Shown here one piece after another: positions 1 to 64,000 of a stretch of DNA of 64,000 nt. The translations under genes and the position numbers were made by a program. Source of the DNA: Oscillospiraceae bacterium MB08-C2-2 (GTDB lineage Bacteria > Bacillota > Clostridia > Oscillospirales > Ruminococcaceae); the NCBI GenBank assembly GCA_035621215.1, contig CP141729.1, positions 2,812,944-2,876,943 on the forward strand, read 5' to 3'. Under the pieces are notes generated by a model that was not told the origin of the DNA, made no database searches, and was given only the letters and a program-made list of their open reading frames with translations. Within the stretch, counting starts at the first letter, position 1. Every line of letters starts with the position of its first letter.

Positions 1-147
1 AAAGGTGGTTTTTCCGCAGCCGGTGGGGCCTACAATGCACAGGAACTCGCCGTCGTGCACATTAAAGGAGATGTTATCCAGCACCAGCAGGTCACCAAAG
101 GCCTTTGATATATTGACAGCCTTTACTTTAATATTCGAATCGTTCAC
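1..147 (-). CDS. ABC transporter ATPase, N-terminal part (cut by window edge)
   Basis: The visible 49 codons start at a GTG and carry the beginning of an ABC ATPase: an A-loop region around AFGDLLVL followed by a Walker A at residues 40-48 (GPTGCGKTT). It lies 15 bases downstream of another ATPase gene on the same strand, so the importer operon has two ATPase genes, which suggests an ATPase heterodimer matching its two different permeases. The GTG is preferred because AGAAAGG lies upstream and no in-frame ATG is near. The signature motif and Walker B lie outside the window. Family membership (nitrate/sulfonate/taurine type) is inferred from the neighbours. Confidence 0.85.
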   Translation of the reverse strand, partial: MNDSNIKVKAVNISKAFGDLLVLDNISFNVHDGEFLCIVGPTGCGKTTF

Positions 148-162
148 AGCTACCCAACCTTT

Positions 163-942
163 CTATAATGTAGCGTCCACTGCGCGGGTGATTTCCTCCC
201 GAAGCCGCAGAAACTCAGGATCCATATAGTCTCTTGGCCGGGGAAGGTTGATTTCATACTCGCACCGGATTTTTGAAGGGCAGTTGGTCATGACCACGAT
301 CCGGTCTGCCAGATAGAGGGCTTCCTCTATGTTGTTGGTTACGAATACAACGGTACGCTTTTCTGCCTGCCATATACGTTCGATTTCTTCCTGCATCAAA
401 TAGCGGGTCTGGGCATCCAAATGGCCGAAGGGCTCATCCATATAGAGGCAGATAGGCTCGTTGCAATAGGCTCTGGCAATACCCACACGCTGGCGCATAC
501 CGCCGGAAAGCTTGGCAGGGAAAGCGTTTTCGAAGCCGTTGAGGCCTACCAGGTCGATGTAGTGCATGGCCCGTTCACGCCGCTCCTTTTTGGATATACC
601 CCGCACCTTGGGGCCAAATTCTACGTTGCCCATAACGGTCAGCCATGGAAAAATAGCTGTGGTCTGATAGACCACGCCACGTTCAGGGCCGGGGCCCTCC
701 ACTGGCTTGTCCGCTACCGAAACCTTTCCTCCGGAGGGAAGCTCAAGGCCGGATAAAACATTGATCATGGTGGTTTTTCCGCATTGGCCGGGGCCAAACA
801 GCACTAGAAATTCGTTTTCTCGAACATTTAAAGAGACATCGTCTATAACGGTGAGAGTGCCCTTAGGAGTTTCAAACTCTTTGGTGACATTCTTGCACTC
901 GATAATGGTCTTTTTTATACTCCCTTGTTGTTCCATGCGCAT
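163..942 (-). CDS. ABC transporter ATPase, SsuB/TauB/NrtD type
   Basis: This 259-residue cytoplasmic ATPase should power import by the two permeases encoded upstream. Walker A is at residues 50-58 (GPGQCGKTT, with Q where S or T is usual), the signature LSGGM at 145-149 and Walker B LYMDEP at 166-171. Length and order fit the nitrate/sulfonate/taurine importer family. The start overlaps the end of the upstream permease gene by 28 bases; a second ATG two codons in (MEQQ) is an equally good start. Substrate cannot be read from this subunit. It is followed by a second ATPase gene, an uncommon doubling for this family. Confidence 0.93.
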   Translation of the reverse strand: MRMEQQGSIKKTIIECKNVTKEFETPKGTLTVIDDVSLNVRENEFLVLFGPGQCGKTTMINVLSGLELPSGGKVSVADKPVEGPGPERGVVYQTTAIFPWLTVMGNVEFGPKVRGISKKERRERAMHYIDLVGLNGFENAFPAKLSGGMRQRVGIARAYCNEPICLYMDEPFGHLDAQTRYLMQEEIERIWQAEKRTVVFVTNNIEEALYLADRIVVMTNCPSKIRCEYEINLPRPRDYMDPEFLRLREEITRAVDATL

Positions 943-1703
943 AGGTGTGTTTCCGCCCCTCTCATAATAATCGCAAGTAAAAAGCCGATCAGGCCGATTG
1001 CCAGAATACCCACAAGAATCTGGGGCATATTGTTGGTTTCCATACCGGCAAAAATCATCCAGCCGATGCCTTCTGAGGAGCGAACCATTTCAGCGGCCAC
1101 CACGGTAGCCCAGCTGCTGGAAAGCGCGATTTGCAGGCCTGCAAAAATCTGAGGCACAGAGGATGGAATAACAATTTTGGTGAAAATCTGTATTTTGTTG
1201 GCCCCAAGCATTCGGGCGGCGCCCACCAGAACCGGGTCTACAGCCAAAGCACCGGCGTAGGCATTCATGGTGACATTGGAAAAGGCGGCAAGAAAAATCA
1301 GGAAATACTTGGTCATCTCGCCAAGCCCCAGCCACAGAATGGAAAGGGGAATCCATGCAATGGGAGGGATCGGGCGGATCATTTCAAAAACAGGGCGGCA
1401 AAAGGCTTCAATGCTCTTGTTCCAGCCCATGGCAAGACCCAGCACAATACCGGCTATTGCCGCTACAGTATAGGCAATGAGCACACGACTCAGAGACCAG
1501 AAGGCGTGGCCTAAAATGGTGTAGGGGCCGATTTTGGTATAGAGGCCCTTGATAAAGCGAGTGATGACCACGACAGGGGTGGGCATAATCTGGGCCAGCC
1601 CGGTAAAGGTGGTAACCAGCTGCCACAGAATCAGGAAGCAACCGATGGAGATCGAAGCAGCGATCGCTTTTTGTGTTTTTGTGCTTCTGTGCAAAACGTC
1701 CAT
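915..1703 (-). CDS. ABC transporter permease, SsuC/TauC type
   Basis: A 262-residue inner-membrane permease of the binding-protein-dependent family with about six hydrophobic helices. The cytoplasmic EAA-like loop lies near residue 165 (GAARMLGANKIQIFTKIVIP), where the ATPase docks. Its ATG directly follows the stop codon of the upstream permease, and a GGAGG sits inside that gene's 3' end, so the two are translationally coupled. Similar but not identical to the neighbouring permease, implying a permease heterodimer. It should pass the ligand delivered by the lipoprotein encoded at 2595-3731. Confidence 0.93.
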   Translation of the reverse strand: MDVLHRSTKTQKAIAASISIGCFLILWQLVTTFTGLAQIMPTPVVVITRFIKGLYTKIGPYTILGHAFWSLSRVLIAYTVAAIAGIVLGLAMGWNKSIEAFCRPVFEMIRPIPPIAWIPLSILWLGLGEMTKYFLIFLAAFSNVTMNAYAGALAVDPVLVGAARMLGANKIQIFTKIVIPSSVPQIFAGLQIALSSSWATVVAAEMVRSSEGIGWMIFAGMETNNMPQILVGILAIGLIGFLLAIIMRGAETHLCAWNNKGV

Positions 1704-2495
1704 TTACCATCTGCCTCCTTTGAGAATAGCTTTTTCTAGCAGGGAAATCAGGTAGGTCAGGAATGCGCCAATGGCGCCGATGGAGATCATACCCACGATA
1801 ATAACATCTGGGCGGGTCAGCCCTCGGCTCTGCTGAATCATAAAGCCAAGGCCCTTGGTGGAGGCAAGCAGCTCAGCCGCAACCAGAGCGGTCCAAGCGG
1901 AGCCCAGAGCCACACGCAGGGAGGTAAGAATCATAGGCATAGCGGTGGGAATGGCGATTCTGAAAAGCATCTGGCGGTTGCTTGCGCCGAAGGTTTGCGC
2001 TACCCACAGGTGCACAGCCTTGGTCTGCTTGATGCCGGTGTAGGAGTTAACGATGCAGGGAATCAGCGCAGAAAGAAAGATAACCGCAACCTTGGAGGCC
2101 ATGCCGATGCCGAAGAAGGTGAGCATAACCGGAATCCATGCAATGCCGGGGATCGGGCGCAGCAGGTCGAAAAGGGGACGGGCATAAATATCCACCTTTT
2201 CGCTCCAGCCCATGAGAATGCCCAGCGGGATACCCACAACAAGAGCCAGAAAATAGCCACTCAGTGCAACCTGCAGGCTGGCGCCAATGTGCTGGAACAG
2301 GGTGCCTCCATCGGGGTTGGGATTGCTCAGCTTATAAATAAAGGTTTTAACGATTTTGGCAGGGCTGGGGAAAACATTGGAGGGGAACACCTTAAACACT
2401 GCCGTGATCAAGTGCCACACCAAGATAAACAGCACAATGGATAAAACAGACAACGCTATGTATTTGCCATTGCCCTTTTTCTTTTTTGCTTGCAA
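1704..2495 (-). CDS. ABC transporter permease, SsuC/TauC type
   Basis: A 263-residue membrane permease, partner of the next gene, with a lysine-rich N-terminus, about six hydrophobic helices and an EAA-like loop (VAQTFGASNRQMLFRIAIP). I chose the TTG at 2495 because AGGAAAGAGGG lies nine bases before it. The longer frame opening with a TTG at 2540 abuts a terminator hairpin and has no ribosome binding site. The gene follows that hairpin, so permease and ATPase mRNA is probably less abundant than lipoprotein mRNA, a common arrangement for binding-protein importers. Confidence 0.9.
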   Translation of the reverse strand: MQAKKKKGNGKYIALSVLSIVLFILVWHLITAVFKVFPSNVFPSPAKIVKTFIYKLSNPNPDGGTLFQHIGASLQVALSGYFLALVVGIPLGILMGWSEKVDIYARPLFDLLRPIPGIAWIPVMLTFFGIGMASKVAVIFLSALIPCIVNSYTGIKQTKAVHLWVAQTFGASNRQMLFRIAIPTAMPMILTSLRVALGSAWTALVAAELLASTKGLGFMIQQSRGLTRPDVIIVGMISIGAIGAFLTYLISLLEKAILKGGRW

Positions 2496-2540
2496 AACAT
2501 TGATCCCTCTTTCCTGTGGAGTATACAGCTGAAAAATCAA

Positions 2541-2573
2541 GGCCGGAAAGACCTTTTTCAGAGCTTTCCGGCC
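2541..2573 (-). terminator. Intra-operon terminator/attenuator hairpin
   Basis: Ten-base perfect arms (GGCCGGAAAG and CTTTCCGGCC) enclose a 13-base loop. Read on the minus strand they are followed by TTGATTTTT, a weak T-rich tail. It lies between the lipoprotein gene and the first permease gene of the same operon, where partial termination or 3' protection would raise binding-protein output relative to the membrane subunits. Confidence 0.7.
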
Positions 2574-2594
2574 TTGCAGCGAGGTCTTTTATGA

Positions 2595-3731
2595 CTATTT
2601 GCCGATTACTTTAACATCAATGCCAAAGGCATCCTTGATAACGGTAGGATCAAAGCAGGTATCCAGATTTTCCAGAAGTTCTTCTTCGATTTTACCGGCT
2701 GTGGTAAAGAAGTTGGCAAGCTCGGTGTAGCTGTCGCCAAACACATAGCCATCCTGCTTGATGAAATCCTGATTGATATAATCTCTTACAGAGGCTTCCT
2801 GCTCCATGAGCTTGTCATCGTATTCAAAGCCATTGGCTCCGAAGAACTTAATGGAAAACTCTTTGCGCAGCGCAGGATCTTTCACAAACGCATCACAGGC
2901 TTTTTCATATACCTGAACGAACTTCACAACATCATCGCGTCTGTCAGCAAGAACATCCTTACGTGCGATGATACCATCCTTCATAGTCAGACCGGCGGCC
3001 TCTTCAAAGGATACAGCACGGACTGCACCGCTTTCGGCAGCTTGGAAAGAGAACGGCGGAGGCACAGAGATGGCGTCACCTTCACCGGCAAGGAAAGCCT
3101 GAAGAGCTTGGGCAAATTCCATGTGAATCTGTTCAAATTCGCTTTCCTTTACACCGAACAGCTCGGCGTATTTAATGGTGGTATACTGGGAGACAGTGCC
3201 AAGAGCGCCCAGAACCTTAATGCCGCGGATGGTATCGGCAGAACCAAGAACATCGGGTTTATCAGCAATCTGGCCCTTAACCTGTGCAAGGGGAGAATCG
3301 GCTCTTACATAGAGGCCCATACCACCGGCGGTGTTGGTTTCATAAACAAGAGTGCTGATGCCATTGACCATTGAAAATACAGCGGCAGTGCCGGCAACGC
3401 CCATATCAATTTGTTTGGCAGCAAGAGATTCATTCATAGGGGTGCCGTTGGGGAACATAACAAATTCCACATCCAAACCGGCTTCTGCAAACCAGCCCTG
3501 ATCCAAAGCATACTGAGCGGGAACATTAACCGTGTAGGGCATCATACCCACCTTCAGTTTTTCTCCGGAAGCCACGGGTGCGGCAGGAGCGCTTTCGGCA
3601 CTGCCGGAGCTAGCGGGAGTTGTGGCGGTGTTCCCTGCGCTGCTGGAAGCGGGCTTGCTGTCGGATTGACAGCCGGCGAACAGCATAACTAACATGAGCA
3701 TACTCAGTGCAAGTGAAATAACCTTTTTCAT
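2595..3731 (-). CDS. NMT1/SsuA-type solute-binding lipoprotein
   Basis: A 378-residue extracellular binding protein. Residues 1-21 form a lipoprotein signal peptide with lipobox LFAGC (Cys21 lipidated), followed by a Ser/Ala/Pro-rich linker to about residue 55. The mature domain starts with KVGMMPYTVNVPAQYALDQG, the pattern of NMT1/THI5-like and sulfonate/nitrate binding proteins, where a helix after the first strand touches the ligand. This family binds sulfonates, taurine, nitrate, pyrimidine precursors and others, so the substrate is unknown. It is first in the importer operon, behind a 300-base leader and a promoter with a probable ROK operator. A GGAGG lies upstream of the ATG. Confidence 0.92.
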   Translation of the reverse strand: MKKVISLALSMLMLVMLFAGCQSDSKPASSSAGNTATTPASSGSAESAPAAPVASGEKLKVGMMPYTVNVPAQYALDQGWFAEAGLDVEFVMFPNGTPMNESLAAKQIDMGVAGTAAVFSMVNGISTLVYETNTAGGMGLYVRADSPLAQVKGQIADKPDVLGSADTIRGIKVLGALGTVSQYTTIKYAELFGVKESEFEQIHMEFAQALQAFLAGEGDAISVPPPFSFQAAESGAVRAVSFEEAAGLTMKDGIIARKDVLADRRDDVVKFVQVYEKACDAFVKDPALRKEFSIKFFGANGFEYDDKLMEQEASVRDYINQDFIKQDGYVFGDSYTELANFFTTAGKIEEELLENLDTCFDPTVIKDAFGIDVKVIGK

Positions 3732-4035
3732 TCTGCGAATCCTCCGTCAAATTTTTTGTTGAATAGAAGCCGCCGTGCCATACGGCGGAGGGCTTGACCT
3801 ATATTACCTCCTGTTCAGATTTCGATGTGCATAGTGGAGATATAACCAAAGACAGCTGCGGGTTGGCCAGAATACTCTGCGGTGGGGATACACCGGCCGG
3901 CGGTATGCGGCACAGCCTTTTGGCTATATACGACATTCAGAGCCGTTTTAAGATCATAGCAGAGGCCCTGCTGCCGAATCGGGATAAACCGATGTTTTTT
4001 GGATGACACTTACTTAACAAGGATTTATCGAATTC
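3732..4035 (-). other. Long 5' leader of the importer operon
   Basis: About 300 bases separate the predicted transcription start from the lipoprotein ATG. The leader holds a perfect 7-bp hairpin near 3771-3789 (CCGCCGT, loop ATGGC, ACGGCGG), a stray AGGAGG near 3805-3811 that precedes no start codon, and a GTG-initiated 64-codon open frame at 3815-4009 with plausible codon use but a poor ribosome binding site. I recognise no known riboswitch core here. It may be a structured regulatory leader, a leader peptide gene, or simply a long untranslated region. Confidence 0.4.
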
Positions 4036-4070
4036 GATACTATTATAATTGCGTTCGACAATATTTTCAA
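4027..4070 (-). promoter_or_regulatory. Importer promoter with overlapping palindromic operator
   Basis: On the minus strand a -35 TTGAAA (4070-4065) and a -10 TATAAT (4047-4042) are spaced 17 bases apart. The perfect palindrome ATCGAATTCGAT at 4027-4038 covers the expected start point. A related ATCG-N4-CGAT site lies by the divergent ROK gene's promoter, so the ROK protein is the likely repressor of both. Confidence 0.65.
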
Positions 4071-4127
4071 TATTAATCGTACACAAAAAATAAAATAATG
4101 TTTGTATTTTTGTTATAAAATTATATT

Positions 4128-4164
4128 TTGTACAAAAATAGTATTGTGTTATATCGTTTTCGAT
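4128..4164 (+). promoter_or_regulatory. Probable ROK-gene promoter and operator
   Basis: TTGTAC (4128-4133) and TATATC (4150-4155), 16 bases apart, could be a plus-strand promoter. The palindrome ATCGTTTTCGAT at 4153-4164 matches the operator on the divergent promoter. An AT-rich palindrome TTTTGTACAAAA at 4126-4137 overlaps the -35. The promoter boxes are weak; the repeated operator motif is the stronger evidence. Confidence 0.45.
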
Positions 4165-4342
4165 GTTATCCTTATGAGGATATGTACAAAATGATTTTAA
4201 TGCGATACAATATATCATAGAAAAAACATCCTGCTTTTTGGGGTGTTTGACTTAGATGCAGGAGTATCGCTTCTGGGCGGAGCATTGCCCGAAATGGCGG
4301 TCTACAGCCGCACAGACACAGCAGATTACCAGAGGTGAGCAA

Positions 4343-5575
4343 ATGGAACTCCAGGTTGGCATGGGCGAAATTAAAAAGGTAAACACACAAAACAGTATAT
4401 TGGATATCATCCGCAAGAATGGGGAAGCATCAAAGTTCGATATTAAAAAGATTTCCCGATACAGTATGTCCACTGTGCTGACTGTTATAGAGGAACTAGA
4501 AAGGCTGGGGTATATTCAATATTCCAGAACCGGAAAATCCTCTGTGGGGCGCAAACCCACTCTGTATACCCTCAATGCCGAAGCAGGATATTTTGTGGGA
4601 GTTGAATTCAATGCCGATGAAATACACTGTGTTCTGCTGGATTTTAAGCTGCAGGTTGTGTGCGCCAAATCCAGTGTAATTCTGGAGGCGGACCGACAGG
4701 CCGACCGTATGCTGGAGATTCTGTTTTCGCATATTTCGGAGATGCTGGATTTTCTGCCCTCGCCGGAAAAGGTGATGGGCATTGGTGTGGGTGCTCCCGG
4801 CTATGTTACAGAGGAAAGCACCATCCTGTTTTATGCTTATATTGCAGATTGGACCAATATCAATTTGCGTCAGCTGATTGAGGAGCACTTTCATATTCCC
4901 ACTTATCTGGATAACAACATCAATCTGATTGCTCTTGCCCATCGCAAGGTTACGGAAGACAATCAGAATTTTTTGCTGTTTTCCATCCGAAGCGGTATCC
5001 GTTTCGGATGTGTGCTCAACAATGAGATTTACCGGGGCGCCTTTAATCTTTCGGGTGAGGTGGGGCACACCACCGTTTATCCCAGCAGCCGCCAGTGCCG
5101 CTGTGGGCGCAAAGGCTGCTTGGAAAGCGAAATTTCCAACTATGCCATTATCAACAAGCTGGTGGAGGGTATTTCTGTAGGGCAGTATGGGCAGCTTTGG
5201 AAAATGGCGGAGAAGAAGCAGGAGAATCTGACCGTTTCGCTGTTTGTTCGCTCGGTTCTGGCCGGGCATGAGGAATCCCTTGAACTGTTTGATGAAATCT
5301 GTAACTATCTTGGCAGCGCTTTGGCTCAATCCATTAATATGATGAACCCTTCGCTGATCTATCTGCGCAGTGCTCTGAACGAAGCAGGAGATTTGCTGAT
5401 GGAAAGGCTGGGTACCGTGATTCGCAAACATTCCTTTTATGCAAGCTTGGAAAATTTTGAGCTGCGCCTTTCGGATATAGGGCCCAATGCAGGAGCTATT
5501 GGTGCGGCGCAATTTGCTATGAACAACAATTTCGGCTATGTTTCTATTCCCGCTTTTGCTGCGGGTTTATCGTAA
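4343..5575 (+). CDS. ROK-family transcriptional repressor
   Basis: A 410-residue cytoplasmic regulator: an N-terminal winged helix-turn-helix (about residues 15-75) is followed by a ROK sugar-kinase-like domain. That domain carries a GVGAPG loop and the zinc-binding CRCGRKGCLE segment typical of ROK proteins. I chose the ATG at 4343 because AGAGGTGAG precedes it; the frame is open 29 codons further up but without a ribosome binding site. ROK repressors usually sense sugars or their phosphates. Here it is divergent from the NMT1-type importer, and the paired ATCG-N4-CGAT palindromes suggest it controls that operon and itself. The effector is unknown. Confidence 0.9.
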   Translation: MELQVGMGEIKKVNTQNSILDIIRKNGEASKFDIKKISRYSMSTVLTVIEELERLGYIQYSRTGKSSVGRKPTLYTLNAEAGYFVGVEFNADEIHCVLLDFKLQVVCAKSSVILEADRQADRMLEILFSHISEMLDFLPSPEKVMGIGVGAPGYVTEESTILFYAYIADWTNINLRQLIEEHFHIPTYLDNNINLIALAHRKVTEDNQNFLLFSIRSGIRFGCVLNNEIYRGAFNLSGEVGHTTVYPSSRQCRCGRKGCLESEISNYAIINKLVEGISVGQYGQLWKMAEKKQENLTVSLFVRSVLAGHEESLELFDEICNYLGSALAQSINMMNPSLIYLRSALNEAGDLLMERLGTVIRKHSFYASLENFELRLSDIGPNAGAIGAAQFAMNNNFGYVSIPAFAAGLS

Positions 5576-5613
5576 TCATTTCACTATTTTGGGATCAAAA
5601 AGGGGTAATTATT

Positions 5614-6675
5614 GTGTCAAGAATCATTGAAAGCAACCGCAAGGTTGAGGCAGTGCGGAAAAAGCTGGCAGAGCTGGATGTCAATGCCGTGGTCATCCGC
5701 AAGCAGTGCAATTTCTCATGGATTACCGCAGGAGGGCGTGGCTTTATCGGGCTGGCATCTGAGAATGCCTGCGGCTGTATTGTGGTGAGCAAGGATGCAG
5801 TCTACCTGTTTGCCAATAACATTGAAGCCCCCCGGCTTGCCAATGAGGAGCTGCCCGAGGGTTTTGCACAAGTAGTCAGCACTCTGTGGGAAAACGATGG
5901 CACACTGAACCAGCTGATTGCCGATAAGGTCGGCACTTTTGTGGAGGATAGTGCTCTGGAGCCTTTCTTTAAGGAACAGCGCACCCTTTTGTGTGAAGAA
6001 GAAATTCAGCGTTACCGTGTTCTGGCCAAAGAAACGGTGGAGGTTGTGGAGCAGGTCTGCCGGGAGCTCCCTCAAGGTGCCACCGAGGTGGAGATTGCGG
6101 GAATGCTGGCTCAGGGCTTTTGGAAGCGTGCCATTGAGCCGATCACGCTGCTGGTTGCAGCCGATGACCGCAGTAATCATGTTCGCCATTATGTTCCCAC
6201 TGAGAAAAAGGTTCAGAAAGGCGTAATCCTTTCTGTGTGTGCAAGACGGCATGGCCTCATCGTTTCCGCTACCCGCATCGTGGCCTTTGACAAGGCTTTT
6301 GCCGCAGGCTATCGCAACCTGCTCAAGGTGGAGGCGGATATGTTTGACAGCATTAAAGCAGGCAACCGTATTTCTGATGTTTTTGCCGCAGGCTGTGCTT
6401 CTTATGCCAGCAACGGTCTGCCGGAAGAATGGCAGAACCATCATCAGGGCGGGCTGACCGGCTATGTAGCTCGGGAAATCCGTGCAGACCACAGCACAGG
6501 GACCGAAATTCTTGTTAATCAAGCCTATGCCTTTAATCCTTCTGTTAAAGGCGCCAAGTGTGAGGATACCGTTCTGGTGACCGAACAAGGGCTTGAATTT
6601 CTTACAGACCCCACCGCACAGTGGCCCTGCATCCAGCAGAGTGGCTACCGCCGGGCCGATGTGCTCTGCCGATAA
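5614..6675 (+). CDS. M24 (aminopeptidase P/creatinase fold) family protein, metal site apparently degenerate
   Basis: A 353-residue protein with the two-domain layout of Xaa-Pro peptidases: a creatinase-like N-terminal domain (1-130) and a pita-bread M24 domain (about 135-345). In true M24 peptidases the metal is held by Asp, Asp, His, Glu, Glu. Here the first Asp region reads SVCARRHGLIVSATR, with no aspartate where two are expected, although HHQGGLTGY and CEDTVLV keep the later blocks. It may be a metal-independent hydrolase, like creatinase, or a binding protein. The GTG start follows AAAGGGG. It lies 38 bases after the ROK gene, so it may be co-transcribed and act on the imported compound. 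Confidence 0.8.
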   Translation: MSRIIESNRKVEAVRKKLAELDVNAVVIRKQCNFSWITAGGRGFIGLASENACGCIVVSKDAVYLFANNIEAPRLANEELPEGFAQVVSTLWENDGTLNQLIADKVGTFVEDSALEPFFKEQRTLLCEEEIQRYRVLAKETVEVVEQVCRELPQGATEVEIAGMLAQGFWKRAIEPITLLVAADDRSNHVRHYVPTEKKVQKGVILSVCARRHGLIVSATRIVAFDKAFAAGYRNLLKVEADMFDSIKAGNRISDVFAAGCASYASNGLPEEWQNHHQGGLTGYVAREIRADHSTGTEILVNQAYAFNPSVKGAKCEDTVLVTEQGLEFLTDPTAQWPCIQQSGYRRADVLCR

Positions 6676-6700
6676 AACAAAACTACTGCAAAGTTTAAAA

Positions 6701-6742
6701 AACAGATAAATTCCAGCAACGGAATTTGTCTGTTTTCTTTTA
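6701..6742 (+). terminator. Rho-independent terminator after the ROK/M24 operon
   Basis: Arms AACAGATAAATTCC and GGAATTTGTCTGTT (one T-G pair) surround a six-base loop and are followed by TTCTTTTAT. It lies 25 bases after the M24 gene stop. Confidence 0.8.
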
Positions 6743-6811
6743 TGCCCACATACATTATAATGGTATGAAGCAGGCAAGCTAAAATCAGGTCTGCTTAAAG
6801 GGAGTGAAAGC

Positions 6812-7396
6812 TTGGTTTATCAAATACTATCCTTTGCCACGCTGGCGGCATTTTATTCCATCTATATAGGGAAGATGCTGGCCCAGAGAAAAAAGGGCAT
6901 ACAGACAGACCATATGGCAAAAGGTAACAAGCAAGGTTCTCTCATGACAGTGGAGCGGCTTATGAAGCTGGCGACCTACAGCGTTGTGGTTGCTGAGGCT
7001 GTGAGCATTCTTCTGAACCGGTATGCTTTGGCTCCGGCTCTACGTCAAGCGGGTGTTCTGATTGGATTTGCCGGAGTGGCGGTTTTTGGCACGGCGGTTT
7101 ATACAATGCGAGACAGTTGGCGGGCGGGTATTCCGCAGGAAGATAAAACAGCTATGATTACCGATGGGATATACGCTTTCAGCCGGAATCCGGCGTTTGT
7201 GGGATTCTATTTAACCTATGCGGGCATTCTCCTGACTTTCTTCAACTGGGTGCTGTTGGTTTTTACAGTGCTTTCTATCACGCTTCTGCACCTCCAGATT
7301 CTCAAGGAAGAAGTGTTTTTGCCGACAGTGTTTGGAGAGCAATATTATGAATATAAAAAACAGGTAAGACGCTATGTGGGCAGGGTGAAAAAATGA
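6812..7396 (+). CDS. Isoprenylcysteine methyltransferase-family membrane protein
   Basis: A 194-residue membrane protein with about four hydrophobic helices and the C-terminal block DGIYAFSRNPAFVGFYL. The RNPxFxG element matches the S-adenosylmethionine-binding region of the ICMT/PEMT family of membrane methyltransferases. The bacterial substrate is usually unknown. The TTG start is supported by GGGAGTG nine bases before it and by absence of a better in-frame start. The stop overlaps the next gene's ATG (ATGA), so both are translated from one mRNA. Confidence 0.8.
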   Translation: MVYQILSFATLAAFYSIYIGKMLAQRKKGIQTDHMAKGNKQGSLMTVERLMKLATYSVVVAEAVSILLNRYALAPALRQAGVLIGFAGVAVFGTAVYTMRDSWRAGIPQEDKTAMITDGIYAFSRNPAFVGFYLTYAGILLTFFNWVLLVFTVLSITLLHLQILKEEVFLPTVFGEQYYEYKKQVRRYVGRVKK

Positions 7397-8112
7397 AAAT
7401 CACGGTGATCAACGGTACAGAGGTTAAAGGCTGTACCTACCAGATCAAAGAAGCCTTTTTGGAATCTTTGCGTGCCGAAAATGAAATCAAAGAGTTTTAT
7501 TTACCCAAGGATATGCCCCATTTTTGCACAGGCTGTAAAAACTGCTTCTTTAAAAGTGAGAGCCACTGCCCGCATGCGCTGTATGTGCGGCCCATTTGGG
7601 AGGCCATGCTGGAAGCCGATTTGCTGGTGTTTGCCTCTCCGGTTTATGCCCTGCGAACCACAGCCCAAATGAAGGCGCTGCTGGATCACCTGTGCGTGCA
7701 TTGGATGGTGCACCGGCCGGACGATAGAATGTTCGCCAAACGAGCCGTTATTCTGACCAATGCAATTGGCGTGTTTAATGGGGGCGCCCAGAAGGATATT
7801 GCCACCAGTCTCACATGGCTGGGCATTTCAGATATCAGAAAAATGGGTGTGGGGCTTTTAGAAGGTGTTATCTGGCAGGAGCTTTCCGCCAAGCGGCGCC
7901 ATGAAATTATTCGTAAAGCCCAAAGGCTGTCTTGGCGCTGTCACAAGGTAAAGCCTGCCAGCAAAGGAATTCGGATTGGGTTGCTGTTTGAGATGACGCG
8001 AATGCTCCATCAGGCTGTTGCCAAAAAAGAGATTCCACTCTCTGCCGATAATCGGCATTGGGTGCAAAAGGGTTGGATTCAGGTGAAAGCTATAGGTGCT
8101 GAAACGAATTAG
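7393..8112 (+). CDS. Flavodoxin-fold NAD(P)H-dependent oxidoreductase with Cys cluster
   Basis: A 239-residue protein starting with the strand-loop MKITVINGTEVKGCTY of FMN-binding flavodoxin-like reductases. It carries a CTGCKNCFFKSESHCPH segment (about residues 46-62) typical of iron-sulfur flavoproteins and related multimeric FMN reductases, and a FASPVYALRTTAQMKALLD segment that packs on FMN. It probably binds FMN and perhaps an Fe-S cluster and reduces small molecules in the cytoplasm. It overlaps the methyltransferase gene by four bases; a functional link between the two is possible but not shown. Confidence 0.85.
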   Translation: MKITVINGTEVKGCTYQIKEAFLESLRAENEIKEFYLPKDMPHFCTGCKNCFFKSESHCPHALYVRPIWEAMLEADLLVFASPVYALRTTAQMKALLDHLCVHWMVHRPDDRMFAKRAVILTNAIGVFNGGAQKDIATSLTWLGISDIRKMGVGLLEGVIWQELSAKRRHEIIRKAQRLSWRCHKVKPASKGIRIGLLFEMTRMLHQAVAKKEIPLSADNRHWVQKGWIQVKAIGAETN

Positions 8113-8356
8113 AAGATCGCTGCTCTTTCATTATTAAAATAAAACAGAGCTTTTTGATTGAAGAAGTGAGCCGCTTTGTGGTATAATAAGCACAAAGCGC
8201 ATATTATGCCGCCTTATGCTGTGCGTAATTTTTCGCATCCTTTCTTATTGTGGATAAAGGAAGTGCCTATCGCACGGCATGAGCACAAAAGTGAAAAAAT
8301 TTAGTTTTATAAAGTCATGAGAAGAAATTTTAACTATATATTGTGGAGGTGTTCGT

Positions 8357-9250
8357 ATGTTGGGAAGCGATGCAATAGCTGCTCTCACCGCTGTGGCTGC
8401 TATATTCGTGGTTGTGTTCGTTATAGCGCTTGTAGTTGATTTGGTGATGTATATTCTGCGCTCCATTGGTTTGTGGAATATTGGCACAAACCGGAGGCTG
8501 CCCAATCCGTGGCTTGCGTGGATACCGGTTGTCTGGGCCTATTCTCTTGGAAATGTGGCCGATGATATCAATCAAAGAACCGGCAAAAAAACAGTTTATC
8601 GCTACCTTTTGCTGGGTGGAAGCATTCTGGCCGGTGTGTTTGGGGCAGCTGCAAATGGCCCTGCTTTTATGCGTTTTAGAGAGTTTATGGAAGAACTTCA
8701 ATACGGTTATGCCGATCCGCGCTCTTTAGCTGGACTATACACCATGGGCGGCCTGCTTTCACTGGTGGGCTTGGCTGTAAAAGTAATTGAGTATATCGCA
8801 TTGTATGCCATATATAAGGAATACAAGCCCCAAAATGCGGTGCTGTGGACTGTTTTGAGTGTTTTCTTTGGCTTTTTGCCCAGCATTTTCTTATTCACTT
8901 TGCGCAATGCGCCGACACCTGCACCCTATGGCTATGGCTCCTATGGCGGGCAGCAGTGGCCCAATCAGGGCTATGCAAATCCCAATCAGGGGTATGCACC
9001 TCCCTCTTGGCCCGGTCAGCAGCCCGGCAATCCTCCCTATGGGGGATACTACCAGCAGCCTCCTGCACCCTCTGCTAACCCCAATCCAAACCCTGTTCCG
9101 CCTTCCGGGGATGGCTTTTCCAATTCCGGCGGCTTGGGGTTTGATGCCCAGCCTAAGGAAAATCCTTTTTCTTCGCCTGCGGATTTCGGCTCCTTCACAA
9201 ATCCTCCCCAAGAGGAGAAGCCAGACGAGCATCAGCCTCCCCAAGCTTAA
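8357..9250 (+). CDS. Membrane protein with Pro/Gly/Gln-rich cytoplasmic tail
   Basis: A 297-residue protein of unknown function. A first helix (about residues 8-35) and two or three more (about 80-180) form the membrane part, followed from about residue 190 by a low-complexity tail rich in Pro, Gly, Tyr, Gln and Asn (GYGSYGGQQWPNQGYANPNQ and similar). Such tails are common in Firmicute membrane proteins of the DUF805/DUF975-like kind, but I cannot assign a family. GGAGGTG precedes the ATG, and a terminator follows immediately, so it is monocistronic. Confidence 0.8.
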   Translation: MLGSDAIAALTAVAAIFVVVFVIALVVDLVMYILRSIGLWNIGTNRRLPNPWLAWIPVVWAYSLGNVADDINQRTGKKTVYRYLLLGGSILAGVFGAAANGPAFMRFREFMEELQYGYADPRSLAGLYTMGGLLSLVGLAVKVIEYIALYAIYKEYKPQNAVLWTVLSVFFGFLPSIFLFTLRNAPTPAPYGYGSYGGQQWPNQGYANPNQGYAPPSWPGQQPGNPPYGGYYQQPPAPSANPNPNPVPPSGDGFSNSGGLGFDAQPKENPFSSPADFGSFTNPPQEEKPDEHQPPQA

Positions 9251-9268
9251 AGGTAATATTCGGAATAG

Positions 9269-9310
9269 AACGCCAATTCATGCTGCCAGCCGCATGAATC
9301 GGCGTTTTTT
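9269..9310 (+). terminator. Rho-independent terminator
   Basis: Arms AACGCC-A-ATTCATG and CATGAAT-C-GGCGTT flank a short loop, ending in a run of six T. It ends the transcript of the membrane protein gene and separates it from the ferredoxin gene. Confidence 0.85.
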
Positions 9311-9421
9311 GGTGAAGATATCAAAGCCGGGTATAAGGAATTTTTATAACTATTTTGGTGTAAACCTCTTGATTTTTAAATGTGACATGCTACAATAGGA
9401 GATGTAAAGGAGGTATAAAAA

Positions 9422-9592
9422 ATGGCATATTTTATCAATGATGAGTGCATTAGCTGTGGCGCCTGCGAATCCGAGTGCCCTGTCAGCTGCATTTCCGAGG
9501 GCGAAGGCAAGTTTGTTATCGATGAGGGTGCTTGTATCGACTGCGGTTCCTGCGCTGGCGTGTGCCCTGTTCAGGCTCCCAATCCTCGCTAA
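9422..9592 (+). CDS. 2[4Fe-4S] ferredoxin
   Basis: A 56-residue clostridial-type ferredoxin. Two CxxCxxCxxxC motifs (CISCGACESEC-P and CIDCGSCAGVC-P) each bind a [4Fe-4S] cluster. It carries low-potential electrons in the cytoplasm for hydrogenase, pyruvate:ferredoxin oxidoreductase and similar enzymes, consistent with an anaerobic host. AGGAGG lies 10 bases before the ATG, and its own terminator follows, so it is a single-gene, probably highly expressed transcript. Confidence 0.97.
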   Translation: MAYFINDECISCGACESECPVSCISEGEGKFVIDEGACIDCGSCAGVCPVQAPNPR

Positions 9593-9625
9593 GCTTTTAG
9601 CAGGATACAATTTTAAGGATATCCC

Positions 9626-9660
9626 AAAAAGCAGACCACATCCGTGGCCTGCTTTTTTCT
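9626..9660 (+). terminator. Rho-independent terminator of the ferredoxin gene
   Basis: AAAAAGCAG-A-CCAC and GTGG-C-CTGCTTTTTT form the stem with a four-base loop and a T-run. Confidence 0.88.
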
Positions 9661-9802
9661 TTTTATAGTAGCCGAGCTTAAAAATAAGCACACTTGTTTT
9701 CAAACTGATTGATTTACACTATGCGGGTCGGATCAAAATAGGTGGTATCATAGAGCGGGGAAGCCCTAGAGCAGCATTTGGCATCCGCTAGTATTGTGTT
9801 TC

Positions 9803-10069
9803 TATATAATGTCCACTGAACAAATGCGCTTTGCGAAGCGCATTTGCAAACAGAGCAGTTTTCGCTCTGTTTGACGGCAAAACAGGCCTGTTTTGCCGTT
9901 TCAGAACCATTGATTGGCTGCCTGAAAAGATTTGCGGACACACGCCTACAATCCTTTGTGCAAGGTTTTTTGCCGTATTCGGTGAAAAACCTTGCACCTA
10001 AACAATTCAAAAACGCTGCCAAGGTACTGCAGTTGTTACGTTTTTGAATTGTTTAGCAGACATTATATA
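9803..10069. repeat. 267-bp array of tandem perfect hairpins closed by an outer inverted repeat
   Basis: Outer arms TATATAATGTC (9803-9813) and GACATTATATA (10059-10069) enclose a run of palindromes. These are 11-bp arms at 9821-9831/9836-9846, 10-bp arms at 9847-9856/9864-9873 and a zero-loop 13-bp palindrome at 9874-9899. A weak 6-bp pair follows at 9899-9904/9922-9927, then 13-bp arms at 9958-9970/9985-9997 and 17-bp arms at 9999-10015/10039-10055. The named major arms pair perfectly. No open frame of interest crosses it. It lies between the ferredoxin terminator and the Maf-gene promoter. A smaller element of the same design is at 39346-39417. I know no named family with this layout. Confidence 0.85.
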
Positions 10070-10165
10070 TCAATTTGGAATAACTACGATGAGGAGGGCC
10101 TTTGCACGGTTCTTTTCCGGCTGTGAGTCACATGTCCATAGAATTTATGTCGGTGAGAAACCGGG

Positions 10166-10194
10166 TTGTAACCCTTGATTTTTTATGATACAAT
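10166..10194 (+). promoter_or_regulatory. Probable promoter of the Maf/DUF115 operon
   Basis: TTGTAA (10166-10171) and TACAAT (10189-10194) are 17 bases apart, about 45 bases before the AGGAGG and ATG of the downstream gene. Confidence 0.55.
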
Positions 10195-10237
10195 TATTTT
10201 GTTTCTCACTGGAATTTACTGCCTTAGGAGGATGCTC

Positions 10238-12202
10238 ATGTTTGTCACCAAGGATTTTACCCAGCCTGAAAAAATGCTGATTCAGATGGAGACCCTCCCC
10301 AAGGATGAACCCATTACCGTAGAAATCAGCCGGGATGGGCTGCCGGTGGTGCGGGTAGAGCAGGGGGATAAAAAGCTGTATTTAGGCAGTAAATACAGCG
10401 CCGCCGGGGATGTGCAGCAGGTGGTGGCAGAGGCCGCTGAAATGCTGCCCAACAGCACTGTGATTGTGTTTGGCCTTGGCAATGGGGAATACATAAAGAA
10501 AATTACCCCCACCTTTTTAAACAACAACTTGCTGGTTATTCTGGAGCCGAATCTGGAGGTTATCCGTGCCTTTCTGGCCGGGTCAGGGGTGCGGCGCATC
10601 AAGCGGGGAGACCCGGTTATCCTATACCATGTATCGGAAGAGGATTTGCCGGCAATTTCCCGCCACATTCAACAGGATAGCAACCGAAGCATAAAATTTA
10701 TAGTACACCCCGGTTATACCCGGGCCTATCCCCAGTTGGTCAAATCCGCTGCTGCTATGGTGGTGGAAAGCCAGAAAAGCATTATACTCGAGGATAACAC
10801 ATGGGATTTGTTTGTGTATGACTGGGTGGATAACCCCATTCGCAACATCCGCTATATACCCAGCGCTTACCCTTTGAATGACTTTGTAGAAACCCAGAAG
10901 GGATGCCCGGCGGTTATTGTTTCGGCGGGACCCTCCTTATCTAAAAATATCCACCTGCTTGAAAAGGTGAAGGAACAGTTTGTTATTATTTCGGGTGGAC
11001 GGCCCTTGCGGCCGCTTTTGGATTTGAATATCCACCCGGATTTTGTATGCATCATCGATGCGGGAAAGGCCTCCTTCAATTTGGTGGATGGTGTTTTGCC
11101 CAAAGCGGATACCACCCTTATCCATTACGACAGAATCCCCGCCGATATTTTTGAGCAATATCAGGGGCGGCATGTTTTTTATACCGATAACCCCGCCTAT
11201 GATAAGATTTTCGGGCGGCCCATCGGCAATATGATTACCGGCACCACGGTGGCGCATGCTTCGGTTTTCGCCGCTTTGAATATGGGCTGCAACCCCATCA
11301 TTTTTATCGGGCAGGATTTGGCCTTTACCGATGACCGGAACCATGCCGGGCTCACCAGCTTTGATTTTGATAAGCAGGATCAGAAAAAGCTGGTGGAAGC
11401 GGATGATAATGTTTGGGTTGAGGATATCCACGGTGGGCAGGTAAAAACCAGCCACCTGTATAATCAGTTCCGCCAGACCATTGAAGAGATTATTACCCAG
11501 AATCCTGGTACCACCTTTATCAATGCCACCCAGGGCGGAGCCAACATTAAGGGCACGGCGGTAATGGATTTGGATGAGGCCATCCGACTGTATGAAAACG
11601 CGCCGGTAAAAAATCTGGATTTTGAGAATCATGAGAAAATTGGCCATCAAGAGGAATTTGAGGATTATAAACGAGGCCTGCTCAAAAAATACCAGGATAT
11701 GGGCAAAGAGATTGAGGGAGCTTTTGACTACAGCGATAAGCTGCTCATTGCAGAAAGCGCCGGGAACAGTGCGGGGATGTATAAGCATTCCAAACGGCTC
11801 AATAAGCTGGAAAATAAAATGAGCCGGCTGGTTTCGGAGGATTCTATGCTGCAATCTCTGGTGGCTTCCTCCTTCAAGAAAATTAAGCGCAACAATGAAT
11901 TGCTTCTTACCGGACGAGAAACGGTTCGAGAGGCGGCTCTCAAAGGTTATGAGCGCAGAAGTGAGCTGTATTCTGCCTATAAAGTAGCCAGTGCCTATCT
12001 GGTAAAAATGCTCAAGAAAGAGCTGGGCCTTTGGACAGAGGAGGACGAGAGACTGGATCAGGAGCAAGCTCAAATGCCGCAGGGTGGAGCTGCCCCTTTG
12101 TCACTGGTGGAGAGCATGAATATAGCCGGTATGAGTGCCGCATTAAAAGATGCTTTGAAAGACTGGGAGGAAATCGCCAATGGAAATGACCAATCCCGCT
12201 GA
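10238..12202 (+). CDS. Maf/DUF115-family motility-associated glycosyltransferase-like protein
   Basis: A 654-residue cytoplasmic protein. The central DUF115 (Maf_flag10) domain, about residues 210-430, shows KGCPAVIVSAGPSLSKN near the start and NPIIFIGQDLAFTDDRNHA later, the blocks typical of this family. Maf proteins glycosylate flagellin or other surface proteins with nonulosonic acids in known cases, but no flagellar or sugar-nucleotide genes are nearby, so the target here is unknown. ATG 10238 is chosen because AGGAGG is six bases upstream; the frame opens 21 codons earlier without such a site. The 3' end overlaps a small gene by 23 bases. Confidence 0.88.
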   Translation: MFVTKDFTQPEKMLIQMETLPKDEPITVEISRDGLPVVRVEQGDKKLYLGSKYSAAGDVQQVVAEAAEMLPNSTVIVFGLGNGEYIKKITPTFLNNNLLVILEPNLEVIRAFLAGSGVRRIKRGDPVILYHVSEEDLPAISRHIQQDSNRSIKFIVHPGYTRAYPQLVKSAAAMVVESQKSIILEDNTWDLFVYDWVDNPIRNIRYIPSAYPLNDFVETQKGCPAVIVSAGPSLSKNIHLLEKVKEQFVIISGGRPLRPLLDLNIHPDFVCIIDAGKASFNLVDGVLPKADTTLIHYDRIPADIFEQYQGRHVFYTDNPAYDKIFGRPIGNMITGTTVAHASVFAALNMGCNPIIFIGQDLAFTDDRNHAGLTSFDFDKQDQKKLVEADDNVWVEDIHGGQVKTSHLYNQFRQTIEEIITQNPGTTFINATQGGANIKGTAVMDLDEAIRLYENAPVKNLDFENHEKIGHQEEFEDYKRGLLKKYQDMGKEIEGAFDYSDKLLIAESAGNSAGMYKHSKRLNKLENKMSRLVSEDSMLQSLVASSFKKIKRNNELLLTGRETVREAALKGYERRSELYSAYKVASAYLVKMLKKELGLWTEEDERLDQEQAQMPQGGAAPLSLVESMNIAGMSAALKDALKDWEEIANGNDQSR

Positions 12203-12548
12203 GCTGCAGGAAGTTTTAAAAGAAGCCCAGCGTTATATTGCGGCGTTGATTGAGGGCGCTGCTGCCTGTGCGGCACATTTTGAGCAGGAGCAGGATGCAA
12301 AGGGAATGGAGCTGTTGCTTCAAATCATTGATGGTTTGGAATGGCTCATGAGCGCTGTGCGCCTGACTAGGCCTCTCCAGAGCAATCCGGTGGATCCGGA
12401 CGGTGCGGCCGATGTGTTTGGAGAGATTGTGGAAGGCCTTGAAAATCAGGACTATACTCTTTGCGGAGATTTGCTGAAATTCGAGTTGGTTCCTATGCTG
12501 GAAGCATGGCAGGAGCAGCTTGATGAGCGGGAAACCTATATACAGTAA
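12180..12548 (+). CDS. Small acidic helical protein downstream of Maf gene, function unknown
   Basis: A 122-residue acidic protein, probably all-helical (repeated LxxxLxxA patterns such as EVLKEAQRYIAALIEGAAAC). It starts inside the last codons of the Maf gene in another frame, implying translational coupling and a shared role. I do not recognise a named domain. No signal peptide or membrane helix is seen. It could be a partner or chaperone of the Maf protein; that is inferred only from coupling. Confidence 0.7.
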   Translation: MEMTNPAELQEVLKEAQRYIAALIEGAAACAAHFEQEQDAKGMELLLQIIDGLEWLMSAVRLTRPLQSNPVDPDGAADVFGEIVEGLENQDYTLCGDLLKFELVPMLEAWQEQLDERETYIQ

Positions 12549-12644
12549 TCTTGAACTCATGTACTATAAAATTTAAATGAATCATACCGGGGCCAGGCAT
12601 TGACTTAGGCACCGGTATATGCTATAATCAGTTTCGTGACAAAT

Positions 12645-12733
<89 letters not shown>

Positions 12734-12854
12734 ACTGAGTTTTATGGCGGGTGTAGGGAGAGATTTTTCCGGCAGACCTTCTTTTGAATAGATAGCTTGG
12801 ATTGCAGCCATATTTTGCACAAAACTGAATAGCACAAGGTTTAGCCACAAATTT

Positions 12855-12945
12855 GGAGAAGTACTCAAGTTGGTGACGAGGCGCCCCTGCTAAGGGCGTA
12901 GGGTGGGCAACTGCCGCGAGAGTTCGAGTCTCTCCTTCTCCGCCA
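12855..12945 (+). tRNA. tRNA-Ser (anticodon GCT)
   Basis: The acceptor stem GGAGAAG pairs with CTTCTCC. The anticodon arm CGCCC-CTGCTAA-GGGCG gives anticodon GCT. A long variable arm, a TTCGAGT T-loop and an encoded CCA at 12943-12945 are present. It lies 121 bases after the tRNA-Ser(TGA) gene and marks the left edge of an accessory region. Confidence 0.95.
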
Positions 12946-12955
12946 AAGCATTGTA

Positions 12956-13000
12956 ATCCGAACTCTTTAACGCCAATTGGCGAGGGGTTCGGATTTGTGC
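12956..13000 (+). terminator. Hairpin downstream of the tRNA-Ser genes
   Basis: The outer arms ATCCGAAC (12956-12963) and GTTCGGAT (12987-12994) enclose an inner palindrome CGCCAATTGGCG (12971-12982). Only a short T-rich tail follows, so it may be a processing or termination structure. Confidence 0.55.
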
Positions 13001-13133
13001 TATTTATAGGGTAAAAAGACGAGGGATAACCGCGAAGGTTGTTCCTCGTTTCTTATGTATAGTGACATTGACCTGAAAACCTGCAACTGTGGCCACAGCT
13101 ACATTGATTGCTGTTTAGCGTGAAAATAACCTG

Positions 13134-13195
13134 TTGACAATTGGAGTGCATAATGCTATCTTATTTATAGAGCGCATGGCGCACTCTAAAACGGG
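13134..13195 (+). promoter_or_regulatory. Promoter and probable BlaI-type operator
   Basis: TTGACA (13134-13139) and TATCTT (13157-13162) are 17 bases apart. Two copies of a GAGTGC-type half site occur, one in the spacer (GAGTGCATAATGC) and one as an inverted pair downstream (GAGCGCATGGCGCACTC), both placed to block RNA polymerase. This fits autorepression by the BlaI-like product. Confidence 0.65.
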
Positions 13196-13205
13196 AGGGT
13201 TTGCT

Positions 13206-13583
13206 ATGGCATTGCAAGTATCAGATTTTGAATTAGAACTTATGAAAATCATATGGATGAACGAGGGACCAACCCTATATACCGATATTGTAAAAGCACT
13301 CGAAGAAAAGAATATGTCTACCACAAAGAACACAATTATCTCTCTGCTTTTACGCCTTATTGATAAAGGTTTTCTCAAGTCAAACAAAATAGGCCGCAAA
13401 AACAAATATACCGCGCTTGTTTCTGAAGCGGAATACCAAGCGGAGCAGACCAAAACGTTTCTTGATAAGATTTACGAGGGTAGTGCCAAAGAAATGATCG
13501 CTACCTTAATTCAAAAAGAGATGATTTCGCTTGACGATTACGAAGACTTAAAAGCACAATGGAAAGCCGGTGACATGGAATGA
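13206..13583 (+). CDS. BlaI/MecI/CopY-family repressor
   Basis: A 125-residue winged-helix repressor. The N-terminal half (residues 1-75) has the BlaI pattern: LELMKIIWMNEGPTLYTDIV, then KNTIISLLLRLIDKGFLKS as recognition helix and wing. The C-terminal half should dimerise. In known systems the BlaI protein is inactivated by proteolysis triggered by its membrane partner, encoded here by the next gene with a four-base ATGA overlap. GGGAGGG precedes the ATG at 13206; the frame is open further up but that covers the promoter. Confidence 0.92.
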   Translation: MALQVSDFELELMKIIWMNEGPTLYTDIVKALEEKNMSTTKNTIISLLLRLIDKGFLKSNKIGRKNKYTALVSEAEYQAEQTKTFLDKIYEGSAKEMIATLIQKEMISLDDYEDLKAQWKAGDME

Positions 13584-15895
13584 ATGAATTCTTGAAAGTC
13601 TTTTTGTCGCTCTCCTTTTCTGGAACGCTGCTCATTTTGATTCTGCTTTTATGCAAGCCGCTCTTTCGCAAAAAACTAAGTAAATCGTGGCAGTATTATA
13701 TCTGGCTGATTGTAATAGTACGGCTCTTACTCCCTCTCACGCCGGATACCAGCCTTGTCGGGAATTTTTTTCAAAAGATAGATTCCGCCCCTGCACCAAC
13801 CGTATTTGTGCCAAGTGAGGACTTACAGCAAAAAACACCGTCGGGAGATATTACGATCTCCTCCGATGTGGCGAACGAAACACAATCCGTGCCAACGGCA
13901 AGACCAAGTGGAAACGTCTTGCAAATAGTACCACAAAAACTCTGGCTAATCTGGATCATAGTGGCGGTGGCGCTCTTGATGCGTAAGATTACGGTCTATC
14001 AGAGTTTCGTAAATTATTTACGGGCGGGGCAAACTGAACTTACGGATATGGAAAAGTGGGAGCAATTCGGCAAACTCGTTGCCCAGTCGGGGGTTAAAGC
14101 GCCAGTGAACATTTACACTAACAGCTTGATTTCTTCTCCGCTTTTGATTGGCTTTTTCCGTCCTTGTATTATGTTGCCAACAGCGGAACTTTCTAAATCT
14201 GACTTTGAGTATACGGTGCTGCATGAGCTCACGCATTTTAAGCGGCGTGATCTATTTTATAAATGGCTTGTACAGTTAACAATCTGTCTGCACTGGTTTA
14301 ACCCATTTGTATATCTGATGAGCCGAGAAATTAACTGCGCTTGTGAATTATCTTGTGATGAAGCGGTAGTGCGCTCGCTTGACAAAGACGGCCGCCGTGC
14401 TTATGGTGATACCCTACTGAATGCTATAGGAATAGGCGGTAGTTATAAAAACGCAATCGCATCCATGACCCTTACAGAGAGCAAAAAGCTCTTGCAAGAA
14501 AGGCTGGATTCCATAATGACATTTAAGAAAAAATCAAAAATCGCTGTTTGCGCATCTGTCTTTCTCGCAGCGTTTTTGCTGTGCGGTTCGGCATTTGCGG
14601 GCGCGTATACCGCGAAAGGAGACGCTAATGGCAGCGTAAAAAAACTCCTCGAAAATACCGGACGCTTAAGCGGTGGAGAAATACCGAAAAGCGCAGAGAA
14701 AATCGAGATTTCCTGTGATATCAATAATGGCGGAGTGGATATATTGCCTGCTTCCAATAATAAAATCGAAGTAAGCTACGATGATAAATACTATGATGTA
14801 AGTATCACACGAAAGGCAGACAAATGGCTTGTTCGTGTCTCAGGCAAAGTAGCAATGATGGGCACAACGGACGATGTTAAACTATATCTGCCAAATATAA
14901 AGCGTGTTATGGATATCAATGTGAACAATGGTAACTTGAGTTACGACTTGCCCGAAAACTCGATGGATATAATAAGCGTCACCGCCCTAAATGCAGGTTT
15001 GAATTTTACGTCTGCGAACAAGTACGCAAATAGTGCCATATCCTTAACAGCAACAGACAAAGACTTTCTAAAATATGAGCTGCCCGTATATCCAAGCTAT
15101 TTCACGAAAACAGATTCTGGCTTTCAATATGAAAACGGCACAAAAGTAAATCAAATCGGCATCAAACTTACAGGGTATACTGGCGTTAACTTTGCCGAGC
15201 ATCCAGCATCGGCAAACGAGGGCGCCGTAAAGAAAAAAACAGATGATAACGATAATTACGCAAAACGGGACTCGAACAGAACCTTCACTTACAACGATTC
15301 TCTGGCTCACTTATTAGAATACGCACAGTGGGGCATTAAAGAATCGGACGGCATCTTCTACTATAACAATGTGCGGATTCGGATATTTATAGATAAGAGA
15401 GCGGACGGTTCTTTTGAAAATGCCTTTATGGACGATGATGGGAAAATAGACATACGTTTGATCCGTGACAAAGGCGGCAAAATCATCAGAGTAGGAAAGA
15501 TAAGCAAAGAGGAAGCAGCAGAATTTTCAAGTGATTTTGACGACACTTTTCAGTTTGGGGAGGAAATGAATAAAATAGGCGCCGAATTTGAGTTTGAGTT
15601 TGGGAATAAAATTAACCGTTTAGAAAAAGATGAGATACCCACCAAGGTACAAGAGGCTATCCGCACGTCTTGTACGGGTACAGATTTTTTTATCATCAAG
15701 GGAAATGACAGGCAGTATTTATACTATAATAACCTGTCTACCGGTTACGCTTATGAAATTAAAGATAAGACTGTAAATATCGTCAGTATGAGAAACTTGA
15801 AAAAGGCTACTGTTCTGCTTGAATTTCCCGCCGATTGGAATTTGAGCGTACAGTATAATTCTAAGGCTGTGACTTGTTACACTGTACAAATATAA
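13580..15895 (+). CDS. BlaR1/MecR1-like M56 membrane metalloprotease with atypical sensor domain
   Basis: A 771-residue membrane protease-sensor. Helices at about 5-25, 35-52 and 110-135 precede a cytoplasmic M56 protease with zinc motif HELTH (about residues 214-218) and the downstream ELSCDEAVV block; a last helix lies at about 318-338. In BlaR1/MecR1 the extracellular C-terminus is a penicillin-binding domain with STXK. Here residues 340-771 instead look like a repetitive beta-strand region (KIEISCDINNGGVDILPASN), similar in style to DUF4097-type beta-helix segments, followed by an unrelated Lys/Asp/Glu-rich part. It probably senses something other than beta-lactams and relieves the co-encoded repressor. 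Confidence 0.85.
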   Translation: MNEFLKVFLSLSFSGTLLILILLLCKPLFRKKLSKSWQYYIWLIVIVRLLLPLTPDTSLVGNFFQKIDSAPAPTVFVPSEDLQQKTPSGDITISSDVANETQSVPTARPSGNVLQIVPQKLWLIWIIVAVALLMRKITVYQSFVNYLRAGQTELTDMEKWEQFGKLVAQSGVKAPVNIYTNSLISSPLLIGFFRPCIMLPTAELSKSDFEYTVLHELTHFKRRDLFYKWLVQLTICLHWFNPFVYLMSREINCACELSCDEAVVRSLDKDGRRAYGDTLLNAIGIGGSYKNAIASMTLTESKKLLQERLDSIMTFKKKSKIAVCASVFLAAFLLCGSAFAGAYTAKGDANGSVKKLLENTGRLSGGEIPKSAEKIEISCDINNGGVDILPASNNKIEVSYDDKYYDVSITRKADKWLVRVSGKVAMMGTTDDVKLYLPNIKRVMDINVNNGNLSYDLPENSMDIISVTALNAGLNFTSANKYANSAISLTATDKDFLKYELPVYPSYFTKTDSGFQYENGTKVNQIGIKLTGYTGVNFAEHPASANEGAVKKKTDDNDNYAKRDSNRTFTYNDSLAHLLEYAQWGIKESDGIFYYNNVRIRIFIDKRADGSFENAFMDDDGKIDIRLIRDKGGKIIRVGKISKEEAAEFSSDFDDTFQFGEEMNKIGAEFEFEFGNKINRLEKDEIPTKVQEAIRTSCTGTDFFIIKGNDRQYLYYNNLSTGYAYEIKDKTVNIVSMRNLKKATVLLEFPADWNLSVQYNSKAVTCYTVQI

Positions 15896-16086
15896 GCACA
15901 CGTATTACTTCGGACCAAGTGGTCTAAAGTCCGGCCCCACTGTGGCTCCACTCCTATTCCATTTCGATTCACTAACCCTTAAAAAACTGGAATGGAGGAA
16001 CTTCGTATAATTAAAAACAATCTGCGGAATTTTACCCGTAATGTAACAGAGTAGCACTAGTTATCTAATACTTGTTCCGAATTGTC

Positions 16087-16136
16087 CATTATGTTTATGA
16101 CATACATAAGAGGCAAGGGCTGATTATTTATATAAC
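16087..16136. repeat. Direct repeat R1, copy a
   Basis: A 50-base sequence (core GTTTATGACATACATAAGAG) recurs at 20425-20474 with two mismatches. Each copy lies just upstream of the first gene of a cassette. The SnoaL-like gene starts 14 bases after this copy, so it may also carry that gene's promoter region. Confidence 0.9.
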
Positions 16137-16149
16137 CGGAGGTAGTAAA

Positions 16150-16503
16150 ATGAGGCCAAAAGAAGTCTTGCAGTTGTTTGTTGACTCTTTCAATCAAGCT
16201 GATGCCGAAGCATTATCATTGCTTTATGCAAAAGACGCCGTCAATCATCAGGTTGCAAATGAACCAATATGCGGTCGTGAAAATATTAAAAAGTTCTTTG
16301 AGGATGAATTTGCTCAAGCCAAGATGGTTTGTATCGTTGAAAATACGTTTGAGGATGGGCAGTGGGTGATCATGGAATGGCGCGATCCCCTTGGGCTAAG
16401 AGGTTGTGGCTTTTTTCAGGTTGTGAATGATAAAATTGTTTTCCAGCGTGGCTATTGGGATAAGCTTTCTTTTCTTAAGCAACATGGATTGCCGATCGAA
16501 TAA
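16150..16503 (+). CDS. SnoaL-like / NTF2-fold protein
   Basis: A 117-residue protein with the cone-shaped NTF2-like pattern: an N-terminal helix (MRPKEVLQLFVDSFNQADAE), LSLLYAKDAVNHQV, then GRENIKKFFEDEF and central strands ending in DKIVFQRGYWDKLSFLKQHG. This family includes isomerases, cyclases and small-ligand-binding proteins, and the reaction cannot be named. GGAGGTAG lies right before the ATG at 16150. It sits alone between repeats R1a and R2a, as if it were a gene cassette. Confidence 0.82.
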   Translation: MRPKEVLQLFVDSFNQADAEALSLLYAKDAVNHQVANEPICGRENIKKFFEDEFAQAKMVCIVENTFEDGQWVIMEWRDPLGLRGCGFFQVVNDKIVFQRGYWDKLSFLKQHGLPIE

Positions 16504-16513
16504 CATGTTTTGA

Positions 16514-16560
16514 GCACACTCGGTATTCCAGCGACAAATATGAATTGCCAGTTATGTTTA
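16514..16560. repeat. Direct repeat R2, copy a
   Basis: A 47-base sequence (core GGTATTCCAGCGACAAATAT) is repeated without mismatch at 23276-23322. Here it starts ten bases after the SnoaL-like stop codon and ends seven bases before the stop codon of the convergent ABC-F gene. Confidence 0.95.
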
Positions 16561-16567
16561 TTCGAAA

Positions 16568-18121
16568 TCAAATCAGCTTCGTTGTCCACTCCTCCACGTT
16601 CCACACCTGTGTGACCAGATCGCTGTAAAACTCCGGTTCGTGGCTCACCAGCAGCATGGTACCCTTGTAATCACGGATGGCGTCCCGCAGAGCGTCCTTC
16701 GCGTCCACATCCAGATGGTTGGTGGGTTCGTCCAGCACTAGCAGATTCATGGGGCGCAGCATCAGCTTGCACAGCCGAACCTTCGCGTTCTCGCCACCAG
16801 AGAGCACCCGCATCTGTGTGGTAATATGCTCGGTGGTTAGGCCGCAGCGCGCCAGCGCGCCCCGCACCTCACCGTTGCTCATTTTGGGGAATTCCTGCCA
16901 GATCTCCACCAGCGCCGTGTTGTCGTTGCCCCGCTCCTCCTGCTCGAAGTATCCCACCTCGGCAAACTGACCCAACTCCACCGTACCGGACACCGGCGGA
17001 ATCAGGCCCAGCAGAGTTTTCAGCAGCGTAGATTTTCCCAGACCGTTGACACCGCGGATGGCGATTTTTTGGTTGCGCTCCACCGTCACATCCACGGGAC
17101 GAGTCAGCGGCTCGCTGTAACCCAGCACCAATTGCTTGGCTATGATGACCTCGCGGCTAGGGGTACGGGCAGGTGTGAAAGAGAAGACAGGCTTGGGCTT
17201 GTCCATTGCCAGTTCAATGACATCCATCTTGTCCAGCCGCTTCTGACGGCTCCGCGCCAGCGTGGCGGTGGCAGCACGGGCCTTATTGCGGGCCACAAAG
17301 TCCTCCAGCTGGGCAATCTCCTTCTGCTGCTTCACATACGCCTGTCCCAGCTGATGGCGTTTGATGTCATAGAGTGCCCGAAACTGCTCATAGTCGCCGG
17401 AGTAGCGGGTCAGCACAGCGTTCTCCACATGATAGATCACGTTGACCACATCGTTGAGGAACGGAGTATCGTGGGATACCAGAATGAAGGCGTTCTCGTA
17501 GTTCTGCAGGAACCGTTTTAGCCACGCGATGTGGTTCTCATCCAGAAAGTTAGTCGGCTCGTCCAGAATCAGGATCATTGGGTTTTCCAGCAGAAGCTTC
17601 GTCAAAAGCACCTTTGCCCGCTGACCGCCGGACAACTCGCTGACATCCCGTTCCAGTCCGATGTCCCCCAGCCCCAGACCGTTGGCATACTCCTCAATGC
17701 GGGAATCTATCACGTAGAAACCGGACTGCTCCAGAATCTCCTGAATTTCGCCCACATCCTCCATCAGCTTCTCCAGCGCATCACCCTCGCACTCGCCCAT
17801 CCGGTCATAATTTGCCAGCAGCTCCTGCTCCAGCTTGTACAGGGGCGCAAAGGCGGAGCGTAGAATATCGCGGATGGTTTTTCCTTTCTCCAGTGCGCTG
17901 AACTGATCCAGATACCCTGTTGTGATGTGGTTACACCACTCCACTGTTCCCTCATCTGGCATCCGCTTGCCGGTGATGATGTCTAAAAAGGTGGTCTTTC
18001 CCTCGCCGTTTGCGCCCACAAGGCCGATATGCTCGCCTTTGAGCAAGCGGAAGGACGCGTCTTTTAAAATCTGTCTGGCCCCGAAGCCGTGACTGACATG
18101 ACTGACTGTCAATATACTCAT
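16568..18121 (-). CDS. ABC-F family ATPase (two ABC domains)
   Basis: A 517-residue soluble protein with two ABC cassettes and no membrane helices. The first has Walker A at residues 36-44 (GANGEGKTT) and signature LSGGQRAK; the second has GVNGLGKST and LSGGENAK. They are joined by a linker rich in charged residues (about 250-320), the part that enters the ribosomal E/P site in studied ABC-F proteins. Members act as translation factors or protect ribosomes from antibiotics. The N-terminal sequence resembles the housekeeping YbiT/YkpA-like type more than known resistance types, but its place among recombinase remnants suggests transfer. No leader peptide was identified. Confidence 0.93.
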   Translation of the reverse strand: MSILTVSHVSHGFGARQILKDASFRLLKGEHIGLVGANGEGKTTFLDIITGKRMPDEGTVEWCNHITTGYLDQFSALEKGKTIRDILRSAFAPLYKLEQELLANYDRMGECEGDALEKLMEDVGEIQEILEQSGFYVIDSRIEEYANGLGLGDIGLERDVSELSGGQRAKVLLTKLLLENPMILILDEPTNFLDENHIAWLKRFLQNYENAFILVSHDTPFLNDVVNVIYHVENAVLTRYSGDYEQFRALYDIKRHQLGQAYVKQQKEIAQLEDFVARNKARAATATLARSRQKRLDKMDVIELAMDKPKPVFSFTPARTPSREVIIAKQLVLGYSEPLTRPVDVTVERNQKIAIRGVNGLGKSTLLKTLLGLIPPVSGTVELGQFAEVGYFEQEERGNDNTALVEIWQEFPKMSNGEVRGALARCGLTTEHITTQMRVLSGGENAKVRLCKLMLRPMNLLVLDEPTNHLDVDAKDALRDAIRDYKGTMLLVSHEPEFYSDLVTQVWNVEEWTTKLI

Positions 18122-18300
18122 GTTTGTTCCCTCAATTTCCTCTCACAGATTGCATGATTTCATTATCTTAACGGGATTTTGCACAAAATGCAACCGCGCA
18201 TGGGGCAGTCTGCAAAATTTTCTGTCCCCACCGCCCCTTTTTTCGCAATATAATAATTCCAGTCTGCCGAGCTTTGTATTATGTTTAATAGCCATGATGC

Positions 18301-19320
18301 TCAGCTGAACATCATGGCTAAGGGATTGGAGTTAACGGCAGCTTGAAGTTGATTGTCGTCGACATGCGTATATATTTCTGTTGTAGCAATACTTTCATGG
18401 CCAAGAATTTGTTGTAATGATCGAATATCTACATGACCATATTTATACATAAGAGTTGCAGACGTGTGTCGGAGCTTGTGGGTGGATAGACCTTCTGGAT
18501 TAATGCCAGAAGCAAGAATATGCTTTTTAACAACATTTTGAATAGAACGAGTAGAAAGCCTCTGGTGATTCCGGGAAATAAATAGTGCATTGGTATCTAT
18601 ATTCATGGAGTTGCGTACAGGAAGCCACTTTGACAAGGCTTGCTTTACTGATGGCGTCATATAAATTTTTCACTCTTTGTTGCCTTTTCCAATGACAGTT
18701 AAAACATCATTTTCAATCTGCTCGACGTTAAGTGCCGCCAATTCAGATAGGCGCAGAGCACAGTTTAGAAATATTGTGAGGATGCAATTATCGCGTACAG
18801 AACTGGAGCCTGCTTGAATTAGAAGCCGCACCGATTCCTTTAAGGTCATACAGCGAACAATACGCTTTGGTAGCGTTGGTGTCTCCAATCCTTCGGCAAT
18901 GTTGTTATCAATGATATGAGCCTTAGCTTTGAGATGCTTCCAAAACTGCCGAATTGACACGATCTTTCTGCATCGTGTACCCGGAGAATTATGAAGCGTT
19001 TCCAGATGATATGAAATGAAGCCGTACATATCTGTTAATTGTATGGAACGAATAAAATCTGCATCTGCAAACTGAAAATGTGTTTCAGTAATGCCTCTTT
19101 GCACTGCAACATATCGGAAAAACTGAAGCAAGTCCATTCTGTATTCAAGGATTGTATTTTGGCTTTGGCCTTTGATTATAACGAGATAATCTAGATACTG
19201 CTCTAGTATTGGGCAAGTTTTATCAGACTGCATATTATCACCCGATGTGGAGTATAGGCTGCGTTCATTACCGACATACAGTGAATTGAACTTTTGGTAA
19301 AACCAATTTACCGTTCGCAT
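18301..19320 (-). pseudogene. Tyrosine recombinase (XerC/D type), split by an in-frame TGA
   Basis: The two open frames (18670-19320 and 18301-18660) are in the same frame, separated only by TGA at 18672-18670 plus three sense codons. Read through, they give a full-size 340-residue tyrosine recombinase: a SAM-like N-terminal domain, a catalytic Arg block (LNCALRLSELAALNVEQI), VIGKGNKE, then HKLRHTSATLMYKYG, LGHESIATTEIYTH and the terminal nucleophile Tyr. Related proteins have Arg right after GKGNKE, so a CGA-to-TGA change is the likely cause. The stop splits the catalytic domain. Product probably inactive unless the stop is read through. Confidence 0.85.
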
Positions 19321-19369
19321 TTGTAGCTTCGAAATGATAGCAAATTATGTAAAATTATGATACTATTTA

Positions 19370-19400
19370 AACAGAGGATAATTACAAATTATCCTCTGTT
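19370..19400. terminator. Perfect 14-bp hairpin between the recombinase genes
   Basis: AACAGAGGATAATT and AATTATCCTCTGTT with a three-base loop. It lacks a long T-run on either strand and lies between the two decayed recombinases; it could be a terminator or a recombination-site component. Confidence 0.5.
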
Positions 19401-20382
19401 CATAAACAAGCTAAAAAAGCAAAGCTCCCGCATCAGCAGGAGCTTTTGGCTATATTGTAATTCGATTTCTTGGATGTTTATTTTCATAATGCTTCGTTGT
19501 TTGCTTAGTGAAACATGGGCATATATTTGAGTCGTTGTAATAGAACTATGTCCCAGAATACTTTGTATGTAGCGAATATCTACATCCTCTTCTGCATTAG
19601 AGTTGCAAATGAATGTCTAATCATATGAGGGGTAATGTGCTCAGGGATTTTTGCCCTGTTTGCATAAACATCGATCATAATTCGCACCGATTGCTCATTT
19701 AACCGATTTCCCAAACGATTGATAAAAAACCAATCTGTGTCTGAAATGATCTTGCAGTAAGTATTCTTATAGGTTCGTAAAGCAGATAATGCATCGATAT
19801 TGCTGATAAAAACGATTCGTTCTTTTGCGCCTTTGCCTTGAACCTTAACAAAGCCATTTTTAAGATCTATGCTTTGAGGCGTGATTGAACACAACTCTGA
19901 CACACGCAGACCCGTTGCAAACAGCAGTTCCAACACAGCAATGTCGCGTAGGTTTGTATTGTGTTGATATTGGGTTTGGGGCTTCTCTAAAGCTTGATAG
20001 GCCACTTTGAGAAGCCTTTTAATTGTATTTAAGGGAAGAGACCTCGGTAAGGCAATCGGTTCACGGAAATCTAAGTGGATTTTACTTATAGGATTTGATT
20101 CAATTTGTTCATCAAAATCTAGATAATTTATAAATGCCCGAATACAAGCAATTTTCCGTTTTACCGTTTTGGGCTTAAATTTTGTATGTAGTTACTAATA
20201 CAAGATTTTGTGAAAGGCTCCTGTTCGTCTGCGCAGTAGCTTTTAAACTGATCTAAATCAATGCGGTAGGCCTTAATGGTCTTTTTATTTAATTTTTTTG
20301 AAACTGACAAAAATTGAGATAATTGCGGATATGGTCTGTGAGCTGATTCATATGATTCCTCCTGATTTTGAGCTGGAATCAT
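19389..20382 (-). pseudogene. Second tyrosine recombinase, broken by two frameshifts
   Basis: Three pieces in different frames add up to one XerC/D-like recombinase. Residues 1-73 (20382-20161) hold the SAM-like DNA-binding start. The frame then shifts near 20165-20175, and 20160-19580 continues with KRKIACIRAFINYLDFD and the catalytic LFATGLRVSELCSI and HMIRHSFATLM. A second shift near 19600 leads into EEDVDIRYIQSILGHSSITT and QIYAHVSL, which carries the nucleophile Tyr. It is not translatable as one protein. Together with the preceding pseudogene it is a tandem recombinase pair, an arrangement seen in some site-specific transposons and integrated elements. Confidence 0.85.
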
Positions 20383-20424
20383 TATGCCTTGTTTTTCACC
20401 CGCTGTCCAACTACCTCAATTACG

Positions 20425-20474
20425 CATTGTGTTTATGACATACATAAGAGGCAAGGGCTAATTATTTATATAAC
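20425..20474. repeat. Direct repeat R1, copy b
   Basis: Copy of the sequence at 16087-16136 with two mismatches in 50 bases. It lies just before the alpha/beta-hydrolase gene and runs into ATAACTGGCA (20470-20479), which is inverted in repeat R2b (23308-23317). Confidence 0.9.
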
Positions 20475-20495
20475 TGGCAGTTTGGAGATTAAGAA

Positions 20496-21452
20496 TTGAA
20501 CAAAATTAAGACGATTAGAAGGTTAAAAATGATAGTGCCGATATTAGTCTGCTTATTGCTGCTGTACTTAATTGTGCAGGGAGTGCGGTGCGGTTTTGCG
20601 GTTAAGCACGCAGAGCATCGGCTTGAAACTTATGGTGCTCAAACAGCTTCACTAAGCTACGGGAATATGACCTATATTGATAGTTTCGCCTTTGATGATA
20701 CTGGAAAAAGTGATGTCATACTATCGGTTCATGGCATTTTTGGGGGATATGACCAAGCATTTGTCACTTGCAAAGACAAGGCTTCAACGTATAGAATTAT
20801 TGCACCCTCCCGTTTTGGCTATCTGGAAAGCGATGTCTTAGGCAAGGGTACTCCAGCGGAACAAGCCATTGCTTATGTGGAGCTGCTGGATAAACTTGAG
20901 ATTGATAAAGTGTATTTACTGGCGACTTCTGCCGGTGGGACTGTGGCCATTAGATTTGCATTAGATTATCCTGAACGGACAGAAGGGTTGATTTTGTACT
21001 GCTCTGCATCGCCTCTTACCCAAAAGCCCGATACATACCTTGAGTATCAAGGACCGCCGGCCTTTCTGTGTAATAATTATGGCATGTTCTTAATTAGCCC
21101 GTTCTTTGAACCGATTATGGGGATGGAGCCAAGCACAATCTACAGCATGCTGCCCATTCACAGGCGGAGTATTGGAGTGGAAATGGATGCTTCTATCACA
21201 AACCCCGATATGGCAAAAAACTATGATCAATACCCGATTGAGGATTTGCAGGCGCCTACGTTAATACTTCATGCAAAGGATGATAAAATGTCAAGCTATG
21301 ATAATATGGAAAAGGCAGTCCCTCGCTTTCCTGATTGCACTTTTATATCATTTGAAACTGGTGGACATTTAATGGCAGGGCATTCAAAAGAAATAAACAA
21401 AGCGTTGTCCGACTTTACTAAAAGGGATTATAACCGTCTAAAGCCTTTTTAA
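20496..21452 (+). CDS. Alpha/beta-hydrolase, membrane-anchored or secreted
   Basis: A 318-residue protein with an N-terminal hydrophobic helix (about 12-30) acting as signal anchor, then an alpha/beta-hydrolase fold. The oxyanion-side HGIFGGYDQAF block, the nucleophile elbow LLATSAGGTVAI (Ser in the SAGG context) and a late GGHLMAG giving the catalytic His are visible; Asp is probably in ILHAKDDKM. It may act on esters or lactones outside the membrane, substrate unknown. The TTG start at 20496 follows GGAG by nine bases; an ATG at 20529 is the alternative. Its 3' end overlaps the convergent flavoprotein gene by 15 bases. Confidence 0.87.
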   Translation: MNKIKTIRRLKMIVPILVCLLLLYLIVQGVRCGFAVKHAEHRLETYGAQTASLSYGNMTYIDSFAFDDTGKSDVILSVHGIFGGYDQAFVTCKDKASTYRIIAPSRFGYLESDVLGKGTPAEQAIAYVELLDKLEIDKVYLLATSAGGTVAIRFALDYPERTEGLILYCSASPLTQKPDTYLEYQGPPAFLCNNYGMFLISPFFEPIMGMEPSTIYSMLPIHRRSIGVEMDASITNPDMAKNYDQYPIEDLQAPTLILHAKDDKMSSYDNMEKAVPRFPDCTFISFETGGHLMAGHSKEINKALSDFTKRDYNRLKPF

Positions 21453-22076
21453 GAGCTCGGTTGGTTTGAGCCCATTTTGTTTAGCGGCTGCGTTCCAGAA
21501 AAAGTGTGTTCCAGCGAACCGCCAGCCAAAACGCGGGAAATTAGGGCTGAATAGCAGAGTTTCGCCGCTGCTGCTGGAATTGAGATTATCCGCAAGGACG
21601 ATTAACGCTCTGCCAAGGTTTTTAAGCGGGCCATGCCCCATAGGTACTTTATCTATAAATTCAATCATTTCCCCAGCACCTTGCCCGATTCCCTGTCCGA
21701 AATGAAGCCCGCACCTTATACACCAGTTTTGGATGATCTTGATTGCAATATGATTTTGCGCCCCCTCATAAAACCCGTTATTTACAATAACATAAACATG
21801 AATGTCCTTTTTTCGTTCTGCCTTCATGTGTTGCTCAAGAGAAATCAGCATTCTCAATAAATGTGAAGGCACGGCGTCAATGTATAAAGGAAATCCAAAA
21901 ATCAACGTGTCCATGTGACAGAGCTCCATATATTGCTCTTTGGTAAGCGGGACTTTGCTGATGTTGTAATGTAATACCTGATGCTCAGGATTTATCAGGG
22001 ATTGGAATGACTGGAGCATCAGACCGGAGTTACTCTTCCCGGGTTTTGGGCTTCCGTTGATCATCGCAATTTTCAT
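21438..22076 (-). CDS. Flavodoxin-like NAD(P)H oxidoreductase
   Basis: A 212-residue protein opening with MKIAMINGSPKPGKSNSGLM, the FMN-phosphate loop of flavodoxin-like oxidoreductases, and a LIFGFPLYIDAVPSHLLRML segment over the isoalloxazine ring. It is the last gene of a TetR-flavoprotein-flavoprotein operon, overlapping the preceding gene by four bases. It probably reduces a small electrophile or quinone whose presence the TetR protein senses. Confidence 0.85.
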   Translation of the reverse strand: MKIAMINGSPKPGKSNSGLMLQSFQSLINPEHQVLHYNISKVPLTKEQYMELCHMDTLIFGFPLYIDAVPSHLLRMLISLEQHMKAERKKDIHVYVIVNNGFYEGAQNHIAIKIIQNWCIRCGLHFGQGIGQGAGEMIEFIDKVPMGHGPLKNLGRALIVLADNLNSSSSGETLLFSPNFPRFGWRFAGTHFFWNAAAKQNGLKPTELLKRL

Positions 22077-22576
22077 TTTAAAACCTCCTGAACAGCATGC
22101 AGGCTGTCATAGAAATACGCCGTGTTTCCCGTGCTGTAAAAATTCACGCCATTTGCCTCTACCAAGGCTGTCGCTGTTTCCCGTTCCTCTTGGGTGATAT
22201 TATCGCCGTAGAAATGCACAGATAGTAAGAAAGTGTTCTGATAGCGGCTCTTATGATGGGTTTCAGCGTTTTTGGTTATAAAATAGGGCAGAAGATAGGG
22301 GATGCTTCGATCCCAAACGTTGCGTATGAAAGGGCTGTAGCTGCCATATACGCATTGGCTGATGATGATTAATTCATCGCACTGGGAAAGCAGTTCTCCC
22401 ATATTGCTGTAACCATCCTTTAATACGCACACCCCCGGTGTCTTAATCCAGCATCCAAAGCACCCAATGCAATGACGTATTGTGCCGTTGTCAGAGATAA
22501 TGATCGTATCCGCATCCTTATTTAGCTGCCATGCCGTGAATTCTTGCTGATTCAAATCATGTAGAATAATCTTCAT
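22073..22576 (-). CDS. Flavodoxin-fold / iron-sulfur flavoprotein-like protein
   Basis: A 167-residue protein with a flavodoxin-like fold and a CIGCFGCWIKTPGVC motif (about residues 36-50), the cysteine pattern of NAD(P)H-dependent oxidoreductases related to iron-sulfur flavoproteins. CDELIIISQCVYGSYSPF is the FMN-side loop. It is shorter than usual (about 190-220), ending soon after the last strand. It overlaps both neighbours by one to four bases, so the three genes are one translation unit. Confidence 0.82.
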   Translation of the reverse strand: MKIILHDLNQQEFTAWQLNKDADTIIISDNGTIRHCIGCFGCWIKTPGVCVLKDGYSNMGELLSQCDELIIISQCVYGSYSPFIRNVWDRSIPYLLPYFITKNAETHHKSRYQNTFLLSVHFYGDNITQEERETATALVEANGVNFYSTGNTAYFYDSLHAVQEVLK

Positions 22577-23157
22577 TATGCTTCCCTCCTGAATAAAATG
22601 TTGTTCTCAAAAATATCGCTCCAGTCCCCGGAATAATGTATGTTTTTATTGGTAAGCAGCGAGGAAATGCCATGTACCATTGACCATAATGTTATTAGTG
22701 TCTTTAAATACTCATCCTCCGGCAAGCCGATGCTCTGAAACATTTGATAGGCGGTCGTCCGAAATAAAACAAAGGGCGGACAGTTGTCAGCATTATCGTT
22801 GTTCAGATCAATGGTTGTTCCGGAGTTATAGAATAAGAACTGAAAATATTGCGGATGCTCGATGAAAAAAGAGATGTATGCCCGGCCAAGGAGCGAGATG
22901 GATTGGGGGCTGTGTTCCTGTCCAACCATCGACGCATTTAACTTTTCCATGAATTGTTTGGTTACATGTTCGCCCATTGCACAAATCAATTCATCAATAT
23001 CCTTGAAATGGCTATAGGGCGCTGCATGGCTGACATTGCATTTTGCAGCAACTTTGCGTAAGGAAAAACCTGCTATACCCTCACGGTTAATCAAGTCAAT
23101 CCCAGCTTCGATAAGATTATTCCGCAGGTCGCCATGATGGTAAGGCCTATTGTCCAT
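22576..23157 (-). CDS. TetR/AcrR-family repressor
   Basis: A 194-residue regulator with the TetR helix-turn-helix at about 8-55 (HHGDLRNNLIEAGIDLINRE, then GFSLRKVAAKCNVSHAAPYSHF) and a variable ligand domain that continues to the C-terminus. ATG 23157 has GGGGG nine bases upstream; the ATG two codons earlier would be too close to it. Upstream lies a perfect 17-bp inverted repeat that contains its promoter, so it should repress itself and the two flavoprotein genes. Confidence 0.9.
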   Translation of the reverse strand: MDNRPYHHGDLRNNLIEAGIDLINREGIAGFSLRKVAAKCNVSHAAPYSHFKDIDELICAMGEHVTKQFMEKLNASMVGQEHSPQSISLLGRAYISFFIEHPQYFQFLFYNSGTTIDLNNDNADNCPPFVLFRTTAYQMFQSIGLPEDEYLKTLITLWSMVHGISSLLTNKNIHYSGDWSDIFENNILFRREA

Positions 23158-23180
23158 TTTCATATACCCCCACATAAAAC

Positions 23181-23223
23181 TTGACACTGTAAAGATTATA
23201 GCAAACAATCTTTACAGTGTCAA
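23181..23223 (-). promoter_or_regulatory. TetR operon promoter inside a perfect 17-bp inverted repeat
   Basis: Arms at 23181-23197 and 23207-23223 (TTGACACTGTAAAGATT and its complement) pair perfectly around nine bases. On the minus strand the repeat contains a consensus promoter: TTGACA (23223-23218), 17 bases, TATAAT (23200-23195). TetR bound here would fully cover the promoter. Confidence 0.85.
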
Positions 23224-23275
23224 GCTAAGAAAAGCAGGTTAATTCAGATTGCAAGAAGTAAACTTTATATAATGG

Positions 23276-23322
23276 GCACACTCGGTATTCCAGCGACAAA
23301 TATGAATTGCCAGTTATGTTTA
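23276..23322. repeat. Direct repeat R2, copy b
   Basis: Exact 47-base copy of 16514-16560. It closes the hydrolase/flavoprotein/TetR cassette that starts at R1b, just as R2a closes the SnoaL cassette. Confidence 0.95.
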
Positions 23323-23406
23323 AAATCACGCTGCCGAACAAAGCAAAGAATTAGACTGCCCTTTTGCCTAACAGCAATTGGACAGCCCCACAAGCAATCT
23401 TTCTTG

Positions 23407-23522
23407 ATGTTCCCGCCAAAGTGTATTAAAGTATTGCTGTCCTTCTCCGCCAGATTAAAACCGCTTAAACATTACGTTTAGGCGGTTTTTCTTTGCGCGA
23501 AATTAGGCTCTGACCCCTTACG
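23407..23522. repeat. Degenerate repeat R3, copy a, containing a terminator
   Basis: About 115 bases starting ATGTTCCCGC and ending near ACCCCTTA align with 25986-26103 at roughly three quarters identity by eye. In this copy the hairpin AAAACCGCTTAAAC (23457-23470)/GTTTAGGCGGTTTTT (23476-23490) is intact and ends in a T-run, so it also works as a plus-strand terminator. Confidence 0.75.
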
Positions 23523-23670
23523 GGACTTTATAGAATACTCTTTTAAATAGGGAAGCGTTCAAACCCCGATTTTACTAGGAGGATTAAAAGAGCCTGTGGT
23601 GGCTTGCTCCTTATCTTGCACTTATGTATAATGATTTTATCACCTAAAATCATCCTTGTTGAGGAAGCAT

Positions 23671-24570
23671 ATGAAAAATAAAGTGTGGACACATTTACTT
23701 TTTATTATTGTTACAATAACTTTATCTTTGCTGTCAGCGGCTTGCTCAGGGGCGGAAAATCCACCTGCAAATACAATGGAATCGGATTATCCTCAATCAA
23801 TTTCCATACCTGCGGAACCCAATACGGATTTTCAGAGCTCGTCCCAGCCGGAGCCCAATTTATGGGAGCACCCCATATCTATTCGTGAAGGCATGCCTGT
23901 GTTTACGCTGCAATTGCGGGGTGAACAAGACATTTTTACCCAGCTTTCCGTTATCAACACCTCCACTGGAGCCATTGCATATCAAATGGAGCTTGATGAA
24001 TCCAATTGGATACACAAAGACCGGTTTGTAGTTGGAACTATCGATATGGATTTTGACGGTTACCCGGACATTGACATTGAGACTGGGTTTGGGGGGAATT
24101 GGAAGAAATATCACATTTACCTTATGTGGGATCCGGGTGCAGCAAATTTTGTGGGGGATATTTATGGCCTGGCTGGATTGGGATTGCCAAGCTTTGATGG
24201 AGAAAAGAAAATCGTTTCTTCAATGGCGCGAGCTTCGGCTTCCGACCATTGGTACTATAAGCATCGGTATATAGATGGCCAGTTGGTCACAATCGAAGAG
24301 GAAGCCTTGAATGGAGTCCGGGATTTGTATAATGATAATTTGGCAAAGGAACAAATTAAAACGCTCGAGCCTTTATATGATGAAGAACGAACGGATTTCA
24401 TTCAATCCGTGAGAAAGCAACTGGACGAAGAGACGATGAAAACAGTAGTCACCGAAGTCAAATTCTTATTGCTGGACATCTCAGAGGTAAAAATACTTGC
24501 TGAGTATGCTCCCGATTCCACAATTGGCTTGTTGTTGGTACAATATGAAACCAGCGCAGATATTAATTAA
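23671..24570 (+). CDS. Lipoprotein of unknown function
   Basis: A 299-residue exported lipoprotein. The signal peptide ends in a lipobox LSAAC, followed by a Ser/Pro/Asn-rich linker (to about residue 60). The mature part has an IDMDFDGYPDIDIETG segment resembling the calcium-binding loop of FG-GAP/XAC2610-type domains, then a Trp/Tyr-rich region and a helical C-terminus. The ATG at 23671 follows GAGG by six bases. It lies between repeats R3a and R3b. Role unknown; possibly a surface protein of the accessory region. Confidence 0.75.
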   Translation: MKNKVWTHLLFIIVTITLSLLSAACSGAENPPANTMESDYPQSISIPAEPNTDFQSSSQPEPNLWEHPISIREGMPVFTLQLRGEQDIFTQLSVINTSTGAIAYQMELDESNWIHKDRFVVGTIDMDFDGYPDIDIETGFGGNWKKYHIYLMWDPGAANFVGDIYGLAGLGLPSFDGEKKIVSSMARASASDHWYYKHRYIDGQLVTIEEEALNGVRDLYNDNLAKEQIKTLEPLYDEERTDFIQSVRKQLDEETMKTVVTEVKFLLLDISEVKILAEYAPDSTIGLLLVQYETSADIN

Positions 24571-24622
24571 AAACTAAAAAACAGCATGACAGTTTATATT
24601 ACGGCCATGCCGAACAAATAAG

Positions 24623-25216
24623 CTATTCCGTTTTCACTCTTCTCATTATATGAAATACATGGTGACGAACAATCATGGTATCGATATCCTTTATCCAAAT
24701 TGGGCCAAGTCCTTCAGGGCGCCACATTTTATCGCCATCTAAAATAAATATTTGAATAACATATGCATTCTGAAAATCAAAGCTGCTATACGATGCACGC
24801 TCAACGCTTGCAAATTCCGGTGGATTTTGCAGCACAAATCTATATTCCGGGTTGTCCAAAACCATTGTATTCTTAGGCCCGTGAAAAACAGCCTGCTCTT
24901 TGGTCAGAGACAGAATACCACCGATGGCTGCGCCTTTGGGGTCAATCGCATCGTAAACATAGCCATCTCCAACCATTTCTCCAACTAACCAGTCCCCATA
25001 GTAATAATCTATGGCAATATCCACCAATTGCCCCTCGGTGAGAGAGGGTAATTCTGATTGGGTTTGGGGTTCATTTGGGGTTACTATGTTTGTCTGCTGG
25101 TCATTGGGGAAGGACATTTCAACCTCAGGGTTGGGATTTACTAGGCTGAAAATAATGTATACAAGGGAAACAAGCAACAGCAATATTATTCCAGTGTGCC
25201 ATCTTTTTTTGGCCAT
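24623..25216 (-). CDS. Membrane-anchored extracytoplasmic protein, function unknown
   Basis: A 197-residue protein: positively charged MAKKRWHTG, one hydrophobic helix (about 9-28), then an Asn/Pro/Gln-rich linker and a folded domain rich in Tyr, Asp and Trp with no motif I recognise. It is convergent with the lipoprotein gene and overlaps the frameshifted gene upstream by 31 bases. Confidence 0.65.
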   Translation of the reverse strand: MAKKRWHTGIILLLLVSLVYIIFSLVNPNPEVEMSFPNDQQTNIVTPNEPQTQSELPSLTEGQLVDIAIDYYYGDWLVGEMVGDGYVYDAIDPKGAAIGGILSLTKEQAVFHGPKNTMVLDNPEYRFVLQNPPEFASVERASYSSFDFQNAYVIQIFILDGDKMWRPEGLGPIWIKDIDTMIVRHHVFHIMRRVKTE

Positions 25217-25729
25217 GTGTATCCCATCTCCTCCAATTCTGAGAGATCATAGTTATAGTATTCTCCTGTAATAAACAGCAAAGCTTCATTCATTCGCCTT
25301 TTCCATAAGCCCTCATGAGCAGTGGTTCCTGACACATCAAACCGGCCCATTTCATATACTATCTGCTCGGATGTCCATGTACCGGATTTCAATCTAAAAT
25401 CCCTGTATTGCACATTTGCAGTTGGGATGGAACGGCGGAAGGTTTCCGCTTGCCTGCGCATCCCTAACCGGGTAGATGGCGCCTTCATGTCCTTCGCATT
25501 TCTCACAGGCGCCTTGATTGCTGATCACCTGATAATAAATAAAGCCTTTACGTGCAATAGATGCAATGTCCGTGTTTTTATGAATGAGACTCGCCATTTC
25601 TTCATTTGCATTTAGTACTTGACCGGCCTTGACAACCCGGTGTGACCAATAATCGGAAGCCTTTTTATAGAGATAAACACCATCGTTGTGCGTGCTGATT
25701 ACATACCCTGTGGTTTTCTTACTATACAT
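25186..25729 (-). pseudogene. Frameshifted remnant with phage minor-head-type Cys motif
   Basis: The first frame (25729-25394, preceded by AAAGGATATAATCTT) encodes 111 residues ending in CEKCEGHEGAIYPV, then LPPFHPNCKC and a stop. The CxxC-HxG-x(n)-HPNCxC pattern is that of SPP1 gp7/Mu F-type phage head morphogenesis proteins and of some fused cell-surface or toxin proteins. The next frame (open to 25186) continues with DFRLKSGTWTSEQIVYEMGR and looks protein-like, so one frameshift near 25400 probably split a single gene. No other head genes are near. Function unknown. Confidence 0.55.
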
Positions 25730-25985
25730 AAGATTATATCCTTTCCTACATGATTGTAAAGGATGAAATAGCCCTTTACAAATGTTCTAAAACACAAAAA
25801 CTAGGCTTTATAGTGCAAAGCTCTTTTAAAATGCGTAAATGCCTGAGTGCGATAAGCAAGATTTTTTGTGTCGTGAGGAGGAATCCTGTATCATAGTTCG
25901 CATAATGGTGCTATTAAGCAAAGTTGAGAATTATAGGTTTTTTATTCGCCTGAAAGCGTTTAAATAACCTTTAATCAATTTTTTT

Positions 25986-26103
25986 ATGTTCCCGCTAAGG
26001 CGTATTAAAGCATTGCTGCTTTTCCTCTCCAGGCAAAAAACGGCTTAAACATAACGTTCAGGCGCTTTCCTCTTTGCCTTAGAACAGGTTTTCACCCCTT
26101 GGT
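25986..26103. repeat. Degenerate repeat R3, copy b
   Basis: Aligns with 23407-23522 over its whole length (ATGTTCCCGC, GTATTAAAG, ATTGCTG, CTTAAACAT and ACCCCTT blocks shared in order). The terminator stem is damaged in this copy. Confidence 0.75.
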
Positions 26104-26133
26104 AGGTTCCTCACAGAGAAATAAACAGCAACA

Positions 26134-26174
26134 AGCCGCCGCCCTTATGTGAAAAGGGTGACGGCTATTTTTTT
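26134..26174 (+). terminator. Hairpin with T-run
   Basis: AGCCGCCGCCCTT and AAGGGTGACGGCT form an imperfect stem followed by seven T. There is no plus-strand gene directly before it, so it may be left from a lost gene. Confidence 0.6.
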
Positions 26175-26854
26175 ATGCCTTGCTGACATTTCGAATATAC
26201 AGCTCCGTGCCGTTTGCAGAATCCCTTTTTGCTTGCCGGTTCTGGGGACACGACCAGCAGTATAACGGATCTCCACCGCCCGTCTGAGTGCTGCCGGATA
26301 GAGCCGATACCTTCAAGGTCCGGGGGTGGGATCCTCTTTAGAACTGATACTTTTTTTAGGCCAAGATGCATTTCTAGGTTAATCCTGATGGGAAAAGCCT
26401 TTTAAGAATTTGTATACAGTATCATAAACTGTCGAATTCTGTAAATTTATTAACAAAAAAATTGTTTTTTGCCGAGACCTTATATATTCAATATAAAAAA
26501 ATCCATTTTTATGAATAAAGATTATAATTATAATCAAAAAAAAGTATCAAAAGTTCTAAAAAAATTGCGTAGAAAAATATTCAATTTTTATTCATAATAT
26601 ATATGGAATATTTTACCAAATAAGATTGATTGTATGGTAAACCAGCAAAAACATATTATTGAGTTATGATATCTGCTTTGTTGTTCCTTTTTTGAAATGT
26701 CAACGGGTCACGATCTGCTGGCTATTGTGATTGGGCTGTTACATCTACTGCTGTACAGTCAAGAGCATTTCAGCCAAATAGAAATGAAGGAAGGAGTTGC
26801 GTATATCAGCTCTATACGCAGTAGGATGTACAAAAAATTGAGAGGAGCCGTATC

Positions 26855-29800
26855 ATGAAAAAGAGGTTGTTATCATTTTTGTTGGCGCTGGCTATTACCA
26901 CTCAAATGCTTGCGGTTACAGTGAGCGCCGCCGCAGTGGTCGGCGGATCGGACAATGGAGATGGCACATACAGAAACGCCTTTATCGATGCAGATGTGCC
27001 CGATCTGGATATTATTCGTGTTGGCGATGCTTACTATATGTCCAGCACCACTATGCACATGGCTCCCGGTGTTCCGATTATGAAATCTTATGACTTGGTC
27101 AACTGGGAAACAGTAAGCTACTGTTATCTCGCAATGGAAGATACCGCTAACAACAAATTACAAGGGACAAGCCACATGTATTCCAATGGTACATGGGCCA
27201 GCAGCCTGAGGTATAAAAATGGCACGTTTTATCTTGTAGTGCCTTCTCAAACATCTAGAAAAACTTATATTTTCCAAACCACGGACCCAGAAAATGAGCC
27301 GTGGAAAAGATATGAGATTAACCAGCAGTTTCACGACTGCGGCCTGCTTATGGATGACGATGGCCGGAACTGGCTTGTCTGGGGCAACAACGGCCTCTAT
27401 ATTATAGAGCTTAACGCGGATGTGACCGGCCTTGCAGCGGGGGCAACCCAGCGGCAGTTTGTTACCGCTTCTCAGCTCAATGATTTGATCCGTGACCCGG
27501 TAACTGGCAATGTGCAGAATGCCGGCCTTCGGGAAGGTGCACATATACAAAAGGTTAACGGGCAGTATTACATATTTATCATCACAAACGGCAATAGCCG
27601 CAATGAAGTTGCTTTGCGAACTTCAGTGCCTCCAGCCAACTTCACAGGAACCGACTTTGAGTGCAAGGTGGTTTGCCAAGAGAGAATCTCTGGCGAAGGC
27701 CCGGCTCAAGGCGGCATTGTAGACGATGAAAATGGCAAATGGTGGGGCTTTGTATTCCGGGACAGCGGGCCTGTGGGCCGTGCCCCTTGGCTGATGCCCA
27801 TTACTTGGGAAGATGGCTGGCCTTATTTTGGCCAGGATGCAAACGGTAAAGGTTCCCACACCAACTTGCAGAGAGTCGGCGAAAAGCCGGTGCAGGGCAA
27901 GGAAATGAAGAGTGTGGTTGCCTCCGATGAGTTTAATAATACTGATCCCAGACCCCAGTATTACGATTCGCCAAAACCGACTCGGGTCGACTATGTCGAA
28001 GGGGAATACGATGACAACGGCTCAAACCTGAATATGGCTTGGCAGTGGAATCATAATCCTGACAATCGTTACTGGTCTATGACAGAACGGCCTGGCTGGA
28101 TGCGTTTGAAAGCGATGCTGAACAAAACAGCTTCAGACCGCAACCTGCTCAATGCCCGGAACACCTTGACCCAACGCACCTTTGGGCCACAAAGTGGTGC
28201 CACAACATTGCTTGATGTTTCCAACATGAAGGATGGGGACGAGGCGGGCCTAACACTTTTTACCGCCAAGTATGGTTCTATAGGCGTTAAAATGGAAGAC
28301 GGCCAAAAATACCTTGTTACCACTCTTTCCAACAGCTGGTCAAGCGGACATGCCACCAATAGGGGTGTGGAAAGTGCCCGCATCGAGCTGGAGGGAGATA
28401 AAATATACCTCAAGGCTGAGGGCGAGTTCCCGCTGGCCAGCCTGTATACCCCACAGCCTGCCCGTTTTTATTACAGTTATGATAACAGATCCTGGACCAA
28501 GCTGGGCGATGACCTGAACATGGCCTACAGCACAGGCAACCACTTTATGGGTTACCGCTTCGGTCTTTATAATTTCGCCAAGACCGAAGAAGGCGGTTAT
28601 GCAGATTTTGATTTCTTCCGCCTGAGCGATGTCAACACCGGCGCTGTGGAACCAAAGACATACTCCGCTTTTAACCCGATTGTTCAAACCACCTATACAG
28701 CTGATCCGGCTCCCTTGGTTTATAATGACACGGTATATCTCTATACCGGGCAGGATCTGGATCGGGCCGTGCAGGCAAACACCTACCGGATGACCGACTG
28801 GAAGTGTTATTCTTCTAAGGATATGGTAAACTGGACCGACCATGGCAGCGTGCTGGATGTAACAGCGTTCAGCTGGGCGAACCAGACGCAGGATGCCAAC
28901 GCATCTCAGGTCATTTATAATCCCAAAACAGAAAAATTCTATTACTTTGTTTCGGTTGGAGGCCCGGGCGGCATTGCAGTGGGCGTGGCAGTTTCCGATA
29001 GCCCCACCGGCCCTTTTGTTGATGCAATCGGAGCCCCTCTTGTAACAAACGCTGATACCAACTATGCCACTCATAGCTGGGATAATTTAGACCCCACAGT
29101 CTTTATTGACGATGATGGGCAAGCTTATCTGGTTTGGGGCAACGGCGCCTGCTATTGGGCCACCCTCAGCGAGGATATGACTTCACTAACCAGCGAGATC
29201 GGCTGGTATGACATTAAAGATCCGGCTCAATTTGTGGACTTCACCGAAGGCCCATGGATTTATAAGCGCAACGGTCTTTACTATCTGCTTTATGCATCTT
29301 CTTTCCCAGAAACAATCAGCTATTCCACCAGTGACAGCCCCACCGGACCATGGACTTATAGGGGCATCATCATGGGGCGGACTGGAACTACCTGTTCCAC
29401 CATTCATCCCGGAGTTGTGGATTTCAAGGGAGAATCCTATTACTTCTACCACAAGGATGGGCTGCCGAACCAAAGCGCGAACTTCCTGCGTGCCACATGT
29501 GTAGAAAAGTTTAAATACAACAGCGATGGCACTATCCCCCTTATTCCGATGACCAACGATGGCGGGATTCAGATTCTGGAATATGTTAATCCTTATGAAA
29601 AGGTTGAGGCGGAGACAATCAAACAGGCCTACCCACTCCTTGGCCTGATTACAGAACCCCGCAACCCTGCCAATCCGAACAACACCGTTGTAGAAGACTG
29701 GACTGTAGCCGACTGGCAGACCGGGCTGGTACTAGCTAGGATTAACAGCGGCGACTATGTTCAGGTAGGCGGCGTTGATTTCGGTGACGGTGCCGAAACA

Positions 29801-32557
29801 TTCACCGCCAGTGTTTCCAGCATCTCGGATGCCGGAACCATTGAGCTGCGGCTTGATAGCCCCACTGGCAAGCTGGTGGGAACGCTGAAGGTACCCAACA
29901 CAAACGGGGCATATGCCGACCTGACCACCGCAGTTTACGGCGCATCCGATGTTCATAACCTGTATTTGGTATTTAAGGGCACAGGCAGTGATGAGCTCTT
30001 TAAGATGGATTATTGGCAGTTCTCTCAAGAAGCCGCCAACCCTCTCTTAAAGCTGCAAAGTATGATTAGTCTGGCACAGCTGGTTGAAGAAACAAACTAT
30101 TCCTCTGAGAGCTGGGCCACATTTGCCGCTGCGCTGCAAAACGCCATTGCTGTAGCCGCTATGGAGAATCCTACCGATGCACAGCTCAACGAGGCCTACA
30201 ATGCGCTGTCTGCCGGTTATAACGGCCTTGCTTACAGCAATTTGTATAATCTGAGAGTTCTGCTGGCCAAAGCAGTAGCTGCCGATACGACCGATTGGTC
30301 CAACAAGGATAAGGCTGCTCTTACCAGCGCCATCACAACGGCACAGGCACTTTCCGACGAAAACTCCAGCGATTCTCAGGCCATTCTTGCCGCTATTTCT
30401 GCACTGGAAAGCGCCATGAAGGGCAAAGTGCTGGATCGGTACGGAATTATTCCTTATGGCACACCCCAACTGGGCGAAGGTGTGGTCGATCCCCTGTGGG
30501 ATACTGTTGAAGGGCTTTATGTCGACAAGCATTTGACTATGGCCAGCGGCCCATCCAGCGGTATTGGAAAAGCCATGTGGGATGACGAAAACCTCTATGT
30601 AATGACCACAGTAACCGACCCCGTGCTGAACAATGCCAACAGCAACGATTATCAGCATGATTCGGTGGAGATCTTTGTGGATGAACACAACGCTAAAACC
30701 GCTTCTTATGGTGACGGTATGGGTCAATACCGGGTAAGCTACACCAACAAGAAGAGCTTCGGAAGCTCCACAGACAGCACAGGCTTTGAATCGTGGACCT
30801 GGACAGTGGATAAGGGATTTGTAGTACTCACAAAGATTCCCTTCAAGCATGCTTCTCCCGGTGCAGGCAGTGAAATCGGTTTCGATTTGCAGATTAACGA
30901 CGCCAGCGCCAGCGGCTCCCGCCAAGACGTTGTCATGTGGTTTGATTTAACTGGTCAATCCTATGCCGATGGCACCGGTTGGGGTACTGCCCAGTTAATC
31001 GATAAATCTGCATTGCAGACTGCCTACAATGAAAATCAGGGCAAAGAAGAGAACTCCTATACCCCCAACAGCTGGAAAGCATTTAAACAAGCGCTGGATA
31101 CCGCAGCTGATGTGTTGGCAAGCACCATTGCTACACAGACTAAAATTGATGATGCCAAAGAAGCACTTACAGCTGCCGCCGATGCTTTGAAACAATTTAG
31201 TGTTATCCTGAGTCACCCCATGGATAACCAGACAGCGTATAGTGAAGTTGTGGACCGATATATTAACCGGGTCAACAATTACGATGACAGGCGCTCGCCC
31301 AGCTACGATATTGCCCGGCAGGCTATGAACTATACCACCACCGGATTGTGGACCTCCAGCGGCTTCAAGTATGATATCACCGATTTGGTTTCGGAATATC
31401 CTGCCGGCACGGAGATCGAACTGTCTATGGAAGTGAGATCAGACGCAGCCTTCGCAAATATGGGCTTCTTGTATGACAGCAATACAAATGCCAACGCAGG
31501 GCCCGCCTTTACACTAACAGCCAATCAGTTTAACACCATTACCACCACCATAACCCTTGGCTCCTACAACTCCAATGTGTATTTCTATCTGTATCCCGGC
31601 ACGCCCACAGTATATGTAAAGAATATTGTACTAGGGGTGGCCTCTAAAGTAGAGCCTCCTGTTGTGGACAAAACTGCGCTTAAAGCTCTGTATGATGCAA
31701 ATGCAGGCAAGCAAAACATCGGCTATACCGCCGACAGCTGGGCTGCTTTCCAGGCTGCTATGACCTCTGCCGCACAGGTGCTTGCAGATAATACTGCAAC
31801 ACAGAATGCAGTGGATGCCGCAGTCTCCAAGCTACAGACCGCAATCGATGGTCTTGCTTTGGAGCCTGGAACTCCAGCAGACAAGAGTGCCTTAGAAGCA
31901 CTGGTCCGTGATGCATCTTCTTTGAAAGAATCCAATTACACGGCAGAAACATGGAAGGTCTTCAAGGCCGCTCTGGATGATGCCAATGTTGTGATGGAGA
32001 AGAAAGACGCAACCCAGGCCGATGTGGATGCAGCGATTGCCGCTCTGCAATCCGCCATGGACAGCCTTGCCGAGGAACCCGGAGCCCCAGTGGATAAGAG
32101 TGCCTTGGAAGCGCTGATCAGCGATGCATCTTCTTTAGAAGAATCCGACTACACGGCAGAAACATGGAAGGTCTTCAAAGCCGCTTTGGATGATGCCAAT
32201 GCTGTGCTGGAGAAGGAAGGCGCAACCCAAGCCGATGTGAATGCAGCCGTTGCTGCCCTGCAAGCGGCCAAGGATGCGCTAAAAGAAACCGATCCCGGTC
32301 AAGTGATTGAGGTTGAATCCATCCGCATCACTGGCAGTTTGACTGTAAAACGCAACAAGACTGTGAAGCTGACGGCTGTTGTGAATCCGACAAATGCCAC
32401 TGTTCAGGATATTACTTGGACCTCCCTCACCCCGGATGTGGCCGATGTAGATGAGAATGGGGTGGTGACTTCCACAGGCAGTACCGGATTTGCTATCATT
32501 CAGGCAGAAGCCAACAATGGAGTCATTGCACAGTTCACGATTCGTGTAACTGCGTAA
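26855..32557 (+). CDS. Giant secreted multi-domain glycoside hydrolase, two GH43 domains
   Basis: A 1900-residue exported protein; the signal peptide ends near residue 26. Domains in rough order: GH43 beta-propeller (30-350, with DADVPDLDIIRVGDAYYM); a beta-xylosidase C-terminal-like concanavalin domain (365-600); a second GH43 (610-910, with NLDPTVFIDDDG and TEGPWIYKRNG); CBM6-like module (912-1060); FIVAR-type helical repeats (1065-1190); CBM9/DOMON-like module (1190-1380, with DSVEIFVDEHN); another FIVAR; a CBM4/22-like jelly roll (1450-1600); three FIVAR repeats; a C-terminal Big_2 Ig-like domain. GH43 enzymes are mostly xylosidases and arabinofuranosidases, so arabinoxylan side chains are the likely target. 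No LPXTG, SLH or dockerin is seen. GAGAGGAG precedes the ATG. Confidence 0.92.
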   Translation: MKKRLLSFLLALAITTQMLAVTVSAAAVVGGSDNGDGTYRNAFIDADVPDLDIIRVGDAYYMSSTTMHMAPGVPIMKSYDLVNWETVSYCYLAMEDTANNKLQGTSHMYSNGTWASSLRYKNGTFYLVVPSQTSRKTYIFQTTDPENEPWKRYEINQQFHDCGLLMDDDGRNWLVWGNNGLYIIELNADVTGLAAGATQRQFVTASQLNDLIRDPVTGNVQNAGLREGAHIQKVNGQYYIFIITNGNSRNEVALRTSVPPANFTGTDFECKVVCQERISGEGPAQGGIVDDENGKWWGFVFRDSGPVGRAPWLMPITWEDGWPYFGQDANGKGSHTNLQRVGEKPVQGKEMKSVVASDEFNNTDPRPQYYDSPKPTRVDYVEGEYDDNGSNLNMAWQWNHNPDNRYWSMTERPGWMRLKAMLNKTASDRNLLNARNTLTQRTFGPQSGATTLLDVSNMKDGDEAGLTLFTAKYGSIGVKMEDGQKYLVTTLSNSWSSGHATNRGVESARIELEGDKIYLKAEGEFPLASLYTPQPARFYYSYDNRSWTKLGDDLNMAYSTGNHFMGYRFGLYNFAKTEEGGYADFDFFRLSDVNTGAVEPKTYSAFNPIVQTTYTADPAPLVYNDTVYLYTGQDLDRAVQANTYRMTDWKCYSSKDMVNWTDHGSVLDVTAFSWANQTQDANASQVIYNPKTEKFYYFVSVGGPGGIAVGVAVSDSPTGPFVDAIGAPLVTNADTNYATHSWDNLDPTVFIDDDGQAYLVWGNGACYWATLSEDMTSLTSEIGWYDIKDPAQFVDFTEGPWIYKRNGLYYLLYASSFPETISYSTSDSPTGPWTYRGIIMGRTGTTCSTIHPGVVDFKGESYYFYHKDGLPNQSANFLRATCVEKFKYNSDGTIPLIPMTNDGGIQILEYVNPYEKVEAETIKQAYPLLGLITEPRNPANPNNTVVEDWTVADWQTGLVLARINSGDYVQVGGVDFGDGAETFTASVSSISDAGTIELRLDSPTGKLVGTLKVPNTNGAYADLTTAVYGASDVHNLYLVFKGTGSDELFKMDYWQFSQEAANPLLKLQSMISLAQLVEETNYSSESWATFAAALQNAIAVAAMENPTDAQLNEAYNALSAGYNGLAYSNLYNLRVLLAKAVAADTTDWSNKDKAALTSAITTAQALSDENSSDSQAILAAISALESAMKGKVLDRYGIIPYGTPQLGEGVVDPLWDTVEGLYVDKHLTMASGPSSGIGKAMWDDENLYVMTTVTDPVLNNANSNDYQHDSVEIFVDEHNAKTASYGDGMGQYRVSYTNKKSFGSSTDSTGFESWTWTVDKGFVVLTKIPFKHASPGAGSEIGFDLQINDASASGSRQDVVMWFDLTGQSYADGTGWGTAQLIDKSALQTAYNENQGKEENSYTPNSWKAFKQALDTAADVLASTIATQTKIDDAKEALTAAADALKQFSVILSHPMDNQTAYSEVVDRYINRVNNYDDRRSPSYDIARQAMNYTTTGLWTSSGFKYDITDLVSEYPAGTEIELSMEVRSDAAFANMGFLYDSNTNANAGPAFTLTANQFNTITTTITLGSYNSNVYFYLYPGTPTVYVKNIVLGVASKVEPPVVDKTALKALYDANAGKQNIGYTADSWAAFQAAMTSAAQVLADNTATQNAVDAAVSKLQTAIDGLALEPGTPADKSALEALVRDASSLKESNYTAETWKVFKAALDDANVVMEKKDATQADVDAAIAALQSAMDSLAEEPGAPVDKSALEALISDASSLEESDYTAETWKVFKAALDDANAVLEKEGATQADVNAAVAALQAAKDALKETDPGQVIEVESIRITGSLTVKRNKTVKLTAVVNPTNATVQDITWTSLTPDVADVDENGVVTSTGSTGFAIIQAEANNGVIAQFTIRVTA
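31866..32290 (+). repeat. Tandem FIVAR-coding repeats, period 213 bp
   Basis: Two neighbouring 71-codon units in the GH43 gene share long identical blocks, for example ACGGCAGAAACATGGAAGGT in both, shifted by 213 bases. This marks a recent duplication at DNA level. A third, more diverged unit precedes them. Confidence 0.8.
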
Positions 32558-32674
32558 TTCAAAAGGCTATCTGTTGGAAAGAGTGCTCCTTTTCGAAATA
32601 GATTCACTTGTATTTTAAAGGAGAACCAAACAGAAGCCCCGTCATATTGAAATGTGTGTAAGCACACAGCAAAG

Positions 32675-32715
32675 AAGCCATACCGTGCATTTCTACAATG
32701 CGCAGTATGGCTTTT
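32675..32715 (+). terminator. Terminator downstream of the GH43 gene
   Basis: AAGCCATAC and GTATGGCTT with an inner GCAT/ATGC pair and a TTTT tail, about 120 bases after the GH43 stop codon. Confidence 0.75.
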
Positions 32716-32762
32716 GATGGTATTAGAGTGTATAAAAGTGTGGATATCTTGCTCTGCCAAAG

Positions 32763-32799
32763 AAAAAACCGCTTGAATATCACTTTCAAGCGGTTTTTT
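32763..32799. terminator. Bidirectional terminator between GH43 and ABC operon
   Basis: AAAAAACCGCTTGAA and TTCAAGCGGTTTTTT pair perfectly around a short loop, with T-runs on both strands. It ends the minus-strand ABC operon and backs up the plus-strand GH43 terminator. Confidence 0.9.
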
Positions 32800-32800
32800 G

Positions 32801-33559
32801 TTATATGCCCACAGCGGCCATTTGTGTAACCACCTTTTCTATCCTTGCATTCATATCCTTTCCGTTGAATTGATCAAGCAGCAAATCCGATACGATTACT
32901 CCGTCTTTCATAAATAAAACTCTGTCAGCCTTAGCGGCCACTTTTGTGTCATGGGTTACAAGTAAAATAGCTGTGCTGTCTTTATTGATGTCTACAAGCA
33001 AATCCATAATTTCTTCGGCCGATTTTGAATTGAGCGCACCTGTGGGTTCATCCGCAAATAGAATCTCAGGTGAGTTCATCAGTGCGCGGCATATACCAGC
33101 CCGTTGCAGCTGCCCTCCGGATACTTCTGAGATATCTCTTTTTTCAAGTTCGGCTATCCCTGTTTTCTTCATAAGGGATTTTGCCTTTTGAATTATTGCG
33201 GCACTGTTTTTTTTATTCTCTTGCAAGGTGGGGAGAATAATATTATCCAACAGATTTAAATTTTTAAGCATAGTCGGCTGTTGGAACACAAAGCCCATCT
33301 TTTTGCGGCGAATATCCGCAAGAGCGTTTTCATTTAATTCAGACAGCTCAATGTCATCAAATTTGACTGACCCACTGGTGATGTTATCCATCCCACTTAA
33401 GGTAAACAGCAAAGTGGATTTACCCGAACCGGAAGACCCCATGACAGCAATGAATTCACCTTTTGCTATTTCTATATTTGCCCCGTTAAGCGCGTTGGTT
33501 TTCTCTTTTCCCTCGCCGAAAGTCTTTACAATATTTTTTCCTGTAATGATCTTTTTCAT
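32801..33559 (-). CDS. ABC transporter ATPase (LolD/MacB/BceA type)
   Basis: A 252-residue ATPase with Walker A at 41-49 (GSSGSGKST), signature VSGGQLQR and Walker B ILFADEPTGALNSKSAEEIM. The DEPTGALNSK block is typical of ATPases that pair with FtsX-type permeases for lipid, peptide or antibiotic export and resistance. It follows the permease gene by three bases in a TetR-permease-ATPase operon. Its transport substrate cannot be read from sequence. Confidence 0.94.
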   Translation of the reverse strand: MKKIITGKNIVKTFGEGKEKTNALNGANIEIAKGEFIAVMGSSGSGKSTLLFTLSGMDNITSGSVKFDDIELSELNENALADIRRKKMGFVFQQPTMLKNLNLLDNIILPTLQENKKNSAAIIQKAKSLMKKTGIAELEKRDISEVSGGQLQRAGICRALMNSPEILFADEPTGALNSKSAEEIMDLLVDINKDSTAILLVTHDTKVAAKADRVLFMKDGVIVSDLLLDQFNGKDMNARIEKVVTQMAAVGI

Positions 33560-33562
33560 GGC

Positions 33563-35887
33563 TTACGCCTCCTTGATGTGATCCGAGATTTTCAGTGAGC
33601 GAATGTCCGAGACGCCCAATAGTGTGGCAATAAACACACATACCGCAATCAGCAAGGGCGAAAAGAGATAAGCAAACAACGGATTCACCACAAAATGAAA
33701 GGATGAAGCCCCAAATGAAGAGATAATTGCCATACCAACCAATTCACCCAAAGTATTTGATAGAATTGTTCCGATTATCACACCAAAGATCAGCACGACC
33801 ACTCCGCGTGTTACATACTGTATGCGAATATCTGAGGTAGTAAAGCCCATGGATTTTAGGATCGCTATAGGATATCGGTCTTTTGTAACCAGCATTTTCA
33901 TAAACAGCAATGTAATGAGTATCGTAAGTGCAATCGTTGCCGCAATAGAAGCATAAGAAGCTTTTTGCATGGCCGCAATCGTGGAACCAAACATCTGCTC
34001 AATGTGTTCATCAATGCTGGAAACCTTTGCAAAGGAAAATTCGTCTTTATACTGGGATACTTTCGCCTCTGTCACGGAGCTGTCGTAAAAAGCAATGGGT
34101 ATTGTGCTCCAAAGGATATTGTTTTGACTTGTTTTGAAATTAGCCTTTGCCGTTTTGCCGCCATTGGTGATGTCGGAGTAAATTCCACATACTGTCAGTT
34201 GTTTTTCTTTTCCATCAAGAATCAACACAATTTCATCACCGACTTGTTTTTTCAAATCATCTGAATTCAGCTGAGAAATAGCAATTTCCGAATCGGTTTG
34301 CGGCATGTTGCCTTTGGAATACGTTATAGGAAAGATTGCATGGTCACCAAGCTCTATTTTAAGCCGCTGTACTGTGCTATTGTCTGCTTTCATATCAAAC
34401 ATCATGCTGGTGAGTACAGTGTATTTTGCAATGCTTTTATCTTGCGCCAACACGCCGGCTATTTTCTTTGTCTTTTGTTTTATATTGTCTGTTTGCTGAA
34501 CATCAAGACGCATATCGCAGCTTCCAATGCCCATATAGGTTATAAAGCTTCTGGATGAAATGGTGTTATAGATATTTTGAGGAACAATCATAATAAAAGA
34601 AGAAATCACTACTACCACCAGCATGGTTACATAGAGTTTTTTTCTGGAAAGCACATCCTTTATTCCAAGAAATACATTGTGTGAAACGATTCGATTCCTG
34701 CTTAACAGAAAACTTCTTGTTGATTTTGATTTCTCCTGCGGAGCACCAAACCGTATGGCTTGTGCCGCAGAGATTTTGCGAAAACGGCTTAAAATGCCAT
34801 TCACATACAGCATAATGACAAAGAATATTCCCACTGCACTCATAAAGCCAAGCAGCAGCCCCTGAAAAGAGCGGTCACTTTCACCCATATAAAGTCGGAT
34901 GTTTCGCATAAAAGGTTCTTGAATGAGCAATGATGCGACAAAGCCAAAAGCACAGGCTATCCCTGCTACTAGGCTGTATTTTGCCAGATAGAGTCTCTTA
35001 ATGTGCGACACTCGAAAGCCTACAGCCTTTAACACACCAATCTCCCTATAGTCCTCCTCAACTTTGGCAAGCAGGGTAAAACGAATGCATAAAAAGGTCA
35101 CAACTATAACAAGTATGCTGATAAGCACCAATACGGCTATCATAATTCCATCTGAAATTGCGTTAGCCACCTTAAAAAGAGAATAGGTTATGGCAGGAGG
35201 TCCGTTGGCTTCTAACCCCGCCTCAAGATAGGCGGCTTCAAAAACAGCCAAAGAAGAACTGTCTTTCAGGCGAAATTCAATCAGATTTTCCAGTATTCCA
35301 AAGCTTCTTACCTTTTCAAAATCATTGGTGCTGACAAGAAATCTTTTAGATGATATCAAAGCGGGATTCATCATGGAATCTCTTAAAAACCCGGCAACGG
35401 TAAACTCAACGCCATGTATCGTTACCGCATCGCCTGCCTTGGCTTTGCCCTCTTTCATATAATAAATGGGGACATAAATTTCGCCGTCTTTGGGATGGAT
35501 CATGTTATTGTCTAGGTCGAATAAAAAATCAAAGGTTTCACTTTGCACCGAAAGGCCATTATCCTGCACGCTGCCAGCAAGCGAATTTTCCCTAATAACA
35601 ATTTCGGCACCTTCAATATTTAAAAACTCAAGCACCTGAAAGTATTCTACATTGCTTTGAATACCTGCAAAATCTGTTAGCCGTTCTATATCAATGCTGC
35701 CGGAGTGCATTTGCATAAAATGAGGCGTTTTTGCTTCTACAAGCATATTATCAATAGCGCCCACCAAATTTACAATCAATAAGGCAGCAAGAGAAGTCAG
35801 CATTGCGGCAATGAGAATAAACGCTGTAATCGATGCAGTGATGAGTGGGCTTTTTCGTATATCATTTTTTATGATCTTGTTATACAT
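33563..35887 (-). CDS. FtsX-like ABC permease
   Basis: A 774-residue membrane protein: one helix near the N-terminus (about 15-40), a 200-residue extracellular MacB-like domain, three helices (about 245-275, 300-325, 350-375), a second short cytoplasmic link and helix (about 425), another extracellular domain (450-650) and three final helices. This duplicated FtsX layout matches MacB/YtrF-like single-polypeptide permeases in Firmicutes. It works with the adjacent ATPase, probably in export or mechanotransmission of membrane-active compounds. The preceding TetR gene is nine bases away. Confidence 0.92.
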   Translation of the reverse strand: MYNKIIKNDIRKSPLITASITAFILIAAMLTSLAALLIVNLVGAIDNMLVEAKTPHFMQMHSGSIDIERLTDFAGIQSNVEYFQVLEFLNIEGAEIVIRENSLAGSVQDNGLSVQSETFDFLFDLDNNMIHPKDGEIYVPIYYMKEGKAKAGDAVTIHGVEFTVAGFLRDSMMNPALISSKRFLVSTNDFEKVRSFGILENLIEFRLKDSSSLAVFEAAYLEAGLEANGPPAITYSLFKVANAISDGIMIAVLVLISILVIVVTFLCIRFTLLAKVEEDYREIGVLKAVGFRVSHIKRLYLAKYSLVAGIACAFGFVASLLIQEPFMRNIRLYMGESDRSFQGLLLGFMSAVGIFFVIMLYVNGILSRFRKISAAQAIRFGAPQEKSKSTRSFLLSRNRIVSHNVFLGIKDVLSRKKLYVTMLVVVVISSFIMIVPQNIYNTISSRSFITYMGIGSCDMRLDVQQTDNIKQKTKKIAGVLAQDKSIAKYTVLTSMMFDMKADNSTVQRLKIELGDHAIFPITYSKGNMPQTDSEIAISQLNSDDLKKQVGDEIVLILDGKEKQLTVCGIYSDITNGGKTAKANFKTSQNNILWSTIPIAFYDSSVTEAKVSQYKDEFSFAKVSSIDEHIEQMFGSTIAAMQKASYASIAATIALTILITLLFMKMLVTKDRYPIAILKSMGFTTSDIRIQYVTRGVVVLIFGVIIGTILSNTLGELVGMAIISSFGASSFHFVVNPLFAYLFSPLLIAVCVFIATLLGVSDIRSLKISDHIKEA

Positions 35888-35896
35888 AGCGCACCT

Positions 35897-36523
35897 CTAG
35901 TTCTCCAAATTAAACAGTTGTATTACGGGAGAAAAGCTCCCCGGCTTTGCCCCAAATAGCCTATCCAGATTAAAAATAAATGCCCTGATTCTTTTAAGGC
36001 GTTCCTCAGGAGGTAATGTTTTCATGTAATTATCGAAAACGGTGTTCACATGGGCAATCACCATCTCCACTGTTTCATAAGGATAGGGCAGATCAAAAAG
36101 GCCTTCTTTTATGCCGTCTTCAATGATTCCGGTTATTATAGGTGTTAGATTCTCAAGTATAGCTCTATGGCTTTTTTGGTGCATTAACGCATTTTGAGGC
36201 TTGTGCATGTGTCCTGTTAATTCTTCGTTGTCAGGTGCATTCATGGCCATCAGCGTCTTAAATAAACGTTCAAAAACAGGTATGCTTTTATCGGCAGCGA
36301 TTTCGTTGGCAGCTGTTAAAAGCCGCATATTGATTCGGTCAATAAGAGAATCCATAATATCCTCTTTTGATTTGAAATGGTAATATACCGTTCCTCGTGC
36401 AACCCCCACCTTTTCTATAATGTTGCTTATACTCGTTCCGTCAAAACCCTTTTGAGAAAAAAGTGTTTCGGCAGCATCTAGTATTTCGTTTTTTCGCTCG
36501 TCAGCATCCTTAATGATTCTCAT
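35897..36523 (-). CDS. TetR-family repressor of the FtsX-type transporter
   Basis: A 208-residue regulator with a clear TetR helix-turn-helix: ILDAAETLFSQKGFDGTSIS, IIEKVGVARGTVYYHF at about residues 12-50. ATG 36523 follows GGAGGG by seven bases; an ATG five codons earlier overlaps that site and is unlikely. First gene of the operon with the FtsX permease and ATPase. A perfect palindrome sits on its promoter, so it likely represses the whole operon until an inducer binds its C-terminal domain. Confidence 0.92.
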   Translation of the reverse strand: MRIIKDADERKNEILDAAETLFSQKGFDGTSISNIIEKVGVARGTVYYHFKSKEDIMDSLIDRINMRLLTAANEIAADKSIPVFERLFKTLMAMNAPDNEELTGHMHKPQNALMHQKSHRAILENLTPIITGIIEDGIKEGLFDLPYPYETVEMVIAHVNTVFDNYMKTLPPEERLKRIRAFIFNLDRLFGAKPGSFSPVIQLFNLEN

Positions 36524-36536
36524 CAAAGAACCCTCC

Positions 36537-36594
36537 ATGTAATAGACTGAACGCCAGTCTATTACATAATAGTTTCATTCTATTAGTTTGTCAA
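36537..36594 (-). promoter_or_regulatory. TetR promoter with perfect 13-bp palindromic operator
   Basis: On the minus strand TTGACA (36594-36589) and TATTAT (36571-36566) are 17 bases apart. The inverted repeat ATGTAATAGACTG/CAGTCTATTACAT (36537-36549 and 36555-36567, five-base spacer) overlaps the -10 and the start point. Confidence 0.85.
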
Positions 36595-36737
36595 TAACAA
36601 TTCAATATAATAGGAGTTTTTTTGCTTAAGACTAATCAAGCCAAAATTATTTTCTTAAGCAAAGTGAAAGATTGGAAGATGCACTTATATACTGCTCATC
36701 CCATGCTAGTAGTAAATCATCGTGGGAAGTAACATAC

Positions 36738-36774
36738 AAAAGGCCGCCCAAACATTAGGTTTAGACGGCCTTTT
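36738..36774 (-). terminator. Terminator of the GH94-GH1-MsmX operon
   Basis: Read on the minus strand, AAAAGGCCGTCTAAAC pairs with GTTTGGGCGGCCTTTT (two mismatches) around a short loop and ends in T residues, 17 bases after the ATPase stop codon. Confidence 0.85.
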
Positions 36775-36790
36775 GCATGTTTTCTTATCT

Positions 36791-37903
36791 TCAATGAAAA
36801 ATTGCCAGTCCGCTCTCTTTATCGAATAAGTGAATTTTTGAGGTATCCATTGCCAATTGTATCGTAGCGCCATGATCTGCATGGCTATGAGCTGGCAGGC
36901 GGGCAATGATTTTTCCGTTTTCGCTGTCTCCATAAAGATATATTTCTGAGCCCATCATCTCGACTAACTCTGTTTTCACTTGGAAAACGCTGTTTTCCGG
37001 GTTTTCAAGATGCGCCGGATCATCGTATAGACTTTCCGGGCGAATGCCCAGCACGGCTTCTTGGCCGTCATACTGTGTCATATCCTTTTGCTGTATTTTG
37101 CTTTGCGGCAAGCGTATAGGGGTTTGCCCCAGCATGGCGGCCCATCCATCTTCCCGCTGCGTGATGATAACCGGCAGCATGTTCATCTGGGGAGACCCGA
37201 TGAATTCTGCTACGAACACATTGCATGGATAGTCGTATAAATCCTGCGGCGTATCAATTTGCTGAATAAAGCCATCCTTCATCACAACAATTCGATCGCC
37301 CATGGTCATGGCTTCTGTTTGATCATGGGTTACATAAATAAATGTAGCTTCAAGTTCATGATGCAGCTTGGTTATTTCGGCGCGCATAGCTGCACGCAGC
37401 TTTGCATCCAGATTTGATAGTGGTTCATCCAGCAGGAAGGCGGCAGGGTTTCTCACCATTGCCCGGCCCAACGCAACACGCTGCCGCTGGCCCCCTGAAA
37501 GCTCCTTAGGCTTGCGTTGCAGCAAATGCTCAATATCCAATATCTGGGCGGCTTCGTTTACCTTGGCTTTAATCTCACTGCTGGGCACCTTGCGGAGCTG
37601 AAGACTGAATGCCATATTTTTGTAGACTGTCATGTGAGGATACAGCGCATAGTTCTGGAATACCATAGCAATATCCCGATCTTTGGGGGCGACATTGTTG
37701 ATGAGTTTTTCGCCAATATGAATTTCTCCGTCGGTGACCTCCTCCAGCCCTGCAATCATACGCAGTACGGTTGATTTGCCACATCCGGATGGCCCCACGA
37801 GAACGATGAATTCCTTATCTGCAATCTCAAGGTTGAAATCGTGGGCAGCGGTCACGTTGCCGGGGAATATTTTGTATACATGCTCCAGTGTTATGCTTGC
37901 CAT
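36791..37903 (-). CDS. msmX: MsmX/UgpC-type sugar ABC transporter ATPase
   Basis: A 370-residue ATPase with Walker A at 37-45 (GPSGCGKST), signature LSGGQRQR, Walker B AFLLDEPLSNLDAKLR and a C-terminal OB/TOBE regulatory domain (about 240-370). Length and sequence are those of the shared CUT1 ATPases (MsmX, UgpC, MalK). It is third in an operon with two cello-oligosaccharide enzymes, while the divergent operon encodes a sugar-binding protein and two permeases but no ATPase. It is therefore the likely motor for that importer, and possibly for others. The symbol is by family resemblance. Confidence 0.92.
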   Translation of the reverse strand: MASITLEHVYKIFPGNVTAAHDFNLEIADKEFIVLVGPSGCGKSTVLRMIAGLEEVTDGEIHIGEKLINNVAPKDRDIAMVFQNYALYPHMTVYKNMAFSLQLRKVPSSEIKAKVNEAAQILDIEHLLQRKPKELSGGQRQRVALGRAMVRNPAAFLLDEPLSNLDAKLRAAMRAEITKLHHELEATFIYVTHDQTEAMTMGDRIVVMKDGFIQQIDTPQDLYDYPCNVFVAEFIGSPQMNMLPVIITQREDGWAAMLGQTPIRLPQSKIQQKDMTQYDGQEAVLGIRPESLYDDPAHLENPENSVFQVKTELVEMMGSEIYLYGDSENGKIIARLPAHSHADHGATIQLAMDTSKIHLFDKESGLAIFH

Positions 37904-37929
37904 AACAAGACCTCCTTAACATCAGCCGT

Positions 37930-39273
37930 TTATGCCATTATTCCGTTTTGCCGGATTAGGTTTGTATACCAGACAGCGGAATCTTTTGAGATCAGCCGCT
38001 GTGAATGAAAATCTGTATAGAACAATCCCATTCGCTCGCCATATCCGCTGTGCCATTCAAAATTATCCATCAAGCTCCAATGAAAATAGCCCAAGATGGG
38101 AACGCCTTCTTGTATTGCCTGTTCCAGTTCCAACAAATATCGGTGCAGGAAATCGATTCGGTCTGCATCGTGCACTGCACCATCCAGAAATATTCTATCG
38201 TTGCAGGATTGGCCATTTTCGGTAATATAAAGGGGCAGCTTGTAGCGTTCGTACAGCCAAAGGCAGCCATACCGCATCACCTGTGGGGTCACCGGCCATT
38301 TCATTGCTGTCCTCGGGGAGCCGATAAAGCGAGGCAGATACCGCCCTTTTTCATCCACTTCATGGCCATTGTATGCGTTTATTCCCAGGAAATCCATGGG
38401 CTGGCAGATCACTTCCCAGTCGCTGAGAGGTACCCTGGCCGCAAACGCTGCCAATGGTTCGGGGGCTGATTCGGGATACCGGCCAAACACGGCAGCATCC
38501 AGAAACCAGTTGTGTGTAAAGCTCCAATCATCCTCCCGCAGTGCAAAGGTTGCTGAGCAGGCCGCATCTCTCCTTTGGGGTGTATCCTTTGCCGGATAGC
38601 ACAAATTACCGGTAGAGGCCACGCCGATGCGAACGGAGCCGCTGCTTTCACTGCGCAGTGCCCGGCAAGCCATGCCATGTGCAAGCAGGGTATGGTGCAT
38701 ACACAGAAGCTGATATTCGATCGGAAGCGTTAGGCCCGGCGCATGGATGCCCGAACCATAGCCCAATCCAATAAAACATTGTGGCTCATTCAGTGTGATA
38801 TAGTTCTGGACACGTCCATCAAAGTGCTTTGCGAGGATAGCGGCATATTCTGCAAAGGCATCTGCAGTTTTTCGGCAAAGCCATCCGCCTTGGTTTTGCA
38901 GCGCTTGGGGGAGATCCCAATGATACAGGGTAACATAGGGTGTGATGCCATTTGCCAGAAGAAGATCAATCAGCTTATCGTAGAAAGCCAGCCCCCGCTC
39001 ATTCACGGGGCCGGTGCCTTCCGGAAGAATGCGGGACCAGCTAACGGAAAAGCGGTATGCGTGTACACCCAATTGTTTCAGCATCCGCACATCTCGTTCG
39101 TACATTTGATAGGAGCAGCAGGCCACATTGCCGCTGTCGTTGTTGCGGATTGCGCCGGGCTTGCGGCAGAAAACATCCCATATGTTTTCCCCTTTGCCAT
39201 CCTCACGAAAGGCCCCCTCTGTTTGATATGCGGCGCTTGCCGCACCCCAAAGAAATCCATCCGGAAATTTCAT
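37930..39273 (-). CDS. GH1 beta-glucosidase / 6-phospho-beta-glucosidase family
   Basis: A 447-residue TIM-barrel enzyme with the GH1 start FPDGFLWGAASAAYQTEG, acid/base Glu in YITLNEP (about residue 161) and nucleophile Glu in YITENG (about residue 352). It should hydrolyse beta-glucosides such as cellobiose in the cytoplasm. An ABC rather than a PTS importer is encoded nearby, so non-phosphorylated substrates are more likely. ATG 39273 has AGGAGG eight bases upstream. The usual second-half GH1 pattern near the aglycone site is intact, so it should be active. Confidence 0.94.
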   Translation of the reverse strand: MKFPDGFLWGAASAAYQTEGAFREDGKGENIWDVFCRKPGAIRNNDSGNVACCSYQMYERDVRMLKQLGVHAYRFSVSWSRILPEGTGPVNERGLAFYDKLIDLLLANGITPYVTLYHWDLPQALQNQGGWLCRKTADAFAEYAAILAKHFDGRVQNYITLNEPQCFIGLGYGSGIHAPGLTLPIEYQLLCMHHTLLAHGMACRALRSESSGSVRIGVASTGNLCYPAKDTPQRRDAACSATFALREDDWSFTHNWFLDAAVFGRYPESAPEPLAAFAARVPLSDWEVICQPMDFLGINAYNGHEVDEKGRYLPRFIGSPRTAMKWPVTPQVMRYGCLWLYERYKLPLYITENGQSCNDRIFLDGAVHDADRIDFLHRYLLELEQAIQEGVPILGYFHWSLMDNFEWHSGYGERMGLFYTDFHSQRLISKDSAVWYTNLIRQNGIMA

Positions 39274-39345
39274 CAAAAAATCCTCCTATATACTCATATG
39301 GCTTCGCCCACAAACAAGCATGGCGTGTAAAGGAGTATGAAGTCG

Positions 39346-39417
39346 GTATAGACCGCCTATGGCGGTTAGCGGCAGAGTGCCGCTGTTTAAAACCACGTTG
39401 TGGTTTTAAACCTATAC
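39346..39417. repeat. Cloverleaf of three perfect hairpins closed by an outer stem
   Basis: Outer arms GTATAG (39346-39351) and CTATAC (39412-39417) enclose three hairpins with three-base loops. The arms are ACCGCC/GGCGGT (39352-39366), AGCGGCA/TGCCGCT (39368-39384) and a 12-bp pair GTTTAAAACCAC/GTGGTTTTAAAC (39385-39411). Every arm pairs without mismatch. It lies between the GH94 and GH1 genes of one operon and shares its design, though not its sequence, with the array at 9803-10069. Confidence 0.85.
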
Positions 39418-39419
39418 AA

Positions 39420-41843
39420 CTACAAAAAGACCTCCACGTTGTATTCTGCCCGGCCTTCTGTAAATGGGATATAGGATGTAGTTAGCGGGCTTCCATCCAG
39501 CAGCAGGCGATATTGCCCAGACCGGTTGTTGTGTACCGTGATGCGGTAAATGGCCCCACGGAACTGGCGTGTCACGGTAAAATGTGTAATGCGAGAGGGG
39601 AGACAAGGCTCCACAATGAGACCATCAAAGCCCGGGCGGATGCCTAAAATATATTGGCTGACGCTGACAAATCCCCACGCCGCTGTTCCTGTGAGCCAGC
39701 TGTTTTTTGCTTCTCCGTAACGGGCCGCACTTCTTCCGGCGATAGTCTGCGCATACACATAAGGCTCAGTGCGCCGGATTTCGCTGTGCTCTTCTGTAAA
39801 GGCAGGGGCAATGCGCCGGTAAGTGTCATAGGCACTGTCTCCATCCGACACGGCGGCAAACGCAATGGTCACCCATGGGTTGCTGTGGCAGAATACTGAA
39901 CCGTTTTCCTTATAGCCGGGCGGATAGCTTGTGATTTCCCCCAGCTCCTTGTGATACTGTGTAAAGCAGGGGGCCAGCAGCTCAATTCCATAATCGTTCA
40001 GCAAGTGAGTTTGCACGCTGCTCAGTGCTTTTTCGGCATGCCCCTCTTTTATGCCGATGCCCGCCATTGCGCAAAACCCTTGAGGTTCAATGAAAATTTT
40101 GCCTTCCTCACATTCATGGCTGCCTACTTTATTGCCAAAAGCATCGTATGCCCGCAGGAACCATTGCCCATCCCATCCGTGGTTAAGTACGATCTGTTCC
40201 ATTTCCTGCACATGCCCCAGAATCTCTGCCGCTTCCGCTTCATCTCCGAAGCGGCTGCACAGCTCGGCATATTCACAGCCATATTTTACGAACATAGCAG
40301 CAATGAAAATGCTTTCCGCTTTTCCACTTTCAAAGTTTGAACAGGTTTGAAACGATTCATCCGGCTGCTCGGAAAAGCAGTTCAGGTTCAAGCAATCGTT
40401 CCAGTCCGCACGCCCGATCAATGGCAATCCATGGGGCCCCGTGTGGGAGAGAATGTAGCGGATGCTGCGCCGGAGATGCTCAAACAGCGGTTTGCTTTTT
40501 TCTGCCTGATTATCAAAGGGGACCATTTCTTCCAGTATGGCGTGGTCGCCTGTCTCCCGAATATAAGCCGCTGTGCACGCAACGAGCCAAAGCGGGTCAT
40601 CGTTAAAGCCATAGCCTGCCTCGGTGTTGCCTCGTTTGGTAAGGGGCTGATACTGATGATAGGCGCTGCCATCTTCAAATTGAATGGCGGCAATATCCAG
40701 AATGCGCTGACGTGCATTTTGAGGCACCATGTGAACAAACCCAAGAATATCCTGACAGCTGTCCCGAAAACCCATGCCACGCCCAAGGCCACTTTCAAAG
40801 TAGCTGGCACTGCGGCTCATATTGTAGGTGACCATGCATTGGTATTGATTCCAGATATTGACCATGCGATCCAGCTTTTCATCCGAACTGCTGACCTGAT
40901 AATTAGCCAGCAGCCCCTTCCAATGAAGCGCCAGCTCCACCAGAGATTGTTCCACGGCTTCTTGGGTGGAAAACTGTTCCATCATACAGCGTGCCGGGAG
41001 CTTGTTGATTACACTGGGTGATTCCCATTTTTCAGCACCATCCAATTCCGCATAACCGAGCAAAAAGACGAAGTTTTTGCTTTCACCGGGGGCAAGGGCT
41101 ACTTCCAGCTTGTGGCACGCTATTGGTGCCCATCCGTTTGCAATGCTGTTGCCCATTTTACCGGAAAGGATTGCGCCCGGTTGATCCCAAGAGCCAAACC
41201 GGCCAAGAAAAGTTTCCCTGTCTGTATCAAAGCCGGAGGTGGGCGCATTCACACCGAAAAATGTGTAGTGATTGCGGCGCTCACGGTATTCTGTTTTGTG
41301 ATAGATAACAGAGCCTGCCACCTCGACTTCGCCGGTGTTTAGGTTGCGCTGAAAATTTTGTGCGTCATCTGTGGCGTTCCAAAGGCACCACTCCACAGCG
41401 CCGAAAAGTTCCAGTTTTTTTTCGCTTTGGGATGTGTTTGTCAGGGTGAGGCTGTTAATTTCACAAAGATGATTCAAGGGGACAAAGCAGGTCATATCCG
41501 CCCGCACGCCGTTCTTTTCACTCTCAAAGGCGGTATATCCAAGCCCATGGCGGCAGCGGTAATGATCCAGCGGTGTTTTACAGGGAAGAAATGCGGGGCT
41601 CCACAATACGCCCGCATCCTTTATGTAATAACAGCGACCACCCTGATCTGTTGGCACATTGTTATAGCGATAGCGTGTAATTCTGCGCAGTTTGGCATCG
41701 CGGTAAAAGGAATATCCCCCAGCGGTATTGGAAATCAGGCTGAAAAACGCGCTGTTTCCCAAGTAGTTAATCCACGGCAGGGGAGTCTGCGGTGTTTGTA
41801 TGACATATTCCATAGCAGAGTCATCAAAGAACCCATATTTCAT
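39420..41843 (-). CDS. GH94 cellobiose/cellodextrin phosphorylase family
   Basis: An 807-residue cytoplasmic enzyme with the full GH94 layout: N-terminal beta-sandwich (1-280; [27 protein letters not shown] start), linker helices, an (alpha/alpha)6 barrel with catalytic Asp in [10 protein letters not shown] (about residue 479) and a C-terminal two-layer jelly roll. Such enzymes split cellobiose or longer beta-glucans with phosphate to glucose 1-phosphate, saving ATP. Length equals that of cellobiose phosphorylases, and the start of the sequence is very like them, but laminaribiose or other beta-disaccharides are possible. First gene of the LacI-controlled operon with GH1 and MsmX. Confidence 0.93.
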
Positions 41844-41870
41844 AGTGCTTCCACCCAGTCGTTTTGTTTT

Positions 41871-41884
41871 CGAAATCGATTAAG
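41871..41884. promoter_or_regulatory. LacI-type operator 1
   Basis: CGAAATCGATTAAG, the same 14 bases as the operator at 41988-42001, lies about 30 bases before the GH94 ATG, downstream of the promoter, where bound repressor would block elongation or form a loop. Confidence 0.75.
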
Positions 41885-41987
41885 CTATCTTACTTGTGGA
41901 CTATACAAATATCTGAGACGTTGTTTGTGTAAAATAATCCATGGCCAAAGTCTGTTTTTCAGCACTTCCATTCTGTAGTTTGATTTA

Positions 41988-42038
41988 CGAAATCGATTAA
42001 GTTGACTTGATTATAGTATATGTATATAAAAAAATCAA
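41988..42038 (-). promoter_or_regulatory. GH94-operon promoter with LacI-type operator 2 at the start point
   Basis: On the minus strand TTGATT (42038-42033) and TATAAT (42015-42010) are 17 bases apart. Operator CGAAATCGATTAAG occupies 41988-42001, just downstream of the -10, covering the start point. Confidence 0.8.
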
Positions 42039-42246
42039 CAATAAATTCAAATTAATAATGCATTTTTTCTTTATTTTAGCTTTATATCTCACAATAATTG
42101 ACCATTAAAATTTAAATTCGAGGTTATTTCCGTATATTTATTGCGGATTTTGATTTGTCTTTCAGGTGTTATCGTGGATTTTAGCTTATAAAACTTGTGC
42201 ATAATCGATAAAATTTACTTTTATTACAAAAATACAAATAATTATA

Positions 42247-42296
42247 TTGAATTAATAGCAATTATGTGATAGCATTAATTTACGAAAACGATTAAG
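42247..42296 (+). promoter_or_regulatory. LacI-gene promoter with operator 3
   Basis: TTGAAT (42247-42252) and TAGCAT (42270-42275) are 17 bases apart, followed by CGAAAACGATTAAG at 42283-42296 (one base different from operators 1 and 2). The region from 42005 to 42280 between the divergent promoters is very AT-rich and holds no gene. Confidence 0.7.
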
Positions 42297-42344
42297 TAAA
42301 GTTTCTGTAAGCTCGGATTGGCCTAAATCAAGGGGGGAACGTGA

Positions 42345-43352
42345 ATGGTGACCATTAAGGATATTTCAGATAGGCTGGGTGTGTCCCCTGCGACTGTCAG
42401 CAAGGCGCTGAACGGTTATTCGGATATTGCAGAAGCAACGGTTGAGAATATACGCAAAACAGCGAAGGAAATGGGGTATCTCCCCAATGCCGCTGCTCGT
42501 ACGCTGAAAACAAACCGGACACACAACATCGGGGTTCTTTTCACAGATAAGATGCGCAGCGGTCTTGCCCACGAATATTTTTCTCCCATTTTAGAGAGCT
42601 TCAAGGTGGAGGCAGAACGTCTTGGCTACGACATTACGTTTATCAGCCAGAATATCGGCTCCACCCCCATGAGCTACTATGACCATTGCCGTTACCGCAA
42701 CTGTGACGGTGTGGTGATTGCCAGTGTAACCTTTGATGACCCGATGGTATTGGAACTGGTTCAGAGCGATATTCCCACGATTACCATCGACTATGTGTTT
42801 AACAATCGCACCGCTATCCTTTCCGATAATGTTGGAGGCATACGTGATTTAGTGACCTATATTCATAGCAAGGGGCACCGAAAAATCGCATACATACACG
42901 GAGAGGATACTTCCGTTACACAAAAGCGCTTGTCCAGTTTTTATCACACCTGCCTACAGCTGGATATCACACTGCCCGACAAGTATATTAAGAGCGCAAA
43001 TTATCATGATCCGCCTTCCAGCGGGCTGGCAACTCGTGAGCTGCTTGCACTTCCCGAAAGGCCCACTTGCATTATGTATCCGGATGATTTTTCTTTCATC
43101 GGTGGCATGAATGAAATTGAGCGCAGCGGGCTGCGTATCCCTGAGGATATCAGTGTGGTGGGGTATGACGGCATTTATCTTTCACAGGTGCTGCGGCCAA
43201 GGCTGACTACACTGCGGCAGGATACCCACGCCATCGGTACTCATGCAGCCGCCCAATTAATAAAAGCCATCGAGAATCCCAAGTCTTCTATTATTGAGCA
43301 GATTATGGTCAAGGGCGAACTTCTCCCGGGTGATTCTGTGCGCCAGCTTTAA
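42345..43352 (+). CDS. LacI-family repressor of the cello-oligosaccharide locus
   Basis: A 335-residue regulator: helix-turn-helix VTIKDISDRLGVSPATVSKAL at the N-terminus, hinge (about 45-60), then a periplasmic-binding-protein-like sugar-sensing domain to the end. GGGGGG precedes the ATG by about nine bases. It stands between the GH94-GH1-MsmX operon and the importer operon, with one operator motif on its own promoter and two on the divergent one. It should release DNA on binding the imported sugar or a breakdown product. Confidence 0.94.
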   Translation: MVTIKDISDRLGVSPATVSKALNGYSDIAEATVENIRKTAKEMGYLPNAAARTLKTNRTHNIGVLFTDKMRSGLAHEYFSPILESFKVEAERLGYDITFISQNIGSTPMSYYDHCRYRNCDGVVIASVTFDDPMVLELVQSDIPTITIDYVFNNRTAILSDNVGGIRDLVTYIHSKGHRKIAYIHGEDTSVTQKRLSSFYHTCLQLDITLPDKYIKSANYHDPPSSGLATRELLALPERPTCIMYPDDFSFIGGMNEIERSGLRIPEDISVVGYDGIYLSQVLRPRLTTLRQDTHAIGTHAAAQLIKAIENPKSSIIEQIMVKGELLPGDSVRQL

Positions 43353-43459
43353 GCGCACAACAGTAGTTACAACCGCAATTCGTGTTTATAGTGCGGAAGC
43401 TCTCCGCTTCTATAAAATCAAGCAGATTCTATTCACAAATTATAATAAGGAGGATCTTT

Positions 43460-44872
43460 ATGAAAATGCACAAGAGGATTCTGGCTTTTGCTATGGTGTC
43501 GCTGATGTTGATCTTGACTATCACCGCATGCGGCTCGAACCAAACGCCAAACGCTGCAAATCCTGCACCGTCTTCTCAGGGAGGCGAGCCTTCATCGGAA
43601 ACACCTCCAGCAAGCGCCTCGGATAAAACACTGCGTATCTTTGCCTGGAACGAGGAGTTCCAAAGCAGATTCAATGATTATTTCATTAAACCTGGCAAAC
43701 TTCCTGCTGACATTCAGGTGGAATGGGTGATTACGCCAAATGAAAACAATGCATATCAAAACAAACTGGATGCTGAATTAAGAAATCAGGATTCCTCTGA
43801 TAATAAAATTGATATCTTTCTTATAGAGGCAGACTATGCAGCAAAATATGTGGATACAGATTATTCGCTGGATGTAAAAGCCGATGTAGGCTTAACCGAT
43901 GCGGATCTCAAAGACCAGTATAAATACACACAGGAGATTGTAACGAATACAAGCGGCAAGCTTAAAGGCGTGACATGGCAGGCAACCCCCGGATTGTTTG
44001 CTTATCGCCGTTCGATCGCCAAGGACGTGTTGGGAACAGATGATCCTGCCGAAGTGCAGAAGTATCTGAGCGATTGGGATAAATTCAATGAAATTGCTGT
44101 AAAAATGAACGCAAAGGGCTATAGAATGCTTTCGGGTTATGATGATTCTTACCGCACCTTTGCCAACAACATTTCGGCTCCTTGGGTAGATGCGAACGAT
44201 GTCATCCGTGTGGATGAGAATATGTTCCGCTGGGTAGACCAAACCAAGGATTATACCGACAAGGGGTATAACAACAAGACTGCTTTGTGGGCTCCCGAAT
44301 GGGGTGCAGACCAAGGGCCGGAGGGCAAGGTGTTTGGTTTCTTCTATTCCACATGGGGCATTAACTTCACATTGCTTGGAAACTCTCTTGCGGTTCCGCT
44401 GGCAGAAGGTGGAAAAGCAGAAGTCGGCAACGGCATCTATGGTGATTACGCTGTATGTGAAGGGCCTGAAAGCTACTATTGGGGCGGCACATGGATTTGT
44501 GCAGCAAAAGGCAGCGACAATATCGATCTGGTTCGTGAAGTCATGCTCACTCTCACCAGCGATGCCGCAACAATGAAACAGATTACGCTGGATACAGAGG
44601 ATTACACCAACAATCAGGCGGCTATGACAGAGATCGCAAACAGTGATTACCAGTCTGCATTTTTGGGCGGGCAGAACCACATCAAAATGTTTGCGGCTGC
44701 AGCCCCCAATATCGATATGAGCAATATCTCGAAATACGATCAGGGTATGACAGAAGAATTCCAGAAATCATTCAAAGACTACTTCGATGGGAATGTCAGC
44801 AGAGAGGAAGCTCTGGAGAATTTTTATACCGCTGTCATTGAAAAATATCCCAACCTGAAGAAGCCCGCTTAA
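43460..44872 (+). CDS. CUT1 sugar-binding lipoprotein
   Basis: A 470-residue extracellular solute-binding protein. The lipoprotein signal ends at Cys24 (ITAC), then a Ser/Pro/Gly linker, then a family-1 binding fold starting KTLRIFAWNEEFQSRFNDYF. Tryptophan-rich segments (VTWQATPGLFAYRR, ALWAPEWG) suit stacking on sugar rings. The longer open frame starting at 43382 lacks a ribosome site, while AAGGAGG precedes ATG 43460. It feeds the two permeases encoded next and probably binds cellobiose-type oligosaccharides, judged from the adjacent GH94 and GH1 genes. Confidence 0.92.
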   Translation: MKMHKRILAFAMVSLMLILTITACGSNQTPNAANPAPSSQGGEPSSETPPASASDKTLRIFAWNEEFQSRFNDYFIKPGKLPADIQVEWVITPNENNAYQNKLDAELRNQDSSDNKIDIFLIEADYAAKYVDTDYSLDVKADVGLTDADLKDQYKYTQEIVTNTSGKLKGVTWQATPGLFAYRRSIAKDVLGTDDPAEVQKYLSDWDKFNEIAVKMNAKGYRMLSGYDDSYRTFANNISAPWVDANDVIRVDENMFRWVDQTKDYTDKGYNNKTALWAPEWGADQGPEGKVFGFFYSTWGINFTLLGNSLAVPLAEGGKAEVGNGIYGDYAVCEGPESYYWGGTWICAAKGSDNIDLVREVMLTLTSDAATMKQITLDTEDYTNNQAAMTEIANSDYQSAFLGGQNHIKMFAAAAPNIDMSNISKYDQGMTEEFQKSFKDYFDGNVSREEALENFYTAVIEKYPNLKKPA

Positions 44873-44984
44873 CCTTGAGTTAAAGCACGCCATCCATATT
44901 AGCTGCAAAGGCGGTTCTCTCCGCCTTTGCAGGCTATCCTTTGAATCATGGCGCCGTATTACCAATTCGGATTGAGGTGTTTTT

Positions 44985-45923
44985 ATGGACGAGAAAGGTT
45001 CTCCCCGCAAAAAAAGCCGATCGATCAGCTACGGCAAGTGGGGATATCTGTTTATTGCCCCGTTTTTTTTGGCATATCTTGTTTTTTCGCTCATCCCTTT
45101 GATTTCTACCTTTTACAACAGCTTTTTTGAGCGGTATATGGTGGGGCTGGATCTAATTGGTCCAACCTTTGTGGGTTTGGAAAATTATTATTCTCTCTTC
45201 ACACAGGGGGATTTTTCAAAATATTTATCCAACACGTTTATCATTTGGATTTTAGGGTTTGTGCCACAGCTTCTTGTGTCTTTGCTGTTGGCGGCATGGT
45301 TTACCGATTTACGTCTGCGTTTGAGGGCAAGCGGATTTTTTAAAACGGTAATCTATATGCCTAACCTCATTATGGCGGCAGCTTTTTCCATGCTTTTTTA
45401 CACCATTTTTGCGGATGCCGGCCCGGTCAACAGCGTATTGATGAGCATGGGGATGGAAAGCCCTTACCGCTTTCTGGCAAATATAGGGAGCACACGGGGA
45501 CTGATTGCGCTGATGAACTTTTTAATGTGGTATGGAAACACAACTATTTTGCTAATGGCGGCCATCATGGGGATCGATCCTTCCTTATTTGAGGCGGCAC
45601 AAATCGATGGTGCATCTTCTCCACAGATATTCCGGCAGGTTACGCTTCCACTGATTAAGCCAATTTTAATTTATGTTATGATCACTTCTTTGATCGGCGG
45701 TATCCAGATGTTTGATGTTCCGCAGATTTTGACCAACGGAAACGGGAACCCCAATCGAACCAGCATGACATTGGTGATGTATCTGAACAAGCATTTGTTC
45801 AGCGAAAACTTTGGCATGGGCGGTGCTGTATCGGTGATTCTGTTCCTCATTTCAGCCGTTTTAAGCCTGATTGTATTTTATTCCTTTACAGGCAAAATGC
45901 AAAGAGGAGGAAATAAAGCATGA
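44985..45923 (+). CDS. CUT1 sugar ABC permease (MalF/UgpA type)
   Basis: A 312-residue permease with about six membrane helices and the EAA loop FEAAQIDGASSPQIFRQVTL, the docking site for the ATPase. The N-terminal 20 residues are very basic. GAGGTG lies before the ATG. Its stop overlaps the next gene's ATG by four bases. Forms a heterodimer with that gene's product; the operon lacks an ATPase gene. Confidence 0.93.
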   Translation: MDEKGSPRKKSRSISYGKWGYLFIAPFFLAYLVFSLIPLISTFYNSFFERYMVGLDLIGPTFVGLENYYSLFTQGDFSKYLSNTFIIWILGFVPQLLVSLLLAAWFTDLRLRLRASGFFKTVIYMPNLIMAAAFSMLFYTIFADAGPVNSVLMSMGMESPYRFLANIGSTRGLIALMNFLMWYGNTTILLMAAIMGIDPSLFEAAQIDGASSPQIFRQVTLPLIKPILIYVMITSLIGGIQMFDVPQILTNGNGNPNRTSMTLVMYLNKHLFSENFGMGGAVSVILFLISAVLSLIVFYSFTGKMQRGGNKA

Positions 45924-46783
45924 ATTCCAGAGCAAAAAACGCCGCACAGCGCTCTTTATCTGTTCGCCGAGTATTCTGCTACATATTTCTCATCTTGCTA
46001 ACGTTTCTTTCTTTATTCTCGTTTTATATCCTGGTTATCAACGCCACAAGATCACATCCCGATATACAAAAAGGCTTTTCTTTTTTACCAGGCAAATCCT
46101 TAATATTTAACCTGAAAAATTTATTTACCAATCAGAATCTTCCTGTGCTTTCCAGTTTGCGCAACAGTCTTTTTATTTCTGCATGCACGGCATTGGTGGG
46201 AACTTATTTTTCTGCGATGACAGCCTTTGGAATTCATGCATATAATTTTCGTTTCAAAAAATTTGCCTTTGCTTTTATTATGATGGTTATGCTGGTGCCC
46301 ACACAGGTATCTGCCCTTGGCTTTGTCAGGCTCATGTCTACCATGGGGCTTCGCAATTCTTTTATCCCTCTTATTTTACCGTCTGTTGCGGCACCCATTG
46401 TATTTTTCTTCATGAAACAATACATGGAAAGCACACTCCCCATAGAGATCATAGAAGCCGCCAGAATTGACGGTTCCAACGAATTTCACACCTTTAATCG
46501 CATTGTGCTCCCCATTATGAAGCCCGCTATGGCGGTGCAGGCCATTTTTATGTTTGTGGCTTCATGGAATAATTATTTTATGCCGGCATTGCTGCTGGAT
46601 TCTTCCAACAAAAAAACATTGCCGATCTTAATTGCGCAGCTGCGCAGTGCGGATTTTATGAAATTTGATATGGGGCAGGTATACACATTGGTGGCGATCG
46701 CCATCGTGCCGGTTATTATCGTCTATTTGCTGCTCTCTAAATTTATTGTGCGGGGTGTAGCACTAGGCAGTGTAAAAGGATGA
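45920..46783 (+). CDS. CUT1 sugar ABC permease (MalG/UgpE type)
   Basis: A 287-residue permease with six helices and the EAA loop IEAARIDGSNEFHTFNRIVL. Starts in an ATGA overlap with the preceding permease, preceded by AGAGGAGG. Last gene of the lipoprotein-permease-permease operon; a terminator follows 60 bases later. Confidence 0.93.
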   Translation: MNSRAKNAAQRSLSVRRVFCYIFLILLTFLSLFSFYILVINATRSHPDIQKGFSFLPGKSLIFNLKNLFTNQNLPVLSSLRNSLFISACTALVGTYFSAMTAFGIHAYNFRFKKFAFAFIMMVMLVPTQVSALGFVRLMSTMGLRNSFIPLILPSVAAPIVFFFMKQYMESTLPIEIIEAARIDGSNEFHTFNRIVLPIMKPAMAVQAIFMFVASWNNYFMPALLLDSSNKKTLPILIAQLRSADFMKFDMGQVYTLVAIAIVPVIIVYLLLSKFIVRGVALGSVKG

Positions 46784-46842
46784 CTTTTTTCAAATGCAAT
46801 TCTCAATTAGCAGTTGATTTAATGCGCTCAACAAAACGGAGA

Positions 46843-46882
46843 AGCAACCGCTTAAGCAGTAGATTAAGCGGCTGCTTTTTTT
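46843..46882 (+). terminator. Terminator of the sugar importer operon
   Basis: AGCAACCGCTTAA and TTAAGCGGCTGCT (one mismatch) form the stem, followed by a long T-run. The remaining 250 bases up to the next gene hold nothing I recognise apart from the GGAGG before the next ATG. Confidence 0.88.
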
Positions 46883-47133
46883 CTTTTTGGATTTCATAAT
46901 TGGTTCCAAACAGATAGTGTTTATCTGGAAAACCGATAAGGCAGAATAAGTTGGCGAGCAGGATTACCCGCAGATTCAGTTTGAATTGGGGAAACATTCG
47001 AACGAAGGCATTTTTTATATGCTAACAAAGGCTTAACTACAGGCAAGTATATGGTATGAGACACGCGGAAACATAATTGCAGGCTGAAAGATAATACTAA
47101 AGTTATCGGTATCGTGTATACGGAGGAAATAAA

Positions 47134-48255
47134 ATGAAAGTTGCAATTATGGGCGCCGGTATGGCAGGTCTCTCCTGCGCGTTTACACTCATCAAACATG
47201 GAATTACCCCTGCTATATTTGAAAAAAGACGCTGTGTCGGTGATCGGTTTATCAATGCGGAGAGCATGTTCCATATTTTAAACCGGCCGGTTCAAGATAG
47301 CCTGCCCTATTTAAAAGAAATTTTCGGCATCCATTTGCAGCCGGTGACGGAAGTGCATAAAATTGTGATTCATTCGCAAAATGAAACAGGCTGTATCAAT
47401 GGCGATATTGGATACACAAATATTAGAGGCAGGCATGATCGTTCCTACGAAATGCAATTGCAGCAACAGGTTAAAGCCGATATCGAATACAACTCTGATT
47501 ATGAATATGAAGAATTGTGCAAAAAGTTTGATGTGGTTGTTTTAGCCACAGGAGATGCGGCCTATGCCAGCCAGCTGGGCAATTTCAGGAGCGATTTAAG
47601 CTGTACCGTAAGGGGCGCCACCATAGAGGGACAGTTTGAAACAGACATACCGCATGTGTGGTTTGATTATGAGATCATACCCAAAGGGTATGGATGGATA
47701 ATTCCCTATTCCCAAAGTGAAGCCAACTTGGTTATGCTCTACCCGGATTACCCCAGCACCAGCCGATTGAATATCAATGCAATGTGGGATCGTTTTTTTG
47801 AGAGAACATCCAAAGAGTTTGACCAAGCCTTTAAGATTACGGATAAATTTGAAGTAACAAAATATCTGGTAGGCATCTGTGAACGTCCTAAAGTGGAAAG
47901 CACCTATTTTGTTGGGAATTGTTTCGGTGCCATTTCGCCTGGGCTGGGTTTTGGGCAGTTCACTTCTATTCTGACAGGTATTCACAGTGCTTATGATATA
48001 TGCGGCTTGGGTTCTTATGAAGAATTGGTAAAGCCGCTTTTTAAAAATTACGAGCACTCTCTTGTTCTCAGGCGCTTTTTGGAAAGCCTTACCGATGAAG
48101 ATTTAGACATGTTGGTAAAAAGCTCAAGCATGGAGTTGTTCCAAAAAATAGCCGATCACGTCTGTGACAGAGAGAGCCAGTCTCAGGTGCTGCGAAATGC
48201 TACTCCATTTATGAAGATTTTTAACAAAATAAAGGAAGGGCAAAAGGAAAAGTGA
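47134..48255 (+). CDS. FAD-dependent oxidoreductase, geranylgeranyl-reductase-like
   Basis: A 373-residue flavoprotein with the N-terminal dinucleotide motif GAGMAGLSCAFTLIKHG (GxGxxG) and a mid-sequence VVLATGDAAY strand of the FAD domain. A late NCFGAISPGLGFGQFTSILTG segment corresponds to the GD/Gxxxx...P block that closes on FAD in the geranylgeranyl reductase/FixC family, with Asp replaced by Asn-Cys. It may reduce isoprenoid chains or another hydrophobic substrate. GGAGG precedes the ATG; a terminator follows, so it is a single-gene unit unrelated to its neighbours. Confidence 0.82.
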   Translation: MKVAIMGAGMAGLSCAFTLIKHGITPAIFEKRRCVGDRFINAESMFHILNRPVQDSLPYLKEIFGIHLQPVTEVHKIVIHSQNETGCINGDIGYTNIRGRHDRSYEMQLQQQVKADIEYNSDYEYEELCKKFDVVVLATGDAAYASQLGNFRSDLSCTVRGATIEGQFETDIPHVWFDYEIIPKGYGWIIPYSQSEANLVMLYPDYPSTSRLNINAMWDRFFERTSKEFDQAFKITDKFEVTKYLVGICERPKVESTYFVGNCFGAISPGLGFGQFTSILTGIHSAYDICGLGSYEELVKPLFKNYEHSLVLRRFLESLTDEDLDMLVKSSSMELFQKIADHVCDRESQSQVLRNATPFMKIFNKIKEGQKEK

Positions 48256-48288
48256 CATTTTTCTATGCCTTCTATTGTTGTTTTAAAC

Positions 48289-48332
48289 AAAAAGTCATTC
48301 TTAAACGCGGTGCAGTTTAAGAATGACTTTTT
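48289..48332. terminator. Perfect 18-bp bidirectional terminator
   Basis: AAAAAGTCATTCTTAAAC and GTTTAAGAATGACTTTTT pair without mismatch around eight bases, with T-runs on both strands. It serves the FAD gene and the convergent repressor gene. Confidence 0.92.
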
Positions 48333-48393
48333 AGGTTTGTGGTCTTGAATGGAAATACAGTTGATACAACGCTATGCTTTACAAAAAATAGTA

Positions 48394-48774
48394 TTAACCC
48401 TTTTGGCTCTCAATGGCAATTTTTATCGCCAGACGGATGGATTCCTCCAACCGTTTGCGGGTTTCGGCAGTGAGCTCTTCGCCCGGCATTAGAACCCTAT
48501 TATCGATTAGTTTTTGCATATAAAGGGCTTCTAGCTCTTCCAGCGATAAAGGCTTTTCCTGTTTTGCATCCGGGGGGGTCGGATCGCTGGTTCGCCCCAT
48601 CAAATAATCTGTAGAGGTATTTAGATGAGAAGCGATTTGATCCAGCACGTCGTGACTGGGCTGTATCTCGCCACGTTCATATTTGGATATTGCGGATTTT
48701 TGAACGCCAACAAGCTTCCCCAATTCTTCACCCGTTAAGTTCTTTTTCTTTCTTAACCATTTTATTCGCTCCAT
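48394..48774 (-). CDS. Phage-type XRE-family repressor
   Basis: A 126-residue protein: an XRE helix-turn-helix over residues 1-60 (IKWLRKKKNLTGEELGKLVG, VQKSAISKYERG) and a C-terminal helical tail without a protease-like domain. ATG 48774 has GGAGG eight bases upstream. Divergent promoters directly upstream suggest it represses the plus-strand transcript that leads towards the tail genes and itself, as in prophage and tailocin switches. Confidence 0.9.
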   Translation of the reverse strand: MERIKWLRKKKNLTGEELGKLVGVQKSAISKYERGEIQPSHDVLDQIASHLNTSTDYLMGRTSDPTPPDAKQEKPLSLEELEALYMQKLIDNRVLMPGEELTAETRKRLEESIRLAIKIAIESQKG

Positions 48775-48824
48775 AAGCAATACCTCCAAAAACAGTTTAG
48801 CGTATCCTAATAGGAAACACAACT

Positions 48825-48900
48825 AAAATATCTCAAAATGAAACTTTTGTCAATAAATTCCTAAAAGTTTATTGACAGGAAACTTTAATCGTGCTATACT
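48825..48900. promoter_or_regulatory. Back-to-back divergent promoters of the phage-type switch
   Basis: Minus strand: TTGACA (48853-48848), 17 bases, TATTTT (48830-48825), for the repressor gene. Plus strand: TTGACA (48872-48877), 17 bases, TATACT (48895-48900). The two -35 boxes form the inverted repeat TGTCAATAAA/TTTATTGACA. GGAAAC-type repeats beside both promoters (about 48813, 48842 and 48878) are candidate repressor half-sites. Confidence 0.8.
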
Positions 48901-49035
48901 ATAAGTATCCCAATAAGATACTGGGCGGCAAAGAAGGCGTGTGAAAAAAGAAAGTGGAGCGGTTTCTTGGTGAATAAAAAAGCCTCCTCAAAAGAGGGGG
49001 CGGGATACGGCCGTGAGCATTTGAAATGGAGTTGC

Positions 49036-49269
49036 CTAGCAGAGTCTGTTGCCATATCCAAAGCCGGACATCTTTGATATGTTGATGGCTGTAATTTGCG
49101 GAGGGATACTCATAGCCATAATTCCACTATAACGAATACACACAGAATCACCAATGCGGAAACGCCCGGCATCGGCTGTATGTACGACTACCTTTTGCGA
49201 CATAGCCTGATTGAACACGAGTAATTGGCCTTCTTGAACCTGAAGCACAGTGGCCTGCATACTCATCAT
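49036..49269 (-). CDS. Small beta-rich protein, function unknown
   Basis: A 77-residue protein with alternating hydrophobic residues (ATVLQVQEGQLLVF, KVVVHTADAGRFRIGDSVCI) suggesting a small beta-barrel, possibly OB-like. GGAGGTG precedes the first of two ATGs. It lies opposite the plus-strand transcript from the switch promoter. No named family recognised with certainty. Confidence 0.65.
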   Translation of the reverse strand: MMSMQATVLQVQEGQLLVFNQAMSQKVVVHTADAGRFRIGDSVCIRYSGIMAMSIPPQITAINISKMSGFGYGNRLC

Positions 49270-49338
49270 AATAACCACCTCCAATATAATGTATAATACA
49301 GGGTATGCCATTAGCGGAGGAGGAGTGCGAAACGGTTT

Positions 49339-49761
49339 CTAAAGCAGTTTGTATTTCGGCTTTTCTTTGCCAAAGAACCAGTGCCTTATATAATCATCCA
49401 ACAGGATGGCTATGCCTGACAGCAGAAACCATATGAATGTATACTGCGGGCAAATCTGCCCCCATAGATTTCCGGGCAGATTGCTGTAATTCCAGATGTG
49501 CATTTTAAGCCAGATATTCAGAATAAGCCCGGCTATTAGTTCTATCAAGGTTATACCTATTGCACCAATTGCCATCTGCAATAACAAGGGCAGATTTTGT
49601 GTCAGCTCACGTTCATTGATTTGCCCAATAAACAGGAAGCACAGGCCGCCTACAACCCACATAAGAAAATGAGAATACCCACGAGAAAGCACCTCAAACA
49701 GATAAAATGCTCCGCCACCTATGGCAAACAGAAAACAGTTTTTGAATAAACGACGGTGCAC
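49339..49761 (-). CDS. Four-helix membrane protein (CmpB-like, putative ABC permease family)
   Basis: A 140-residue membrane protein with about four helices and the block WNYSNLPGNLWGQICPQYTF, which resembles the PF06541 (ABC_trans_CmpB) group of uncharacterised Firmicute membrane proteins. The GTG start follows GGGAGAG. No transporter partner is adjacent. Its small size and place beside the tail operon allow a membrane role for the element, but nothing shows a holin function. Confidence 0.65.
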   Translation of the reverse strand: MHRRLFKNCFLFAIGGGAFYLFEVLSRGYSHFLMWVVGGLCFLFIGQINERELTQNLPLLLQMAIGAIGITLIELIAGLILNIWLKMHIWNYSNLPGNLWGQICPQYTFIWFLLSGIAILLDDYIRHWFFGKEKPKYKLL

Positions 49762-49842
49762 CTGCCCACTCTCCCTTTTGCAGCATGATCTACTATATGT
49801 ATATTGAACAAATGCTGTCAGTATACAATTATTTCACTGCCA

Positions 49843-50037
49843 TTAAGGATAAATATCGGGAAAGGGCGGGGTAACAATTTCGCATCGGGCCTTCATGGTA
49901 GAAAGTGTAACCAAGGTGTTGCTGAGCTGCCCGAACACGGCGGCCAGCAAAGCAGTATCGGTGGCGGATAGATTCTTGGATATGGCAATAGCAGTGGTGG
50001 CAACTATTACAGCAACTTCTTCCGGGCAAGGCATCAT
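49843..50037 (-). CDS. DUF6774-like small protein
   Basis: A 64-residue protein beginning MMPCPEEVAVIVATTAIAIS and containing LLAAVFGQLSNTLVTL, a pattern I associate with the DUF6774 family of small Firmicute proteins of unknown function. GGGGGTG precedes the paired ATGs. One helix may associate with the membrane. Confidence 0.6.
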   Translation of the reverse strand: MMPCPEEVAVIVATTAIAISKNLSATDTALLAAVFGQLSNTLVTLSTMKARCEIVTPPFPDIYP

Positions 50038-50103
50038 AACACCCCCATTTACCAGAGTATGCAAACACTGCGCAAAAGGGGAAAGCACATATTAAAAGAT
50101 TGG

Positions 50104-50132
50104 TTGAACTGTTTGGAAGATGCAGGTATATG
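50104..50132 (+). promoter_or_regulatory. Possible promoter of the zinc-ribbon gene
   Basis: TTGAAC (50104-50109) and TATATG (50127-50132), 17 bases apart, about 40 bases before the ATG of the zinc-ribbon gene. Confidence 0.45.
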
Positions 50133-50172
50133 ATTGGCTGTTGCCGCAGCGAAAAAGAAAGGATGATTTGCC

Positions 50173-50358
50173 ATGCCTGAAATATGTATGCAGGATGTTG
50201 TTCGCCAATACAATAACAGGGACCAGTGCTATTGGCTGGTATGTGAACATTGCGGCAAAGGGTTATTCCCGGAAGATGGCTGCACCAATATAGGGCATCT
50301 TTCCTTTAAGTGTAAAAAATGCAGCCGTATATTAAACATTACATATAAAAGCGCCTGA
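50173..50358 (+). CDS. Small zinc-ribbon protein
   Basis: A 61-residue protein with two knuckles, CEHCGKG and CKKCSR, about 20 residues apart, probably holding one zinc. The fold resembles Com-like phage zinc-finger proteins but no function can be given. AAAGGATG precedes the ATG. A strong terminator follows, so it is separated from the tail operon. Confidence 0.7.
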   Translation: MPEICMQDVVRQYNNRDQCYWLVCEHCGKGLFPEDGCTNIGHLSFKCKKCSRILNITYKSA

Positions 50359-50371
50359 GCCTTTGAGCCTG

Positions 50372-50424
50372 AGCCGTTGTCTTGAACATGATGCTGTCAT
50401 TGTGTTCAAGATAACGGCTTTTTG
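50372..50424 (+). terminator. Strong terminator upstream of the tail operon
   Basis: AGCCGTTGTCTTGAACA and TGTTCAAGATAACGGCT pair over 17 positions with one G-T pair, followed by TTTTTG. Transcripts from upstream promoters should stop here unless antiterminated. Confidence 0.85.
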
Positions 50425-50700
50425 TTTGCACAGAACCTTTTGAATTTTACATAAACAGCACCCCGAAAGCTGGCAGATCGGTGCCGGGAGGCCTGGAACC
50501 GATTCAAGATACAACATACCAAGTATCCTATACCCTTGCCGGGTGTGGAGAAACAGCGATATGGAGGGATGAAACAGTAAAGAAGAATACAATCTCACAA
50601 ATACTTTGGCCGGGCTGCAAAACAAGGCTGATCGCGTTGGTGTATGATGGCAGTTTTGCGGGCAGCTCGGCCCATACGCCGCAAGAGAAGGGAGAAGGGA
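50425..50700 (+). other. Gap before the tail operon, possible gene remnant
   Basis: No convincing gene. One 89-codon open frame (50481-50750) overlaps the next gene by 50 bases and looks random. In another frame, about 50590-50700 reads LAGLQNKADRVGV-stop-WQFCGQLGPYAARE, which looks like the tail of a decayed phage protein. No consensus promoter is obvious, so the tail operon may use a weak or activator-dependent one. Confidence 0.35.
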
Positions 50701-51171
50701 ATGATTACCTGTGTAGACATTGTTGGTGCTCTTCACACGTTGATAGTTGAACAAATCCCTGAGTTCGAGGGGGTGTATATCGAATATATGCCCGAAGTTT
50801 TTAATCGGCCATGCCTTTTGATTCAGGCCGTTACATCCAGCATGCTTCCAAGTAACTGCGGGCTGGTGGAGGTGACTGCAAATTTCAAACTGACTATATT
50901 TGATTCCCCATATGATGATTCCTATACCCCGATGGGCGGCGTTCTGAGCCTTCAGGATAAGCTGTTGGGCTTGTTCCGCAAGGGGCATATCTTTGTGCCG
51001 GATGGCAGCAAAAAGCCCCGGGCGCCTAAGGTTCAGGCAGGCATCGGTGATCGGGAGGAGGGAAACGCTTTTGTGAATCTTCAGGTGGTCTTTTTGGATG
51101 CCCGAGATGAAACGCTGGATACCACCCCTCTGATGGAAAGTATAGAAACTAAAACCCAATTGAAAGGATGA
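50701..51171 (+). CDS. DUF6838-like tail terminator / head-tail completion protein
   Basis: A 156-residue protein (MITCVDIVGALHTLIVEQIP start, FKLTIFDSPYDDSYTPMGG middle) of the type found directly before sheath genes in PBSX-like tail clusters, where the corresponding protein caps the tail end. ATG 50701 follows AGGGAGAAGGG; upstream in-frame starts lack a site. Its stop overlaps an alternative ATG of the sheath gene. Family assignment rests on position and resemblance. Confidence 0.65.
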   Translation: MITCVDIVGALHTLIVEQIPEFEGVYIEYMPEVFNRPCLLIQAVTSSMLPSNCGLVEVTANFKLTIFDSPYDDSYTPMGGVLSLQDKLLGLFRKGHIFVPDGSKKPRAPKVQAGIGDREEGNAFVNLQVVFLDARDETLDTTPLMESIETKTQLKG

Positions 51172-51176
51172 TAAAC

Positions 51177-52244
51177 ATGCCAATGCCTAATATTACCATC
51201 ACCTTTAAAACCCTTGGTGCTACAGCAATCAAGAGGTCTGAGAAAGGTACTGTCGCCATGATTCTATCGGAAGCTGCCCCAGCCCTTCAAGGGGAACATA
51301 TTCTGACCAACGTAACCCAGGTTCCCGCACTGAGCGCCGCCAATAAAGAACAGGTTAGCCTTGCCTTTATGGGATATAGTTTGCCGCCCCGTAAAGTGAT
51401 TCTTTATGTAATCGGTGCCGAGGGGAACGATCTGGCAAAAGCGCTGGAGTATTTCGCAACCCAGCAGTTTGATTATTTGGTGGGTGCACCGGAATTTACC
51501 GCTGAGGAGGTGGAGACCATTGCCTCTTGGGTGAAATCCCGCCGGTCTGAAAAGCACACTGCTAAGGCGGTATTGCCTAATTTGGCCGCCGATACCGAAG
51601 GGGTTATCAACTTTGCTACCGCCGATATCACGACCGGAGCCAAAACCTTTACCACAGCTGAGTATTGCGCCCGTATGGCTGGGCTGATTGCAGGCACACC
51701 TATGGCTATGTCGGCTACTTATGCGCCTCTTTCGGAGGTTACCAATGTGACCCGACTAACCAAGGAGCAGATGGACACTGCTGTGGATGACGGCAAGCTG
51801 ATCCTTTTCCACAACGGCAAGGAGGTTCTGACCGGCCGGGCGGTTAACTCTCTGACTACCACCACTCAGGATAAGGGGGAAGCCTATCGGAAGATCAAAA
51901 TCCTTGAGGTTATGGATATGCTTCAAAACGATATCCGTATGACTGCCCAGAACAGCTATATTGGCAAATATGCCAACAGCTACGACAACAAGTGCCTGCT
52001 GGTTACCGCCATTCAGGGTTATTTGGAAGGGCTTGAGGTATCCGGCATTCTGCAAAAGGGCGCCAGCGTGGTTGAGATTGATGTGGCCGCTCAGGAAAAT
52101 TACTTAAAATCCAAGGGTAACGATACCTCCGAAATGTCGGAGCAAGAAATCAAGGAAGCCAACACCGGCAGTGAGGTGTTTATCCGCATGACTGTCAAAA
52201 TTCTTGATGCCATTGAGGATATCACCATCGCCGTGTCCATTTAA
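51177..52244 (+). CDS. Contractile tail sheath protein (XkdK-like)
   Basis: A 355-residue sheath protein. It shows the family features of an N-terminal strand segment, a central variable domain and the conserved C-terminal domain with NKCLLVTAIQGYLEGLEVSG and the ending VFIRMTVKILDAIEDITIAVSI, the strand that links neighbouring sheath subunits. Sheath contraction drives the inner tube through the target envelope. ATG 51177 lies nine bases after AAAGG. It is followed directly by the tube gene, as in all PBSX-type clusters. Confidence 0.92.
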   Translation: MPMPNITITFKTLGATAIKRSEKGTVAMILSEAAPALQGEHILTNVTQVPALSAANKEQVSLAFMGYSLPPRKVILYVIGAEGNDLAKALEYFATQQFDYLVGAPEFTAEEVETIASWVKSRRSEKHTAKAVLPNLAADTEGVINFATADITTGAKTFTTAEYCARMAGLIAGTPMAMSATYAPLSEVTNVTRLTKEQMDTAVDDGKLILFHNGKEVLTGRAVNSLTTTTQDKGEAYRKIKILEVMDMLQNDIRMTAQNSYIGKYANSYDNKCLLVTAIQGYLEGLEVSGILQKGASVVEIDVAAQENYLKSKGNDTSEMSEQEIKEANTGSEVFIRMTVKILDAIEDITIAVSI

Positions 52245-52272
52245 CAAACATTATTTGAAGGAGGAAAACAAT

Positions 52273-52707
52273 ATGGCAATGGATAAAGCCAGCCGCGTAA
52301 TGTCCGGCACCTATGGGGAACTGTGGTACGATGGGGAGCTTGTTGCGGAGGTCTATAAATTTCAGGCCAAGGTAACCCTGAACAAAGAGGATATCTCTAT
52401 GTGTGGGGTAATCTGGACAGACAGCAAGGTGAAGAATGTTTCCGGCAAAGGCTCCATGGGGCTTTATAAGGTCAACTCCCGCATGGCGCAGAAGCTGGGT
52501 GATGCCCTTCTTTCCGGTAAGGACCCCCGGGGCACCATTATTTCTAAACTTAATGATCCCGATTCTTATGGGGCTGAGCGTGTGGCCATTCAGGATGTCA
52601 GCTTCGATGATCTCACTCTAGCCGATTGGGAAGCAGCTGTAATCGGCAAAGTGGAATGTCCTTTTACATTCCGTGGCTATAAATTTCTTGATATGGTAAG
52701 TGCATGA
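52273..52707 (+). CDS. Tail tube protein (XkdM-like)
   Basis: A 144-residue tube protein. The beta-rich sequence with ELVAEVYKFQAKVTLNKEDI and VKNVSGKGSMGLYKVNSRMA matches the XkdM-type tube family, whose hexamers stack inside the sheath. AAGGAGG precedes ATG 52273. Its stop overlaps the chaperone start by four bases. Confidence 0.93.
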   Translation: MAMDKASRVMSGTYGELWYDGELVAEVYKFQAKVTLNKEDISMCGVIWTDSKVKNVSGKGSMGLYKVNSRMAQKLGDALLSGKDPRGTIISKLNDPDSYGAERVAIQDVSFDDLTLADWEAAVIGKVECPFTFRGYKFLDMVSA

Positions 52708-53078
52708 TGGAAAAGAAAAGCAATGTGCTGGATCTTTTGCTGCAGTCGGAAATTCCACAGCCTCAGACCAAGCAATATAGGCACAAACGCCTTTCGCAGC
52801 TTTGCGGCGAGGATGTAATCCTGACGCTCAAAGAAATCCCCTATAACCGGGTCGGGGAGTTGCAGAGGATGGAAGAAACCAGTGTTCATGTGGTGCTTTC
52901 AGGAGTGGTGGATCCGCCCTTGAAAAGCTCGGAGCTTCTGGCCAAATATGCGGCAGAAACCCCGGCGGAGCTTGTGAAAAAGCTTTTCCTCCCCGGCGAG
53001 GTGGAGGATATCTCCCGGGCCATTGAGCGCCTTAGTGGTTACCGCACCACCACCATTGAAGAAATTAAAAAAAAATAA
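52704..53078 (+). CDS. Tail assembly chaperone (XkdN-like), zero-frame product
   Basis: A 124-residue protein typical of the chaperone encoded between tube and tape measure: an alpha/beta middle part (LTLKEIPYNRVGELQRMEET) and an acidic helical end. It ends in IKKK-stop at a run of nine A (53067-53075). In many phages this gene makes two products by ribosomal frameshifting, the short one in excess, both coating the tape measure during assembly. Here the run of A and an open -1 frame support the same mechanism. Confidence 0.88.
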   Translation: MMEKKSNVLDLLLQSEIPQPQTKQYRHKRLSQLCGEDVILTLKEIPYNRVGELQRMEETSVHVVLSGVVDPPLKSSELLAKYAAETPAELVKKLFLPGEVEDISRAIERLSGYRTTTIEEIKKK

Positions 53079-53224
53079 GTAAGGATCCCGAGGTAACTGT
53101 GATGTTCTGGCTCCTACGTGAACATCACATTTTACCCGGGGATTATTACCGTCTGCCGGAAGGGGATAAAACCATTCTGAAAGGCTTTTTTGCTTATGAA
53201 ATGGAGCGCCGGAGCGAATTGTAG
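53067..53224 (+). CDS. -1 frame extension of the tail chaperone (programmed frameshift)
   Basis: After slipping back one base on A-AAA-AAA at 53067-53075, the ribosome would read 49 more codons (53075-53221): ISKDPEVTVMFWLLREHHIL and so on to FFAYEMERRSEL, stop TAG at 53222-53224. The extension has no ribosome binding site of its own and its LLREHHILPGDYY and FFAYEMERR blocks are like the C-terminal extensions of gpGT-type chaperones. The fusion product would be 173 residues. Confidence 0.8.
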
Positions 53225-53238
53225 GAAAGGAGGGTATC

Positions 53239-55308
53239 ATGGCCAGAGAGTACGGTATTGATATTAACGGTTGGGATGATTATGTCAGAACTCTCACCAC
53301 GATAAAGAATGCCAACAAGGCATTCAATAAAGACCTGGAAGGCACCGTGCAGTGGCTGAATCAACTCAACAGAACCAAAGTATCCATCAAGATGGATATG
53401 GAAACCATGCATAGTGAGCTACAGCAGGCCGAGAGGGAATTCCAAGAGACAGGCTCTGCGGCGGCATTAATGGCAAAAAGCATTATAGAAATGAATCTAG
53501 CCAATGCCCATCAGAATCTAAATTTGGTCAGCGTGAATGCCCGGGAGGCCCAAAAAGATCTGCAAAATCTTAGCGATGCTGCCAGCCGTGCAGGGAACCG
53601 GACGGGTATGTCAGACGAGTCAATCAAGGCTCTAAAAATCGGTTCGGCTAAAATGTTGGGTACATCTGCTTTAGAGGCTCTAAAAGTTGGCGTTGACTCT
53701 GCCTTTGGCGATACAGCTGGCAATGCTTTTTCTACTGTTATTGACAGCACTATATCGGGGGCTGTGATGGGAGCTCAAACCGGAAGTCCAATTGGCATTG
53801 CCATCGGAGCCGGTGTTGGGTTGGCTTCCGGGGGAATTTCAGCGGCTACCCAGTCCTTCCAAAAGGACGATGAAGCCTTTAAAAGCTATCGAGACTCGGA
53901 ACTGGATAGGGTAGCGAAAAAAGATGCTGCGTTTTCTCAGGATGGCCTTGCCATATATTCGGAACGGGAACAATACGAGCTGTACCTTTCCAATAGACTC
54001 GGAAGCAAAGAAGAAGCAGAGAATTTTTCAAATGAACTCCGGCAAATGGAGACCGAAAGCCCTTATAATTACACAGAATTGGCGGATGTGGCTCAAAATC
54101 TGTTTGGGCAGGGTTATGGAACCGAAGAAACACTAAAAATGCTGCAGAATATCAGCAATATGGGTGCTTCGATAGGCGCCAGCGCTGCGGATATGGGTCA
54201 GGTGGCAAGCAGCATAGCTCAAATAAGCCAGCTTTCAGCCATTAGCATGGAGGATATTAATGCTCTCACGGGTCAAGGTATTCCCATTGTTGAGTACTTA
54301 TCGAAGGCAGGCAAAATTGATCCGGAAAGGGTAGTGCAGCAGATAACGGATGGCAAAATCAGCGGTGCTGCTATGGCTCGTATCGCCTCGGAGGGTATGG
54401 CCGGAGATACCAGGTTCCAGGACAGCGGCACTATGATGGCCCAAACCTTCGCAGGGCGAGAATCCATGATAGCCAGCAAGGAAAACAATATAAAGGAAGC
54501 TCGCGGCTCTGGATATGCTGATGGTATGGAGGCCAGTCAGAATGAAGAGCTGGCTTTTTATGATTCGGATGCGGCGGTGAAATTGGCCGAAGCAGAGTAT
54601 TTTAAGGGGCAATGGGACGCTGAATTGGAAGGGCTCAAAAAAAAATATGACAACCAAACCTTAATAGCTGTTATGGGTGGGGAGCTATCCCCAGAAATTA
54701 GCGATCAATACAGCGAAGAAGGCCTTCAGGAGCTGCAAGACCTGCGAAACCAATACGATCAAGCCGCCATTGAGGGAAACGGTGCTGAGATGGGCAAGAT
54801 ACTGGCTCGTGCGGAGATATTAGCCCGGGCAGAATACAACCGCAGCGAGGGCGCACAGTTGGAATTAAAAGCGCAGACCCAGCTTATTAATGATGTTACA
54901 AGTATGCTGGTTGAGAATGAAACCTATTGGAATGCCGGTAAAATCCTGGGTGAGGCACTTTCCAAAGGCATGGCCGCAGGTATGCGAGAGAATAGGTTGG
55001 CACTATGGAGAGAAAATGCCTTAGATATTGAGTTGAATGATATAAATGATTCTGGGGCGTATATACATCAATTCGCCTATGATGAAAACCTTGCATATGG
55101 CATGCCGTATGTCCCCTATGATGGATACCGTGCCCGGCTTCACGAGGGGGAACAGGTTTTGACAGTCAGCGAAGCCCGGCAGAGCCGAGGCGGCAGACAG
55201 CCTGTTCAGGTTACAGTGGGGGAAATGGTGGTTCGGGAGGAAGCCGATGTATATAAAGTTGCCCGACAGCTTGCCGCCGAACTGCACAGAGCCCAACAAA
55301 TAAGCTAA
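53239..55308 (+). CDS. Tail tape measure protein (short)
   Basis: A 689-residue protein: N-terminal coiled-coil helices (1-130), a hydrophobic Gly/Ala-rich stretch (about 165-210, IGIAIGAGVGLASGGIS), the conserved tape-measure core with MGQVASSIAQISQLSAISMEDINALTGQGIPIVEYL (in parts, about 320-360), long charged helices, and a C-terminal block QVTVGEMVVREEADVYKVAR. GGAAAGGAGGG precedes the ATG. Tape length sets tail length; 689 residues is short compared with many phages. Position after the chaperone is diagnostic. Confidence 0.9.
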   Translation: MAREYGIDINGWDDYVRTLTTIKNANKAFNKDLEGTVQWLNQLNRTKVSIKMDMETMHSELQQAEREFQETGSAAALMAKSIIEMNLANAHQNLNLVSVNAREAQKDLQNLSDAASRAGNRTGMSDESIKALKIGSAKMLGTSALEALKVGVDSAFGDTAGNAFSTVIDSTISGAVMGAQTGSPIGIAIGAGVGLASGGISAATQSFQKDDEAFKSYRDSELDRVAKKDAAFSQDGLAIYSEREQYELYLSNRLGSKEEAENFSNELRQMETESPYNYTELADVAQNLFGQGYGTEETLKMLQNISNMGASIGASAADMGQVASSIAQISQLSAISMEDINALTGQGIPIVEYLSKAGKIDPERVVQQITDGKISGAAMARIASEGMAGDTRFQDSGTMMAQTFAGRESMIASKENNIKEARGSGYADGMEASQNEELAFYDSDAAVKLAEAEYFKGQWDAELEGLKKKYDNQTLIAVMGGELSPEISDQYSEEGLQELQDLRNQYDQAAIEGNGAEMGKILARAEILARAEYNRSEGAQLELKAQTQLINDVTSMLVENETYWNAGKILGEALSKGMAAGMRENRLALWRENALDIELNDINDSGAYIHQFAYDENLAYGMPYVPYDGYRARLHEGEQVLTVSEARQSRGGRQPVQVTVGEMVVREEADVYKVARQLAAELHRAQQIS

Positions 55309-55321
55309 AGGGGGAATACCA

Positions 55322-55954
55322 GTGGCAAAACGTAGTTTTATTTTTCGGAAAGGCTCTGAGGAACTGATTCTGCCGGTAACTCCTGCCAGCTTTCGGGTGG
55401 AAAAGGGCATTAACATTGAAGTGGTCAATATCCATGAGCTGGGAGATGCCATACTGGCGGGCAAAGGATCGCTGGCTACCATCCAAATAAGCTGCCTGTT
55501 CCCTGAGATGGATTATTCCTTTGCAGAGGGCTCCGGTGCTTCCCGGTATGTGAGCCAGTTTGAAGAGTGGATTGAGGCGGGTGAGGTGGTACGGTTTATT
55601 ATAGGTGGGGCCAATGTAAACCTGCCGGTTATGGTACAGTCCATAAATTGGGGTGAGCAGGATGGCACCAACGATGTGTACGCAGACATCACTATGCGGG
55701 AGCACCGTCCATTGGAAGCGGTTCAAATATCCGCCACACCGGCAGCGACACTGGAACGCGCGGCTCATCAGCCTAATCCGGGGGAAAGCAGCTATACCAT
55801 CCAGTCAGGTGATACCCTTTCGGCTATTTGCCGCAAGTATTATGGGGATGCTTCCCCAGCCAGCTACAACAAGCTGGCGCAGGCTAATGGTATTTCCAAT
55901 CCTCACCTGATCTTTGCGGGCAAAACCCTGAAAATCCCCCAACCACTGCAATAG
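55322..55954 (+). CDS. LysM-containing tail protein (XkdP-like)
   Basis: A 210-residue protein with an N-terminal tail domain (FIFRKGSEELILPVTPASFR) and a C-terminal LysM at about 159-207 (YTIQSGDTLSAICRKYYGD, then LAQANGISNPHLIFAGKTLK). LysM binds peptidoglycan, here probably in the hub below the tape measure. The GTG start follows AAAGGGGG. Order tape-LysM-hub matches PBSX xkdO-P-Q. Confidence 0.92.
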   Translation: MAKRSFIFRKGSEELILPVTPASFRVEKGINIEVVNIHELGDAILAGKGSLATIQISCLFPEMDYSFAEGSGASRYVSQFEEWIEAGEVVRFIIGGANVNLPVMVQSINWGEQDGTNDVYADITMREHRPLEAVQISATPAATLERAAHQPNPGESSYTIQSGDTLSAICRKYYGDASPASYNKLAQANGISNPHLIFAGKTLKIPQPLQ

Positions 55955-55967
55955 GAGGCAAGCTGTT

Positions 55968-57068
55968 ATGGAAATACATATTACCACTCAAAATGGTACT
56001 GTAAATGCCACGCAGCTGATTCCCGCTGTCAGCTGGTCAGGGGATTATAAGCAGGCTGCCCGTACATTGGATTTTACTCTCCTCTGCTCCGCCTCTGATC
56101 ACACCATTCCCACAGTAGAATGCCCTCTGGGTGCCGGGGTACAGCTTATAGAGGGCGGAGAGGCGTTATTTGATGGGTTTATCATCAGCCGTACCAAAAA
56201 CACCGAAAACAGCCAGATTAATATTTCCTGCTTTGACCGTGCCTTTTATCTCAAGCGCAACAAGGTCATGAAAAAATATACTGCTGCCCGGCCGGAGGGG
56301 ATTATCCGGGAACTGGCAGAGGAATTTGGCTTTAAGCTGGGATATATTGAGCCGGTTAATATGCAGATTTCCCGCAATTTTCTGGGTGGAAATGAAAGCG
56401 TTTATGATATTATGCTGACTGCTTATACTCTGGCTGCCAACACCACAGGCAAAAGCTATCACATTGGGTTTCGTGGTGCTGCGCTGTATATCACCGAAAA
56501 AAAGCCGGATAACCGCACGCTGGTTATCAAGGGCCGCTCCAATCTGATCGGGGCTTCCACCACCGAGAGCATCGAAAACATGGTCAATCAGGTGAAAATC
56601 TATGATGCCAACGGCTCTTTTGTGCGGGAGATTCAAAAAGCGGAAGAAATCAAGCTTTATGGCAGGCTGCAGGAGCTCATTAAGCAAAGCGGCGCTGACA
56701 ACAAGGCGGCTGAAGCCCAGCGCCTGCTGGATGAAGGTGGTATCAGCCAAAAGATTACAGTGGATTGTCTGGGTAATGTGGCCAATGTTGCTGGCGGTAC
56801 CGTGGTGGTGGAAGAGCCCTATACCGGCCTTTATGGATTGTTTTACATTGATTCTGATCAACATGAATGGAAACGGGGCCAGTATTATAACAAGCTGGTG
56901 CTGAATTTTAAAGCCATGATGGATAGAAAAGAAGCAGGCAGTCTGCCAAATGCCAATGGCAATAAAACCAGTGGGGTAAAATCCACAGATGATGTTAACT
57001 GGGATGATGCCAACATTACCGGACCCAATAAGGGTAAGAGTCCTATTAAAGAACATAGACGACAGTAG
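55968..57068 (+). CDS. Baseplate hub protein (XkdQ-like)
   Basis: A 366-residue protein with the fold-start MEIHITTQNGTVNATQLIPA and repeated beta-barrel segments, like XkdQ and gp27-type hubs that form the trimeric centre of the baseplate. YDIMLTAYTLAANTTGKSYH and RTLVIKGRSNLIGASTTESI fit that family. GGAGG precedes the ATG. No lysozyme or peptidase domain is fused, unlike some phage hubs. Confidence 0.85.
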   Translation: MEIHITTQNGTVNATQLIPAVSWSGDYKQAARTLDFTLLCSASDHTIPTVECPLGAGVQLIEGGEALFDGFIISRTKNTENSQINISCFDRAFYLKRNKVMKKYTAARPEGIIRELAEEFGFKLGYIEPVNMQISRNFLGGNESVYDIMLTAYTLAANTTGKSYHIGFRGAALYITEKKPDNRTLVIKGRSNLIGASTTESIENMVNQVKIYDANGSFVREIQKAEEIKLYGRLQELIKQSGADNKAAEAQRLLDEGGISQKITVDCLGNVANVAGGTVVVEEPYTGLYGLFYIDSDQHEWKRGQYYNKLVLNFKAMMDRKEAGSLPNANGNKTSGVKSTDDVNWDDANITGPNKGKSPIKEHRRQ

Positions 57069-57083
57069 TGTAGGAGGCTTTTT

Positions 57084-57446
57084 ATGTATGATATACAGGA
57101 TAACCCATACAGCACTCTGTTGGGTGTTATTCGAACCGATAGCGATGAACGCAAAACCAGCAGCTGGCGGTTGGGCGTTATAGCCAGTATCAGCCCTTTG
57201 TTGGTGAGGTTGGGTGGACATCTCCTTTCTGGGGCGGATTTGCGGATTAATCCCTCGCTATTGGGCGGCAGCAGGGCTATTAGCATCAGCAATGCTTCCA
57301 GCACCCTTGGCGGAGAATCCGTATCCGGGGAGTTGGCAGGCACTGCCCATTGGAGCGGTATGCTGGAACCCGGTGATCAGGTGATCCTGCTGCCAAGCGA
57401 TGATGGGCAGCAGTTTATAATCTTATGTAAGGTGGTGAATGCCTGA
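57084..57446 (+). CDS. DUF2577 baseplate protein (XkdR-like)
   Basis: A 120-residue beta-rich protein (LLGVIRTDSDERKTSSWRLG, ...MLEPGDQVILLPSDDGQQFI) of the DUF2577/XkdR family, part of the central spike and hub assembly in PBSX-like tails. Overlaps the next start by one base (TGATG). Confidence 0.85.
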   Translation: MYDIQDNPYSTLLGVIRTDSDERKTSSWRLGVIASISPLLVRLGGHLLSGADLRINPSLLGGSRAISISNASSTLGGESVSGELAGTAHWSGMLEPGDQVILLPSDDGQQFIILCKVVNA

Positions 57447-57865
57447 TGGCAGAGCTTTTCCCTATTATTCAGCCAAGGTCTGCGGCTTCGGTGAAAGAAT
57501 TGCCGCTCTATAAAGAGGCAGCATGGGATTTTGTAAACGGTCGGCCTGTTTTTCAGGATGGCAGCCCGGTATTTGTCACTGGGAAAGAGGCTGTCAAGGT
57601 CTGGATATGGAAAGCCCTTGTCACCCCCCGAACCGTTTATGATATATACAGCTGGTCTTTTGGCAACGAGCTGGAAAGCCTCATGGGCCAGAATTTCACC
57701 AAGGAAACCAAGCTGGCTGAGGCAAACCGTTACATCCGAGAGGCGCTGGAGATCAACCCCTACATAGCCGGTATCAATGATATAACGGTGGAGTTCGCAA
57801 AGGCCCGTTTAACCATTCATGTGAGGGTTACCACAATCTATGGGGAGGTGACAATAAATGTATGA
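57446..57865 (+). CDS. DUF2634 baseplate protein (XkdS, gp25-like)
   Basis: A 139-residue protein with WDFVNGRPVFQDGSPVFVTG, AVKVWIWKALVTPRTVYDIY and a terminal VTTIYGEVTINV, matching XkdS-type proteins. These correspond to gp25, the sheath initiator at the baseplate. Overlaps the next gene by eight bases. Confidence 0.88.
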   Translation: MAELFPIIQPRSAASVKELPLYKEAAWDFVNGRPVFQDGSPVFVTGKEAVKVWIWKALVTPRTVYDIYSWSFGNELESLMGQNFTKETKLAEANRYIREALEINPYIAGINDITVEFAKARLTIHVRVTTIYGEVTINV

Positions 57866-58916
57866 AAACCAAACACCGGAAGCCATTAAAGCTGAAATGT
57901 TGGAAGGCATTTCGGGGGATTGGGATACCCGGGAGGGCAGCTTTGCCGACGATATGCTGGGGCCTATGGCCTCGGCACTTCACAAGATGTATGGAGCCTT
58001 AAATGCAGTGAAGCCTATGGCGTGGGTGGACGAAACCAGCGGCCCCTATCTGGATATGGCGGCCGAGGATTTGGGGCTAGAACCCCGAAAATTGGGTACT
58101 AAGGCAAAAGCAATTCTGGAAATTCAGGGAAGCGCCAATCATATCATTACAGCTGGCACTACCTTCTTGACAGACAGCAACCAGTATTTTTATACCACAG
58201 AAGATGCGGTGATCCCAGAAACGGCAGTGGTTACGGTAGAGGCAGAAGCAGCTGAAATCGGAAGCGGATACAATGTAGAGTCTGGTGCGATTTGCAATCA
58301 GTTCAGCAACTCAGCCTCCATTATCGCCGTTGCCAATCCAGAGCCTGCACAGGGTGGAACCAATGCAGAAACGGATAAGGAGCTTTTTGTACGCATCGAT
58401 CTTGCTCGTAAAAAGCCCCGCACCAGTGGCAATAAATATGATTATGAAGAATGGGCTACAGCTGTGGATGGCGTTGGAATGGCCAAAGCCTATCCTTTAT
58501 GGGAAGGCCCGGGAACAGTAAAGATATTGGTTGCGGCACCCGATGGGCAGCCTGTTGAGCAGGCTATCATCCAAAAATGTACCGATCACATCGAAAGGTT
58601 GCGCCCTGTTGGGGCGCTGGTAACCGTTGTATCCTCTGTTCCCAAGGAAATTACAGTTGAGATGTCTGTTAAAGCATACGCAGAAGTGGATACACAGGCA
58701 ATTACCCGGCAGTTTCAAGACGCTGTAACAGCTTATTTGGCAGGCCTTTCGCTACAGGTGGGAGAGATTGTTAACAATTATGTTGGCAGCCTGCTGGTAG
58801 CCATTCCGGGAGTGCTGGATTATAGCGACCTAAGGTTGAACGGCGAATCTGGAAACATTTCATTGACAGGGGAAGAATCGCTGAAACTGGGGGAGGTATC
58901 CTTAAGATGGAGCTGA
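57858..58916 (+). CDS. Baseplate J-like wedge protein (XkdT-like)
   Basis: A 352-residue baseplate J/gp47 protein, recognised by EMLEGISGDWDTREGSFADDM near the start, a PYLDMAAEDLGLEPRKLGTKA block and a central VEAEAAEIGSGYNVESGAI strand region. It forms the wedge ring that opens during contraction. Its stop overlaps the next gene by ten bases. Confidence 0.92.
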   Translation: MYENQTPEAIKAEMLEGISGDWDTREGSFADDMLGPMASALHKMYGALNAVKPMAWVDETSGPYLDMAAEDLGLEPRKLGTKAKAILEIQGSANHIITAGTTFLTDSNQYFYTTEDAVIPETAVVTVEAEAAEIGSGYNVESGAICNQFSNSASIIAVANPEPAQGGTNAETDKELFVRIDLARKKPRTSGNKYDYEEWATAVDGVGMAKAYPLWEGPGTVKILVAAPDGQPVEQAIIQKCTDHIERLRPVGALVTVVSSVPKEITVEMSVKAYAEVDTQAITRQFQDAVTAYLAGLSLQVGEIVNNYVGSLLVAIPGVLDYSDLRLNGESGNISLTGEESLKLGEVSLRWS

Positions 58917-59473
58917 TGGATTATTTGGTTCCCCATGTTTATAACAGGGAGCCTCATGTAGAGGCTTTGCAGCGTGCGCTGCAAAAGCCTCTCGACAAAC
59001 TGCAGCGCCAGCAGCAGGAACTTTTTTTACAGCTTCGGCCAGCTACCGCCACATGGGGCATGGCCTTCTATGAAAAAGCCTTTGGATTGCCTGCCAATTC
59101 AGGTAAATCGGCCGATCAAAGGCTAGCTGTATGGAGGGCTAAGCGCCGAGGCCAAGGCACAACCACATTATCCGTTATGCAGAGTGTAACACAAAGCTTT
59201 GTACCCGGCGGAAGGGTAGAAGCCAGCGAGCAGTTTGACCAGTATGCGATTCGCCTGTTCATAGTCAATCAAACCTTAAAAAAGCCCAGTATCCAGAGCA
59301 TTGTTGATGCGCTGGATGAAATTAAGCCGGCGCATTTGGCTGTAGAAATAAAGATGCAAACGCAGTTGGCGCAGGAACATTCACCGGCAAAAGCTGCTCT
59401 TTTGGCGGTATCCCGCACCATTTGTATTCACAAGCACATGCTGCAAAGGGGGCAGAATATTGGCACAGTATAA
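58907..59473 (+). CDS. DUF2313 baseplate protein (XkdU/YmfQ-like)
   Basis: A 188-residue protein with the YmfQ/XkdU pattern: long N-terminal helix (VEALQRALQKPLDKLQRQQQ), WGMAFYEKAFGLPANSGKSA and a middle RRGQGTTTLSVMQSVTQSF. These proteins join baseplate wedge and fibre. It ends in a helical tail overlapping the fibre gene by 14 bases. Confidence 0.88.
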   Translation: MELMDYLVPHVYNREPHVEALQRALQKPLDKLQRQQQELFLQLRPATATWGMAFYEKAFGLPANSGKSADQRLAVWRAKRRGQGTTTLSVMQSVTQSFVPGGRVEASEQFDQYAIRLFIVNQTLKKPSIQSIVDALDEIKPAHLAVEIKMQTQLAQEHSPAKAALLAVSRTICIHKHMLQRGQNIGTV

Positions 59474-60206
59474 ATCCACAATTACTGAAAAAGGAGCCCA
59501 ACTGTTGACACGGTCTTTGCAATTGGGTCAGATGCTCACTCTGGTACGGGCACAATGCGGCGAGGGGGTGCCTGCCACCGATCCCTCCAGAATGGTGATG
59601 CTGGTTTCACCGCTGCTGGTGGAGGCCAACCTGCATAACAAGGAGTATATTAAAGGCAGCTCTCCCGCCATAAAAATACCGGTGCAGATCACCAATCAAG
59701 GCTTAGAAGAAACTGTTTTTATTCGTGAATTGGGCCTATTTGCAAAGGACGAAAACAATCAGGAAGTTCTGTTTGCTTATTCCTGGTTGGTCGGCGATGA
59801 TAGTGATAACGTGCTGCCGCCATCGGCTGATCCGGCAGAGGCAGACACAATCCACCTGCATGATCTTATTGTGCTGGTGACAGCCCAGGAGGCCGACACC
59901 ATTGTGGTGTCGGTGGGAGCAGGAGCATATATAACTGCATCTGAAATGAGGGCCTATGCCGCTCCTGTGCTCCATGGTCATGCGGCCTCGGATATTACAG
60001 AAAGCACCGGCAGCACCACAGAGCAGACCCAGCGCCGGCAGGATGAAAGGCTCTCGACTATCGAATTGGCACTCAATACCGGTTTTTCCGGCGAGGAAAT
60101 CAGCCATTATATAACCTCGGAGCAGATTGACCAATGGCGGGGTTATGATGGGGCAGGATTGCCAGAGGGTGTCTGGAATCAGGTGAGGGGCCGATTGGAA
60201 TATTGA
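59460..60206 (+). CDS. Tail-collar type fibre protein
   Basis: A 248-residue protein with an N-terminal phage tail-collar fibre domain (about 1-150): AQYKSTITEKGAQLLTRSLQ, VRAQCGEGVPATD, then IRELGLFAKDENNQEVLFAY. A short helical C-terminus follows. In PBSX-like tails this connects the baseplate to the receptor-binding protein. No adhesin tip is present here, so recognition probably lies in the next gene. Confidence 0.87.
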   Translation: MAQYKSTITEKGAQLLTRSLQLGQMLTLVRAQCGEGVPATDPSRMVMLVSPLLVEANLHNKEYIKGSSPAIKIPVQITNQGLEETVFIRELGLFAKDENNQEVLFAYSWLVGDDSDNVLPPSADPAEADTIHLHDLIVLVTAQEADTIVVSVGAGAYITASEMRAYAAPVLHGHAASDITESTGSTTEQTQRRQDERLSTIELALNTGFSGEEISHYITSEQIDQWRGYDGAGLPEGVWNQVRGRLEY

Positions 60207-60219
60207 GGAGGAATGAGAT

Positions 60220-62406
60220 GTGGCGGTAGTAATAAGTACTAAAGCTGTAGGCAACATCGTAAAACTACGGGAAAACGGAGCATTAGCGGATTACATCATA
60301 GTCCACCAAGGGTTACCATCTGGGGCGTACGATGGTTCCTGCAGTGGGGCGTGGTTGCTTCGTAAAGACATCCTTGAGATCAGGCAGTTTAACGATACCG
60401 CTGTAGACAATTATTCCACGAGCACTATTCATAACTATCTGAATAGTGTATTTCTTAACACTCTTGATGTTAAGAACAGTGTAAAGCAGGTAAAAATCCC
60501 CTATCGGCATGGTGGTTATGGGACTTATGTCCGTGATGGTGCCAATGGGCTTCCATGTAAGGCTTTCCTGCTGTCTCTTTATGAGGTGGGCGAAACCTTT
60601 GGTGGCAGTGAAGGATTCGCTAAAGAGGGTACAAATCTGGCCTTTTTCCAAGGCAATAACACACGCATAGCCTACTACAATGGCAACGCCTCAGATTGGT
60701 GGATTCGTACTCCTGCCACAAACACTACCGGTGAGAAGTCCCCAATGAAAGTCCGTGCAGATGGTGTTGCTTACGGCTGGAGATTTGCTTCCTACGCTGA
60801 GGGAATTCGCCCCGCCCTAATTGTACCATCGTCTGTTTGGATTGCTGACGATGGTACTCTTGCCACTAACATTGCCCCCACCACACCCAGCAGCATATCA
60901 TTGCCATCCACCATTAAGGGCGGCACTAGCATTACGGTCAGCTGGGGCGTCGCCAGTGATGCGGATGGTAACCTGTCTGGCTATCGTCTTGAACGCAGTG
61001 TCAATGGCGGCACATGGTCGCAGGTGTATCAAGGCACAGCTTTGTCCAGTTCACAGGCTATTACAAAAGGCTGGAATACAGTAGCTTTCCGAGTGAAGGC
61101 CTATGATTCCATTGGTGAGGAAAGCGGCTATAGGGCCAGCTCAGCGGTGACCGTGATCAACAACACTGCCCCGACAGTGCCCGCCAGTATTACGGTCCCC
61201 TCCACCATCAAAGGCGGTACTTCTATTACGGTCAGTTGGGCTGCTTCCAGTGATGAGGACGGAAATCTTTCCGGTTATCGCTTGGAGCGCAGTGTTAATA
61301 ACGGTGCTTGGTCTCAGGTATATGAGGGCAGTGCTTTAACCAGTGTACAGGCAATTACCAAAGGCTGGATCACCGTGGCATACCGGGTCAAAGCATACGA
61401 TGCCGGGGGGCTGGAAAGTGGATACAGGGCTGGCTCCGCTGTTACAGTAATCAACAACACCCCACCTACTGCACCGGCCAATATCAGCTATTCTGCGCCT
61501 CAAGCCGGTAAGGCAATCACCCTAACTTGCGCCACCTCCACCGATGTGGATGGCAACCCCATCACCTATATTTGGGAACGCCTGGTTGACAGTGGAGCGT
61601 ACACCCAGATCGGCGCCACCTCAGCTACCACCTTTACCGATACAGTACCCACCAGCGGCGAGATCTATCAGGCCCGGGTCAAGGCGGCGGATGATCAAGG
61701 CGGCGAATCGGCCTATACCACCGGTGAGGCGCTAGCCATTGATTATAATACTCCGCCTGTAATCAGCGGTAGTGATGAGGATCTGGGCAGCTTTGATAAC
61801 CCGCCCGAGTATACATATATCGTTACAGATGCCGATGCGTGGCAGACCCTGAAGGTAAGCGAAAAAATAGGAGACATCACTATTAGAGAATACGAGGCCG
61901 TAGCAGGTGAAACCAATACGGTGAATTTTACCAAAGTGTGGATTCGCCTGGCAAAAGGCCCGCATACACTGCGCATTACCGTAAGCGATGGGGCAGGGGG
62001 AACAGCTGTCCGTACCATTACCTTTGCCCGGAATGTTAACAGGGTTGCGGTGTCCCGAACTACCCCAACTGAACAATTGGTAACACGGGCTCTGTTTTCT
62101 GTTTTTCCACCCAACCAGCCAGAAGGCACTGTATTGCACGCTGAGGCTTGCAACAATCCTTTTGATGATGCACCGGCGTGGGAAGATATAACCTCCAAGC
62201 TTGGCAAAACGGTGCATTTGTTTAACAATGCACAAGTGGCCAACGGAAGCGGTATAGGCTATCGGGTAAGCATTCGGCCGGGTTCTGAGGCCTCTGAACC
62301 AGTGAAATTTGAGGCCATGTATATTCGATATGCTTCGGGTGAGGATCGGCTAACTGCCGCTGAAAACGCAGTTATGGCCATTATGCTGGGAGGCGCTGCC
62401 CAATGA
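60220..62406 (+). CDS. Putative receptor-binding tail fibre: lectin-like head plus FN3 repeats
   Basis: A 728-residue protein with a GTG start after GAGGAATGAG. Residues 1-215 resemble the DUF6273 domain found in Firmicute surface and tail proteins (ADYIIVHQGLPSGAYDGSCS, ...ASDWWIRTPATNT, ...VRADGVAYGWRF), possibly lectin-like. Then come fibronectin-III-like repeats: 220-310 and 315-405 are nearly identical in sequence, 410-505 is diverged, then another beta domain (510-610) and a C-terminal helical end. It is the likely host-recognition protein of the particle. Repeat identity points to recent duplication. Confidence 0.78.
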   Translation: MAVVISTKAVGNIVKLRENGALADYIIVHQGLPSGAYDGSCSGAWLLRKDILEIRQFNDTAVDNYSTSTIHNYLNSVFLNTLDVKNSVKQVKIPYRHGGYGTYVRDGANGLPCKAFLLSLYEVGETFGGSEGFAKEGTNLAFFQGNNTRIAYYNGNASDWWIRTPATNTTGEKSPMKVRADGVAYGWRFASYAEGIRPALIVPSSVWIADDGTLATNIAPTTPSSISLPSTIKGGTSITVSWGVASDADGNLSGYRLERSVNGGTWSQVYQGTALSSSQAITKGWNTVAFRVKAYDSIGEESGYRASSAVTVINNTAPTVPASITVPSTIKGGTSITVSWAASSDEDGNLSGYRLERSVNNGAWSQVYEGSALTSVQAITKGWITVAYRVKAYDAGGLESGYRAGSAVTVINNTPPTAPANISYSAPQAGKAITLTCATSTDVDGNPITYIWERLVDSGAYTQIGATSATTFTDTVPTSGEIYQARVKAADDQGGESAYTTGEALAIDYNTPPVISGSDEDLGSFDNPPEYTYIVTDADAWQTLKVSEKIGDITIREYEAVAGETNTVNFTKVWIRLAKGPHTLRITVSDGAGGTAVRTITFARNVNRVAVSRTTPTEQLVTRALFSVFPPNQPEGTVLHAEACNNPFDDAPAWEDITSKLGKTVHLFNNAQVANGSGIGYRVSIRPGSEASEPVKFEAMYIRYASGEDRLTAAENAVMAIMLGGAAQ

Positions 62407-62558
62407 AAAGCTTAGCCTATAGTTTTTGGATGAATATGTATATGACAGCCCGTGCAGACAAAGATACGCTTAAAAAAGCAAAAGAAAAGCAATATATAAC
62501 GGCATCCGAGGAAAAAGAAATATTGAAAACCAAGCGGGAAAAATCAAAGCTGCGTAAA
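62403..62558 (+). CDS. XkdX-like small tail protein
   Basis: A 51-residue protein in an ATGA overlap with the fibre gene. Its pattern SFWMNMYMTARADKDTLKKA then KQYITASEE resembles the small XkdX family that follows fibre genes in PBSX-type clusters: aromatic helix, Lys-rich part, IT-x-E-E. Function unknown in all cases. Confidence 0.68.
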
Positions 62559-62637
62559 TCATAGGAATTGCCCATGACGTAAAGTCTTAATTGCTGCGAA
62601 CAAATAATAGTTACCATCTGCCAGCATAAAACAAATC

Positions 62638-62678
62638 AAAAGGCTCCCGCATCCATTCACAGATGCGGGAGCCTTTTT
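62638..62678 (+). terminator. Terminator of the tail operon
   Basis: AAAAGGCTCCCGCATC and GATGCGGGAGCCTTTTT pair perfectly around eight bases with a T-run. The tail operon ends here without any lysis gene. Confidence 0.93.
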
Positions 62679-62714
62679 GGTTATAACACTTCTCTTTACT
62701 TTTAAGAGGTTGAT

Positions 62715-62820
62715 CTAGGCAAAGTAAGTTCCGCCGTTGATATTCAGTGCCACGCCTGCAATGTAGCTTGCATCAACGTTTTTTTCAAAACTATGCTTCT
62801 TGTCATACTCAAATCTGCGT
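62715..62820 (-). pseudogene. C-terminal remnant of a short-chain dehydrogenase
   Basis: The minus strand reads FEKNVDASYIAGVALNINGG then TYFA and a stop at 62717-62715. YIAGVALNINGG is the C-terminal substrate-loop end of short-chain dehydrogenases such as sugar-alcohol dehydrogenases. The rest of the gene is missing; upstream sequence belongs to a GNAT pseudogene, so a deletion joined the two. Confidence 0.65.
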
Positions 62821-63266
62821 TTATCTATGCAGAACAAATTTTTGGCAGGGATAATCCATTTCTGTTATCAACTCACCCGGAACAAAGCCGCATCGTAAAT
62901 ACAGTGCACGAGCGGCCTTACCCATGGGATCATTTTCACGATAGGTAGTTACCCAGATATCGCTGCCCGATGGGAGAGCTGAAACCATTGTGTTTATCAG
63001 ATTAAATGCTATGCCATGCTTTCTAAAATCAGGATGTACGGCTAAAAAGCAAGAACTCCATCATGAGTGGAAAACAGCAGTATGCCGACTGTTTTTCCAT
63101 GCAACTTTGCGCAAATAGCCTGGTTTTTTTCGATGCACAGCATCAGTGACTGGCGATACTGCTTTTTATCGAGACCAAGAGAGTGGTTCTCCACAGTACC
63201 GACAAGAGCTGTCCGGATATCTATATCATGATGATGTGCAAACGTTGTTTTAATGTCCATTTGCAT
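62821..63266 (-). pseudogene. GNAT acetyltransferase with a frameshift
   Basis: The first frame (63266-63042) ends after GILLFSTHDGVLAF. One base away the other frame continues CFLAVHPDFRKHGIAFNLI (the acetyl-CoA loop region, HPDFRKHGIA), then ARALYLRCGFVPGE, the usual GNAT ending, with a stop at 62823-62821. A single frameshift near 63050 disables the gene. Its start overlaps the end of the upstream flavin oxidoreductase gene by 17 bases, so it was once co-transcribed with it. Confidence 0.8.
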
Positions 63267-64000
63267 GCTGAAACTTCTTTCGTCCCGGGCAATTTTCGGC
63301 TTTTACTCTCCACATACAAATTTTGCAGTAAAGGCAGGTTCCCACATCACGGCCAGCCTTTGCGTCGTTTGCCCAATGGGGGTTTACCAGCGTGCCTCTG
63401 CCGATATCCACCATGTCAACCTTGGTTTTTTCCAAGATTTCTTCTGCCTGCTGTGCCGATGCTATTTCACCAACCGCAAAAACGGGAATCGAAACCTTTT
63501 CTTTGATCTTCTGTGCGGCATAAATGCGGTCGCTAAAGGGATAATCTTCGGGCTTGGTGGGCTGGGAGCGCTGTTCAAATCCATAGGAAATATCCAAAAA
63601 GTCGATGCTGTTTTCGGCTAATTCAGCCCCATGGGCGATGCTCTCTTCCAAGGTGGGTTCGAAGGCACCAAGGCGCACTCCAATCACAAAATCTTCCGGA
63701 ACCCGGCGGCGAATCTCCCGGAAGATTTCCAGTATAAACAAAGAGGGCTGTTTGCCGTAAGCATCGGTGCGCTTGTTCACCAAGGTGTTATAAAACTGAG
63801 AAATCAAATAGCTGTGGCAGGCATGGAGCTCTATGCCGTCATACCCTGCGGCAACAGCACGCTCAGCCGCCGCAACAAAAGCATCCTGAATCTGGTGCAG
63901 TTCATCTTCAGTGAGAGCGCGGGCTCGCTTTTCCTGCTCTCGAACGGTGCAGACAATATCGCTGGGGCAAAGGGTTTCATCCGCAAAGCCAAAGATTCCC
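63250..64000 (-). CDS. NADH:flavin oxidoreductase, Old Yellow Enzyme family (cut by window edge)
   Basis: The C-terminal 249 residues of an OYE-type TIM-barrel flavoenzyme. Visible parts are AAGYDGIELHACHSYLISQF (active-site loop), LVNKRTDAYGK, IPVFAVGEIASAQQAEEIL and VDIGRGTLVNP, which holds the FMN phosphate. CLYCKICMWRV near the end is a cysteine cluster like that of the Fe-S-containing branch (2,4-dienoyl-CoA reductase/BaiCD type), but the protein then ends, so the large C-terminal FAD/NADH domain of that branch is absent. It reduces activated C=C bonds; substrate unknown. The start lies beyond the window. Confidence 0.9.
   Translation of the reverse strand, partial: GIFGFADETLCPSDIVCTVREQEKRARALTEDELHQIQDAFVAAAERAVAAGYDGIELHACHSYLISQFYNTLVNKRTDAYGKQPSLFILEIFREIRRRVPEDFVIGVRLGAFEPTLEESIAHGAELAENSIDFLDISYGFEQRSQPTKPEDYPFSDRIYAAQKIKEKVSIPVFAVGEIASAQQAEEILEKTKVDMVDIGRGTLVNPHWANDAKAGRDVGTCLYCKICMWRVKAENCPGRKKFQHANGH

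Follow-up and report, generated by a model that had tools for sequence, protein, structure and literature searches.

A mobile, gene-less, MITE-like element of six hairpins in Oscillospiraceae and Ruminococcus-type genomes

Small mobile repeats with inverted ends include the ERIC/RU and Correia-type elements, REP/REPIN elements are moved by RAYT, and integron attC sites are recognised as a folded strand. The repeats RU-1 to RU-3 are described as small mobile repeats with inverted ends (PMC2759123), and REP/REPIN sequences as palindromic mobile DNA (PMC3116915, PMC3733652) whose REP units measure 20-40 bp (PMC3733652). In the Bacillus cereus group, bcr1 and other repeats are described as mobile-like, intergenic and MITE-like; a TTTAT motif has been linked to bcr mobility, and these repeats are described as confined to that group (PMC6542083, PMC3446304). 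In this study, we analysed a hairpin element in a 64-kb stretch of DNA, referred to as the window, from an Oscillospiraceae bacterium and compared it with these systems. As far as these descriptions go, bcr1 is the nearest Gram-positive parallel that we found. However, the TTTAT motif is not matched in the hairpin element, whose ends TAATG...CATTA lie within TA-N(2-3)-TA in the flanks of 89 copies, and its hosts are Oscillospiraceae/Ruminococcus-type bacteria rather than members of the B. cereus group. In contrast to the GTAG-/CGTC-tagged palindromes of 20-40 bp in REP/REPIN, full-length copies of the hairpin element measure 230-261 bp, have different ends, and carry both terminal inverted repeats and target duplications. 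The ERIC/RU and Correia-type elements resemble it in being small, mobile and bounded by inverted ends, but their ends, hosts and internal design are unlike. Folded-strand recognition at attC sites offers a conceptual parallel, although the hairpin element, unlike attC, makes a target duplication. No description of this family was found in the titles and abstract openings of the papers that our searches listed, and we rate the element as a member of an ordinary class with an unusual and strongly conserved shape.

In the window, the element lies between a 4Fe-4S ferredoxin gene (9422-9592), which carries its own terminator-like hairpin downstream (9626-9657), and the gene of an MptE-like protein (ORF 10175-12202); its parts are listed in Table 1. 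The first-pass annotation had described five perfect hairpins with arms of 10-17 bp, enclosed by an 11-bp outer inverted repeat. All five hairpins are present, one of them without a loop, but a sixth, imperfect one lies between the third and the fourth. The lower bound of 10 bp for the arms stands, whereas the longest arm measures 18 bp. The outer repeat (9803-9813/10059-10069) is exact over 11 bp, but the TATA at either outer edge belongs to the target site and falls outside the element proper. The claim that chance does not explain the block held up: the folding z score was -11.5 as DNA and -10.1 as RNA, and 0 of 200 shuffles were as stable in either case. When the whole window was scanned in a simple way for arms of 10 bp or more and loops of at most 25, 24 hairpins were detected, five of which are inside the 259-bp element. 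We agree by inspection that the block is neither a terminator cluster nor a CRISPR array, as the arms differ, no T-runs follow the hairpins and no identical units are repeated, and plain inspection of the sequence gave the same view on an attC site. Elsewhere in the window, tandem tRNA-Ser genes at 12645-12733 (anticodon TGA) and 12855-12945 (GCT) lie about 2.6 kb from the element, and three neighbouring ORFs on the minus strand (18301-18660, 18670-19320 and 19580-20005) resemble, by eye, pieces of tyrosine recombinases.

Table 1. The element, its parts and its target duplication in the window
Feature	Position	Strand	Basis or remark
Whole mobile element, 259 bp	9807-10065	- (canonical direction, H1 first)	Ten near-full-length genome copies; boundaries from target duplications and the empty sites of relatives
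Left copy of the 2-bp target duplication TA (9803-9806 if read as TATA)	9805-9806		Target-duplication analysis
Right copy of the 2-bp target duplication TA (10066-10069 if read as TATA)	10066-10067		Target-duplication analysis
Terminal inverted repeat, TAATGTCCACTGAACAA	9807-9823	+
Terminal inverted repeat, TAATGTCTGCTAAACAA as read on the minus strand	10049-10065	-
Hairpin H1, 18-bp arms (9998-10015/10039-10056), loop of 23, overlapping the terminal repeat	9998-10056	-	Also in the ten-copy consensus fold
Hairpin H2, GTGCAAGG...CCTTGCAC, arms 9958-9970/9985-9997 (13 bp perfect; 18 bp at 89%)	9958-9997	-	The non-end hairpin recognisable by sequence in nearly all clusters
Hairpin H3, imperfect here, better paired in sister copies	about 9927-9957	-	Consensus fold
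Middle spacer with partial complements of both ends	9900-9926		End-to-middle pairing within chance for the window copy
Hairpin H4, 13-bp arms (9874-9886/9887-9899), no loop	9874-9899	-
Hairpin H5, 10-bp arms (9847-9856/9864-9873)	9847-9873	-
Hairpin H6, 11-bp arms (9821-9831/9836-9846), overlapping the terminal repeat	9821-9846	-

We searched for further copies in the organism's own genome (G000; two contigs, 3.29 Mb). The results showed that ten sites, including the window copy, match 263-267 of the 267 bases of the block at 86-100% identity, while further sites match it only partly and represent shortened copies. Among the matches listed, 28 exact ends of the form TAATGYCYRCTRAACAA were present: of the 26 besides the two of the window element, 15 are ends of the remaining nine near-full-length copies, and those left over flank shortened copies, stand alone, or flank elements with different insides. 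Two elements with the same ends and different insides were located at C1:1360742-1361002 (L026, 261 bp) and C1:2581211-2581468 (L039, 258 bp), the latter folding less well. The exact end pattern occurred 14+15 times (forward+reverse) in this genome versus 0 for the reversed pattern.

Relatives in other Oscillospiraceae/Ruminococcus-type genomes share the 17-bp ends (TAATGYNYRCTRAAYAA), the order of the hairpins and the length. Of 394 genomes of the order, 34 contained the exact end pattern, and 18 of these 34 had one hit only; since the reversed control pattern also matched at least six other genomes, these single hits may be due to chance. Counts were high in a few genomes, such as G289 (22+25) and G314 (31+27), both with 0 for the reversed control. 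Genome G289 also holds a separate repeated 17-mer, AAATGCTTGCTGCGCAA, at ten places listed, possibly another repeat family. Scanning named genomes for the H1-H2 junction yielded at least 80 loci; the 80 matches listed have titles of Clostridia-type organisms and include Flavonifractor, Intestinimonas, Pseudoflavonifractor, Dysosmobacter, Ruminococcus, and other Oscillospiraceae, Clostridiales and Eubacteriales. A search of a phylum sample for the junction, allowing at most one mismatch, was positive in 4 of 398 genomes: the own genome, another member of the order, and two genomes elsewhere in the phylum with a single one-mismatch hit each. These two hits are at chance level because the control pattern matched three genomes. 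One query each against plasmids, phages and viral contigs gave no match to the element. The first-pass annotation had reasoned that a block lacking copies and covariation in relatives would be a local accident; the outcome was the opposite, with both copies and covariation present in relatives.

For the analysis of movement and shape, we picked 89 distinct copies by both ends lying 225-285 bp apart with at most four mismatches over both ends. Because these copies were selected by their ends, their terminal repeats are no separate test, and some represent a single ancestral insertion present in two species, as with L114 and L139, which have their flanks in common. A direct repeat of 2-3 bp at the ends was detected in 79 of the 89 copies (mean 20.9 and maximum 33 after random re-pairing of flanks), and the arrangement TA-repeat-TA on both sides in 67 (mean 7.3, maximum 17); in nine copies, the duplication was not recognisable. 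Because TA is also the beginning of the element, two readings of the duplication are possible: 2-3 bp, or 6-7 bp with the TAs included. In genome G114, the element is inserted as ttaGTA[258 bp]GTAtag; the same site is element-free with one TAGTATA in G141, G193 and G325, and carries the insertion with an inner deletion in G261. At a second site, G193 reads ttaTAA[258 bp]TAAtac, and G141 and G261 are empty there with these bases in single copy. G114 likewise lacks the element at this site, with lower similarity in its right flank; for G325, no alignment spanning the junction was obtained. At the window site, six of ten genomes of own-genus relatives matched, only in the upstream ferredoxin region, and no empty site was found there. 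Among the 44 copies with at least 800 bp on each side, nine were inside an ORF of at least 120 aa, versus 80% of random points. Because copies with target duplications are accompanied by two empty sites in sister genomes, we conclude that the element is MITE-like, non-autonomous and mobile. The mobile palindromic element, one of the options of the first-pass annotation, is thereby supported by dispersed copies, target duplications and empty sites alike. In structure the element is a MITE with a known parent lacking: it has terminal inverted repeats (exact ends in the own genome against the reversed control) and a target-site duplication, contains no transposase gene, is short (230-261 bp), and occurs in ten near-full-length copies in its own genome.

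The same target sites could be explained by a cassette moved by a tyrosine or serine site-specific recombinase that crosses over within a TA-N(2-3)-TA core and binds the ends as inverted arms. Joined ends would give CAT-TANNNTA-ATG, an inverted repeat round a 6-7-bp core, and the targets share this core. However, a recombinase with a fixed overlap should not yield core bases that vary and still match on both sides, and here the middle bases vary between copies of one genome, yet match both sides in most. In addition, 2- and 3-bp cores occur together in G289, and we regard such a cassette as highly improbable.

The length and shape of the MITE-like element were then compared among the 89 copies. 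Their lengths were 257-261 bp in 65, 246-249 bp in 15 and other values in nine. Counting hairpins of at least 6 bp in minimum-energy folds, we found six in 67 copies, seven in eight, five in 12, four in one and three in one. A crude 8-mer rule gave 27 sequence clusters and split off L009, though it clearly belongs with the own-genome copies. Six hairpins were present in 20 of the cluster representatives, seven in two (both from the own genome, the window copy included), five in four, and three in L039, with hairpin positions nearly identical in most representatives. The order in the family is end, H1, H2, H3, middle, H4, H5, H6, end. H2 was recognisable with at most two mismatches in 87 of the 89 copies, a count that draws on loci L162-L241, which were fetched by a pattern including H2. 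The other arms, apart from their end-derived parts, differ between clusters, often unrecognisably. The six hairpins form two groups of three, conserved over many genera at nearly constant length. Runs of N are located inside the element in L051, L219 and L231, as if assembly had failed from copies or fold.

Flavonifractor-type copies show pairing between TAATGCGTA, at the tip of the left end, and TACGCATTG in the middle. Their right end has a separate pairing partner, and the result is two consecutive three-armed folds. RNAalifold applied to the ten own-genome copies gave the same two-part design with shorter closing stems. We compared the closing stems with shuffles in 25 of the 27 cluster representatives, leaving out two unoriented ones. 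The results showed that the left stem passed in 15 of the 25 and the right stem in three, while in a direct test of the window copy neither stem beat the shuffles. Taken with the six-hairpin counts, these results indicate that the hairpin set is general, whereas firm support for the left closing stem comes mainly from the Flavonifractor-type branch.

Covariation was assessed in 22 chosen Flavonifractor-type and related copies of the 89. The results showed that 95.1% of 2293 cells pair and that 48 of 105 pairs have changed on both sides. Cells changed on both sides numbered 159, versus 38 in shuffles (0 of 500 reached it) and 8-28 with slid partners; the shuffle count is not a probability, as related sequences can exceed it, and the slid control keeps relatedness. 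A selected RNA strand is expected to favour G-T over A-C clearly. In six families (62 copies), departures from pairing comprised 68 distinct G-T events versus 67 A-C events, a comparison that sets aside 24 further events starting from G-T pairs (17 to Watson-Crick, seven other). The counts were 30 G-T versus 23 A-C events in the largest Flavonifractor-type family, while A-C led by 12 to 8 in G314, and the diverse alignment A4 showed a mild G-T excess (77 versus 49 cells; 40 versus 37 pair positions). Paired sites changed less than unpaired sites in all six families, for instance 0.024 versus 0.064 changes per site and copy in G289 and 0.061 versus 0.086 in the own genome. Because G-T is not clearly favoured as it should be in a selected RNA strand, the pairing is likelier to be kept at the DNA level. 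This points to DNA folding or DNA-level repair of the arms, rather than to an RNA, as what keeps the pairing.

The alternative of a mobile structured RNA, which would be transcribed and would act or move in folded form, agrees with the RNA folding score, the covariation, the mostly intergenic position, and the lead of G-T in A4 and in the largest Flavonifractor-type family. Against it stand the equal events over the six families and the A-C lead in G314. Rfam matched only two tRNAs in the window; in seven relative loci, one neighbouring tRNA reached its gathering score, and matches inside the elements stayed far below theirs. With no covariance-model match above threshold in the element, and with wobble pairs not favoured in the six families and in mild excess in A4, the element does not have the marks of an Rfam family. 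We consider a mobile RNA very unlikely, and the multi-arm RNA raised by the first-pass annotation was not borne out on the same wobble and Rfam results. Selection on DNA hairpins, its other suggestion, fits the covariation and the absence of wobble bias, but repair of the arms by template switching fits them too.

Shortened forms bear on how the hairpins are kept. The loci scanned contained 28 short copies of 48-213 bp with proper ends, a place held twice being counted once and one overlapping row left out; 25 of the 28 had a direct repeat of 2-4 bp. The 48-bp forms with two right ends (G289) and the 51-bp forms with two left ends (G031) are single hairpins, with a duplication in one of two and two of three, respectively. 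Having two like ends, such forms did not originate by simple inner deletion, and they suggest that like-ended single hairpins arise by fold-back copying or by mobility of a single hairpin. A longer relative of 424 bp, with more successive hairpins between the same ends, was observed at L235 2235-2658 (Ruminococcus sp. UBA946).

Template switching is described as able to create and maintain hairpins with paired changes in the absence of selection (PMC8794818). The hairpins may thus be a by-product, MITE palindromes being kept perfect by template-switch repair in replication with no selection on shape. The near-perfect arms and the lack of wobble bias are consistent with this, and the palindromic 48-51-bp forms resemble fold-back copies of one end. 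However, exactly six hairpins are present in 67 of the 89 copies, at nearly the same positions in the cluster representatives, and the total length is nearly constant. The left closing stem, which joins end and middle about 140 nt apart and includes one pair for which three sequences show changes on both sides, also speaks against a mere by-product, and we judge this explanation somewhat unlikely. A further reading is transposition on a folded single strand, in which an end would be duplexed within a three-armed fold, either strand would be usable, the 48-51-bp hairpin with two like ends would be the shortest form, and a resident enzyme that the family does not carry would read the shape together with the 17-bp ends. 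We think this reading distinctly unlikely.

We then looked for a gene-carrying partner of the MITE-like element. No gene-carrying copy was found among the end matches listed for the own genome and G289 (at most three mismatches; about 100 places listed for each, with draft assemblies breaking in these repeats), for G222, G114 and G261 (two mismatches), and for G314 (one). Each kilobase-spaced pair of ends noticed in the own genome and G289 had at least one end at three mismatches, and these pairs were rejected as autonomous elements, their ORFs being ordinary genes (for example, a transport permease, DnaX- and RecR-like proteins, CinA and transketolase). A 3.5-kb pair on contig C17 of G314 starts in a 117-bp short copy and joins truncated copies, and another 3.5-kb pair, in L174, joins separate copies. 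In ten kilobase stretches (nine from the own genome and G289 and the one from G314), 20 of the 33 ORFs were compared with Pfam; a transposase family was matched by none of these 20, and three of them gave no match at all. Sixteen unpaired ends were likewise rejected as an autonomous partner, since they were truncated or decayed copies, copies cut by contig ends, or lone ends with no further element sequence. Because neither a gene-carrying copy nor a transposase was recognised, the mobilising enzyme is one that we infer. The element could also be related to a known insertion sequence family and have lost its interior by deletion, the parent being absent from these assemblies. Such a parent could be hidden, as many contigs end in these repeats. 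However, no parent was recognised in the own two-contig assembly or in G222, which has a 2.28-Mb contig, and the same gene-less design recurs in most of the 27 clusters; we hold this origin to be possible but doubtful.

Taken together, the element is quite probably a small non-autonomous, MITE-like transposable element, with a transposase supplied in trans and hairpins that matter at the DNA level. It inserts mostly between genes at TA-N(2-3)-TA, duplicating 2-3 bp (6-7 bp counting the flanking TAs), and a putative transposase made elsewhere in the cell would recognise the ends and move it. The six hairpins, in their two groups of three, may matter when the DNA is single-stranded or extruded; the fold might, for example, hold an end in duplex form inside a folded strand. 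The hairpins would hence be kept at the DNA level and not as an RNA product.

These findings describe a mobile, gene-less element of six hairpins that occurs, mainly at intergenic positions, in various gut-type bacteria. Its sequence varies, but its shape is preserved and its length almost so. Some of the assembly breaks seen in metagenome genomes from this group may be due to its copies. The element would mark a putative mobilising enzyme, and because its shape is conserved better than its sequence, it offers a natural way to distinguish selection on DNA secondary structure in a transposon from mere upkeep of that structure by template switching.
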